Positions 1 through 43,445 of a stretch of DNA of 43,445 nucleotides are shown piece by piece (position 1 is the first letter of the stretch; every line of letters starts with the position of its first letter). Source of the stretch: an uncultured Bacteroidaceae bacterium. GTDB taxonomy: Bacteria; Bacteroidota; Bacteroidia; Bacteroidales; Bacteroidaceae. A model generated the notes under the pieces. The model was given only the letters and a program-made list of their open reading frames with translations. It did no database searches and was not told the DNA's origin. The stretch is from assembly GCA_905233285.1 (NCBI GenBank), contig CAJODY010000029.1, positions 1 to 43,445 of the forward strand, read 5' to 3'. Both the position numbers and the translations under genes were made by a program.

Positions 1-74
1 TGACGCTTGATCTTGCCTGTACCAGTAAGCTTGAAACGCTTCTTGGCAGCGGATTTTGTTTTAACTTTTGGCAT
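1..74 (-). CDS. rpmI: Ribosomal protein bL35 (N-terminal part, runs off the window)
   Basis: The minus strand from 74 reads MPKVKTKSAAKKRF followed by KLTGTGKIKR, the standard start of ribosomal protein bL35, a small basic protein of the large ribosomal subunit. Only about 24 codons lie in the window; the remainder, and by analogy rplT, lie beyond base 1. It follows infC by 66 bases, matching the conserved infC-rpmI-rplT order. The cluster is classically autoregulated by L20 in other bacteria; nothing in this window shows that directly. Confidence 0.95.
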   Translation of the reverse strand, partial: MPKVKTKSAAKKRFKLTGTGKIKR

Positions 75-140
75 TTTTTTGTTTGTTTAATTATTAATAT
101 TCTGATGGCAACGCATATACCAGGGCGTTACGCACCTATT

Positions 141-809
141 TTAGTTTTCCTCAATCATGTCCTTCAGAGCAGCGAAGGGGCTGTTGGGATTGGGACCTTC
201 CTGTTCTTTCTGAGCCTGAGCCTGTGCTTTGGCATTGGCTTCAGCTGCTTCGTTGTCGCGGCGCTGCTGGCTCTTCTTGGGCTGTCCTGCCTTCTTGGGT
301 GAGAGGGTGAGGAACATTTTCTTGCCTTCGAGGTTGGGCATGCTCTCTACTTTTGCTACTTCTTCGAGGTCGTTGGCAAAACGGAGCAGGAGGACTTCGC
401 CTTGTTCTTTGAAGACGATGGAGCGTCCCTTGAAGAATACGTATGCTTTCACTTTGTTGCCGTCGGTGAGGAATTCACGGGCGTGCTTCAGTTTGAATGC
501 ATAGTCGGCGTCGCCTGTCTGCGGACCGAATCGTATTTCTTTCACATCGACCTTAACCTGCTTTGCCTTGATTTCTTTCTGCTTCTTTTTCTGCTGATAC
601 AGAAATTTGGAGTAGTCGATAAGGCGACAAACCGGCGGAACGGCTGTGGGTGAAATCTCTACGAGGTCAACTTCTTTGTCTTCTGCAAGCTGCAGGGCTT
701 CTCTGAGGGGAAGTACGGTTGATTCGATACCGTCACCTACTATTCTTACTTCGCGAGCACGTATCTGCTCATTTATGCGATGTTGCTGTTTGTTTTTGTC
801 AACTTTCAT
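141..809 (-). CDS. infC: Translation initiation factor IF-3
   Basis: IF-3 binds the 30S subunit, keeps it apart from 50S and checks start codon and initiator tRNA pairing. The 222-residue product carries the N-terminal domain signature [17 protein letters not shown] (about residues 11-27), the linker, and the C-terminal domain ([20 protein letters not shown]). It is longer than the roughly 180 residues of E. coli IF-3 because of a charged, Ala/Gln-rich tail from about residue 175 ending in a conserved-looking [10 protein letters not shown] motif; such tails are common in Bacteroidetes (family knowledge). The start is an ATG at 809, not the rare AUU codon that enables autoregulation in E. coli, so that feedback is unlikely here. 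A promoter-like TAACTTTG lies at 893-900, giving an 80-base leader. Confidence 0.96.
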
Positions 810-892
810 TCAGTTGTGTTTTATTGTTCCTTCCGGTTTTGTTTGGTTAAGAGATTTATTGGTTTTTTTGTCGTTTTTGTTCAAATCGGGCG

Positions 893-900
893 CAAAGTTA
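893..900 (-). promoter_or_regulatory. Putative -7 box for infC-rpmI
   Basis: Read on the minus strand the bases are TAACTTTG, a full match to the Bacteroidetes -7 consensus TAnnTTTG. It sits between the thrS stop (920) and the infC start (809). No convincing TTTG -33 element was found at the right distance, because that stretch is A/T-rich thrS coding end. It suggests infC can be transcribed independently of thrS. Confidence 0.5.
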
Positions 901-919
901 CGAAAAACTTGGAAATTAC

Positions 920-2863
920 TTAAAAATTTTCGGTCATTTCTTTCACTTCGTCGTTTATTTTCTTTGCAAAGTCGGCTATCGACATGGTTTCCTGCTGCTG
1001 TGTGCCCTGTTTGCGTACGTTGACTGTGCCTTCGCCGGCTTCTTTCTCTCCGACGATGAGGAGGTAGGGGATGTGCTTGAGTTCGTTGTCGCGAATCTTA
1101 CGTCCTATCTTCTCGTTGCGGTCATCGACGATGGTGCGCACGTCGTTGAGGTTGAGTTTTTCGGCTACTTTCTTTGCGTAGTCGTTGAATTTCTCGGAGA
1201 TTGGCAGTACGACTACCTGGTCGGGGATGAGCCAGAGCGGGAAGCGTCCGGCTGTATGCTCGATGAGGACTGCGATGAAGCGTTCCATTGAGCCGAACGG
1301 AGCACGGTGAATCATGACGGGACGGTGCTTCTGGTTGTCGGCTCCTGTGTATTCGAGCTGGAAGCGCTCGGGCAGGTTGTAGTCGACCTGGATGGTACCC
1401 AGCTGCCAACGGCGACCGAGGGCGTCCTTTATCATGAAGTCGAGTTTCGGACCGTAGAAGGCTGCTTCGCCCAGTTCAGTGCGTGTAGGCAGACCTTTCT
1501 CCTGACATGCTTCGATGATGGCGTTTTCGGCCTGTTCCCATACTTCGTCGCTACCGATGTATTTTTCTTTGTCGTTAGGGTCGCGGAGTGATATCTGTGC
1601 TTCGAAGTTCTGGAAGTCGAGCGCCTTGAATATTATATTAATAATGTCCATGACACGCAGGAATTCGTCTTTCACCTGGTCGGGACGGCAGAAGATGTGT
1701 GCATCGTCCTGTGTGAAGGAGCGTACGCGTGTGAGTCCGTGGAGCTCGCCCGACTGCTCGTAGCGATAGACGGTACCGAATTCGGCACAGCGGAAGGGGA
1801 GGTCTTTGTAGCTGCGTGGCTGCCATGCGAATATCTCGCAGTGGTGAGGGCAGTTCATGGGTTTGAGGAGGTATTCCTCGCCTTCTTCCGGAGTCTGTAT
1901 GGGTTGGAACGAATCCTTGCCGTAGTGGGCATAGTGGCCTGATGTGACGTAGAGGTTCTTGCCTCCGATGTGGGGAGTGATGACTTCCTGATAGCCGTAG
2001 CGCTTCTGAATCTTACGCAGGAAGTCCTGCAGACGGATGCGAACGGCTGTACCCTTCGGCAGCCACATGGGCAGACCTTTACCTACGCGCTCGGAGAACA
2101 TGAAGAGTTCCATCTCCTTGCCTATCTTGCGGTGGTCGCGCTTCTTTGCCTCTTCGAGGGCTACAAGGTATTCGTCGAGCATCTTCTTCTTTGGGAACGA
2201 GATGCCGTAGATACGTGTCATCATCGGACGCTTCTCGTCGCCACGCCAGTAGGCTGCTGCCAGGCTGAGCAGTTTGAATGCCTTGATGGGGGCTGTGGTC
2301 ATGAGGTGCGGTCCCTTACAGAGGTCGATGTAGTCGCCCTGGGTGTATGTGGTGATGTGTCCGTCTTCGAGTTCGGCAATGAGCTCGTTCTTGTAGCTCT
2401 GTCCTTTGGAAGCGAAGAGTTCCATTACGTCTTTCTTTGCTATGTCCTTACGGATGAGTGCTTCGCCGCGCTGTACGAGTTCCTGCATCTTCTTCTCGAT
2501 GGCAGGGAAGTCGGCATCGGAGAGTTTCACGCCCTCGGGTGGCATTACGTCGTAGTAGAATCCGTTTTCGATGGCCGGACCGATACCGAACTGGGTACCA
2601 GGCCAGAGCTGCTCGATAGCTTCTGCCATGAGGTGTGCCGATGTGTGCCAGAACGCATGTTTGCCTTCTGCATCGTCGAATTTGTAGAGACAAATGGTTG
2701 CATCCTCGGTGATGGGGCGGTTGAGTTCGGTGGTCTCACCGTTCACTCCACATGCCACACACTCCTGTGCCAGTCGCTGGCTGATGCTCTCTGCAATCTG
2801 CAGACCAGTCACACCGGCTTCATATTCACGAACCGACTGGTCTGGAAAAGTAATTTTTATCAT
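920..2863 (-). CDS. thrS: Threonyl-tRNA synthetase
   Basis: ThrRS charges tRNA-Thr with threonine. The 647-residue product has the TGS domain (about 1-62), the editing domain with HTSAH (73-77) and CKGPH (182-186), the class II catalytic core with the zinc-binding cysteine in MNCPHH (Cys338), and a C-terminal anticodon-binding domain ([13 protein letters not shown] onward). Length is normal for a bacterial enzyme (about 640). An upstream in-frame TTG at 2884 would add seven residues, but the ATG at 2863 starts exactly at the family N-terminus (MIKITFPDQ), so it was chosen. A good promoter lies just upstream at 2894-2925. Threonyl-tRNA synthetase next to infC-rpmI is a widely conserved order. 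No T-box leader was seen; the leader is only about 30 bases. Confidence 0.97.
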
Positions 2864-2893
2864 GTTGCTTGTATTATAATTCAAAAATCGGCG

Positions 2894-2925
2894 CGAAGTT
2901 ACGAATAAACAATAAAACAGACAAA
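2894..2925 (-). promoter_or_regulatory. Promoter for thrS (TTTG-N20-TAACTTCG)
   Basis: On the minus strand TTTG (2925-2922) is followed after 20 bases by TAACTTCG (2901-2894), close to the Bacteroidetes consensus TTTG-N19-21-TAnnTTTG with a single T-to-C change. Transcription would start near 2888, giving a short leader of roughly 25 bases. Confidence 0.65.
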
Positions 2926-2996
2926 AGAAACGGTTTCAAAAATCAAAAAGAATGGGGATGAAAAAGCAGTTTTGGGGATTTTTTTGCCGAAAAGAT

Positions 2997-3026
2997 TTTG
3001 TAATAGGGAATTATTGCCTACATTTG
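2997..3026 (+). promoter_or_regulatory. Promoter for the C92-like lipoprotein gene (TTTG-N18-TACATTTG)
   Basis: TTTG at 2997-3000 and TACATTTG at 3019-3026 are separated by 18 bases. The start codon at 3034 lies only 7 bases after the -7 box, so the transcript from this promoter would be leaderless or nearly so. It is divergent from the thrS promoter. Confidence 0.55.
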
Positions 3027-3033
3027 CGACGAT

Positions 3034-3660
3034 ATGAGAAAGTTTGCAGTCGGATGTCTATTGCTCACGATGATGCTGTCAGGGTGTGAGAAACACGGCA
3101 GCAGGGTAGTGGTGGACGGGACGGAGGACTTTCGCGACGGCGACCTCGTGATGCGCTGTGGATTTGGTCTGGAGAGCAAGATTGTGAAGATGTTGAGCGG
3201 TTCGGACTATTCACATATCGGAAATCTTCGCTACGACGGTGAACGCGGGGAGTGGACGGTGGTGCACGCTGTGCCGGGAGAGGCACCGAAGGGTGAGAAG
3301 GAACTGGTGAAGGTGGAGCCGCTTGCTGAGTATCTGGCCAGAGACAAGGCCGGATGTGGAGCATGGATGAGGATAGAGTGTGGGGACTCGACGGCTGCAC
3401 GGGCTGCTGAATATGCCATGAAGAAAGTTGAGGAAGGGGTGGAGTTTGACAATGATTACAAGCTTTCGGATACGAGCCGGATGTATTGCACGGAACTGGT
3501 GTGGCAGGCATATCTGCATCAAGGTATCGACATCAGTGGAGGAGGCAGGAATGAGACCATGAAACCAATAGACGAAAATGATGAATATTTATATCCTAAA
3601 GATATAGAAATTAGTAAATTAACCTTATTTGTTAAACCTTTTAAAACACTAACGAAATGA
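3034..3660 (+). CDS. YiiX/permuted NlpC-P60 (peptidase C92)-like lipoprotein
   Basis: The 208-residue product begins with a lipoprotein signal ending in the lipobox LSGC (Cys18), so it is probably anchored in the envelope. It then shows the order expected of circularly permuted NlpC/P60 enzymes (YiiX, DUF830): a D-x-D-L-V strand (FRDGDLVMR), a histidine in DYSHIG that would be the catalytic His, and later a cysteine in RMYCTELVWQAY, the likely nucleophile. The family is linked to cell-wall peptide or amide and lipid hydrolysis; the substrate here cannot be read from the sequence. The stop overlaps the next ATG by 4 bases, so the two genes are translationally coupled. Confidence 0.8.
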   Translation: MRKFAVGCLLLTMMLSGCEKHGSRVVVDGTEDFRDGDLVMRCGFGLESKIVKMLSGSDYSHIGNLRYDGERGEWTVVHAVPGEAPKGEKELVKVEPLAEYLARDKAGCGAWMRIECGDSTAARAAEYAMKKVEEGVEFDNDYKLSDTSRMYCTELVWQAYLHQGIDISGGGRNETMKPIDENDEYLYPKDIEISKLTLFVKPFKTLTK

Positions 3661-4046
3661 AAAAGATTTTTTCGATTCTGAGCGTTGCGCTCGTTGCTAT
3701 TTTTTTTACTGCATGTTCAAACAATTCACCTGCCGGTGCGGTAGAAGAGTTTTTCACAAATATGAAGAAAGGTAACTATGAGAAGGTAGTTGATCTCTCA
3801 TATTTCAAGGAGACTCCGACACCAGAGCAGAAGCAGATGCTGGTTGATTTTGTGGCTCAGGGTGCAAAGATGTATGAAGAGATGGGCGGTATATCTTCAG
3901 TAAAGATTGATGATTGCGAGATTTCAGAGAGCGGAAAGACAGCTGAGGTAACCTATACTCTCACTTTCGGCGATGGCTCGACAAAGAGCGATACTGAGAC
4001 TGTTGTGAATGATGAAGGCAAGTGGAAGGTAAAAGCTGATAAATGA
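3657..4046 (+). CDS. Small lipoprotein, DUF4878-like
   Basis: 129 residues: a lipoprotein signal (VAIFFTAC, Cys20), then a helix-rich segment (AVEEFFTNMKKGNYEKVVDLS) and a beta-rich C-terminal half (KIDDCEISESGKTAEVTYTLTFGDG) ending in KWKVKADK. This is the plan of DUF4878, an NTF2/cystatin-like fold common in Bacteroidetes lipoproteins; function is unknown. It overlaps the previous gene (ATGA) and is followed by a strong terminator at 4081, so the two lipoproteins form a short bicistronic unit. Confidence 0.75.
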   Translation: MKKIFSILSVALVAIFFTACSNNSPAGAVEEFFTNMKKGNYEKVVDLSYFKETPTPEQKQMLVDFVAQGAKMYEEMGGISSVKIDDCEISESGKTAEVTYTLTFGDGSTKSDTETVVNDEGKWKVKADK

Positions 4047-4080
4047 TGCACAGGCAGTAAGTCTGTAAAATAAACAGATT

Positions 4081-4118
4081 TCGGCATAATCTTTTTTCGG
4101 ATTATGCCGATTGTTTTT
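4081..4118 (+). terminator. Rho-independent terminator after the two-lipoprotein operon
   Basis: A perfect 11-bp stem (TCGGCATAATC at 4081-4091 with its complement at 4100-4110), an 8-base T-rich loop, then TTGTTTTT. No genes converge here, so it serves the upstream unit and separates it from thyA. Confidence 0.85.
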
Positions 4119-4129
4119 GAAAAAAGATG

Positions 4130-4137
4130 TATCTTCG
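4130..4137 (+). promoter_or_regulatory. Putative -7 box for thyA-folA (TATCTTCG)
   Basis: TATCTTCG lies 27 bases before the thyA ATG and directly after the terminator. It matches TAnnTTTG with one change. A -33 element at ideal spacing is not obvious, so the call is tentative. Confidence 0.4.
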
Positions 4138-4164
4138 CGAGCGAAAACAAAAACAGCATGATTT

Positions 4165-4962
4165 ATGAAGCAATATCTTGATTTGTTGAACAGAATTCTG
4201 AACGAGGGAGTGGAGAAGGGCGACCGCACGGGAACTGGTACGCTCTCGGTGTTCGGAAACCAGATGCGTTTCAACCTGGAGGAGGGTTTTCCGCTGCTAA
4301 CTACAAAGAAACTGCACCTGAAGAGTATCATCTACGAGCTGCTGTGGTTTCTGCAGGGAAACACAAATGCCAAGTGGCTGCAAGAACGCGGTGTGAGGAT
4401 TTGGAACGAATGGGCTGACCCCGAAACGGGCGACCTGGGACATATCTACGGTTATCAGTGGCGTTCGTGGCCCGACTATAAGGGTGGACACGTGGACCAG
4501 GTGACTGACGTGATAAACCAGATTAAGACGAATCCGAATTCGCGCCGTTTGATTGTAAGTGCATGGAACGTAGCAGATATTGAAAACATGAATCTGCCTC
4601 CGTGTCATATCCTGTTCCAGTTCTATGTGGCTGACGGACGACTCAGCTGTCAGCTGTATCAGCGTAGTGCCGACACGTTTCTCGGTGTGCCGTTCAATAT
4701 TGCCAGCTATGCCTTGCTGACGATGATGGTGGCTCAGGTGACTGGACTGAAACCGGGTGATTTCGTATATACTACGGGCGATACCCACCTATATCTCGAC
4801 CATCTGGAGCAGGCTCGTCTGCAGCTGACACGTACGCCGCGAAAACTGCCGCGTATGGTTATCAATCCTGAGGTGAAGAGTATTTTTGACTTCAAGTATG
4901 AGGATTTCACTCTCGAGGATTATGACCCGTATGAGCATATTAAGGCTAAAGTTAGTGTTTAG
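4165..4962 (+). CDS. thyA: Thymidylate synthase
   Basis: ThyA methylates dUMP to dTMP using 5,10-methylene-tetrahydrofolate and yields dihydrofolate. The 265-residue product is the short (E. coli-like, 264 aa) form. Visible motifs: RTGTGT near residue 21 (phosphate-binding Arg), [10 protein letters not shown], the nucleophile in NLPPCH (Cys147), [23 protein letters not shown], and [13 protein letters not shown]. folA follows after 77 bases, so the product dihydrofolate is recycled by the next gene. The spacer between them holds an 8-base tandem repeat. Confidence 0.98.
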
Positions 4963-4977
4963 GGCGCCTATCTTGCC

Positions 4978-5012
4978 GACATAACGACATTTCGACATAA
5001 CGATATATCGAA
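4978..5012 (+). repeat. Degenerate 8-base tandem repeat in the thyA-folA spacer
   Basis: Four 8-base units share the start CGA: CGACATAA, CGACATTT, CGACATAA, CGATATAT, then CGA. It fills about half of the 77-base spacer. It belongs to the same class as other 7-9-base spacer repeats in this window, although the unit sequence is different. Confidence 0.75.
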
Positions 5013-5039
5013 GGCGTCACAAAATAGAAAAAACAAAAC

Positions 5040-5555
5040 ATGATAAGTATTATTGTTGCAATAGCTGAGAACGGAGCTATAGGGCTGAGGAATAAGCTGA
5101 TTTATTGGCTACCGAACGACTTGAAGCGCTTCAAGGCTCTGACGACGGGTAATACCATCGTGATGGGCAGAAAGACGTTTAAAAGTCTGCCGAAGGGTGC
5201 TCTGCCTAATCGTCGTAATATAGTGATTTCACGTAGTGCGGCGAAGGATGCGTTTCAGGGTGCCGAATGCTATCCGACGCTGGAAGAGGCTTTGGAGGCT
5301 GCACGTAGCGGATATGACTATGAGGGACGACACAGCGAGGATGTCTATGTGATTGGCGGTGCTTCGGTATATGAGCAGGCTCTGCCTATGGCCGACCGTC
5401 TGTGTCTGACTCAGATACATGATACTCCGAAGGAGGCTGACACGTTCTTCCCGAAGATTGATGCTGAGCAATGGAAGGAAACGGTGAGGGAAGACCATGA
5501 TAAGGACGAGAAGCATGAATACAGGTATTCATTCGTCGATTTAGTAAGAAAATGA
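5040..5555 (+). CDS. folA: Dihydrofolate reductase
   Basis: DHFR reduces dihydrofolate to tetrahydrofolate with NADPH and is the trimethoprim target. The 171-residue product starts MISIIVAIAENGAIG, has the substrate-binding carboxylate in LPNDLKRF (Asp27, equivalent to E. coli Asp27), the NADPH motif VMGRKTFKSLP, and VIGGASVYEQALPMADRLCLTQI. Where E. coli has Trp-His before LPxDL, this protein has Tyr-Trp. The stop overlaps the next ATG (ATGA), so it is coupled to the methyltransferase gene. Confidence 0.97.
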   Translation: MISIIVAIAENGAIGLRNKLIYWLPNDLKRFKALTTGNTIVMGRKTFKSLPKGALPNRRNIVISRSAAKDAFQGAECYPTLEEALEAARSGYDYEGRHSEDVYVIGGASVYEQALPMADRLCLTQIHDTPKEADTFFPKIDAEQWKETVREDHDKDEKHEYRYSFVDLVRK

Positions 5556-6757
5556 TTTTACCTGAGGATTTCAGCAGGATGATGAAGGAGCTGTTGGGCG
5601 AGGAAGAGTTCCAGCTGTTTTTGAAAGCTCTGGACGAGGAGCCTGTGTGCAGTGCGAGGCTGAACAGAAGGAAACCGTCGGAGAGGTTTCAGGATGAGGA
5701 ATGTGTAGCGTGGTGCGAAAAGGGCAGATACCTGAAGGAGCGTCCGCAGTTTACTCTTGACCCTCTGATGCATGCCGGTTGTTACTATGTACAGGAGGCA
5801 TCATCGATGTTTGTAAGTCATCTGCTGAAGGTGTATGCAAGGGGGGAGGAACCGATGATGTGTCTCGACCTTTGTGCTGCTCCCGGTGGCAAGAGCACTC
5901 TGTTGCTCGATTTCCTGCCTGAGGGCTCATGGCTGTTCGCAAACGAACCAATCCGTCAGCGTGCCAGCATACTGAAGGAGAATATTGTAAAGTGGGGCAA
6001 TCCGAACGTTACTGTGACATCGAACTATGCAAGGGATTTCCAACCGCTAGGCCCTGTATTCGACCTCATTCTGTGTGATGCTCCCTGTTCGGGTGAGGGT
6101 ATGTTCCGTAAGGACGCTGACAGCATAGGGGAGTGGAGCATGAGCAACGTGATGATGTGTCAGAAACGCCAGAGGGAGATAATACGTGATATATGGGATA
6201 ATCTGCACGACGGCGGTCTGTTCATTTATAGTACATGTACTTATAATCATTATGAGGATGAGGATAATGTAAGGTGGATAGCTGAAGAACTGGGTGCTGA
6301 CATCCTGCCGTTGTACGACGAGAAGAGCTGGGGAGTAGTTGACGGGCATTTCTATCCGCATCGCACTAAAGGTGAGGGTTTCTTTGTCGCTATACTGCAG
6401 AAGGAGGGCGAAAGCAGACGTTGTTCGCTCGACGCAAAGAAAGTACAGAAAAACCTGCACGTCCTGCTCAATGGTATAGAACCAGGCAGAGTGGTGGACC
6501 GTAAGGGTACGGTGGAACCCAGCCAGTCGGAGGCAATGACAGTTGATGAAAACAAAAAGGAATGGCCGAAAGTGGAACTGTCGCTCAGCGATGCTTTGCA
6601 GTATCTGCGTGGCGAATCTCTGGTGTTAAATGCCGATGCTCCAAGAGGTTATGTGCTGTTGACATATGAGGGTTATCCACTGGGCTTTTGTAAAAATATT
6701 GGCAGCAGGGCAAATAATCTTTATCCTGCAGAATGGAGAATCAAGAAAAAGCTGTAA
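5552..6757 (+). CDS. RsmB/RsmF-type rRNA cytosine-C5 methyltransferase
   Basis: A 401-residue NOL1/NOP2/Sun-family SAM-dependent m5C methyltransferase. The SAM loop is CLDLCAAPGGKST (about 104-116); DAPCSGEGMFRKD (176-188) carries the Pro-Cys (Cys179), and IYSTCTYN (225-232) carries the catalytic Thr-Cys (Cys229). The GEGMFRKD signature and a C-terminal PUA-like region (LNADAPRGYVLLTYEGYPLGFCKNIG) fit RsmF (16S rRNA m5C1407) better than RsmB, but site specificity is inferred. It overlaps folA by 4 bases. A promoter-like TAACTTTG (6755-6762) overlaps its stop codon and could serve the next gene. Confidence 0.9.
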   Translation: MILPEDFSRMMKELLGEEEFQLFLKALDEEPVCSARLNRRKPSERFQDEECVAWCEKGRYLKERPQFTLDPLMHAGCYYVQEASSMFVSHLLKVYARGEEPMMCLDLCAAPGGKSTLLLDFLPEGSWLFANEPIRQRASILKENIVKWGNPNVTVTSNYARDFQPLGPVFDLILCDAPCSGEGMFRKDADSIGEWSMSNVMMCQKRQREIIRDIWDNLHDGGLFIYSTCTYNHYEDEDNVRWIAEELGADILPLYDEKSWGVVDGHFYPHRTKGEGFFVAILQKEGESRRCSLDAKKVQKNLHVLLNGIEPGRVVDRKGTVEPSQSEAMTVDENKKEWPKVELSLSDALQYLRGESLVLNADAPRGYVLLTYEGYPLGFCKNIGSRANNLYPAEWRIKKKL

Positions 6758-6762
6758 CTTTG
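6755..6762 (+). promoter_or_regulatory. Putative -7 box TAACTTTG overlapping the methyltransferase stop codon
   Basis: The TAA of the stop codon (6755-6757) is also the first three bases of TAACTTTG, a perfect TAnnTTTG. It would give the gene at 6816 a leader of about 47 bases. No clear -33 element was found, so it could be chance. Confidence 0.35.
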
Positions 6763-6815
6763 CCCTCAGTTTGTATTAATGGCATAACAGTTGTAACTGT
6801 AATAACTTATTCTAT

Positions 6816-7373
6816 ATGAATCTTTTTATCAGATATTTCAACCATGAAACGTTGGCTCACAGCGTGGATGAAGCTGTGGATTTTCTCACTTCGATAGGTG
6901 AGATAAAGATGGATAATAATGTGGCTGCCAAGATAAGTGATTTTCTTGAATCGGATAATTCTTATCCTTTCAGACTGAAAGTAAGCTACAGTAATTATGT
7001 GCTGTTTCTGAAAACGGAAGCAGACAATATCGAGGAGTTTCACAGATTGGAACAGGAAAACAAGGCAGTTAAGATAGAAGGCAGGGCGATGTCGAATGCC
7101 GACAGGAAGCGTATGCAGCTCGAAGCTCTCAACGTGGAGAATCCAGGATGGTATGAAGGAACAATCGTCTTCAAGCGCGTTGTGGTTGACCCCGTAACGA
7201 ATAAATGCCGATATATCGATACTCCGTTCACTGTGCGCTGCAAGGCTATAAGTCCGATGGACTGCTATAACCGAATGATTGACCATCTGAAGTCGAGAGC
7301 CGACCTCGATCCTCGTTGTCAGTATCCAAGCGTACGCAGCAGCAGTTACATTTATAAATTTGTAGGGGCTTAG
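6816..7373 (+). CDS. Conserved-type protein of unknown function
   Basis: 185 residues, no signal peptide or membrane segment. It begins MNLFIRYFNHETLAHSVDEAVDFL and has a charged middle (MSNADRKRMQLEALNVENPGWYEG) and a C-terminal part with Arg/Lys and several Tyr residues. It resembles an unnamed protein seen across Bacteroidales, but I do not recognise a characterised family. Codon use fits its neighbours and it has a plausible promoter, so it is probably real. Its stop codon overlaps the stop of the convergent porE-like gene (shared bases 7370-7373), leaving no room for a terminator between them. Confidence 0.75.
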   Translation: MNLFIRYFNHETLAHSVDEAVDFLTSIGEIKMDNNVAAKISDFLESDNSYPFRLKVSYSNYVLFLKTEADNIEEFHRLEQENKAVKIEGRAMSNADRKRMQLEALNVENPGWYEGTIVFKRVVVDPVTNKCRYIDTPFTVRCKAISPMDCYNRMIDHLKSRADLDPRCQYPSVRSSSYIYKFVGA

Positions 7374-9493
7374 AAGATAAAGTTGTCTTCATCTTCTTCT
7401 TTCTTCTCTTCACGTGGCTTTACGGCTGAAGGGTCATACTCCCTGAGTGTTGTACCATAGGTGGTGCGCAGTACCTTGAATTCGGTACGGCGGTTCAGAG
7501 CATTCATTTCTTCCTGTTTGTCTATATCTTCATTCTTCAGGATGAATGCTTCAGTCAGAGTGTCACCCTCAGCAAGCCAAGGATATTTCTCGGTCATCTT
7601 CTTCGTAACCACCTTCGGTCTGCTTTCGCCATATCCCTTCGGAGTCATGCGGTCGGTCTTGATGCCGTGAGCAATCATGTAGTTGACCACCGACTCGGCA
7701 CGACGTTGCGACAGACGTTCGTTGTATGCATCGTTACCACGATAGTCGCAATGGGCACTCAGTTCGATGGTTATGTTCGGATTCTGATTCATCATATCGA
7801 CAAGCTGGTCGAGGGCTGCTGTACTCTCAGGAGTGAGGTCTGCTTTGTCGAATTCATAGAATATATTGTCGATGAGAACGGGTACGTTGATAGGTGGAAG
7901 CGGAAACTGTAAAGTTGTATCGACACTCTCTTCCGTGGGCTCCAGCCGCAGGGCGTTCATCACGTTTAGATATCCCTTGCATGTACCCAGAAATACGTAA
8001 TCGACACCAGGCTTGATGACTTGTGTAAACGAACCATCGCCCTTTACCGAGAGACGTTCGTTCGTACCGTCGTTACCCACCATATATACAAGTGCTTCAG
8101 GCAGTTCGTATCCGTCTTTTTCATAAACCCATCCTGTGACGGTCTGAAGAATCTCAGGACATTCGAATGAATAGATGTGTTCCCAACCCTTACCGTCGTT
8201 TCGACTCGTACAATAGAATCCCCGGTTGTGCACACCCTCGAAAGTCATGCCGAAGTCATCGCCGGCAGAATTGAGCGGAAACTGCTGATTCTCTATATCC
8301 CATGACAAGAGGTTGGTAGTGACGTTCGATGTGTCGCCGTAAGCAATCTCATCGCGCACCTCATATTTAGGATGGGCAATGAATATGTCGAGTCCACCCA
8401 TGCCGGGATGTCCATCGCTTGAGAAATAAAGGTCGCCATTAGGACGGAACGAGGGGAACATCTCGTCGCCAGGAGTATTGATTGGGGGACCGAGAGGTTC
8501 GGCACCTCCGAAACCATTGTCCAGAATCATTGTTCGCCAGATGTCGAGTCCACCTTCTCCACCTGGGGCATCGCTTACGAAATAGAGCCATTTGCCGTCT
8601 GGCGATACTGCAGGATGGGCATAGCTGGTAAGGGTGTCTTTCGAGATTTCACATTTTGAGGGTGAACCCCATGTGGCATCGCTACGGTTCGACTGCCATA
8701 TCTCAGCAAATCGCGGATAGTCGGGGTCGCTTGAACAACGTGTGAAGTACATCACTCTGCCGTTGGGAGAGATGCACGATGCCCCTTCCTCATATTCTGT
8801 GTTTACCGAACCCTCGATGCCTTCCGGCTGCTGCCATTTCCCTTCTTCGTTCTTTCGCGACTGGAAGAGGTCGCTGAATTTCACACCAGTAACACCTGAT
8901 ATGTCGTCACCTGTGGCATCACTGCGTGTTGATGTGAAGACCAGAATGTCGGAGTCATCACCTACCAGCATCGGACTATAGTCGCTTCTGCGGCTATTGA
9001 AGATATTTTCTTTCTTTATGGTGTACTGATTCGGGTTGGCTTTCCACTGTGGAGCCAGTATTGTGGAACGCAGACCGTTCTTTGCCAATAAATTAGTCGG
9101 GTCGAGTTTCAGGTATTCCTGAAAATTCACGGCTGCCTGCTTATACATAGAGCATTTCAGTTGCTGACGAGCCAGATGGAGTATGCAGATGGAGTCGGGG
9201 TACTTATATCTTACGGCGTTCTGATATGCAGCTACAGCTTTCTGAGCGTAGCCTATGTGTCGGTAACATTCTCCCATGAGGAAGGCTCTCTGACCACGTT
9301 TCATTTTGTCTTTCGACGGGGTACGAGAATATGCTTTCTTGTAGTGGAGCGAAGCCGTGTAGTATTCACCTATGGCAAGTGCCTGGTCGCCTTTCTTATG
9401 ATATATATTGGGATTGCCACACGAAAACAGAACTGACATTATAAATGCCAATCCTGCCACGATATAAAGATTATAGAGAAATCTCGTGCGCAT
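7370..9493 (-). CDS. PorE-like TPR / beta-propeller / OmpA lipoprotein
   Basis: 707 residues. Order of parts: lipoprotein signal with lipobox LFSC (Cys25); TPR helices (about 30-140, GDQALAIGEYYTASLHYKKAY, YKQAAVNFQEYLKLDP); PD40/WD40-type propeller repeats (about 165-440, ISPNGRVMYFTR, VSPDGKWLYFVSD, FRPNGDLYFSSDG); a carboxypeptidase-regulatory-like beta domain (about 450-530, VTGWVYEKDGYELPEALVYM); and a C-terminal OmpA peptidoglycan-binding domain (about 545-680, IELSAHCDYRGNDAYNERLSQRRAESV). This four-part architecture is that of PorE, which links the type IX secretion system to peptidoglycan in Porphyromonas gingivalis. Orthology is inferred from architecture; a general OmpA/PD40 lipoprotein is the alternative. 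It starts 32 bases after the Feo cluster end, on the same strand. Confidence 0.8.
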   Translation of the reverse strand: MRTRFLYNLYIVAGLAFIMSVLFSCGNPNIYHKKGDQALAIGEYYTASLHYKKAYSRTPSKDKMKRGQRAFLMGECYRHIGYAQKAVAAYQNAVRYKYPDSICILHLARQQLKCSMYKQAAVNFQEYLKLDPTNLLAKNGLRSTILAPQWKANPNQYTIKKENIFNSRRSDYSPMLVGDDSDILVFTSTRSDATGDDISGVTGVKFSDLFQSRKNEEGKWQQPEGIEGSVNTEYEEGASCISPNGRVMYFTRCSSDPDYPRFAEIWQSNRSDATWGSPSKCEISKDTLTSYAHPAVSPDGKWLYFVSDAPGGEGGLDIWRTMILDNGFGGAEPLGPPINTPGDEMFPSFRPNGDLYFSSDGHPGMGGLDIFIAHPKYEVRDEIAYGDTSNVTTNLLSWDIENQQFPLNSAGDDFGMTFEGVHNRGFYCTSRNDGKGWEHIYSFECPEILQTVTGWVYEKDGYELPEALVYMVGNDGTNERLSVKGDGSFTQVIKPGVDYVFLGTCKGYLNVMNALRLEPTEESVDTTLQFPLPPINVPVLIDNIFYEFDKADLTPESTAALDQLVDMMNQNPNITIELSAHCDYRGNDAYNERLSQRRAESVVNYMIAHGIKTDRMTPKGYGESRPKVVTKKMTEKYPWLAEGDTLTEAFILKNEDIDKQEEMNALNRRTEFKVLRTTYGTTLREYDPSAVKPREEKKEEDEDNFIF

Positions 9494-9524
9494 ACATTCA
9501 TTATAAACGAACGCACTACGTTTT

Positions 9525-9695
9525 TTATTGTGTTTTGCAGTCAGCTTGATGCTCGCAGCAATGACATTCCGGGCTGCCGGTTTTCTGACAACAATTACAT
9601 CCGGTGACCTTTCCTGTCAGTCGGCGATAGTAATGCCTCACGGTCAGAACTACCGTGAGTGCCACAATCAATATGACAATCGCCATTTGTATCAT
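9525..9695 (-). CDS. Small FeoB-associated cysteine-rich membrane protein
   Basis: A 56-residue product, too short for ordinary ORF cutoffs. It has one N-terminal membrane helix (about residues 4-20, AIVILIVALTVVLTV), a basic stretch (RHYYRR), then a cysteine-rich tail with the clusters CNCC and CHCC plus one more Cys near the end. This is the plan of the FeoB-associated Cys-rich membrane protein family, whose members follow feoB and are thought to help with Fe2+ handling at the membrane. Its ATG overlaps the feoB TGA (ATGA at 9692-9695), which fixes the start and implies coupled translation. Confidence 0.88.
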   Translation of the reverse strand: MIQMAIVILIVALTVVLTVRHYYRRLTGKVTGCNCCQKTGSPECHCCEHQADCKTQ

Positions 9696-12070
9696 AAGAG
9701 ACTACCTATTTGGAATACGATGGTTGAACAAATCCAAGCCAGAAGCGTGGTGTAGATAATGGTGAACGCAGCCCACCGCCACGAACCTGCTTCGTTCTTG
9801 ATACTTATGCATGTTGGTATGCAAGGCATGTAGAGCAATACGAAGATGATGAAGGCAAAAGCCGAGAGGGTAGTGAGTCCGCTGTTTTTCTTTATTAGTC
9901 GCGACAATCGGGCTTGTTCGGCAGCCTCATCCTCAAGTCCTTCGCTCTTTCCATCGTTGCTGTAGAGCACACCCATCGTAGAGGCTACGATTTCCTTTGC
10001 ACCTATACCGGTGATGATGCTGACACCCTCTTTCCATCCCATGCCACATGGTCGGATTACAGGTTCTACGGTCTTACCAATCTGTCCGATATAACTGTTC
10101 TCTATCTGTTCGCTGTTGCTGTATCCGTCATGATGTGGGAAATAGCTGAGTGCCCAGACTATGATGCTGGCAGCCAGAATCGTTGTTCCCATCTTCTTCA
10201 GGTACTGCCTGCCTTTCTCCCAAGTGTGGCGCACCACATTTCTTGCCGACGGCAGACGATAGGGGGGAAGTTCCATAACGAACGGACTGCTCTCACCCTT
10301 AACTACGAAACGGCTGAAGAGTTTTGCCATGAGTATAGACATTATGATACCTATCAGATACATTGCAAACAATACGAGTGCCTGACAATGGGGGAAGAAT
10401 GCTCCGATGATGATGATATATACCGGCAGTCGTGCCGAGCAGGACATAAGCGGTACAATGAGCATAGTGATGAGCCGTGATTTGCGGTCTTCGATGGTTC
10501 GGGTAGCCATCACAGCCGGTATGTTACATCCGAATCCCATTATCATCGGTATGAACGATTTGCCGTGAAGTCCCATCTTGTGCATCATCTTGTCCATGAT
10601 GAAGGCAGCACGGGCCATATATCCCGAGTCTTCCATATATGATATGAAAGCATACAGGATCATGATGTTTGGAAGGAATACCACAACACCTCCTACACCA
10701 CCGATTATTCCGTCGATAATCAGGTCTTTCAGTGGTCCGTCAGCCATATAATTGGCAGTCACTCCGCTAATCCATCCTACTAGCATATCAATCCAGTCCA
10801 TCGGATACTGTCCGATATTGAATGTGCAGTAGAACATCACATACATCAGCAGCAGGAAGATAGGGTAGCCCCATATATTGCTTGTGGCAATGGCATCGAT
10901 GCGTTTTGTCAGTATGCGGTTGTTTACGTGGTTCTTCTTGAAACATTCCTTCAGTGCACCCTGCACAAATCCGTATTTCGCATCGGTGATGGCCGATTCG
11001 CTGTCTTCTCCCAGTTCGTCCTGTATGCTGCGCTTACATTCCTCGGTAGTCCTGATTATATCGTCTTTGTTTGCCAAAGTCCTGATGATACCCTCAATCT
11101 GGCGGTCGTTCTCCAGCATCTTGATGGCAAGGAAACGTCCCGAATAGTTGTGGTGGGGTTCAGGGTTCTGACGTATGAGAACCTCAACTTTCTCAATATT
11201 CTGTTCTATCAGACTGCCGTGGTTCACATGTATATGTCGTGCAATATCCTGACGTCCTTCTTCTATGGCTATAATCTGACGGAACAACTCCAATACGCCC
11301 TCACCGGTGCGTCCCACCGTCGGCACTACAGGCACTCCGAGCAGGGTACCCAGTTGAAGGGTGTCGAGAGTATTACCACTCGAACGCAGTTCGTCGTACA
11401 TGTTCAGTGCCATAATCATCGGTACGTCCATGTCAATGAGCTGAGTGGTGAGATACAGGTTCCGTTCCAGATTGCTTGCATCCACAACGTTCACAATGAT
11501 GTCAGGGGTACGTTCGATGATGTGACGTCTCACGTAGAGTTCTTCCGGAGTATAGGCTGTGAGTGAATAAGTGCCTGGCAAGTCGGTCAGATTGAAATGA
11601 TACCCTTCGAAGTCAAATTCTCCTACCTTTGCATCCACAGTCACTCCTGAGTAGTTTCCCACATGCTCGTGTGCACCACATGCAGCATTGAAAATCGATG
11701 TCTTTCCACAGTTCGGGTTACCTACGAACACCACATTCAGTTCGTGCTCCTTCATGTGAGCCATCAGTTGCATACGGTCGTAGCAGTTCTCATCGGCAGG
11801 AATACCCGGGTGGTATCGGTTTTCCAGTTCGAATCTTTCAGCCTCTTTCTCACTTACCACTTCCACGAGTTCAGCCTCAGCACGTCGCAGACTCACCTCG
11901 TAGTCCATCACCTTATATTTCACAGGGTCGTGCAGTGGGGCATTGAGCAATACCTTTATGGTTTCGCCCTTGATGAAACCCATCTCAACGATGCGCTTCC
12001 TGAATCCGCCGTGTCCATGCACATGAACCACGATGCCTGTTTCGCCTGTTTTTAATTCTGAAAGTTTCAA
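9692..12070 (-). CDS. feoB: Fused FeoA-FeoB ferrous iron transporter
   Basis: 792 residues. The N-terminal 75 residues are a FeoA (SH3-like) domain (LSELKTGETGIVV, RIVEMGFIKGETIKV), separate genes in E. coli. The GTPase domain follows: G1 GNPNCGKTS (117-125), a Thr in GVTVDA for G2, G3 DLPGT (163-167), G4 NMYD (223-226; the usual Lys is replaced, as in many FeoB proteins). The C-terminal half holds the membrane core with gate motifs (YMARAAFIMDKMMHKMGLHGKSFIPMI; MGFGCNIPAVMATRTI). It imports Fe2+ across the inner membrane, most useful under anaerobic conditions. It is coupled by ATGA to the small Cys-rich protein. No Fur box was confidently identified. Confidence 0.96.
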   Translation of the reverse strand: MKLSELKTGETGIVVHVHGHGGFRKRIVEMGFIKGETIKVLLNAPLHDPVKYKVMDYEVSLRRAEAELVEVVSEKEAERFELENRYHPGIPADENCYDRMQLMAHMKEHELNVVFVGNPNCGKTSIFNAACGAHEHVGNYSGVTVDAKVGEFDFEGYHFNLTDLPGTYSLTAYTPEELYVRRHIIERTPDIIVNVVDASNLERNLYLTTQLIDMDVPMIMALNMYDELRSSGNTLDTLQLGTLLGVPVVPTVGRTGEGVLELFRQIIAIEEGRQDIARHIHVNHGSLIEQNIEKVEVLIRQNPEPHHNYSGRFLAIKMLENDRQIEGIIRTLANKDDIIRTTEECKRSIQDELGEDSESAITDAKYGFVQGALKECFKKNHVNNRILTKRIDAIATSNIWGYPIFLLLMYVMFYCTFNIGQYPMDWIDMLVGWISGVTANYMADGPLKDLIIDGIIGGVGGVVVFLPNIMILYAFISYMEDSGYMARAAFIMDKMMHKMGLHGKSFIPMIMGFGCNIPAVMATRTIEDRKSRLITMLIVPLMSCSARLPVYIIIIGAFFPHCQALVLFAMYLIGIIMSILMAKLFSRFVVKGESSPFVMELPPYRLPSARNVVRHTWEKGRQYLKKMGTTILAASIIVWALSYFPHHDGYSNSEQIENSYIGQIGKTVEPVIRPCGMGWKEGVSIITGIGAKEIVASTMGVLYSNDGKSEGLEDEAAEQARLSRLIKKNSGLTTLSAFAFIIFVLLYMPCIPTCISIKNEAGSWRWAAFTIIYTTLLAWICSTIVFQIGSLL

Positions 12071-12114
12071 GTCCTTCTGGTTTTATTTGCGTTGCAAAGT
12101 TCCGATAATTCCGT

Positions 12115-14025
12115 CTATTCCACAATACTCATTTCTGAGTAAATCTCCTTTGCCTTCGATATATTGTCTTTCTCTCCTGCGATGACTAGGATGTCCTCAA
12201 ACTGAAGCACTATTTCAGGGTCTGGGTTCATAACACCGGCTTCCGACGGACGTATCACACCCATGATGATACACTTTGTGCTTTCTCTTATGTTCGAATC
12301 CTTTATCGTCTTTCCTATCAGCTGATTGCCTTCTCCCATGATAATGTTGCCAAGTTCAATCTTCTTAGCGGAATATATATGTTCGTCGTCGGCAGTTATG
12401 CTGCTTTCCAGCAATTTCTTGAACGCATCCATCTGTTCGTCGGTTCCAGCCACTACAATCTTATCGTTGGGGAAGATGCGGTTGTCGCCGTTCGGAATGT
12501 TTATGTATATTCCGCTTCTTACTATGCTTACAACGTTAGCTCCAGTTTGTCCTCTCAGCCCCAGACTTTTCAGTGTGCGTCCGCAGAACGTAGAGTTTGA
12601 AGGGATATCAAATTCCGAGATGTGTATATCCAGACTGAGCAGCGACGACTGTGCCTCGTGCATCATACTGCGCTTTGCCTCAGCCACCTTTTCTCTTGCA
12701 TACAGGTTTTTGTTGAACAGAGCCATTATGTGTTTTATGCCCGGAGCCATAGAGAGCTGACGCAGCAGCAGAGTCCACAATATCCTGAGAATACGTTTCC
12801 AGTTCTTGTCCTTCTTTGTCTCTGTGCGGCTTTTCCTGTATGCCTCCATCAGTTGTTTTGTCTCGTTGCTCATGTGGCGGTCAAGGAAGTTGAGAGTAGG
12901 GTAGGCAAGTTTCATTATGTATGGAGTCAGGAACGTTGTGATTACCGATACAGCCACAACAATCGGATACAGACTCTTGTCCGTCACGTTCAGCGATTCT
13001 CCCAACGAAGCGATGATGAAAGCAAACTCACCTATCTGAACCAGTGAGAATCCGGTCTGTAGCGATACCCTCAGACTCTGTCCGCTCAGCAGTGTGCCCA
13101 CCGAACCGAAGATTATCTGTCCGATGATAACAATCAGTGTGATGATAAGTATAATCTGCCAATACTCTATCAGCATCGCCGGATTTATCATCATACCCAC
13201 AGACACAAAGAAGATAGCTCCGAATATATTCTTCACAGGCAGAATAAGATGTTCTATACGTTCTGCCTCTACTGTCTCAGCCAGAATCGAACCCATAACG
13301 AATGCACCGAGTGCGCTGCTGAATCCGGCTCCTACAGCCAGCAGCACCATTCCCAGACACAGACCCGTTGACAGCAGTGTTAGGGTTTCGTCGTTCAGCT
13401 GATGCTTAAAGTGTGAAAGAAAAGTCGGAATAATCAAAATTCCGCTTATAAACCATATTGTGAGATAAAGCAGAAGGGTAATAATCTGAAAGACCAGTGC
13501 CGAACCCTCAAACTCGTTTTTTACGGCAATCGACGACAACAATACCATCAGCACTACGGCAAACAAATCCTCAAAAATCAGTATTCCGAAACAAATCTTA
13601 GTAAACTTATGCGCCCTGAGTCCTGCTTCGTCTATGGCTTTGAATACAATCGTGGTTGACGACATACACAGCATACCGCCCAGGAACAGCGAGTTGATGA
13701 AATTCAAGCCCATGAGCATTCCTGCCGTAAAACCGACAGTCATCATTCCCACCACAATCGTCGTCGCACCTATCAGAGCCGTATTGCCCACCTGTAGCAG
13801 TTTCTTGAAACTGAACTCCAGTCCGAGCGAAAACAAAAGGAAAAGCACACCGATTTCTCCCCATGTTTCAGCATTCTCATCGTTTATCCACGATTCGCCC
13901 AGCATGTAAGGACCAACCATCATGCCGGCAACGATATACCCCAGCACCACCGGTTGCTTGAACATCTTGAACAGCAGACTCACTATACCTGCCGTCAACA
14001 TTATTATGCATAAGTCCTTCTCCAT
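12115..14025 (-). CDS. CPA2-family cation:proton antiporter with two RCK_C domains
   Basis: 636 residues. About 12 membrane helices (residues 1-390; FKQPVVLGYIVAGMMVGPY, LFLLFSLGLEFSF, ADxx-rich helix region FEDLFAVVLMVLLSS) place it in the Kef/CPA2 antiporter family. The cytosolic part has two TrkA-C (RCK_C) folds in tandem, near 465-545 (TFCGRTLKSLGLRGQTGANVV ... DKIVVAGT) and 550-632 (LIGKTIKDSNIRESTKC ... EDILVIAGE), and lacks the NAD-binding RCK_N domain of KefC. It probably exchanges K+ or Na+ for H+; the ion is not readable. Similar Bacteroidetes proteins are annotated as cation:proton antiporter. A 7-base spacer repeat separates it from the upstream gene. Confidence 0.88.
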   Translation of the reverse strand: MEKDLCIIMLTAGIVSLLFKMFKQPVVLGYIVAGMMVGPYMLGESWINDENAETWGEIGVLFLLFSLGLEFSFKKLLQVGNTALIGATTIVVGMMTVGFTAGMLMGLNFINSLFLGGMLCMSSTTIVFKAIDEAGLRAHKFTKICFGILIFEDLFAVVLMVLLSSIAVKNEFEGSALVFQIITLLLYLTIWFISGILIIPTFLSHFKHQLNDETLTLLSTGLCLGMVLLAVGAGFSSALGAFVMGSILAETVEAERIEHLILPVKNIFGAIFFVSVGMMINPAMLIEYWQIILIITLIVIIGQIIFGSVGTLLSGQSLRVSLQTGFSLVQIGEFAFIIASLGESLNVTDKSLYPIVVAVSVITTFLTPYIMKLAYPTLNFLDRHMSNETKQLMEAYRKSRTETKKDKNWKRILRILWTLLLRQLSMAPGIKHIMALFNKNLYAREKVAEAKRSMMHEAQSSLLSLDIHISEFDIPSNSTFCGRTLKSLGLRGQTGANVVSIVRSGIYINIPNGDNRIFPNDKIVVAGTDEQMDAFKKLLESSITADDEHIYSAKKIELGNIIMGEGNQLIGKTIKDSNIRESTKCIIMGVIRPSEAGVMNPDPEIVLQFEDILVIAGEKDNISKAKEIYSEMSIVE

Positions 14026-14040
14026 AAAAAACTACAACCC

Positions 14041-14068
14041 TTAAACGGTAAACAGTAAACAGTAAACC
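14041..14068 (-). repeat. Degenerate 7-base tandem repeat between the antiporter and symporter genes
   Basis: On the plus strand the units are TTAAACG, GTAAACA, GTAAACA, GTAAACC, occupying most of the 49-base spacer. A near-identical run (GTAAACT three times) lies 13.5 kb away at 27555-27575, upstream of the peptide transporter gene. Confidence 0.85.
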
Positions 14069-14074
14069 AAAACT

Positions 14075-15448
14075 TTACTCCTCCATATAATCGTCCAGAT
14101 TCTTATTCCACAGATAGTGCTGCGTCTCCCTTGCAATCACACCCGACAACAACAACAATGAAATCAGGTTAGGAATAGCCATCAGTGCATTGAATATGTC
14201 AGCCAGGTTCCATACCATTGCCAGACTCATAATCGAACCAACGAAAACGGCAAGTACGAACACCGTCCTGTACATCATTATCGAGCGCTTGCCGAACAGA
14301 TACTCCATAGCTCTTTCGCCATAGTAGCTCCAGCCCAGAATGGTGGAGAACGAGAATGTAATGATACCGAACGTGAGTATCAGTGTACCCACATACGGCA
14401 CTTTTCCGAAAGCCTCCTTTGTCAGCATGCCACCCTGATCCTGACTAATCTCCGGATAAGCTAAGATACTTGTCGTAACCACCAGTCCGGTGATGGCACA
14501 TATCACTACTGTATCCCAGAACGTACCCGTACTCGACACCAGTGCCTGACGCACCGGATTACGTGTCTGTGCTGCAGCTGCCACAATCGGTGCCGAACCC
14601 ATTCCCGACTCGTTCGAGAACAGTCCCCGGGCAATACCGTAACGGGCTGCCACCATCATCACCGTACCTACCGCACCGCCACCGACTGCCTCTGCCGAGA
14701 ATGCACTTTCCACTATCAGTCGCAGAGCCATCGGAATGTATGCATGATTGACGACGAGGATATATATACATCCCATGACATAGAACAGAGCCATGAACGG
14801 TACGAGAGCCGTACACCACCTCGCAATGTTCTTCACACCACCGATAATTACTGCACCCACCAGCGCTGCAGTCACAAATCCGCATATCAGTCGTGTGTAG
14901 TGAGGACTCAGTATCGGTTCCATCACCAAAGTGATATTCTCACTTATCGCGTTTGCCTGAACAGTATTACCGATGCCGAAGGCAGCCACTGCTGCAAACA
15001 CACAGAACAGCACAGCCAGCCATTTGCATCCCAGACCCTTCTCCAGAGCATACATCGGACCACCCAGAATCGTACCGTTCTCCGTCTTCTCCCTGTACTT
15101 TATAGCCAACAGTCCTTCACCGTATTTCGTGGCAATGCCGAATACGCCCGTGAGCCAGCACCACAGCACAGCACCGGGGCCACCCAGGCTGATGGCTGTA
15201 GCCACACCGATGATGTTACCCGTACCGATGGTGGCAGCCAGCGATGTGGTGAGGGCACCGAACTGACTTATGTCGCCACTCGAGTCCTTATCCTTCTTTA
15301 CCGATAATCTGATTGCCTTGAAAATCTTACGTTGCGGAAACTTCAGTCTGATAGTAAGGAATACATGGGTTCCCAGCAGCAACACTATCATGGGCCATCC
15401 CCATATCAGGTTTCCGATTAGTTCTGTAAATTTTAATAGTTCTGACAT
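14075..15448 (-). CDS. Alanine/glycine:cation symporter (AGCS family)
   Basis: 457 residues with about 11 membrane helices. The AGCS signature is clear: ATIGTGNIIGVATAISLGGPGAVLWCWLTGVFG near residue 75-105, then KYGEGLLAIKYRE and GLFSNESGMGSAPIVAAAA near 275-295. The family imports alanine or glycine with Na+ (or H+). It ends in a charged tail (NLDDYMEE). mazG lies 9 bases upstream, so the two are probably co-transcribed. Confidence 0.95.
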   Translation of the reverse strand: MSELLKFTELIGNLIWGWPMIVLLLGTHVFLTIRLKFPQRKIFKAIRLSVKKDKDSSGDISQFGALTTSLAATIGTGNIIGVATAISLGGPGAVLWCWLTGVFGIATKYGEGLLAIKYREKTENGTILGGPMYALEKGLGCKWLAVLFCVFAAVAAFGIGNTVQANAISENITLVMEPILSPHYTRLICGFVTAALVGAVIIGGVKNIARWCTALVPFMALFYVMGCIYILVVNHAYIPMALRLIVESAFSAEAVGGGAVGTVMMVAARYGIARGLFSNESGMGSAPIVAAAAQTRNPVRQALVSSTGTFWDTVVICAITGLVVTTSILAYPEISQDQGGMLTKEAFGKVPYVGTLILTFGIITFSFSTILGWSYYGERAMEYLFGKRSIMMYRTVFVLAVFVGSIMSLAMVWNLADIFNALMAIPNLISLLLLSGVIARETQHYLWNKNLDDYMEE

Positions 15449-15457
15449 ATATCCGAT

Positions 15458-16237
15458 TTATTGTTTTTTTGCTTCGTTCCAGTATTTGTCCATCTCTTCC
15501 AGCGTCGTGTCCTGAAAAGTCTTTCCGGCTTCCTTCAGTTTCTGCTCAACGTAGTTGAAGCGTTTCATAAACTTCTGGTTAGTCTTCTCCAACGCATTGT
15601 CCGGATTTATCTTGTACAACCGCGCAGCGTTGATGAGCGAGAACATCACATCACCAAACTCCTCCGTAGCCTTCTCCTTGTCCATGTGTTCCACCTCTGC
15701 CTCAAACTCCCCAATCTCTTCCTTCACCTTCTTCCACACCTCACGCCGCTCCTGCCAGTCAAAACCCACATTACGGGCTTTGTCCTGTATCCTGTATGCT
15801 TTGATGAGCGAGGGTAGGGCATCGGGTACTCCACTCAGCACCGTCTTGTTTCCGTCCTTCTCCTTCTGCTTTATCTGTTCCCATGTCTGCACCACCTCTG
15901 CCGCACTGTTTGCCACCGCTTCTCCATACACATGCGGGTGACGGAAAATCAGTTTGTCGCACAGCTTATTGCATACGTCAGCAATGTCAAATTCCTCCGT
16001 CTCGCTTGCTATCTTGGCATAGAAAACTATATGGAGTAATACATCACCCAATTCCTTGCAAATGTCTGACTGATTGTTCTTTATGATAGCATCACACAAT
16101 TCAAATGTCTCCTCAATCGTGTTTGCCCTCAGACTCTCGTTCGTCTGTTTTCTGTCCCAAGGGCACTTCTCTCTCAGGTCGTCCATCACATCGAGCAACC
16201 TGCCGAACGCCTTCATCTTTTCTTCTTTCGTATGCAT
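15458..16237 (-). CDS. mazG: MazG nucleoside triphosphate pyrophosphohydrolase
   Basis: 259 residues with two MazG helical domains. MazG hydrolyses non-canonical or excess NTPs to NMP and pyrophosphate. Visible: CPWDRKQTNESLRANTIEETFELCDAI (with the E-x-x-E metal ligands), KELGDVLLHIVFYA, the second-domain pair EIGEFEAEV and EFGDVMFSLINAARLY. Length matches E. coli MazG (263). The ATG at 16237 overlaps the upstream TGA by one base (TGATG); a GTG one codon earlier (16240) is possible but less likely. Confidence 0.96.
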   Translation of the reverse strand: MHTKEEKMKAFGRLLDVMDDLREKCPWDRKQTNESLRANTIEETFELCDAIIKNNQSDICKELGDVLLHIVFYAKIASETEEFDIADVCNKLCDKLIFRHPHVYGEAVANSAAEVVQTWEQIKQKEKDGNKTVLSGVPDALPSLIKAYRIQDKARNVGFDWQERREVWKKVKEEIGEFEAEVEHMDKEKATEEFGDVMFSLINAARLYKINPDNALEKTNQKFMKRFNYVEQKLKEAGKTFQDTTLEEMDKYWNEAKKQ

Positions 16238-17655
16238 CACAACTTCAGTTCATATTGATTATAACAAATTCCTCTGCCACCGAAACCTTCCTTCTGGTAA
16301 ATCAGTCCCTCGTTCAGCCACAGTCCGTCTTTCTCCGTAGAGATTCCGAAGTCCAGCCACTCATGTGTCTGTGCATACTCAGCTATCAGGTGGTCGATGA
16401 GCAGATCCAGCGCTCCGCAGCGTCTGGCTTCCTCCGTGGCAGTCATATACTGCGTATGTACCGTCTTCTCATATATAAATATGTACGTACCTGCAATCAT
16501 CCGTCCCTCTTCATCCCTTACGGCATACAGCTTTATATTATTGGGGAAGCGGCTCATCAGCAGTCGCAGTTCGTCGCTGTTATGCACGGGTCTCAGTCCG
16601 TGACGTTCCTTCAGCACCGTGCTCAGAATCTGCCAGTACTGCTCCACGTCGTCTGTCCGCTCCACCTTCAATAGCCTTTTCTGTGCCTTCTTCAGAGCAT
16701 TGCGTCTTGAGTGCTCGTAAGCAATAGGCGACTTCAGGTTCACGCAGCTCGACAGTCCGCAAGCCGACAACCTCGCACCGCACCTGTACAGCGCATACTC
16801 ATCCTCTCCGCTCGTCTGCCTCCAGTATATATGCGGCACAGCCTTATACATTAGCGTCCTTGCTCCGTACTCCTTCTTGTAATATTCCTTCATCAGTTCG
16901 AAACCCTCCAGTACCCTCACCGAATCCATCTCGTCGCTCATCACCAGTCCGCCGTAGGTCAGTCCCTGATGCGAATACACCACACCTTTCTCCCTGTCAA
17001 CATTTGCGGGCAGTACGGCAAACACCCTCTCCTTATCTACGAACATGACCGATGCATCCTCAAACCTGTCGCTGTGGTAATCCATGTAGTGGCGGTCAAT
17101 CATGAACGTGCCGTTCTTCGACCTTGCTACAAACTCGTTCCACTCTTCAGCCCTCTCCGGACTGTATCTCACCAGACACATACCCGTCTTCTGCGCCGTC
17201 GTCTGCTGCATTGTCTCAGCTGCGTCCGAGGTTCTGTGCTCGAATATTCGTCTGAACTCCTCATAACTCCTGATATAGCCCTCGTGCATATACTCCACGC
17301 TTGCCACCACCACACAAACCGTTCCCGGTTCGAAATTCCTCAGTTCGCACCACACATTCTTTCCTATATATATGCCCCTCTGCGGATTATCTATGCGTAC
17401 CGTTTTCGACTCCTTGCCGTTATCTACAAACATATCGAACCCGCCGCTTACAGCAAACACAATCTCCTCACACTCGCTGTGCGCGTGGCATCCGCGACTT
17501 TCGCCAGGGGCTACGTCATAAATCCAGAACATACGTTTCGGTTCGAAAGGCAGGTCTTGCCATTCAGCATAGCACAGACAGCCCCTCTCGTCCAGACATT
17601 TGTTCACCTCTACGGTTCCGTAGCCCTTGCATATTATGTCCTTGTAGTCATTCAT
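16237..17655 (-). CDS. FdtA-like sugar 3,4-ketoisomerase cupin fused to a FemAB-like acetyltransferase
   Basis: 472 residues. The N-terminal ~140 residues match the WxcM/FdtA cupin family (RGCLCYAEWQDLPFEPKRMFWIYDV; RGCHAHSECEEIVFAVSGGFDMFVDNG), which converts dTDP-4-keto-6-deoxyglucose to its 3-keto isomer for 3-amino sugars. Residues ~155-472 look like a FemAB-type GNAT fold (FVARSKNGTFMIDRHYMDYH; RNALKKAQKRLLKVE; YMTATEEARRCGALDLLIDHL). Known bifunctional relatives pair the cupin with a left-handed beta-helix acetyltransferase; a FemAB-like partner is different. The inference is one protein for isomerisation and N-acylation of a sugar. The chosen start (17655) begins the cupin; the 46-residue in-frame extension upstream crosses promoter-like and repeat DNA. 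No other sugar genes are adjacent. Confidence 0.82.
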   Translation of the reverse strand: MNDYKDIICKGYGTVEVNKCLDERGCLCYAEWQDLPFEPKRMFWIYDVAPGESRGCHAHSECEEIVFAVSGGFDMFVDNGKESKTVRIDNPQRGIYIGKNVWCELRNFEPGTVCVVVASVEYMHEGYIRSYEEFRRIFEHRTSDAAETMQQTTAQKTGMCLVRYSPERAEEWNEFVARSKNGTFMIDRHYMDYHSDRFEDASVMFVDKERVFAVLPANVDREKGVVYSHQGLTYGGLVMSDEMDSVRVLEGFELMKEYYKKEYGARTLMYKAVPHIYWRQTSGEDEYALYRCGARLSACGLSSCVNLKSPIAYEHSRRNALKKAQKRLLKVERTDDVEQYWQILSTVLKERHGLRPVHNSDELRLLMSRFPNNIKLYAVRDEEGRMIAGTYIFIYEKTVHTQYMTATEEARRCGALDLLIDHLIAEYAQTHEWLDFGISTEKDGLWLNEGLIYQKEGFGGRGICYNQYELKL

Positions 17656-17670
17656 AATACAAAAATCGTG

Positions 17671-17678
17671 CAAACTTA
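17671..17678 (-). promoter_or_regulatory. Putative -7 box for the cupin-acetyltransferase gene (TAAGTTTG)
   Basis: On the minus strand TAAGTTTG lies 16 bases before the ATG at 17655. A TTTG occurs at 17696-17693, but the 14-base spacing is shorter than usual. The match supports 17655 as the start, since the longer ORF would span its own promoter. Confidence 0.45.
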
Positions 17679-17728
17679 CATAAAAAACGCGACAAAGAGG
17701 ACTATATTTAAAAATATTTGAAAAAAAA

Positions 17729-17756
17729 TTGTACAATGTACATTGTGAATTGTAAA
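17729..17756 (+). repeat. Degenerate 7-base tandem repeat upstream of the tRNA pair
   Basis: Units TTGTACA, ATGTACA, TTGTGAA, TTGTAAA. The third unit lies where a -33 element for the following TACCTTTG box is expected, so this repeat may contribute to the tRNA promoter. Confidence 0.75.
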
Positions 17757-17771
17757 TAATCATTACCTTTG
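17742..17771 (+). promoter_or_regulatory. Putative promoter for the tRNA-Ser/tRNA-Glu unit
   Basis: TACCTTTG at 17764-17771 matches TAnnTTTG; ATTG at 17742-17745 is a weak -33 element 18 bases upstream. Transcription would start near 17778, leaving a ~65-base leader that contains a GGGG/CCCC hairpin (about 17791-17826). Confidence 0.55.
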
Positions 17772-17843
17772 CATCGCTTTTGACGAAAAGCACTCTCTTG
17801 GGGTACCTTGAAACAGCCCCAGAGTTAATTCAGCTAAGTTTCC

Positions 17844-18003
17844 GGAAGGATGGGTGAGTGGCTGAAACCACCAGTTTGCTAAACTGACGTACGGGTTACC
17901 GTACCGGGGGTTCGAATCCAAGTCCCTAGAGGGGGATGAGAACCCCAGGGTTCGTCATCGCTTGTGCTTTCGAGCTTGCCGAGAAAGAATCCCCCTCCTT
18001 CCG
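17844..18003 (+). tRNA. tRNA-Ser (anticodon GCT) interrupted by a 73-nt insertion in the T arm
   Basis: Acceptor GGAAGGA (17844-17850) pairs perfectly with TCCTTCC (17996-18002), followed by G and CA. Anticodon loop TTGCTAA (76-82 of 178xx) gives GCT at 17878-17880. The long variable arm is a perfect 6-bp hairpin (GTACGG at 17889-17894 with CCGTAC at 17899-17904), as expected for class II serine tRNA. The T stem GGGGG (17906-17910) and T loop TTCGAAT (17911-17917) are normal, but the matching CCCCC is not next: it appears at 17991-17995 after 73 extra bases. Removing them gives an 87-nt tRNA with fully paired acceptor and T stems. Without the insertion it would be ordinary; with it, the gene is either a pseudogene, a tRNA with a giant T loop, or an intron-bearing tRNA. 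Confidence 0.85.
17918..17990 (+). other. 73-nt structured insertion inside the tRNA-Ser T arm
   Basis: The insertion lies between GAATCC copies (17914-17919 and 17987-17992), so its exact ends are ambiguous by up to six bases and resemble a target duplication. It can fold into three hairpins: ATCC/CCC with GGG/GGAT (17916-17937, 4-base bulge); GATGAGAACC with GGTTC-G-TCATC (17935-17959, 10 bp around a CCAG loop); and GCT-TTCG-AGC (17966-17975, UUCG-type tetraloop). It is far too short for a group I or II intron and has no ORF of note. Bulge-helix-bulge geometry was not evident at the junctions. Confidence 0.7.
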
Positions 18004-18018
18004 CACCCTTTATTACTT

Positions 18019-18091
18019 GGCGGGTTCGTCTATCGGTTCAGGACACATGCCTCTCACGCATGAAAGATGGGTTCGATTCCCATACCCGCTA
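18019..18091 (+). tRNA. tRNA-Glu (anticodon CTC)
   Basis: Acceptor GGCGGGT (18019-18025) pairs with ACCCGCT (18084-18090; first pair G-U), anticodon stem CATGC/GCATG encloses CTCTCAC (anticodon CTC), and the T arm ATGGG-TTCGATT-CCCAT is perfect. It begins 15 bases after the tRNA-Ser end, so the two are likely one transcript. CTC reads GAG; a TTC isoacceptor must lie elsewhere. CCA is not fully encoded (ACT follows). Confidence 0.95.
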
Positions 18092-18096
18092 CTGAA

Positions 18097-18145
18097 AATG
18101 TGCATTCTAAAGCGACTCTGACTAGAAATTCTTTAAATGCACATT
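18097..18145 (+). repeat. Inverted repeat after the tRNA-Glu
   Basis: AATGTGCATT (18097-18106) and its exact complement AATGCACATT (18136-18145) flank about 29 bases; TAAAG and CTTTA extend the stem inward with one bulged base. It lies 5 bases after the tRNA and before the terminator, and may help 3' processing or be a second stem of the terminator region. Confidence 0.7.
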
Positions 18146-18150
18146 ACATG

Positions 18151-18184
18151 AAAAGACCTTCACATTGATTTGTGGGGGTCTTTT
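18151..18184 (+). terminator. Terminator of the tRNA unit
   Basis: A 14-bp stem: AAAAGACCTTCACA (18151-18164) pairs with TGTGGGGGTCTTTT (18171-18184), including two G-U pairs, around TTGATT. The 3' arm ends in TTTT. It separates the tRNAs from the patatin gene. Confidence 0.8.
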
Positions 18185-18215
18185 GAGTAAATTCTTGATT
18201 ATCTCATATCTTCTC

Positions 18216-18309
18216 CTTACATTTGTATCGAAAACGAAATAATCGCATCCTTACATTTGTATCGAAAACGAAATAAACGTGTTCTTACATTTGTATCGAA
18301 AACGAAATG
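18216..18309 (+). repeat. Three tandem 34-bp repeats, each with a promoter -7 box, ending at the patatin start codon
   Basis: Copies start at 18216, 18250 and 18284 with an exact period of 34. The first 25 bases are identical, running CTTACATTTG, then TATCGAAAACG, then AAAT; the last 8-9 bases differ. Each holds TACATTTG, a perfect TAnnTTTG. In copy three AAATGA supplies the ATG of the next gene (18307), where copies one and two have AAATAA. The repeats therefore look like a promoter/start cassette that has been duplicated. Confidence 0.9.
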
Positions 18310-19308
18310 AAGTATATGTTTTTCAGTAATCCGTTCAGTAATCTGTTTAGTAATCTGTTCTGTCGCAATAGGAAAGAGGAGCTGAAGGATAATCAGAAAG
18401 CTAATCCGAATGCTCAGCCGGAAGCTCTGCCGAAACCGAAGGATGTAGCTTTGGTGCTCTCAAGTGGTGGTGCCAGGGGATTGGCGCATATCGGTGCCAT
18501 CGAGGAGCTTGAAGCTCGCGGCTACCATATCCGTTCCATTGCCGGCTGCTCGATGGGTGCCCTCATCGGCGGTGTATATGCAGCAGGAAAAATGAATGAG
18601 TTCCGTGAATGGATGAAAACGGTCAACCGCAAGAAGATGTTCGAACTGACTGACTTTTCTTTCTCTTTCAGCCATATCGTCAAGGGTGAGCGCATCATAC
18701 GAGCCATCAAGGAGTTCGTACCTGACGTGCCCATTGAATCCCTCCCCATACCTTACTGTGCCGTAGCTACTGAACTGAAAACCGGAGAGGAGATAATCAT
18801 CGACCACGGCAGCCTCTTCGATGCCATACGTGCCAGCATATCAATCCCTTCGTTCTATCAGCCTGTACAGCATGACGATATGATTCTCATTGACGGAGGC
18901 ATCATAAATCCTTTTCCTCTCAACCGTGTAGCACGGCAGTCGGGTGACATCCTTGTAGGTGTCGATGTCAGCGGCTGCGACTATAAAACCCTTTGGGAAG
19001 AGAACCACCATCATACTTGGAAACACAAAGGCAGTCCTTCGCTCAAAGACAGAATACTAGACAAGCTGATACCCGATACACTGGACTATAACTACTACAC
19101 AATGTTCACACGTAGCAGTTCGCTTATGATACGTCAGAACTCCATTCTCATGGCGCAGCTCATGCATCCCGACATACTCGTAGATGTAGAAATGGGCCGC
19201 TACGGCATCTTCGATTTCTACCGTTCAGAAGAGATTATTGCAGTAGGGCGTCAGACTGCTGCCGAAGCCATCACACGCTTCGAGTCAAATCCATCCACAT
19301 CTACATAA
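18307..19308 (+). CDS. Patatin-like phospholipase (RssA type)
   Basis: 333 residues. The Ser-Asp dyad of patatin lipases is present: oxyanion loop SSGGARG (52-58), nucleophile elbow GCSMG (80-84, Ser82) and DGG (196-198, Asp196). The N-terminal 45 residues are low-complexity and basic with a duplicated FSNLFSNLF element; an alternative start at Met4 would shorten it only slightly. There is no clear signal peptide, so it is probably cytoplasmic and acts on membrane acyl lipids; substrate unknown. Its 3' 58 bases overlap the convergent GH43 gene, so the last ~19 codons are read on both strands. It sits behind three tandem promoter-like repeats. Confidence 0.93.
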   Translation: MKYMFFSNPFSNLFSNLFCRNRKEELKDNQKANPNAQPEALPKPKDVALVLSSGGARGLAHIGAIEELEARGYHIRSIAGCSMGALIGGVYAAGKMNEFREWMKTVNRKKMFELTDFSFSFSHIVKGERIIRAIKEFVPDVPIESLPIPYCAVATELKTGEEIIIDHGSLFDAIRASISIPSFYQPVQHDDMILIDGGIINPFPLNRVARQSGDILVGVDVSGCDYKTLWEENHHHTWKHKGSPSLKDRILDKLIPDTLDYNYYTMFTRSSSLMIRQNSILMAQLMHPDILVDVEMGRYGIFDFYRSEEIIAVGRQTAAEAITRFESNPSTST

Positions 19309-20894
19309 CCACCGATTTTCTTTGTGGCATAGCAGAAGATGGCATACTTGGAACCCATGAAGAAACGCCGGTAGTCAAACAGCATCCGGTAATTCCTTGT
19401 TCCGATTTGAGTCCACGTCAGTCCGTCGAGACTATAATATAAATTTGCAGCATCATTGTGTCCTGGCTGGAAATCACCCTCGATGCGTAGCCATATGGTT
19501 TTTGTCTTGGTTGACAAACCGACCGTTTCCATCACTTTCTCTTCCACATCGGTAACAGCCTTCTCAGCCTCTGTCAGCCTTACGCTTTGCTCGCTCATCG
19601 TCAGCATCAGGCGTTTGCCATCCTTCCTGACGGTCAACACACCGCTGTCGCCGTTGAACGCAGCAAATCCGGCACGGTCGCCGTCTCTCATCTTCGAAAT
19701 ATCCATAACCACCGTACCGCAGCATAGAGGTCCCTCCATCCGTTGCGTAAGGGTATTGGGAGCCAGATACAGGTTCGGCACCACGCGGCTGGTCTTCAGT
19801 CGCAGGAATCCCGGACGTTCGGTCAGCGACCAAGCCTCGTCTATGGGGTTGTGATTCCATTGCCAGCACAATTTCAGTTTCCTGTCATTGCTGTCAAATT
19901 CGTCGCTCTCTACAATAGCCGTACGGGGCTGACCGCTCACTACAGGACGCATGTGTCTTGGTACTCGTCCGTCTTCGTCGCCAATCATAGGCCATCCGTC
20001 AATCCACCTCACAGGTGATAGCGTCAGCACACGTCCCACACCGCCACGGTCCTGAAATATGATGCCATACCAGTCACCATACGGTGAATCGACTATGGTA
20101 CCCTGACCTACGTATGGGAATCCTCCGAAGTCGCTCTCCAGAATCACTGCCTTCTCGTACGGCCCTTGAATGTTGTCAGCGCGGTAGCACACCTCGCGCC
20201 GGTGTCGTCCCGGGGCATATACCTGTGAAATCATCAGAAGGTAATACCGGCCGTTATGCTTTATGATCCGGCTGCCTTCCAACAGTCCGCGCTCATCGGC
20301 CTCACGTTCGAACACCTTGCGATGTGACCCTTCGATGACGTCGGACAAATCCTGCTTGAGTTCCACCATCTCACCCGTTCCGTAGAACACATACACACGG
20401 TCGTCATCGTCAAAGAACAGTGTGGCGTCGTGGAAATGACGCATGCGTGAGAGAACCGTCCAGGGTCCTTCAGCCCGTTCCGCCGTGCATATATATGTCC
20501 GTCCCATGGCTCCGCCTTCGTTAGGTGCGAACAGGGCATAGAACTTCCCTTTGTGATACTTCAGGGATGTAGCCCACTGTCCGCGTCCATAGACAGTCCC
20601 CTGCTGCAAGTCATACCTCGGTGAGTCAGTCAGCCGGTCGTAGATATAACCCACCGTCTCCCAGTTCTTCAGGTCTTTCGATTTCATCACCGGTGCACCC
20701 GGCATCAGATGCATCGTAGTCGTCACCATATAATACGTGTCATCGACGCGAATCACATCTGGGTCGGGGCAGTCAGCCCACAGCATAGGATTCTGAATGA
20801 ACGCCGCTTCCTCACGGATAGGCATTTTTATCTCCTGTGCCATACTCAACTGAACACAGCAAAGGAAAAAGCATATAACGGAAAAACTTCTCAT
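19251..20894 (-). CDS. Secreted glycoside hydrolase family 43 (beta-xylosidase/arabinofuranosidase type)
   Basis: 547 residues. A signal peptide (MRSFSVICFFLCCVQLSMAQ, cleavage after Ala19) precedes a five-blade GH43 propeller: DCPDPDVIRVDDTYYMVTTT with the base Asp44 or Asp46, HDATLFFDDDDRVYVFYG with the pKa modulator Asp156, and LLEGSRI with the acid Glu206. A C-terminal beta-sandwich (about 345-540, ESDEFDSNDRKLKLCWQWN ... YYSLDGLTWTQIG ... GGYVDVDGFDSK) is the GH43 C2-type domain. It resembles subfamily 12-like arabinofuranosidases/xylosidases; substrate is inferred to be plant xylan or arabinan. The upstream in-frame Met (20939) adds 15 polar residues before a good signal, so 20894 was preferred. 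It stands alone, without SusC/SusD. Confidence 0.92.
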   Translation of the reverse strand: MRSFSVICFFLCCVQLSMAQEIKMPIREEAAFIQNPMLWADCPDPDVIRVDDTYYMVTTTMHLMPGAPVMKSKDLKNWETVGYIYDRLTDSPRYDLQQGTVYGRGQWATSLKYHKGKFYALFAPNEGGAMGRTYICTAERAEGPWTVLSRMRHFHDATLFFDDDDRVYVFYGTGEMVELKQDLSDVIEGSHRKVFEREADERGLLEGSRIIKHNGRYYLLMISQVYAPGRHRREVCYRADNIQGPYEKAVILESDFGGFPYVGQGTIVDSPYGDWYGIIFQDRGGVGRVLTLSPVRWIDGWPMIGDEDGRVPRHMRPVVSGQPRTAIVESDEFDSNDRKLKLCWQWNHNPIDEAWSLTERPGFLRLKTSRVVPNLYLAPNTLTQRMEGPLCCGTVVMDISKMRDGDRAGFAAFNGDSGVLTVRKDGKRLMLTMSEQSVRLTEAEKAVTDVEEKVMETVGLSTKTKTIWLRIEGDFQPGHNDAANLYYSLDGLTWTQIGTRNYRMLFDYRRFFMGSKYAIFCYATKKIGGYVDVDGFDSKRVMASAAV

Positions 20895-20932
20895 ATTCGT
20901 CTTTTTTGATGCATGGTTATCATGCGGAATGC

Positions 20933-21307
20933 TCACCAACCCGGAGGGAGGATGATGTTGTCAACCGTGTGTGCTGCGGCAAAGAGTGAGGAGATGTCGG
21001 AATCGCGGAATCCGGCTATGCCACAACCGATGCGTGTGACAAGGAAGGTAAGTTCGGGATGTTCTTTTGCAAACCGGATGAAGTCGTCAACGTACGGACG
21101 TATGGTCTCGACGCCGCCCTGCATGGTTGGAATGCCGTAGCTCTGACCTTGCAGTCCGACGCCCTGACCCAGGATAGCTCCGAATTTACGGTATGCCACG
21201 AGGGCAGCGCCTCCTCCGTGCATGCCTTGGAGGTTACTGCCAAACACGAATATTTCGTTAGGCTCCAGCTGGGTGATGAATTCCGGTGTGGTTCTTTTCT
21301 TTTCCAT
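20933..21307 (-). CDS. Small macro-domain-like protein (A1S_2505-like)
   Basis: 124 residues, cytoplasmic. The core IFVFGSNLQGMHGGGAALVAYRKFGA resembles the nucleotide-binding loop of macro-like domains seen in phage and bacterial proteins of the A1S_2505 type; GQGVGLQGQSYGIPTMQG and FLVTRIGCGIAGF are also conserved in that group as I recall it. These may bind ADP-ribose or related nucleotides, but no activity is readable here. It lies 13 bases before mltG's stop and 38 bases before the GH43 start, all on one strand. Confidence 0.72.
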   Translation of the reverse strand: MEKKRTTPEFITQLEPNEIFVFGSNLQGMHGGGAALVAYRKFGAILGQGVGLQGQSYGIPTMQGGVETIRPYVDDFIRFAKEHPELTFLVTRIGCGIAGFRDSDISSLFAAAHTVDNIILPPGW

Positions 21308-21320
21308 GGTGTTACGTTTT

Positions 21321-22340
21321 TTATTTTATACCTCTTTGGTTGAGAGCCTGTGCATAACGACGTGCATTGCGGCTATGCTCGGCATAAGTGGCTGCAAAGT
21401 TATGACTGCCTGAGAAGTCTTCTTTGGCACACATATATATATAGTCGTGTGGTTCGTAGTTGAGAACGGCATCTATGGCTGCAATGCTCGGTATGCGGAT
21501 AGGTCCCGGAGGCAGTCCGGCATAGCGGTATGTGTTGTAAGGGGAGTCAATGAGAAGGTGGGTATGCATCACTCGTCGAATGGTGAAGTCGCTATGGGCG
21601 AAGATGACAGTAGGGTCGCTCTGCAGCAGCATGCCATGGGAGAGACGGTTGAGGTAGAGTCCGGCAACACGGGGCTTCTCGGGGTTATAGGATGTCTCGG
21701 AGTCGATGATGCTGGCAAGGGTTGATACCTCTATGGGAGTGAGTCCCATTGCTTCAGCTTTGGCTGTGCGCTCTGAGTTCCAGAATGCTGCATGTTCACA
21801 CTGAAGACGCTGAAGGAGCTGGTCGGCAGGAGTGTCCCAATACACTTCGTAGGTGTTGGGAATGAAGAGTGAGGGTATGGTCTGCGGTGTATATCCCAGC
21901 GAGGCACAATAAAGGGAGTCGCAGAGCATACCGTCGATAGTTACGGAGTCAACCAGCAGACGGCTGGAGATTCGTCCTGCAAGGTCGTGAACGGTACGTA
22001 CACTGGGTACTACGAGATTGAGCGGTTGCTGGTTGTGGTTGGATATGGCACGCAGAAGAGAGAGCATATTGGAGGAGGGTGTTACGAGATAACGCCCTGT
22101 GCGTATGCGGTCTTGCCGATGTAGGAGATGGCTGAGTGTAGAGAAAGAGAGGGGTGCAGAGGGGGCTGCAAGGGAGTCAATACGATGGCTGACGGCTTCT
22201 GCATCGTCACCGGGATAGACATAGAGATATGTGTCTCCCTCTACGAAGAAGGTCTTTCCCACCAGCGAGTAGCCGACAGCGATTCCTGCAGCAATTGCAG
22301 CAAGAAAGACAACAACGAATATGGTAGAGATAATTTTCAT
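21321..22340 (-). CDS. mltG: MltG-type endolytic murein transglycosylase
   Basis: 339 residues. One N-terminal membrane helix (5-27, IFVVVFLAAIAAGIAVGYSLV), a LysM-like segment, and the YceG catalytic domain with LASIIDSETSYNPEKPRVAGLYLNRL (about 208-233; Glu215 is the expected catalytic Glu), LQSDPTVIFA and SPYNTYRYAGLPPGPIRIPS (271-290). MltG cuts nascent glycan strands in the periplasm and sets their length. Where E. coli has Glu-Lys-Glu-Thr this protein has Asp-Ser-Glu-Thr. The start overlaps the G3E GTPase stop by 4 bases. Confidence 0.94.
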   Translation of the reverse strand: MKIISTIFVVVFLAAIAAGIAVGYSLVGKTFFVEGDTYLYVYPGDDAEAVSHRIDSLAAPSAPLSFSTLSHLLHRQDRIRTGRYLVTPSSNMLSLLRAISNHNQQPLNLVVPSVRTVHDLAGRISSRLLVDSVTIDGMLCDSLYCASLGYTPQTIPSLFIPNTYEVYWDTPADQLLQRLQCEHAAFWNSERTAKAEAMGLTPIEVSTLASIIDSETSYNPEKPRVAGLYLNRLSHGMLLQSDPTVIFAHSDFTIRRVMHTHLLIDSPYNTYRYAGLPPGPIRIPSIAAIDAVLNYEPHDYIYMCAKEDFSGSHNFAATYAEHSRNARRYAQALNQRGIK

Positions 22341-23608
22341 TCAGTCAGGCATAAATCGAGGGCTGCGGTGATGGCTTCACGATCCATGTGTTGTCCGATG
22401 AAGACGAGTTTCTGCATGCGGTCACCATATTTTGCATCCCAGTCGCGACGAATAGAAGGTTCGGCTGCAAGCAGTCGCTCCAGTTCGTCCTTCGGCATGG
22501 TGGCATACCACTGTCCGGCATTGCGGAGGGTAAGCTGGCGCCCAGCCTGTTCGAAGACATAGCAGATGTCAGTCTCGGTGGCGAAGTAGCAGATTCCCTT
22601 GGCACGTATGATGCTCTTTGGCAGATGCGCAGCAAACTGGTCGAAGGCTACGATGTCCATCGGCTGACGACGGTAATAGACGAAGGTGCCGATGCCGTAT
22701 TCTTCTGCTTCGCCTTCACCGTCGTGGTGATGATGGTGGCAGTGACCGCAAGTGCATCCCTCGGGGTGGTCGTGGTGGTCATCATCATCATCGTCATCAT
22801 GGTGATGATGGTGATGCTCATGTTCTTCTTCGTCGTCATGGTGATGATGATGGTGGTGTTCCTCTTCCTCTTCATCCTCGTCATGATGCTTTTCGAGTTC
22901 TGCCACCCATGCTGCCGAACCGGCTACCTGGTCGAAGTCGAACATATCAGTGTTGATGATGCGGTCAAGCGGCACGTCGCCATAGTTGCAGTCGATGATT
23001 TCGGCTTTGGGCTGTATGGTACGTATAATCTGACGAATACGTCCGAGTTGTTCAGGTGTGACGTCGGCTGCTTTATTAAGCAGTATGATATTGCAGAATT
23101 CTATTTGCTGGATGACGAGGTTTTCGATGTCGTCTTCGTCAAGATTCTTGTTCATCAGTTTGTCGCCGCTGCCGAATTCGTCCTGCATACGCATGGCATC
23201 TACTACGGTTACGATGCAGTCCAGTTCCGGTATGCCGTTCTCAGTGTATTGTCCACCCATAGTCGGAATGGAGCAGATGGTCTGGGCGATGGGGGCAGGT
23301 TCGCAGATACCGCTGGCTTCGATTACGATGTAGTCGAACCGGTGCTGTGCAATGATGTCGGTGAGCTGCTGTACGAGGTCCATCTTCAGTGTGCAGCATA
23401 TACAGCCGTTCTGCAGGGCTACGAGCGAGTCGTCTTTCTGATCTACGATGCCACCTTTCTGTATGAGGTCGGCATCGATGTTTACTTCGCCTATGTCGTT
23501 GACGATGACAGCAAAGCGGATTCCTTTCTGATTGGTGAGTATTCGGTTCAGCAGGGTGGTCTTACCGCTGCCGAGATAGCCTGTGAGAAGTAATACTTTT
23601 GTTTTCAT
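22337..23608 (-). CDS. G3E (CobW/COG0523) GTPase with His/Asp-rich metal-binding loop
   Basis: 423 residues. Walker A TGYLGSGKTTLL (9-20), the metal-binding CICC in NGCICCTLK (67-75), and NDIGEVNID place it in COG0523 metallochaperones (ZNG1/YciC/YjiA group). Between about 243 and 303 there is a run of His, Asp and Glu with blocks of up to seven His, plus CTCGHC, then the C-terminal CobW domain (FVYYRRQPMDIVAFDQFAAHLP). The role is delivery or storage of zinc (or another divalent metal) driven by GTP. It couples by ATGA overlap with mltG. A Zur site was not identified. The repetitive codons (cat/cac, gat/gac) are mixed, arguing against a sequencing artefact. Confidence 0.93.
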   Translation of the reverse strand: MKTKVLLLTGYLGSGKTTLLNRILTNQKGIRFAVIVNDIGEVNIDADLIQKGGIVDQKDDSLVALQNGCICCTLKMDLVQQLTDIIAQHRFDYIVIEASGICEPAPIAQTICSIPTMGGQYTENGIPELDCIVTVVDAMRMQDEFGSGDKLMNKNLDEDDIENLVIQQIEFCNIILLNKAADVTPEQLGRIRQIIRTIQPKAEIIDCNYGDVPLDRIINTDMFDFDQVAGSAAWVAELEKHHDEDEEEEEHHHHHHHDDEEEHEHHHHHHDDDDDDDHHDHPEGCTCGHCHHHHHDGEGEAEEYGIGTFVYYRRQPMDIVAFDQFAAHLPKSIIRAKGICYFATETDICYVFEQAGRQLTLRNAGQWYATMPKDELERLLAAEPSIRRDWDAKYGDRMQKLVFIGQHMDREAITAALDLCLTE

Positions 23609-23630
23609 ATTGTAATTAATTATTATTTAC

Positions 23631-23820
23631 GGTCCCTTCCTATTACCCCGACCTCGTGTTTAGCTGAAACCTCTCCGCTAAAGCTACGATAATTTCAGAA
23701 CAGCTGAGGCCAACGACCTTATAAAACAACGTATTTATGTTTTATCTCGGTCGCCCCCATAATGGGGAGGGACTTAACTCCCCTCTCATCAGGGAGAGGG
23801 GTTGGGGGTGAGGCCGCCAT
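23631..23820. repeat. Palindromic non-coding element between the G3E GTPase and rarA
   Basis: The gap holds nested inverted repeats: outer arms near 23631-23656 and 23748-23774 (GGTCCCTTCC... against ...GGGGAGGGACT, imperfect); ATAAAACA/TGTTTTAT (23721-23728 with 23738-23745); CCCCAT-A-ATGGGG (23755-23767); CCCCTCTC/GAGAGGGG (23780-23787 with 23794-23801) followed by TTGGGGGTGAGG. The CCCCCAT(A/G)ATGGGGAGG core recurs inside the 3' end of gyrA. No ORF is evident. It may be a REP/MITE-like element or a double terminator. Confidence 0.7.
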
Positions 23821-23822
23821 TT

Positions 23823-25085
23823 TTATTTACCCCATCTTTTTTGCTGGAGTTCATTTAGTTTGTTTTCCTGTGGATTGTCCTGAGGATGCCAGAACTGCTT
23901 GCCGTCGGCATCATCCGGCAGGAACTGCTGCTGTACGAAATTGTCTTTATAGTCGTGGGCATATTTATAGTCTTTGCCGTAGCCCAGTTCCTTCATGAGT
24001 TGGGTAGGGGCATTGCGCAGATGGAGCGGAACAGGCAGATTACCTGTCTGACCGACGTATTGCAGGGCATCGTTTATTGCCATATATGCTGAATTCGACT
24101 TGGGACTGGTGGCAAGGTAGATGGTAGCTTCTGCCAGCGGTATGCGTCCCTCGGGCAGACCTATCTTGTTGACTGCGTCGAAGGCAGCATTGGCAAGCAG
24201 CAGGGCGTTGGGATTAGCCAGTCCGATATCTTCGGATGCGCTGATGACCAGTCGCCGGGCAATGAAGAGGGGGTCTTCACCTCCTTCAATCATACGGGCT
24301 AGATAGTAGATGGCTGCATCGGGATTGCTGCCCCGGATTGACTTGATGAAAGCAGAGATGATGTCGTAGTGCATTTCGCCGTCTTTGTCGTAGGCAAGCG
24401 GATTCTGCTGCAGGGTTTCGGTTACGATGTCGTCGGATATTGTGATATGGTCTTTCGAGAGCTGACTCTCTACTACGAGTTCAAGGATGTTGAGCAGTTT
24501 CCGGGCATCACCACCGGAGTAGCGAAGGAGTGCAGTTGTTTCTGACACTTCTATTTGTTTCTCTTTGAGAATCACATCGTTCTTTATTGCTGACTCAAGT
24601 AATTGTAGAAGGTCGTCGCGTTCCAATGAATGGAGCGTATATACCTGACAGCGTGAGAGCAGCGGACGTATGATTTCGAACGACGGGTTTTCTGTTGTTG
24701 CACCGATAAGAGTGATTACTCCCTGTTCTACGGCACCGAGCAGCGAGTCCTGCTGCGACTTCGAGAAACGGTGGATTTCGTCGATGAAGAGGATAGGGGA
24801 GTTCGAGTTGAAGAAACGGTTGGAACGTGCCTTCTCTATGGTGTCACGAACATCCTTCACCCCGGATGTTACGGCACTAAGGGTGTAGAACGGTACGTCG
24901 AGAGTGCTGGCAATGATATTTGCAAGCGTTGTCTTGCCGACTCCCGGAGGTCCCCAGAGTATGAACGAGGAGATGCGTTTCTGCTCTATCATACGACGAA
25001 TAACAGCACCTTCGCCTACGAGATGCTGTTGTCCGATATAGTCGTCGAGAGTGTGGGGACGAAGCCGTTCGGCAAGTGGTTGCAT
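23823..25085 (-). CDS. rarA: Replication-associated recombination protein RarA (MgsA)
   Basis: 420 residues, AAA+ ATPase of the clamp-loader clade that acts at stalled forks. Walker A GPPGVGKTT (45-53), Walker B LFIDEIHRF (99-107), sensor GATTENPSFE, arginine-finger region LLSRCQVYTL, and the C-terminal tetramerisation domain with the conserved GSNPDAAIYYLARMIEGGEDPLFIARRLV and PVPLHLRNAPTQLMKELGYG. Its ATG (25085) is one base from the DUF1573 stop, so the two are co-transcribed. Confidence 0.97.
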   Translation of the reverse strand: MQPLAERLRPHTLDDYIGQQHLVGEGAVIRRMIEQKRISSFILWGPPGVGKTTLANIIASTLDVPFYTLSAVTSGVKDVRDTIEKARSNRFFNSNSPILFIDEIHRFSKSQQDSLLGAVEQGVITLIGATTENPSFEIIRPLLSRCQVYTLHSLERDDLLQLLESAIKNDVILKEKQIEVSETTALLRYSGGDARKLLNILELVVESQLSKDHITISDDIVTETLQQNPLAYDKDGEMHYDIISAFIKSIRGSNPDAAIYYLARMIEGGEDPLFIARRLVISASEDIGLANPNALLLANAAFDAVNKIGLPEGRIPLAEATIYLATSPKSNSAYMAINDALQYVGQTGNLPVPLHLRNAPTQLMKELGYGKDYKYAHDYKDNFVQQQFLPDDADGKQFWHPQDNPQENKLNELQQKRWGK

Positions 25086-25086
25086 T

Positions 25087-25500
25087 TTATTCCTGTTTTT
25101 TTTCTGGTTCTGTTTGTGGAATGTCAGACATGTATCCCATTATGAAAAGTCGTACCATGTCCTTCTCACAGTTGGAAAATACCTGTATGCTTCTTTTGAA
25201 CTTGCCCGGCATCTTTCCTGTTCCGTTATAGGTTATCAGGATTTCGCCTGTGCCACCTGGTGATATAGGCTCTTGCGAATACTTTGCAACGGTACATCCG
25301 CACGACGTGTGTACGTTGTTGATGATTAGTTTGTCGTCGCCTATGTTAGTAAAACGGAACACACATTCCTGTTTGCCGGCATCCTGCGAAAAAGTACCGA
25401 GGTCGATGGTGGTTTTCTCGAATTTTATCTCCGGCATTTTCTTTGCACTTGCCACGCAGAGGGTGAGCATGCAAAGGAGCGAAAGGATTAGTCTTTTCAT
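25087..25500 (-). CDS. DUF1573 periplasmic protein
   Basis: 137 residues. Signal peptide (MKRLILSLLCMLTLCVASA), then a single Ig-like beta domain typical of DUF1573: IKFEKTTIDLGTFSQDAGK, FTNIGDDKLIINNVHTSCGCT (the hallmark Cys-Gly-Cys), and PGGTGEILITYN. The C-terminus is charged (PQTEPEKKQE). Function is unknown; the fold suggests envelope binding. A longer in-frame ORF reaches 25833 but starts inside yidC on the other strand and has no family match, so the start at 25500 was used. A TACTTTTG box lies at 25523-25530 on the minus strand. Confidence 0.88.
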   Translation of the reverse strand: MKRLILSLLCMLTLCVASAKKMPEIKFEKTTIDLGTFSQDAGKQECVFRFTNIGDDKLIINNVHTSCGCTVAKYSQEPISPGGTGEILITYNGTGKMPGKFKRSIQVFSNCEKDMVRLFIMGYMSDIPQTEPEKKQE

Positions 25501-25644
25501 TTTGTCAAATAGTTTTGTGACACAAAAGTACGTCATTTTTTTATTATTACGGATAATGTTAGTGGTTTTTTGAGTTTTTTTTACTAATTTCGCGCCGAAT
25601 TTTGCAAAAGACAACGTAACAAACAGAAAAAAACAGCAATAACT

Positions 25645-27546
25645 ATGAAGTTTGACAAGAATACGGTTATCGGTTGGACGCTCATGGCTCTGGTCATGTT
25701 TGGTTTCATGGCTTACGAGCGCTATACGGCTCCGACTCAGGAGGAAGTGCAGCAGTGGCAGGCACAGCAGGACAGCATAAAGATTGCCGAACTGAATGCC
25801 CAGTTGGAGAAGGAGAATGCAGAGGCAAAGCAACTGATGGAGCAGGCTACCGACACCCTGAATCCGTTGTATGCAGCATCGCAGCGCAATGAAGGAACGA
25901 CCGAACTGCGCAACAGTCTGCTTGCTATTACTATAAATAATGAGGGCGGACAGATAATGCGTGCCGAACTGCTCGACTCCACCTACCGTGGACGTGAAGG
26001 CGGCAACGTCATCCTCTTCGACGGCAAGGATAACAGCTTCAGCATAAATATCGACGGAAAACAGGCAAACATACAGACTGCCGACCTCTTCTTCACCCCT
26101 ACAGAGCTGACCGACACATCAGTCGTCATGACTGCTCCTATTGCCGGTGGCTCGCTGCAGATTGCCTACAGCATGATTCCCGACAGCTACCTCGTCAATA
26201 TGGAAGTGAAAGCCGTGGGCCTCTCCGGATTCTTCTCGTCGAAGACAAAGAAGATGAACCTTGTGTGGATACAGAACATGAAGCAGCAGGAGAAAGGTTA
26301 CGACTTTGAAAACCGCTACAGCACAATCACTTACCGCGACGTCGAGAATGATACCAATGAGCTTTCGAGCATGGGAGGCGATGAGGATGAGGATGAATTC
26401 GACGAACGTGTCAAGTGGGTGAGCATGAAGACCCAGTTCTTCTCTCAGGTACTGATTCCCGCTGAAGACCTTGAGGTGGAACACATGAAATCCGTGAAGA
26501 TGGAGCAGGGCAGTGGTTACCTGAAGACGCTGACGGCAGAGATGAATACAGCTTTCGACCCCACAGGACAGAAGCCTTCGAAGTTTGCCCTCTATCTCGG
26601 TCCGAACAAATTTGTCACACTCTCTGAAAACGAGAAACTGCTGAATACAGACGGCGACCTCGACCTCCGTTCTCTGGTTTACCTCGGATGGCCTGTTGTG
26701 CGCTGGATAAACCGTTTCTTCATGATTTACCTGTTCGACTGGCTTACAGGTTGGGGACTCAACATGGGTATAGTGCTGCTCTTGCTTACCATATTCATTA
26801 AGATACTGGTATTCCCGTTGATGAAGAAATCGTACCTGAGCAGTGCCAATATGCGTGTGCTTCGTCCGAAAATTGAAGAGATAACAAAGAAATATACTCG
26901 TCCCGAAGATGCTATGCTGAAGCAGCAGGAGACAATGAAACTCTACAGCGAATACGGCGTATCGCCAATGGGTGGCTGTCTGCCAATGCTTATTCAGATG
27001 CCTATCTGGATTGCGCTTTTCAACTTCATTCCTAACGCCATAGAGTTAAGAGGACAGTCGTTCCTCTGGGCTGACGACCTGTCAACATACGATGATGTCA
27101 TCAACTGGGGCTTCCATATTTGGGGCATCGGCGACCACCTCTCGCTCTTCTGCGTATTGTGGTGTCTGGCTACCGTAGCCAGCTCCATGTTCTCCATGAA
27201 GCAGCAGCAAGACAGCATGACTCCTGATCAGGCACAGCAGATGTCGATGATGAAGTGGATGACATACATCATGCCAATCGTATTCTTCTTCTCGTTCAAC
27301 ACCTATTCCAGCGGACTCAACTACTATTATTTCCTCTCTTCGCTCACCTCAGCCTTGATGATGTGGTGGTTGCGTAAGACTACCGACGACAGCAAACTGC
27401 TGAAGAAACTGGAAGAACGTCATAAACTGCGTCAGCAGCAGTCGGCAACAGGCAAGCGTCCTTCATCCATGATGAGCCGTCTGCAAGCCATGCAGGAAAA
27501 ACAACTCGAGATTCTGCGTCAGCAGCAGGAGGCAAAGAAGAAGTAA
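25645..27546 (+). CDS. yidC: Membrane protein insertase YidC
   Basis: 633 residues. An N-terminal anchor (about 8-25, VIGWTLMALVMFGFMAY), a large periplasmic beta domain (to ~345; GGQIMRAELLDSTYRG), then the conserved insertase core with five further helices (from about 350, FDWLTGWGLNMGIVLLLLTIFIKILVFPL; MGGCLPMLIQMPIWIALFNFIPNAIELRGQSFLWADDLS). It inserts Sec-dependent and independent proteins in the inner membrane. The ends are Gln/Lys-rich, with a basic C-terminus that could contact ribosomes. Genes on both sides are not the usual rnpA/oxaA set. Confidence 0.97.
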   Translation: MKFDKNTVIGWTLMALVMFGFMAYERYTAPTQEEVQQWQAQQDSIKIAELNAQLEKENAEAKQLMEQATDTLNPLYAASQRNEGTTELRNSLLAITINNEGGQIMRAELLDSTYRGREGGNVILFDGKDNSFSINIDGKQANIQTADLFFTPTELTDTSVVMTAPIAGGSLQIAYSMIPDSYLVNMEVKAVGLSGFFSSKTKKMNLVWIQNMKQQEKGYDFENRYSTITYRDVENDTNELSSMGGDEDEDEFDERVKWVSMKTQFFSQVLIPAEDLEVEHMKSVKMEQGSGYLKTLTAEMNTAFDPTGQKPSKFALYLGPNKFVTLSENEKLLNTDGDLDLRSLVYLGWPVVRWINRFFMIYLFDWLTGWGLNMGIVLLLLTIFIKILVFPLMKKSYLSSANMRVLRPKIEEITKKYTRPEDAMLKQQETMKLYSEYGVSPMGGCLPMLIQMPIWIALFNFIPNAIELRGQSFLWADDLSTYDDVINWGFHIWGIGDHLSLFCVLWCLATVASSMFSMKQQQDSMTPDQAQQMSMMKWMTYIMPIVFFFSFNTYSSGLNYYYFLSSLTSALMMWWLRKTTDDSKLLKKLEERHKLRQQQSATGKRPSSMMSRLQAMQEKQLEILRQQQEAKKK

Positions 27547-27554
27547 GAAAGACC

Positions 27555-27575
27555 GTAAACTGTAAACTGTAAACT
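27555..27575 (+). repeat. 7-base tandem repeat between yidC and the peptide transporter
   Basis: GTAAACT three times in succession, then AAAAC before the ATG. It makes up most of the 35-base spacer and is nearly identical to the run at 14041-14068. Confidence 0.85.
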
Positions 27576-27581
27576 AAAACA

Positions 27582-29234
27582 ATGAATACACAAAACGGAC
27601 ACCCACAGGGACTCTATCTGCTATTCGTAACAGAAATGGCAGAGCGATTTTCTTATTACGGTATGCGTGCTCTGTTCACGCTCTACCTTGTAGCCGCTTT
27701 CTTCAACGAAGGAATGGCTTCGCAGTTATATGGCTCCTACACAGGACTCGTTTATCTCACCCCTCTCCTCGGAGGCTACATTGCTGACCGCTACTGGGGT
27801 AACCGCCGCAGCATCATTGCCGGTGGACTGATGATGGCACTCGGACAGTTCTTCATGTTTCTCAGTGCCTGCTTCGTGAAGCAGAGTATCTTTGCCGACC
27901 CCACTCAGGGCGGAGCAATAGACCCGTCAGTTGACAACAGCCTTTCCCTCACGCTTATGTTCTGCGGTCTGGGAGCACTCATCCTTGGCAACGGATTTTT
28001 CAAGCCCAACATATCTACTATGGTTGGTGACCTGTATGCCAAAGAAGACAAACGTCGCGACGCAGCCTTCACCATCTTCTACATGGGTATTAACGTTGGA
28101 GCCACCATCGCACCGTTCGTATGCGGTACTGTGGGCGAAGGCAACTGGAACAACCTCGAACCCTTCAAATGGGGATTCCTCTGTGCTTGCATAGCCATGC
28201 TGCTCTCAGTCATTGTGTTCGTAGCACTCAAAAACCGTTACCTCGTCACTCCTGAAGGACTTGGCATCGGTCTTCCCCCGTCAAAGAGCCAGTTGCTTTT
28301 GCTGAAAGAGATGGAAGAGAGAGAAGAGGAAGCAGATTATGAGGGTGTGGAAAATGAAAACCCTGAGAATGCAATGCCTCTTATAGCCAAGAACTCACCC
28401 CTGCGTCTGTGGGGATGTATCGTAGCCGCAATAGTCCTGCTGGTAGTATTCTCGCTTAGTGCCGAAAACTTCAACGACTACATCTCGGCAGCCATCTATG
28501 CCATATCACTCACCCTGCCGGTATTCATTATCACAGACCGCGGACTCACTACACTCGAGAAAATGCACATAGGCGTCATCTATATTATAGCCCTCTTCGT
28601 CATTTTCTTTTGGAGCGCATTTGAACAGGCTGGCTCGTCGCTTACCCTCTTTGCCGACCGTCAGGTTGACCGCACCGTAGGTGATTTCGAAGTAAAGACT
28701 ACCTGGTTCCAGTCAGTCAATGCTGTCTGCGTCGTCATCTTCGCTCCTGTCATGGCAGCATTGTGGCAGTTCCTTGGTCGTCGTCATCTAGAACCCGATT
28801 CACCCGTCAAGCAGGCCATCGGTCTTGTCTTGTTGGCACTCGGTTATCTCATCATATCCTTGGCTACTCGCGACATGGCTCCGGGAGTCAAAGTGTCCAT
28901 GTTCTGGTTACTTGGACTTTACTTCCTGCACACTATCGGCGAACTCTCCCTCTCACCAATCGGACTTTCCCTCGTCACCAAGCTCTCGCCTCCACAGCTG
29001 GCTAGCTTGCTTATGGGAGTATGGTTCATGTCCAACGCCACCTCCAACATTCTTGCTGGTAAATTGGCAACACTCCTTCCAGTACACGGACAACCGGCTA
29101 AGTCATTCCTCGGCTTTGAGATTGCAACCCTCGACCAGTTCTTCATGGTCTTCGCTGTCATGTCAGGCATAGCAGCATTAGTCCTCTTTGCCATATGTCC
29201 GTTGCTGAAGAAAATGATGAAAGGCGTTGAGTGA
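27582..29234 (+). CDS. POT/PTR-family proton-coupled oligopeptide transporter
   Basis: 550 residues, about 14 membrane helices. The proton-coupling motif ExxERFxYYG is present (EMAERFSYYG, residues 18-27), with GGYIADRYWGNRRSI and the PTR2 signature FYMGINVGATIAPFVCG (near 167-183). A long acidic cytoplasmic loop (EMEEREEEADYEGVENENPE) lies between the two halves. It imports di- and tripeptides with H+, fitting a peptide-using anaerobe. Confidence 0.95.
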   Translation: MNTQNGHPQGLYLLFVTEMAERFSYYGMRALFTLYLVAAFFNEGMASQLYGSYTGLVYLTPLLGGYIADRYWGNRRSIIAGGLMMALGQFFMFLSACFVKQSIFADPTQGGAIDPSVDNSLSLTLMFCGLGALILGNGFFKPNISTMVGDLYAKEDKRRDAAFTIFYMGINVGATIAPFVCGTVGEGNWNNLEPFKWGFLCACIAMLLSVIVFVALKNRYLVTPEGLGIGLPPSKSQLLLLKEMEEREEEADYEGVENENPENAMPLIAKNSPLRLWGCIVAAIVLLVVFSLSAENFNDYISAAIYAISLTLPVFIITDRGLTTLEKMHIGVIYIIALFVIFFWSAFEQAGSSLTLFADRQVDRTVGDFEVKTTWFQSVNAVCVVIFAPVMAALWQFLGRRHLEPDSPVKQAIGLVLLALGYLIISLATRDMAPGVKVSMFWLLGLYFLHTIGELSLSPIGLSLVTKLSPPQLASLLMGVWFMSNATSNILAGKLATLLPVHGQPAKSFLGFEIATLDQFFMVFAVMSGIAALVLFAICPLLKKMMKGVE

Positions 29235-29269
29235 AATTCATAATGCATAATTCATAATGCATAATGGTT
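29235..29269 (+). repeat. 7-base tandem repeat after the peptide transporter gene
   Basis: Units AATTCAT, AATGCAT, AATTCAT, AATGCAT, AATGGTT fill the 36-base spacer; an ATG or ATTC in each unit offers stray starts. It immediately follows the stop codon. Confidence 0.85.
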
Positions 29270-29270
29270 G

Positions 29271-30086
29271 ATGTTATTTGAGTCTCAGTTAGCATTTCTC
29301 TCCTTAGGCAGTGGCAGTTGTGGCAACTGCTACTACCTCGGCACCCTTACCGATGCCATCCTCATTGATGCAGGCATCGGTATCCGTCGCATGATGAAAT
29401 GTCTTAGTGACTACGGACTGAAACGCGACACCATCCGTGCCATCCTCCTTACCCACGACCATTGCGACCATGTGAAGTGTGCAGCCGCCTTCTCCGAGAA
29501 GCTCGACGTACCTGTTTATGCCACCCCAGCCGTCCACGAGGGCATATTGAAAAATAAATACATTGGCAAGAAGATAAAACCCGAGAACCGTCGTGACCTT
29601 ACACTTGGCGTTCCGCTTCAGATAGGCGACTTCCTCATCGACTCTTTTCCCATACCCCACGATTCCGAAGCCAATACCGGCTATACCATAAGGGTAGGGG
29701 AAACCGTATTCTCCCTCATGACCGACGTAGGCAGTGCCACCGATGACGTATGCAAAGCCATCAGTCAGAGCACACATGTAGTGCTCGAAGCTAATTACGA
29801 TCCCGACATGCTCCGCACCGGTCCATATCCCTACATCCTGAAGCAGCGCATCTCCAACGGCTTTGGTCACCTTTCCAACACCCAGACAGCTGAAGCTCTT
29901 ATCCGCAACATGCATCCAGGATTGCGCTATGTCTGGCTCTGCCATCTTAGTGCCGAAAACAATCGTCCAGACCTTGCTTACTCCACAGTCGAAACACTTC
30001 TTAGCGAAGCCGGCTGTGCCGTCGGCACCGACCTCCAGCTCGTTGTTCTCAATCGTGAAACCCCTACCGGAGTATTCACAATTTAA
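29271..30086 (+). CDS. Metallo-beta-lactamase-fold hydrolase (YycJ/WalJ-like)
   Basis: 271 residues. The family start LAFLSLGSGSCGNCYYLG and the metal motif THDHCDH (His62, His64, Asp66, His67) are clear, with further ligands in IPHDSEANTGY (about 128) and the C-terminal LCHLSAENN. YycJ-type proteins are soluble phosphodiesterase/exonuclease-like enzymes linked to cell wall and replication coordination in Firmicutes; role here inferred only. The in-frame TTG at 29268 is inside the spacer repeat, so the ATG at 29271 was used. Confidence 0.88.
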   Translation: MLFESQLAFLSLGSGSCGNCYYLGTLTDAILIDAGIGIRRMMKCLSDYGLKRDTIRAILLTHDHCDHVKCAAAFSEKLDVPVYATPAVHEGILKNKYIGKKIKPENRRDLTLGVPLQIGDFLIDSFPIPHDSEANTGYTIRVGETVFSLMTDVGSATDDVCKAISQSTHVVLEANYDPDMLRTGPYPYILKQRISNGFGHLSNTQTAEALIRNMHPGLRYVWLCHLSAENNRPDLAYSTVETLLSEAGCAVGTDLQLVVLNRETPTGVFTI

Positions 30087-30147
30087 TCTGCGGTTCGACT
30101 CTTTTGCATCAAAGACAGTTTCATATATTATAAATAATGTTGAGAAT

Positions 30148-30657
30148 ATGAAAATAAGAAAGGCAAGGATAGAGGACTCGGAGGCTCTGCTTAGAATCTA
30201 CGGTCCATATGTGAAGGAAACGGCTATATCGTTTGAGTATGAGGTGCCAAGCCAGGAGGAGTTTGAGGAGAGGATAAGGACGTTTGGCGAGAAGTATCCG
30301 TATCTGGTGGCAGAGGACGAGAAGGGCAACATCATGGGCTATGCGTATGCTCATGCGTTTCATCCACGTCCAGGATACCGCTTTTGTGTGGAGACTACGG
30401 TGTATATAGACCGAAACTGCAGACGAAGCGGGGTGGGGCACAGGCTGTACGAAGTTCTGGAAGAGGCTCTAAGGAATCAGGGCATTAGGAATATGTATGC
30501 ATGCATTGCTTATGAGGAGCAAGAGGATGAGTATCTGACACACGACAGTATATGTTTTCACGAGAAGATGGGGTTCAAGGAAGTGGCGCATCTGCATAAG
30601 TGCGGACAGAAGTTTGACAGGTGGTTTGATATTGTGTGGATGGAAAAACTGCTGTAA
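30148..30657 (+). CDS. GNAT N-acetyltransferase (phosphinothricin acetyltransferase-like)
   Basis: 169 residues: MKIRKARIEDSEALLRIYGPYVKETAISFEYE, the acetyl-CoA loop RRSGVGHRLYEVLEEALRNQGI (about 92-113), and DSICFHEKMGFKEVAHLHKCGQKFDRWFDIVWMEK, the typical PAT/YwnH tail. Such enzymes acetylate phosphinothricin, methionine sulfoximine or related amines. An ORF in the same frame runs upstream into the previous gene, but the family starts at 30148. Confidence 0.9.
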   Translation: MKIRKARIEDSEALLRIYGPYVKETAISFEYEVPSQEEFEERIRTFGEKYPYLVAEDEKGNIMGYAYAHAFHPRPGYRFCVETTVYIDRNCRRSGVGHRLYEVLEEALRNQGIRNMYACIAYEEQEDEYLTHDSICFHEKMGFKEVAHLHKCGQKFDRWFDIVWMEKLL

Positions 30658-30769
30658 TTTGCGTTGTAATGATTGCTATGATGTGTTCCGAGGGGGTGTC
30701 GAACGGAGAATAAAAATGCAGCAGAGAGGAAATTTGAGGGCTTTTTAGCGATTTTTAATGTTTTGATTG

Positions 30770-30800
30770 TTTGTTTTTCTGCTTTTTTGATGTATATTTG
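30770..30800 (+). promoter_or_regulatory. Promoter for gyrA (TTTG-N19-TATATTTG)
   Basis: TTTG at 30770-30773 and TATATTTG at 30793-30800 are 19 bases apart, an exact match to the Bacteroidetes consensus. It is 42 bases before the gyrA ATG. The rest of the 185-base gap is A/T-rich with no other feature. Confidence 0.75.
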
Positions 30801-30842
30801 CAACGTTAACGAAAAAAGCAGAAAAAGACAGTATTTATTTAA

Positions 30843-33458
30843 ATGGAAAATCAAGACAGAATTATTAAAGTTGACATCAACGAGACGATGAAGCAGTCGT
30901 TTATCGATTATTCTATGTCGGTAATCGTTGCTCGTGCTCTTCCTGATGTGCGTGATGGATTCAAACCTGTACACCGCCGTATCCTGTTCTCAATGGATAA
31001 GAACGGTATTACGTCGGATAAACCAACCAGAAAGTGTGCCCGTATCGTGGGTGATGTGCTCGGTCACTTACACCCGCACGGCGACAGCTCTGTATATGGA
31101 GCGCTGGTACGTCTGGCTCAGCCTTGGGCTATGCGTTATACGCTGGTTGACGGACAGGGTAACTTCGGTTCGGTGGACGGTGACGGTGCTGCTGCGATGC
31201 GTTATACTGAGGCAAGGCTCTCGAAGATTGGTGAGTCTATGCTGCAGGATATCGACAAGGAGACGGTTGACATGGAGAACAACTTTGATGATTCGGAGAA
31301 GGAACCGACGGTGCTGCCTACACGTATTCCCAACCTGCTGGTGAACGGTGCGACTGGTATCGCCGTTGGTATGGCTACAAATATACCTACTCACAATCTG
31401 GGTGAGGTGATTGACGGATGTGTGGCTTTCATCGATAATCCGGAGATGACAACTCTGGAGCTGATGCAGTATATCAAAGGACCGGACTTCCCGACCGGTG
31501 GTATCATCTGCGGTATCGACGGAGTGAAGGAGGCTTACGAGACCGGACGCGGACGTATCATCGTGCGCAGTAAGACTGAGATTGAGAGCGACGGCAATCA
31601 CGATAAGATTATCGTAAACGAGATTCCTTATAACGTAAATAAGTCGGAGCTCATCAAGAAGATTGCCGACCTGGTGAACGAGAAGAAGATTGACGGCATC
31701 AGCAATGTGAACGACGAGTCGGACCGCGAAGGTATGCGTATCGTCATTGACGTGAAGAGGGAGGCTAATGCTAATGTCATTCTGAACAAGCTGTACAAGA
31801 TGACCGAACTGCAGTCGAGTTTCCCTGTGAACAGCATCGCTATCGTGAAGAAGCGTCCGAAGTTGTTGTCGCTACGCGACTGCATTAGATATTTCGTTGA
31901 GCACCGTCACGATGTGACTATACGTCGCACTGAATTTGACAAACGTAAGGCCGAGGAGCGTGCTCATCTGTTGGAGGCTCTCATCATTGCATCGGACAAT
32001 ATTGACGAGGTTGTACAAATCATCAAGTCGTCGAAGGAGCCGGCAGAGGCTATCCAGCGACTGATGGACCGCTTCGGATTTGACGAGCCGCAGGCTAAGT
32101 TCGTAGTTGAGATGCGTCTGCGTCAGCTCACCGGTCTGCAGCAGGATGCTTTGCATGCTGAATATGACGAGTTGCAGAAACTCATCACTTACTTGCAGCA
32201 GATTCTTGACGACCCTGAACTCTGCAAGAAGGTAATGAAGGACGACCTGCTGGAAGTCAAGGAGAAGTTCGGCGATGAGCGTCGTACTATGATTGACTAT
32301 ACTGCAAGCGAGAACTTCAACCCAGAGGATTTCTATCCGAATGTTCCAGTTGTAATCACAGTAAGCCACCTCGGATATATCAAGCGTACTCCGCTGAATG
32401 AGTTCCGTGCTCAGGGTAGAGGCGGCATCGGTGTGAAGGGTGGAACAAGTCGTGACGGCGATTTCATTGAGAATATCTACACTGCATATACTCACAATAC
32501 TCTGCTCTTCTTCACTCAGAAGGGACGTTGTTTCTGGATGAAAGGTTACGAGGTGCCGGAAGGCGAACGCAGCGGAAAGGGCAGAGCTATTCAGAACCTG
32601 CTGAACATAGAGAGCGATGATAAGGTGACGGCTATCCTATGTGTAAGGAAGTTCAACGATCCAGAGTATGTGGCTTCGCGCAATATCATATTCTGTACGA
32701 AGAATGGTGTGGTGAAGAAGACAAGCCTGCAAGACTATTCACGTCCACGTTCTAACGGCCTGAACGCTATTAATATCAATGATGGAGACCGAGTAATCGA
32801 AGTACTGCTTACAAACGGTTCGGACGAAATCATCATTGCAAGCCGCAGCGGCAGGGCTATCCGATTCAACGAACAGACTGTACGCAACATGGGTAGAAAT
32901 GCTACCGGTGTGCGTGCCATCAGACTGGAAGAGGACGGCGAGGACGAGGTAGTAGGTATGATTTCAATCAGAAAGCCGGAAGGATTCGACGAAGCAATGG
33001 CTGAAATTGAAGCTATCGAGAATGATGAGGAACGCGAAGCAGCATTGGAGGCTAAACAGACTGAATGGCCAGAGATGCCGACAATACTCGTACTGTCGGA
33101 GAAGGGTGTGGGCAAGCGTTCGGCTCTGGATACTTACCGCATCACGAACCGTAACGGAAAGGGTGTGAAGACTATTGCTGTGACGGAGAAGACAGGTAAG
33201 CTGGTAGCTATAAAGAGTGTAACACTCGACCAGGATATCATGATTATCAATAAGTCGGGTATCACGATACGTATAGCCGTAGCCGACATCAAGCAGTCGG
33301 GACGTCTGACTCAGGGTGTGAAGATCATTGACATACAGAAGAGAAACGATGTTATCTCAAGTGTATGTGTGGTTGAACACGAAGAGGAGGAAGAGGAACC
33401 CCTTCCTAATCTCCCCCATGATGGGGAGGAACTGGAAACAGTGAACAATGAACTATAA
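30843..33458 (+). CDS. gyrA: DNA gyrase subunit A
   Basis: 871 residues. Breakage-reunion domain with VRDGFKPVHRRIL, the quinolone region HLHPHGDSSVYGALVRLAQPW (Asp81, Ser82, Gly86) and catalytic Tyr121 in AMRYTEARLS. The C-terminal beta-pinwheel begins near 505 and carries a GyrA-box-like QGRGGIG (524-530) instead of the E. coli QRRGGKG, supporting GyrA over ParC. Length is near E. coli (875). The last ~25 residues (acidic Glu run, then PLPNLPHDGEE and LETVNNEL) are encoded by a palindromic repeat core and a 7-base spacer repeat rather than conserved pinwheel sequence. Confidence 0.96.
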   Translation: MENQDRIIKVDINETMKQSFIDYSMSVIVARALPDVRDGFKPVHRRILFSMDKNGITSDKPTRKCARIVGDVLGHLHPHGDSSVYGALVRLAQPWAMRYTLVDGQGNFGSVDGDGAAAMRYTEARLSKIGESMLQDIDKETVDMENNFDDSEKEPTVLPTRIPNLLVNGATGIAVGMATNIPTHNLGEVIDGCVAFIDNPEMTTLELMQYIKGPDFPTGGIICGIDGVKEAYETGRGRIIVRSKTEIESDGNHDKIIVNEIPYNVNKSELIKKIADLVNEKKIDGISNVNDESDREGMRIVIDVKREANANVILNKLYKMTELQSSFPVNSIAIVKKRPKLLSLRDCIRYFVEHRHDVTIRRTEFDKRKAEERAHLLEALIIASDNIDEVVQIIKSSKEPAEAIQRLMDRFGFDEPQAKFVVEMRLRQLTGLQQDALHAEYDELQKLITYLQQILDDPELCKKVMKDDLLEVKEKFGDERRTMIDYTASENFNPEDFYPNVPVVITVSHLGYIKRTPLNEFRAQGRGGIGVKGGTSRDGDFIENIYTAYTHNTLLFFTQKGRCFWMKGYEVPEGERSGKGRAIQNLLNIESDDKVTAILCVRKFNDPEYVASRNIIFCTKNGVVKKTSLQDYSRPRSNGLNAININDGDRVIEVLLTNGSDEIIIASRSGRAIRFNEQTVRNMGRNATGVRAIRLEEDGEDEVVGMISIRKPEGFDEAMAEIEAIENDEEREAALEAKQTEWPEMPTILVLSEKGVGKRSALDTYRITNRNGKGVKTIAVTEKTGKLVAIKSVTLDQDIMIINKSGITIRIAVADIKQSGRLTQGVKIIDIQKRNDVISSVCVVEHEEEEEEPLPNLPHDGEELETVNNEL

Positions 33459-33468
33459 ACTATTAACC
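33404..33468 (+). repeat. Palindromic core plus 7-base repeat covering the gyrA 3' end
   Basis: CCCCCATGATGGGGAGG (33413-33429) matches the element at 23754-23770 (one base differs). It runs directly into GGAAACA, GTGAACA, ATGAACT, ATAAACT, ATTAACC (33434-33468). The gyrA stop codon (TAA, 33456-33458) lies within the heptamer run, so both repeats are translated as the protein tail. Confidence 0.8.
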
Positions 33469-33485
33469 CAATAATCTACAAAGTC

Positions 33486-34700
33486 ATGAAGAAAATTATC
33501 ATTGCATGTGCACTTTTGGTTGCGATGGCTGCCAATGCACAAAAACCTCTGAACAACAAGAGTCAGGTAAGTAAGGCTGAAGCTGCTATGACTGAAGCAC
33601 AGAAAGACCCGAAGAACATAAACTTTGAAAAACTGGCAGAGGCTGAAGCCCTCATCGCTCCATGTCTGAATGAAGGACTGGCTAAGGATATGCCGAAGAC
33701 TTGGTTCATCGCAGGACGTATCGAAACATTCAAGATGCAGAAGATGCTCAATGACCGTGTTGCCAACGGTGGACAGATGGACTACGACGCATTCTTTGAC
33801 AATCAGTATAAGATTGTGAAGTATTTCTCAGAGTGTGACCGTCTGGAACATACTCCGGATGCAAAGGGTAAGATGCCTAAGGAGGAATATCGTCCGCAGA
33901 TTCGCCAGACTGCAATACAGTGTCGTGCCAACCTACGTATTGCCGGTGGACAGAACGCCGTAAAGAATCCTGAGAAGGCTATCTTCTACATCAACGAGTA
34001 TAAGAATTCGGCTGGCAACACAATCTTCGAAGGTATTGAAGAGTTGAAGCCTGAGAACGACAAGGATATGCCTGACGTATCGTACTTCCTGGCTACTGCA
34101 CTGAAGGCAAAGGGTGACCCTGATGCAGCTGTACCTGAACTGGAGAAAGCTCTCGCATCGCAGCAGTATGCCAAGGGTGCTCTCGGTGAGTTGGCTTCTT
34201 ATTACCAGCAGAAGGGAGACAAGCAGACTGCTCTGAAATACTATCAGCAGGGATGGGAGAAATATCCTGACGAGCCTATCTTCGGACGTATGCTGCTCTC
34301 TACTCAATTCAACCTTGACGACCTCGACGGTGCACTGGCCACAGCAAAGGCTATGCAGGAGAAATTCCCCGACGATGACTTCGCATTCACTACTGAAGGT
34401 CATATTCTCTTCAAGAACAGAAAGTATGCAGAGGCAAAGGAAGCTTATCTGAAGGCTCACAAAATCAACCCTGTACCAACCAACAATATCCAGGGTGCTG
34501 CACAGTCGTCATGGATGCAGCTCAGCACTGACGAGAAGAATAAGGAACTGCAGCAGGAGACTCTTGAACTGTATAAGCTGTATGAAAGCGATGCTCCAGA
34601 AGATTTCGCAAACTGGGGCGAGGCTCTTTACATTCTTTACACTAATGCTCAGCAGCCAGATAAAGCAAAGGCTTACAAGAAGTATCACAGTGGTAAGTAA
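33486..34700 (+). CDS. Secreted TPR protein
   Basis: 404 residues with a signal peptide (MKKIIIACALLVAMAANAQ). TPR helices are visible from about 190: PDVSYFLATALKAKGDPDAAVPELEKALA, AKGALGELASYYQQKGDKQTALKYYQQGWEKYPDEP, DDDFAFTTEGHILFKNRKYAEAKEAYLKAHKINP. The N-terminal half is helical and charged (KAEAAMTEAQKDPKN) without a named domain. It is probably periplasmic; no partner can be named. A hairpin terminator follows at 34730. Confidence 0.85.
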   Translation: MKKIIIACALLVAMAANAQKPLNNKSQVSKAEAAMTEAQKDPKNINFEKLAEAEALIAPCLNEGLAKDMPKTWFIAGRIETFKMQKMLNDRVANGGQMDYDAFFDNQYKIVKYFSECDRLEHTPDAKGKMPKEEYRPQIRQTAIQCRANLRIAGGQNAVKNPEKAIFYINEYKNSAGNTIFEGIEELKPENDKDMPDVSYFLATALKAKGDPDAAVPELEKALASQQYAKGALGELASYYQQKGDKQTALKYYQQGWEKYPDEPIFGRMLLSTQFNLDDLDGALATAKAMQEKFPDDDFAFTTEGHILFKNRKYAEAKEAYLKAHKINPVPTNNIQGAAQSSWMQLSTDEKNKELQQETLELYKLYESDAPEDFANWGEALYILYTNAQQPDKAKAYKKYHSGK

Positions 34701-34726
34701 ACAAGTAGTAAAATTAAACAAAACGG

Positions 34727-34775
34727 AAAGCCAACGACTATCACCTGTAGAAGGGTGATAAGTCGTTTGGCGTTT
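34727..34775 (+). terminator. Hairpin terminator after the TPR gene
   Basis: GCCAACGACTATCACC (34730-34745) pairs with GGTGAT-A-AGTCG-T-TTGGC (34754-34771), 16 pairs with two bulged bases, around an 8-base loop; GTTT follows. It separates the TPR gene from the nitroreductase gene. Confidence 0.7.
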
Positions 34776-34794
34776 CATAATAAAGCATTTGAAT

Positions 34795-35322
34795 ATGGAT
34801 TTCAAAGACCTGGTACAGAAACGACGCAGCATACGTAAGTTCACGGACGAGGAGATAAGCAGTGAGGAACTACAACTGATTCTGAGAGCTGCGTTGATGT
34901 CACCCACAAGCAAGGGAACAAGGGCATGGCATTTCATCGTGGTAGATGATAAGGATATGCTGGAGAAGATGTCGAACGTGAGAGAGATGGGCAGTCAGTT
35001 TGTTGCCGGAGCAGCTGTTGCAATCGTGGTACTTGGTGACAGGGACGTGACTGATGCATGGGTGGAAGATGCAGCATTGGCAGCAGTAACCATGCAGTAT
35101 CAGGCAGCCGAACTGGGACTGGGTAGTTGCTGGTGTCATATACGTAACAGATTCTCTGCCGTACAGGAACCAGCTGACAATCTGCTGCGATTCCTGCTGA
35201 AATATCCTGAGAATCTGACCGCCGAGTGTATTATCGGTATAGGACATCCTGCCATCGAACGTAAGTTGCAGGACGAGGACGGACTGAAGTGGGAGAATGT
35301 AAGTGTTTACAAAAAGGACTGA
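34795..35322 (+). CDS. Nitroreductase-family flavoprotein
   Basis: 175 residues: MDFKDLVQKRRSIRKFTDEEIS (FMN-binding Arg pair), LMSPTSKGTRAWHFIVV, and AAELGLGSCWCHIRN, all typical of FMN-dependent nitroreductases. It may reduce quinones or nitro compounds; substrate unknown. A TTG at 34789 opens the frame earlier, but the ATG fits the family. It is 3 bases from kdsC, so they are co-transcribed. Confidence 0.92.
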   Translation: MDFKDLVQKRRSIRKFTDEEISSEELQLILRAALMSPTSKGTRAWHFIVVDDKDMLEKMSNVREMGSQFVAGAAVAIVVLGDRDVTDAWVEDAALAAVTMQYQAAELGLGSCWCHIRNRFSAVQEPADNLLRFLLKYPENLTAECIIGIGHPAIERKLQDEDGLKWENVSVYKKD

Positions 35323-35325
35323 AAG

Positions 35326-35844
35326 ATGATTAACTACGACCTGACAAAGATAAAGGCTCTGTTCTTCGACGTTGACGGTGTGCTGTCGGCAGAGACTATC
35401 GGAATGCATCCGAACGGCGAACCGATGCGCACTATCAATATCAAGGACGGCTATGCGATGCAGCATGCTGTAAAATGTGGACTGATAGTTGCCATTATCA
35501 CTGGAGGCAAGACCGAAAGCATCAGAAAACGCTATGAAGGTCTGGGCATCAAGGATGTGTATCTGGGTGTCGCTGTGAAGATAAAGAAGTATGACGAGTT
35601 GAAGGAAAAGTACGGACTGAAGGACGAGGAAATTCTGTATATGGGTGACGATGTGCCCGACTACGAAGTGATGAAACGTTGTGGACTGCCTTGCTGTCCT
35701 GCTGATGCTGCTCCTGAGATTAAGGAGATGTCAACGTATGTATCGCAGAAACGCGGCGGTATGGGTTGCGGCAGGGATGTGTTGGAACAGGTGTTGAAGG
35801 CTCAGGGATTGTGGATGCACAACTCAAAGGCATTCGGATGGTGA
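35326..35844 (+). CDS. kdsC: KDO-8-phosphate phosphatase (HAD family)
   Basis: 172 residues of the YrbI/KdsC type, without a cap domain. The HAD nucleophile motif is [10 protein letters not shown] (Asp15, Asp17); [19 protein letters not shown] and [28 protein letters not shown] follow in the expected order. It removes phosphate from KDO-8-P for lipopolysaccharide inner core. Asp15/Asp17 and the GDD pair are intact. nitroreductase-kdsC-maf form a compact run. Confidence 0.93.
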
Positions 35845-35850
35845 TGATAA

Positions 35851-35885
35851 TGGTTAAAGGTTAAGGGTTAAAGTTAATGGTTAAT
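35851..35885 (+). repeat. 7-base tandem repeat across the maf start codon
   Basis: The spacer between kdsC and maf carries TAATGG then TTAAAGG, TTAAGGG, TTAAAGT, TAATGGT, TAATGAG. The maf ATG (35877) lies inside the run, so the first few codons (Met-Val-Asn-Glu) are repeat-derived. Confidence 0.75.
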
Positions 35886-36452
35886 GAGAAATATAAGATA
35901 ATCTTAGCATCGAATTCTCCGAGGAGGAAGGAGTTGCTCGGTGGTTTGGGACTGCCTTTCGAGGTGAGGACTAAGAGCGGTATTGACGAGAGTTATCCAG
36001 AGGGACTGAACGGAGAAGAGATAGCCCTGTATATTTCTAAAAAAAAAGCTGAGACATACAAGAAGGATATGGCGGATGACGAACTTGTCATTACTGCTGA
36101 CACGATTGTGTATGTTGAGGGCGAAGTGCTGGGAAAACCAAAGGACAAAGAGGATGCACGACGTATGTTCCACCTGATGAGGGGTAGGGAGCACCAGGTC
36201 ATAACCGGGGTGTGTATTGTAACTAAAGAAAAGACGGTTCAGTTTGCAAGTGTGACAGACGTCACATTCGCACAGCTGACTGACGAAGAAATAGATTACT
36301 ATATCGACAGGTACAAACCATTCGACAAGGCAGGAGCTTACGGCATTCAGGAATGGATAGGGTATGTCGGCATAACTGGCATCAAAGGGTCATATTATAA
36401 TGTAGTTGGACTTCCTGTGCAGAGACTCTATACGGCGTTGAAGAGTTTTTAG
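35877..36452 (+). CDS. maf: Maf-like nucleotide pyrophosphatase (dTTP/UTP type)
   Basis: 191 residues. The Maf motif ILASNSPRRKELLGGLGLPFEV (9-30) and ADTIVYVEGEVLGKPKDKEDARRMFHLMRGREHQVITGV are clear, with the acidic pair typical of the YhdE subtype. It hydrolyses non-canonical or specific NTPs to NMPs; historic name septum formation inhibitor. The stop codon sits in another 7-base repeat (36445-36472). Confidence 0.95.
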   Translation: MVNEKYKIILASNSPRRKELLGGLGLPFEVRTKSGIDESYPEGLNGEEIALYISKKKAETYKKDMADDELVITADTIVYVEGEVLGKPKDKEDARRMFHLMRGREHQVITGVCIVTKEKTVQFASVTDVTFAQLTDEEIDYYIDRYKPFDKAGAYGIQEWIGYVGITGIKGSYYNVVGLPVQRLYTALKSF

Positions 36453-36472
36453 CGTTTAGTTTTTAGATGAAA
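36445..36472 (+). repeat. 7-base tandem repeat spanning the maf stop codon
   Basis: GTTTTTA, GCGTTTA, GTTTTTA, GATGAAA. The maf TAG (36450-36452) lies across the first and second units, and the run ends at the next gene's start (36472). Confidence 0.7.
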
Positions 36473-37683
36473 TGAAAAAGAGTATTTTTAGGATTATAAT
36501 GTTTTTCATACTACTGACTTATGGAGTTGGGAGTATGGGACAGACTCCTTATAAACGTTCTGTTTTGGTAAGGGAACTGAAGTATAACATCAAGGACGGG
36601 GAGTATAAGAAGGCAATAGAAAACGTTAAGCGTGCATTCGAGCAGTATCCGGAGGAGACGCGTCAGGATGCCGATTACTATTATTATAATGTGTTGGCAA
36701 ACCACAACCTGGCTCTGGAAGAAGCAAAGAAGATGTATCTGCAGGATAAGCCCGACACGACGAAGTATTTCAAATTCGTGTACACCACGGTTGTCGATGC
36801 TCTGACCTGTGACAGCCTAGGAAAGATTCCGAACGCGAAAGGAAAGGTAAACAACAAATATCACAAGGATATGCAGAATATTCTGGGTGTGGATGTGCCC
36901 AAGATGCCTGCTGCATCGAAGTATTTTTTCCAGAAGCAGGATTACGACAGAGCTTATGATTTTGCTGATTTGTATATCAGTCTGAACGATTCGGTGGATG
37001 AGGAGGTGAGTACAGTTGCAACTGTGGCTGTTTTGTCGGCTTATGCAAAGAACGAATACAAGAAAGCCGTAAAACATGACAGTACAGCCCTGACAGACAG
37101 TTTGAGACACGAACAGTTGCTGGAGGTGATATGTCTGTGTTATGAGCAGTTGAAGGATACTGTAAACTATGAACGAAGACTGGAGGATGGTATTCAGAGG
37201 TATCCAAAGAACAAGTATTTCTACGCTTCATTAGCTAATCTGTATAATTCGCAACATAAATACAGAAAGGCACTCGAAACGATAAAAGAGGTGATTAAGG
37301 CTGACTGCTGCAACAGAGACCTTTGGTTTATAAAGGGTACGGAAGAGATGCACCTGAGCGAAAGAGACAGCGCACTCTGTTCGTTCATTAAGGCTACGGA
37401 GATACAGGAAGACGATGCAGAATCGTATTCGCACATCGGAAATATATACCTGATAATGTCGCATAGCATCTACGAGCAACAGAAGGCTGCGAAAGGTAAG
37501 GAACTGAGGATGCTGAAAGAGCAGCTGAATACTGCATATAAAAATGCAAAGTCTGCTTATGAACAGGCAAGGAAGTATGCAGAACAGAGGACAGAATTGT
37601 GGCTGCAGGGACTGAAGGAGGTTTACTACGAACTCAACCTTGGAAAAGAACTCATGATGCTCGAAAGGAAATATCCGCAGTAA
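36472..37683 (+). CDS. Exported TPR protein of unknown role
   Basis: 403 residues. A signal peptide (RIIMFFILLTYGVGSMGQ) precedes TPR-like helical repeats: YNIKDGEYKKAIENVKRAFEQYPEE, YFFQKQDYDRAYDFADLYISLND, YFYASLANLYNSQHKYRKALETIKEVIKADC, and SYSHIGNIYLIMSHSIYEQQKAAKGK. The second half has a coiled-coil-like stretch (KELRMLKEQLNTAYKNAKSAYEQARKYA). No enzyme motif is seen. ispE follows after 38 bases and the order kdsC-maf-TPR-ispE suggests one operon. Confidence 0.82.
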   Translation: MKKSIFRIIMFFILLTYGVGSMGQTPYKRSVLVRELKYNIKDGEYKKAIENVKRAFEQYPEETRQDADYYYYNVLANHNLALEEAKKMYLQDKPDTTKYFKFVYTTVVDALTCDSLGKIPNAKGKVNNKYHKDMQNILGVDVPKMPAASKYFFQKQDYDRAYDFADLYISLNDSVDEEVSTVATVAVLSAYAKNEYKKAVKHDSTALTDSLRHEQLLEVICLCYEQLKDTVNYERRLEDGIQRYPKNKYFYASLANLYNSQHKYRKALETIKEVIKADCCNRDLWFIKGTEEMHLSERDSALCSFIKATEIQEDDAESYSHIGNIYLIMSHSIYEQQKAAKGKELRMLKEQLNTAYKNAKSAYEQARKYAEQRTELWLQGLKEVYYELNLGKELMMLERKYPQ

Positions 37684-37721
37684 TTTTTCGTTTATTTTTA
37701 ATAAAACATCCCCCAAAGATA

Positions 37722-38552
37722 ATGATACTGTTTCCAAATGCAAAAATAAATATCGGTCTGAACGTTGTGGAACGTCGTCCCGACGGATACCATAATCTGG
37801 AAAGTATTTTCTATCCGATAAACATTTACGACCGTTTGCAGATAGAACCCAATGAGGAAAAGGTGTCGGGGGTATGCAGTGTGGAATTGTCTGGAATTGC
37901 AATACAAGGAGCCGTAGAGGATAACCTTGTAGTCAAGGCATATAATCTGATTTGGGAAAGGTATCATATCCCAGCCGTAAAGGTGAAGTTGAGTAAACTT
38001 ATTCCGATGGGTGCCGGACTGGGAGGAGGCTCGAGCGATGCTGCATATATGCTGAAAGGACTCAATGAGTTGTTCGACCTGAATATTCCGGAAGAGGAGT
38101 TGGAAGAGATGGCTGCAAAGCTTGGTGCCGATTGTGCAATCTTCATTAAGAATAAACCTGTGTTTGCTACGGGAATTGGAAATATCTTCCATTACGATGT
38201 AAATATTCCACCGTTGACCGGTAAGTATCTCTTACTCGTGAAACCAGAAGTGTTCGTATCGACACGCGATGCTTATTCTATGATTCATCCGCAACAGCCG
38301 CAATATAGTCTGACGGAGAGTATAAATATGCCTATTGCTCAATGGAAAGAAAAAATTGTGAACGATTTTGAAAAGAGTGTGTTTGCAAAATTTCCACTGA
38401 TAGGTCAGGTAAAGGATACTCTGTACGAGATGGGAGCTGAATATGCAAGCATGTCGGGCAGCGGGTCGTCGGTTTTCGGTATTTTCAATGCTCCTGTTGA
38501 GGGTTTTGAGGATAAATTTGACGGTATGTTCTCGGTACAAATTAAAATGTAA
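37722..38552 (+). CDS. ispE: 4-diphosphocytidyl-2-C-methyl-D-erythritol kinase
   Basis: 276 residues. A GHMP kinase of the MEP isoprenoid pathway. Motifs: FPNAKINIGLNVVERRPDGYHNLES (Lys8), the ATP loop PMGAGLGGGSSDAAYM (95-110), LGADCAIFI with the catalytic Asp137, and ASMSGSGSSVFGIF near the end. The start is set by homology at 37722; an in-frame extension to 37599 lies inside the previous gene. Only 4 bases separate its stop from the next ATG. Confidence 0.96.
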   Translation: MILFPNAKINIGLNVVERRPDGYHNLESIFYPINIYDRLQIEPNEEKVSGVCSVELSGIAIQGAVEDNLVVKAYNLIWERYHIPAVKVKLSKLIPMGAGLGGGSSDAAYMLKGLNELFDLNIPEEELEEMAAKLGADCAIFIKNKPVFATGIGNIFHYDVNIPPLTGKYLLLVKPEVFVSTRDAYSMIHPQQPQYSLTESINMPIAQWKEKIVNDFEKSVFAKFPLIGQVKDTLYEMGAEYASMSGSGSSVFGIFNAPVEGFEDKFDGMFSVQIKM

Positions 38553-38556
38553 GGCT

Positions 38557-39669
38557 ATGAACGTTAAATTCCTTGATTTACAGGCAATAAACCAATCGTT
38601 CGGAAAGGAACTCACAGATGCCTCCAATGGTGTAATCAATTCCGGTTGGTATCTGAGAAGCTCGCAGACAGAGGCTTTCGAAGCAGAGTGGGGGACTTAC
38701 TGCAATGCCAAGTATGCTGTAGGAGTTGGTAACGGACTCGATGCGTTGCGACTTGTCCTGATGTCTTGGAAAATCATGTACGGATGGAAAGATGGAGATG
38801 AGGTAATTGTGCCGTCTAACACCTTCATTGCTACCGCCTTAGCTGTGTCACAAGCAGGACTGAAACCCACGTTTTGTGATGTAAATCAGGAAGATGCGTT
38901 GATTTGTGCAGATGAAAACTATCTGAAATCTGTTATAACTCCCAATACGAGATGTATCATTCCTGTACATCTATATGGAAAGGTTGCCAATCTGAATAAA
39001 TTGTACGAATTTGCTAAAAATCAGGGAATTCAGATACTTGAAGATGCTTGCCAGAGTCACGGAGCAAAAACTGACTACAAGGGAAATCGTACATGTGCTT
39101 ACAGTTTTTATCCAGGAAAGAATCTCGGAGCTTTGGGTGATGGCGGTTGTGTGACGACAGACGACAAGGAACTGGCGACTTTGGTACGTAATCTAGCCAA
39201 TTATGGTCAGACGATAAAGTATCTGCATGATTATCAAGGACTGAATTCTCGTCTTGATGAGATACAAGCTGCTATTCTGCGAGTTAAACTTCGCAGACTT
39301 GACGCTGACAATCAACGACGTATTAACATTGCAAAATACTACTACAGCGAAATTTCTTCAGAATTTGCTGGAAAAGAGAATAATCAACTGAAATTCGTTG
39401 CTGACGGAAGTCACGTTTATCACATTTTCCCATATATATGTGAGAATCGTCTGAATACTCAACAATTTTTGAAGGAAAACAGAATAGAAACGCAAATCCA
39501 TTATCCGGTTCCATGTCATAAGCAGAAAGCATATCATTCGTATAAAGACGTAAAATTGAAAAATGCAGAGTTTTTTGCTGAACACGAATTGTCGTTGCCA
39601 ATTTCACCAGTTATGACAGACGAAGCGGTGGAATATGTTATCAGAAATCTTAAGAACGTTAACAACTAG
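38557..39669 (+). CDS. DegT/DnrJ/EryC1/StrS sugar aminotransferase (FdtB-like)
   Basis: 370 residues, PLP-dependent. GNGLDALRLVLM (59-70), VPSNTFIATALAVSQAG, EDACQSHGA (162-170), and the PLP lysine Lys188 in YPGKNLGALGDGG are all present, with NSRLDEIQAAILRVKL and IHYPVPCHKQKAY. The closest named groups (FdtB, QdtB) aminate dTDP-3-keto-6-deoxyhexoses. With the FdtA-like cupin at 16.2-17.7 kb it could make a dTDP-3-amino-3,6-dideoxyhexose; this pairing is inferred. The second half is more A/T-rich than ispE. It is followed by a 9-base repeat beginning in its stop codon. Confidence 0.9.
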   Translation: MNVKFLDLQAINQSFGKELTDASNGVINSGWYLRSSQTEAFEAEWGTYCNAKYAVGVGNGLDALRLVLMSWKIMYGWKDGDEVIVPSNTFIATALAVSQAGLKPTFCDVNQEDALICADENYLKSVITPNTRCIIPVHLYGKVANLNKLYEFAKNQGIQILEDACQSHGAKTDYKGNRTCAYSFYPGKNLGALGDGGCVTTDDKELATLVRNLANYGQTIKYLHDYQGLNSRLDEIQAAILRVKLRRLDADNQRRINIAKYYYSEISSEFAGKENNQLKFVADGSHVYHIFPYICENRLNTQQFLKENRIETQIHYPVPCHKQKAYHSYKDVKLKNAEFFAEHELSLPISPVMTDEAVEYVIRNLKNVNN

Positions 39670-39727
39670 TAGCCCTAGTAATTCTAGTTCAACTAGTAGT
39701 CCTAGTACATCTAGTAAAACTAGTGAA
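39665..39727 (+). repeat. 9-base tandem repeat after the aminotransferase gene
   Basis: Seven 9-base units with the shared core CTAGT: ACTAGTAGC, CCTAGTAAT, TCTAGTTCA, ACTAGTAGT, CCTAGTACA, TCTAGTAAA, ACTAGTGAA. The gene's TAG stop (39667-39669) is part of the first unit. Confidence 0.9.
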
Positions 39728-40033
39728 CCTGGATACCTAAATATAAGTGATAAAACTAAGCATTAGCTTGTAAACCTTAAAGAGTAAAGAGGGAATAGTC
39801 GTATTTAAGCTATTTAACATAATCGTCATTCAAACAGGGAAATGTTGTGTAAAGGAAATATGATATTTTCAGGAGAAATCGGACAATACGACCCTTTAGT
39901 TGAGCTATTTTTTAGTATTTAAGTTTTTTTAAAACATTTCTTTGGAAGATTATTCACGGAGAACGGAAAAAAAACGTTTTCTTTGCAAGAGGAAACGCAA
40001 CCTTTAATAACCAATTACAAAACTAATAATATT
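39728..40033 (+). other. Gene-free A/T-rich stretch before the gal cluster
   Basis: About 306 bases with no ORF or RNA I can support. It holds short poly-A/poly-T runs, AAAACGTTTT (near 39971-39980) and TTTCTTTG at 39978-39985, a weak -7-like site 49 bases before the galM start. It probably contains the gal promoter and regulator sites, none of which is certain. Confidence 0.45.
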
Positions 40034-41103
40034 ATGAGCACAGTTCAACCAAAACTAAGTGGATTGAAGCCAGAGAAATTCCAGAAGGAAATCAATGGCA
40101 AGAAGACAGATCTTTACACGTTAGTAAACAGTGATGGCTACGAAGTATCAATAACCAATTATGGTGGTGCTATCGTAGCTATTATGGTTCCTGACAAGGA
40201 CGGAAAAGTTGCAAATGTCATTCAGGGACAGATGTTGTCAATTCTCCCGAGCCATATCTGTCAACTCTTATCGGTCGTTTCGGAAACCGTATCTGCAAGG
40301 GAAAATTCCAACTGAACGGTAAAGAATACAATCTGGCTATCAACAATGGTCCAAACGCACTTCATGGTGGTCCTACAGGTCTGCACGCACAGGTTTGGGA
40401 GGCATATCAGACAGGTAATCAGAGTCTGACTCTCAACATCGTTCTGCCATACGGACATGAAGGTTTCTCAGGTGAAGTAAAGATTTCAGTAGAATTTACT
40501 TGGACTGATGAAAATGAGTTAGTTATCGAATATCTTTCCACAACAAACAAGAAGACAATCATCAACCTGACTCATCATGCATTCTTCTCTCTGCAAGGCA
40601 TTGCAAATCCGACTCCAAGCATTGATGATCAGATTCTGGAAATGAATTGCGACTTCTTTATTCCTATTGACGATACAAGTATTCCTACAGGCGAGATTCT
40701 TAGCGTGAAAGGCACTCCGTTCGACTTTACTTCTCCGAAAGCAATCGGTAAGGATATAGATGCTGACGACCAGCAGATTAAGAATGGTGCCGGTTACGAC
40801 CACTGCTGGGTTTGCAATAAGAAAGAAGTCGGCGAACTCACATTCGCAGGTCGTCTGACAGAGCCTAAGTCAGAACGTACTTTGGAGATTTACACAACTG
40901 AACCAGGCGTACAGATTTATACAGACAACTGGGCTACAGGCTACCCTATCCAATTTGGTGCTACTGCCCCACGCCGTTCAAGCATCTGTTTCGAATGTCA
41001 GCACTTCCCCGATTCTCCAAACCGTCCATACTTCCCGTCTACTGTTCTGAAGCCGGGTGAGAAGTACACTCAGAAGACTATCTATAAGTTTGGAGTGAAA
41101 TAG
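40034..41103 (+). pseudogene. galM: Aldose 1-epimerase (galactose mutarotase), frameshifted
   Basis: The first part (from MSTVQPKLSGLKPEKFQKE through VSITNYGGAIVAIMVPDKDG and VANVIQG, to about 40230) is in one frame; from 40231 another frame continues without stops to 41103 with DVVNSPEPYLSTLIGRFGNRI, NGPNALHGGPTGLHAQVW, LTHHAFFSLQG, and GYDHCWV. Between VIQG and DVVNSPEP several residues normally present (often HDN-I-like) are absent, so a deletion of roughly 10-13 bases is likely. No slippery site is visible. GalM interconverts alpha and beta galactose for GalK. It is broken as read; a sequencing error is possible. Confidence 0.85.
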
Positions 41104-41149
41104 GCTCTACCCTACTCTATCGACGTAAATCCCTAAATATTAATAAATT

Positions 41150-42550
41150 ATGGCACAAAAACAAACTCCGAACTACACGTTCGCCCTTATTGTGGTAATT
41201 GTTGTTTGTTTCCTGATTGGATTCGTAACAACAATGAACAATTCAATGATTGCTTTTTGCAAATCAACATTTCAACTTACTGATACACAAGGTCAGTTTG
41301 TAAATTCAGCATTCTATGGCATGTACATATTCTCAATTTTATTGGGAATGTTGATGAACAAGATTGGATACAAAAACACCATGGTAGGTGGTCTTGCTAT
41401 TGTGGCACTTGGTTTCCTTCTATGCTATTTCGGAATCGGCTCTTTTGCAGGAGATAATGGACTGATTATGGTACCTGAAGATGCAGATGCTGCATCAGCT
41501 TTGACCACCAGCGTCTTCTTTACATTCTTAGGATGTATGGCATGTGTTGCTATAGGTATTGTGATGCTGCAGTTGGTAGCCAATCCTTATGTCATGGTAT
41601 TAGGTTCACCTGAGCGTGGCGCATTCCGTATGACTCTTTCGCAAGCAATCAATTCTGTTGCAACGGTTCTTTCCCCACTCTTTGTAGCATCCTTAATAGT
41701 AAGTGGTAGTTCAGATGACAAAACCATAGTAGAGTCTATTAAATCAACATTGTCAAGTAATCCGTTAGCAGTATTTGAAAATCCAACTGCTCAAGGAATG
41801 GCTTCTACAATTGACCCAACCCAAATCACTCATCCATTCTTGGGGCTTTGTATTTTCGTTGCAGTTCTGTGTGTAATCCTTGCGTTACTTAAATTACCAG
41901 AAATAAAAGAAGGAGAACAAAGTGCAGCCCCCACCAACACCCCAGACAAAGGCTCAGTCTTTAAATACCCACACGTATGGTTTGGTGCCCTTGCAATATG
42001 TTTATATATGGGTCTAGAAATTGGTGTGCCTTCAATGATTCCTGCAAAAATTCAAAGTTTATATCCCAATGTAGGTGACCATTGGATTTCTAAAATTGCA
42101 ACCGGTTATTTAGCATGGTACTGGGCAGGAATGATGGTTGGTCGTTTTGCAGGTTCTGCAATTCTTTCAAAATTCCAACCACGATCAATTCTTTCATTCT
42201 GTCTTATAGCGGGAGCATGTTGTATTGCTGCTTCATTTGTATTGCCTGGTATGATTGGCGTATATGCAATGTTGTTAGCAGGACTTTTCCATTCAGTTAT
42301 GTGGCCACTTGTTTTCAATCTCGGATTACAAGAATTAGGTAAATATACAAAAGCAGGTTCTGGTGTAATCAATATGGGTGTCATAGGCGGTGGTTTCCTT
42401 ACTGTATGTATGGGAATAATAATAACTCATTTCACAAATGCCGGCGATATCCAAACAGGTGTATCTATTGCTATTGGACTCATGTTTGTATTCTACTTGT
42501 ATGAACTTTGGTTCTGCTGGAAAGGCTCCAAAGTTGGACTGAAACAATAA
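41150..42550 (+). CDS. FucP/GluP-type sugar permease (galactose/glucose)
   Basis: 466 residues with 12 membrane helices, MFS fold. The family start LIVVIVVCFLIGFVTTMNNSMI, FFTFLGCMACVAIGIVMLQLVANPYVMVLG, and YWAGMMVGRFAGSAIL are typical of the glucose/galactose and fucose permeases. Context between galM and galK indicates galactose or lactose-derived sugar uptake with H+ or Na+. Codon use is more A/T-rich than in galK. Confidence 0.92.
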   Translation: MAQKQTPNYTFALIVVIVVCFLIGFVTTMNNSMIAFCKSTFQLTDTQGQFVNSAFYGMYIFSILLGMLMNKIGYKNTMVGGLAIVALGFLLCYFGIGSFAGDNGLIMVPEDADAASALTTSVFFTFLGCMACVAIGIVMLQLVANPYVMVLGSPERGAFRMTLSQAINSVATVLSPLFVASLIVSGSSDDKTIVESIKSTLSSNPLAVFENPTAQGMASTIDPTQITHPFLGLCIFVAVLCVILALLKLPEIKEGEQSAAPTNTPDKGSVFKYPHVWFGALAICLYMGLEIGVPSMIPAKIQSLYPNVGDHWISKIATGYLAWYWAGMMVGRFAGSAILSKFQPRSILSFCLIAGACCIAASFVLPGMIGVYAMLLAGLFHSVMWPLVFNLGLQELGKYTKAGSGVINMGVIGGGFLTVCMGIIITHFTNAGDIQTGVSIAIGLMFVFYLYELWFCWKGSKVGLKQ

Positions 42551-42581
42551 TAATAACCTCAAACAAAAAAAATTTAAGACT

Positions 42582-43445
42582 ATGAGACTGAAAATTGACG
42601 ACGTACGCAGTCGTTTCCTGAAGCATCTTGGTGGCGAACCAGGCTCAGTTTATGCCTCACCAGGTCGTATCAACCTCATTGGTGAGCACACAGATTATAA
42701 CGGTGGATTTGTATTCCCAGGTGCAGTTGAACAGGGAATGATTGCAGAGATCCGTCCGAACGGAACCCGTACCATCAAGGCTTACTCTATCGACCTTAAG
42801 GACTATGACGAGTTCTCACTCGACGACCCTAAGGGACCAAAGGCAAGCCACTTCCGCTATCTCTACGGAGTAGCAAAGGAGATGGAGAAACTGGGCGTTC
42901 CTGTAATGGGATTTGATACAGCATTTGCAGGTGATGTGCCACTCGGCGCAGGTATGTCTTCATCTGCCGCACTCGAGTCAACATACGCATTTGCAATCAA
43001 CGACCTCTTCGGCGACAACAAGATCAGCAAGATGGATCTTGCAAAGGTAGGTCAGGCTACAGAGCACAACTACCTCGGACTCAACTGCGGTATCATGGAC
43101 CAGTTCGCATCTGTTCACGGAAAGAAGGGCAACCTCATGCGTCTCGACTGCCGTAGCGGCGAATTTGAGTACTTCCCATGGAATCCGAAGGGATACAGAC
43201 TCGTTCTCATCAACTCTTGTGTAAAGCACGAGCTGGCTGGAAGTCCGTACAACGACCGTCGTAACTCATGCGAAAACTGCGTGAAGGCTATCAAGGCTCT
43301 CCACCCGGATAAGGAAATCACTACCCTTCGCGAAGCTACTTGGGAGGAACTCAAGGAAATCGAAGGCAAGGTTTCAGCAGAAGACATCAAACGTGCTAAA
43401 TTCGTTCTTGGCGAAAAAGACCGCGTGCTTGCAGTCTGCGACGCT
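42582..43445 (+). CDS. galK: Galactokinase (C-terminus beyond the window)
   Basis: 288 codons without a stop to the window edge. Signature GRINLIGEHTDYN (28-40), the ATP loop PLGAGMSSSAALES (120-133), and GLNCGIMDQFASVHGKKG are clear; full enzymes run to about 385 residues. It phosphorylates alpha-D-galactose, product of galM, for the Leloir pathway. It begins 31 bases after the permease stop and is more G/C-rich than that gene. Confidence 0.97.
   Translation, partial: MRLKIDDVRSRFLKHLGGEPGSVYASPGRINLIGEHTDYNGGFVFPGAVEQGMIAEIRPNGTRTIKAYSIDLKDYDEFSLDDPKGPKASHFRYLYGVAKEMEKLGVPVMGFDTAFAGDVPLGAGMSSSAALESTYAFAINDLFGDNKISKMDLAKVGQATEHNYLGLNCGIMDQFASVHGKKGNLMRLDCRSGEFEYFPWNPKGYRLVLINSCVKHELAGSPYNDRRNSCENCVKAIKALHPDKEITTLREATWEELKEIEGKVSAEDIKRAKFVLGEKDRVLAVCDA

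Follow-up and report, generated by a model that had tools for sequence, protein, structure and literature searches.

The 3′ ends of tRNA genes are classical integration sites, and the T-arm introns of archaeal and red-algal tRNAs are taken out by splicing. At the tyrT/tyrV locus of Escherichia coli K-12, the rtT repeats form part of an array ordered as tRNA-Tyr, spacer, GGAAGGATGAGAAGCTTCG..AAGGTTCG..hairpins..TAATCCTTCCCCCACCACCA, which is also the order of the family of units described here. Elements resembling rtT are reported to be part of BIMEs (PMC2965389), and Rfam RtT relatives have been reported close to tRNA genes of Actinobacillus (PMC4986893).

The window analyzed here is a stretch of 43,445 nucleotides from an uncultured Bacteroidaceae bacterium (contig CAJODY010000029.1 of assembly GCA_905233285.1), in which an earlier note had described a tRNA-Ser(GCT) interrupted by 73 nt between GAATCC direct repeats. 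That description, with its coordinates, is confirmed (Table 1).

The interrupted tRNA-Ser(GCT) gene

Table 1. Features of the split tRNA-Ser(GCT) locus, in window positions
Feature	Position	Strand	Basis
tRNA-Ser(GCT) body, 5′ acceptor strand to T loop, ending GAATCC; counterpart of the genes called by ARAGORN in congeners	17844..17919	+	Sequence, Rfam, blast
First GAATCC direct repeat, within the tRNA T arm	17914..17919	+	Sequence
Insert of 73 nt, made up of a spacer remnant and the RtT-like element, with the second GAATCC at its end	17920..17992	+	
Extent of the RtT-like unit in the R2 match (39.3 bits)	17928..18000	+	
P1 5′ strand GAGGGGGAT, complementary to the distal T-stem/acceptor strand	17929..17937	+	Sequence, model
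P2 hairpin GAACCC/GGGTTC	17940..17953	+	
Second GAATCC, at which the distal tRNA 3′-end copy begins	17987..17992	+	Sequence
P1 3′ strand ATCCCCCTC, lying within the distal tRNA 3′ end	17989..17997	+	Sequence
Remainder of the distal tRNA-Ser(GCT) 3′-end copy (CCCTCCTTCCGCA), the sole one left here	17993..18005	+	Sequence
Intact tRNA-Glu(CTC)	18019..18092	+	ARAGORN

The split gene retains the acceptor 5′ strand GGAAGGA (17844–17850), the anticodon GCT, a variable arm and the T-stem 5′ strand GGGGG (17906–17910); 3′ of the insert come the remaining bases of the T-stem 3′ strand, then TCCTTCC (17996–18002), G at 18003 and CA, the locus ending in CCGCA at 18005. Up to the discriminator base the locus measures 160 nt, or 87 nt minus the insert, whose boundaries are ambiguous by 6 nt. 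ARAGORN makes no call on the split gene, its only call in the window being the neighboring tRNA-Glu(CTC), and the Rfam tRNA model scores the gene at 19.4 bits, under the gathering score of 29. In blast comparisons, query bases 1–84 of the locus are 100% identical to G001 and 95–100% identical to other congeners; the aligned stretch around the body is ~86% identical to G001 overall, with bases 1–84 identical. The body is not a chance match. As in the window, tRNA-Glu(CTC) lies 3′ of tRNA-Ser(GCT) in many relatives. Farther downstream, a tandem repeat (18214–18308; 34-bp period, 2.8 copies) lies just 5′ of an ORF (18307–19308) that by eye resembles a patatin-type lipase, and a second short repeat array (18322–18360) lies inside the start of this ORF.

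The earlier note had also called the insertion structured. Its minimum-energy fold does comprise three hairpins, but the stability of the fold is ordinary (z = −1.04, with 33 of 200 shuffles equally stable), so that energy alone does not support the term.

Relatives of the insert in the genus and beyond

The locus has a clear counterpart within the genus. Blast with the locus gave a long match to the tRNA (≥122 bits) in 31 of 36 congeneric relatives, with two long-match places only in G012, and the native tRNA-Ser(GCT) gene is thus usually single-copy in the genus. ARAGORN called tRNA-Ser(GCT) in 27 of 29 relatives’ loci (29 of the 31 matching genomes, G021 and G022 being left out), one call (L055) extending a few bases past the contig end; the remaining two loci (L057 and L058) stop with the contig in the T arm. 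The same insert, for which the earlier note had proposed a search in related genomes, was found in three congeners (G009, G004 and G011), where it stands after an intact tRNA: the order is intact tRNA-Ser(GCT), spacer, this element and then the tRNA 3′ end once more, with two such units in G009. The distance from TTCGAATCC to GATGAG is 24 bp in the window versus 43–45 bp in these three relatives, and the window therefore reads as an array minus its first 3′ end, the deficit of ~19–21 bp corresponding to the first 3′ end (13 nt) together with 6–8 bp of spacer. The CGA-linked units of the window’s own genome and of G001 are likewise short.

A model (R1) built from 14 units was searched in 45 genomes of the genus, among them the window’s own, with a cut-off of 40 bits; its helix CTTTC/GAAAG has both-side changes at two of five pairs, in five cells. 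Intact tRNA-Ser genes with the anticodons GCT, CGA, GGA and TGA lie upstream of 21 of the 26 matches. The other five are C100 of the own genome and a match in G030, which start inside the tRNA at the contig start; matches in G027 and G017, which have no upstream body; and the window, which alone among the 26 has a tRNA body on its contig and yet lacks that tRNA’s own 3′ end. A full or partial tRNA-Ser 3′ end follows the element in 24 of the 26 matches, some of these ends being imperfect (G021, G029 on C129, G067), and is absent in two (G010, G011 on C38). All 24 units with R1 scores of at least 47 bits sit either at tRNA-Ser genes or at tRNA-Ser 3′ ends that are orphaned or truncated by a contig boundary. 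Since strong congeneric units lie outside the tRNA, the insert bears no sign of being an intron. Its position and the clean 6-nt repeat would permit exact excision on paper, which speaks for a conventional T-loop intron of the group I/II self-splicing or bulge-helix-bulge endonuclease type, but relatives carry the insert sequence outside the tRNA and no intron family appears among the Rfam matches of the window at E ≤ 10, which are tRNA plus chance-level ones and likewise give no intron or ribozyme identity. Moreover, self-splicing introns need more than 73 nt, the ground on which the earlier note had already set self-splicing aside; of all the readings considered here, we give that of an intron the least credence.

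Across the family, matches at E ≤ 1e-6 occur in 21 of 399 genomes (own included) and 5 of 30 genera, not always at a tRNA (L114 of G013 lies away from one). ARAGORN called tRNA-Ser at each of ten loci from other genera, with the element visible after it in nine; in the tenth (L168), the tRNA ends at 1221 and the element match begins at 1276. A strict element pattern is uncommon in the phylum (8 of 395 genomes, own included; 12 matches versus 2 control matches), and seven of its ten non-own matches adjoin tRNAs (G465, G586, G699, G616), while three do not (G622, G437, G541). In some congeners (G030, G034, G061), the inner hairpin sequence TTATCGC..GCGCTTTC..GAAAGAA is dispersed away from tRNAs; this palindrome is possibly a source or a descendant of the inner part of the tRNA-linked unit.

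The pattern TTCGAATCCN{0,30}GGATGAGAACC, scanned over 84,980 species genomes, matched at least 115 stretches, and the matches listed come from both bacteria and archaea. Among these listed matches, 83 of 114 places have a sense tRNA just upstream (46 Ser, 9 Gln, 6 Glu, 6 Arg and 16 others), tRNA-Ser, with 46 of 83, being the commonest partner; GGTTC lies within 45 nt in 70 of the 83, and a copy of at least 10 nt of the local tRNA’s 3′ end lies downstream, in the stretch read, in 46. Some of the 31 listed places without a sense tRNA are tRNA-Glu anticodon loops read backwards or coding-like sequence, and others are cut or degenerate tRNAs with the element (e.g. L224, L272, L279), which means that the tRNA filter also discarded real cases. 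Archaeal records with a called tRNA among the matches listed include Thermoplasmata and Nanoarchaeota; as the records are mostly MAGs, single archaeal ones may be misbinned. The matches listed also include several Paenibacillus isolates, whose units have no 3′-end copy in the stretch read. Partial tRNAs with the 5′ half replaced or cut (L272, L279, L224) and orphan 3′ ends (L104, L110) were seen to adjoin RtT-like units, which suggests that such arrays are prone to rearrangement or misassembly.

The units are matched to the tRNA beside which they lie. The window’s closing stem GAGGGGGAT/ATCCCCCTC, of nine pairs by inspection, matches the T-stem/acceptor strand of the local tRNA. Over the 83 listed loci, the element’s 5′ flank pairs with the local tRNA 3′ strand with a mean extension of 2.241, versus 0.908 when permuted, and none of 2000 permutations was as high, kinship among loci being left in and a few of the 83 records looking like the same genomes as some congener or relative genomes. 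For the 37 non-Ser listed places the mean extension is 2.514 versus 0.678 permuted, again with none as high and with kinship left in. In several arrays (L079, L083, L161, L304) a hairpin that by eye is terminator-like intervenes between tRNA and element, which casts doubt on any general role for the element as an RNA linked to the tRNA transcript.

The relation to rtT was examined with two models. The Rfam RtT model (RF00391; gathering score 45 bits) has four matches in the E. coli locus (132.9–137.5 bits) but none in the window at E ≤ 10 and none in ten Prevotella-type loci scanned at E ≤ 1. In 16 other sources two matches reach the gathering score (L257, 46.0 bits; L231, 45.4 bits), and two Bacteroidota loci, L304 (35.1 bits) and L307 (29.7 bits), remain under it. 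Our model R2 was built from 27 of the 83 tRNA-linked listed places, without E. coli and without Prevotella-type units (the latter picked by eye), and also leaving out places where GGTTC was not within 14 nt, places with a 3′-end copy shorter than 10 nt and very long units; its rows include L231 and L257, both also detected by the Rfam RtT model, and the Bacteroidota record L193. In one search of 22 chosen sources (85,056 bases), R2 found the E. coli rtT repeats (four matches, 41.8–47 bits) and the window (39.3 bits, E 2.7e-7), whose unit has the GGAT/ATCC closing stem and the GAACC/GGTTC hairpin even though R2 was built without it. The E. coli match is an independent test, because the E. coli letters differ from the row-collecting pattern; the window match is not, because the R2 rows were gathered with a pattern from the window’s own family. 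At E ≤ 1e-4, R2 has matches in 7 of 40 congeneric genomes. In a shuffling control of R2 (control a), the double-change cells and the covariation score exceed the shuffles (0 of 500 as high), and the counts of pairs and of pair types do not (reached by 321 and 133 of 500, respectively).

Judged by its anatomy, and by the fact that a single covariance model finds both this unit and the E. coli tyrT/rtT repeats, the insert is an RtT-like tRNA-3′-end repeat unit, a palindromic element plus a copy of the tRNA’s own 3′ end. We name it RtT-like and do not file it under RF00391, because the Rfam model misses the window and the R2 match of the window is not independent. The anatomy of the unit also bears on a reading of the insert as the remnant of an integrated phage or island, the repeats being attL and attR of a since-deleted element. 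Direct repeats flank the insert, and a tRNA 3′ end is where integration would be expected, but the insert is a conserved unit that follows four kinds of tRNA-Ser in the genus and, elsewhere, other tRNAs; its flanks fit the tRNA beside it, and random remnants would not agree between loci; we hold this origin to be very improbable. A blastn search of 331 bp against phages, made for a phage origin of the insert, returned five records at 19–21% query cover, four of them matching the neighboring tRNA-Glu. An ordinary target duplication by a mobile element was likewise set aside: the copied stretch is the tRNA 3′ end, begins with (G)AATCC and can include the downstream hairpin. The earlier note’s alternative of a pseudogene or the scar of an element is thereby the closer of its two suggestions, with the difference that the element is an RtT-like unit that brings its own copy of the tRNA 3′ end.

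The fate of the split gene and a prophage-borne isoacceptor

A count of tRNAs with the GCT anticodon, proposed in the earlier note, yielded a second, intact one in the same genome. This tRNA-Ser(GCT), at C1:176984–177068, is intact by ARAGORN and divergent (47.9 bits), with an A-C apposition closing the anticodon stem. On C1, host genes are followed by tRNA-Lys (65990–66062), a tyrosine integrase (C1:66247–67419) and, past the integrase, phage genes for an endolysin, a reverse transcriptase, RecT and an S24 repressor; the end of the tRNA-Lys is repeated at ~C1:179111–179136 (27 columns, 89%), just before alaS, for which the match of 406 bits covers part of the gene. Because it lies between the tRNA-Lys with its integrase and the repeat with alaS, with phage genes between, the tRNA-Ser(GCT) of C1 is placed on an integrated prophage, which on this gene order is ~113 kb long (C1 about 66050–179136) and whose exact ends we infer. 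The prophage also carries its own tRNA-Met and tRNA-Lys, and its reverse transcriptase stands beside a 2209-aa protein in an arrangement that by eye resembles a diversity-generating system; outside the prophage, among the host genes of C1, a tRNA with the anticodon TCA (SeC type) is called by ARAGORN at C1:9344–9436. Records of Bacteroides phages carry a similar tRNA-Ser (75.8% identity over 26% of the query). AGY codons are about equally common in host and prophage ORFs (22.6 versus 23.7 per 1000, counted in mechanical ORFs of at least 200 aa, a sample only), so some tRNA must read them.

On balance we favor the view that an RtT-like array lost its first 3′ end, that the split gene yields no working tRNA, and that the prophage tRNA reads AGC and AGU. 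The starting state would have been an intact tRNA-Ser(GCT) followed by a spacer, an RtT-like element and the repeated tRNA 3′ end, from which ~19–21 bp, comprising the first 3′ end and some of the spacer, would have been lost inside the array, by deletion or by another exchange, a single sequence fitting both. With the first 3′ end missing, the tRNA body runs into the element, and only the repeat’s downstream 3′-end copy is left. The native gene would be inactive through this loss, and the prophage tRNA-Ser(GCT) could cover AGC and AGU; that the deletion is real in the cell, that the split gene is dead and that the prophage tRNA reads these codons are points that we infer. The presence of an intact tRNA of the same type on the prophage makes the split gene probably dead and not spliced. 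Evidence on the other side is that the tRNA body shows no decay, from which it follows that the loss is recent, that the gene is still used or that the split is an assembly error; cover by the prophage tRNA is in turn called into question by its A-C apposition and its score of only 47.9 bits.

That the gene is still used, the split transcript working with a giant T arm, an unknown step removing the insert or two pieces of RNA being rejoined, appears improbable in light of folding predictions and comparison. The undecayed body and the usually single-copy state of the native gene in the genus (a long match in 31 of 36 relatives, two places only in G012) speak for function, as does the pairing of the acceptor strand with the distal copy, which has a probability of 0.97–1.0 in the predicted ensemble, an energy model without tertiary contacts or modification. 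The same model, however, gives the T stem a probability of 0 with the distal strand, strong congeneric units lie outside the tRNA, and an intact GCT tRNA exists on the prophage; the element’s own P1 likewise has a predicted probability of 0 with the distal strand in the whole transcript. Less probable again is a specific form of this idea, in which the spare 3′ end of the array is put to use, the acceptor folding onto the distal copy to give a working tRNA-Ser(GCT) with the element in its T arm, removed or bridged. If true, RtT-like arrays would be a widespread back-up, matched spare 3′ ends beside tRNA genes in bacteria and archaea. The earlier note had reasoned that a sole AGC/AGU-reading tRNA would need such a removal step or a giant T loop, an argument weakened by the intact copy on the prophage and by the insert family lying normally 3′ of an intact tRNA-Ser.

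The main rival to the broken-gene reading is an assembly artefact: the real chromosome would have an intact tRNA-Ser(GCT) followed by an RtT-like unit, and the assembler, or a mixture of strains, would have dropped the first 3′ end at a repeat rich in hairpins. The own contigs break near tRNA-Ser genes (C100 starts inside tRNA-Ser(CGA), C5 ends 12 bp from tRNA-Ser(TGA), and tRNA-Ser(GGA) is within 300 bp of the start of C25), the contigs of G015 and G023 end in the T arm of tRNA-Ser(GCT) and those of G012 and G024 end in or at the same gene, and the lost stretch is by eye complementary to the following spacer in relatives. An intact native copy could also be missing because the genome is a 110-contig assembly, 89.89% complete. 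Against an artefact, the junction GAATCC|AAGTCCC is not shared between the repeat copies, and simple collapse over a shared k-mer would therefore not make it; in addition, a search of the own contigs with ARAGORN, models and blast found no intact native copy. We consider an artefact less likely than a broken gene, but with three other host tRNA-Ser loci at most 300 bp from contig ends and congeners breaking at the same place, the reading stays alive.

Comparison with known systems

The locus offers a natural example of an apparently broken tRNA gene that is normally single-copy, with an isoacceptor present on a prophage, and takeover of an essential host function by a prophage tRNA becomes a directly testable question. 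The intact tRNA-Ser(GCT) resembles other phage- and prophage-borne tRNA genes in being carried by a prophage, and would differ from them if it serves in place of a broken chromosomal gene.

As in the T-arm introns of archaeal and red-algal tRNAs, such as the tRNA-Ile of Cyanidioschyzon merolae (PMC9602550), the interruption lies in the T arm; unlike these, the window’s insert is a repeat unit, and relatives have it outside the tRNA. It shares with REP/BIME-type dispersed palindromes the occurrence of its inner hairpins away from tRNAs in some congeners, and is unlike them in that the 24 units scoring at least 47 bits with R1 are all at tRNA-Ser genes or tRNA-Ser 3′ ends. No description of RtT-like units matched to their tRNAs in different phyla came to light in a partial search of the literature, which could have missed one, and the occurrence of such units beside tRNAs in many bacterial groups and in archaea may be the more interesting result.

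The closest likeness is to the rtT repeats (RtT RNA, RF00391), and a puzzling ‘intron’ is thereby related to a class of repeats known from a single locus in E. coli. In both, the unit lies directly 3′ of a tRNA gene, occurs in several copies, has a GGATGAGAA..GGTTCG..AATCC core and closes with the tRNA 3′ end repeated. Unlike E. coli rtT, the window’s unit is about half as long, is tied to tRNA-Ser and is missed by the Rfam model, and the first 3′ end of the tRNA, intact in E. coli, is missing in the window.
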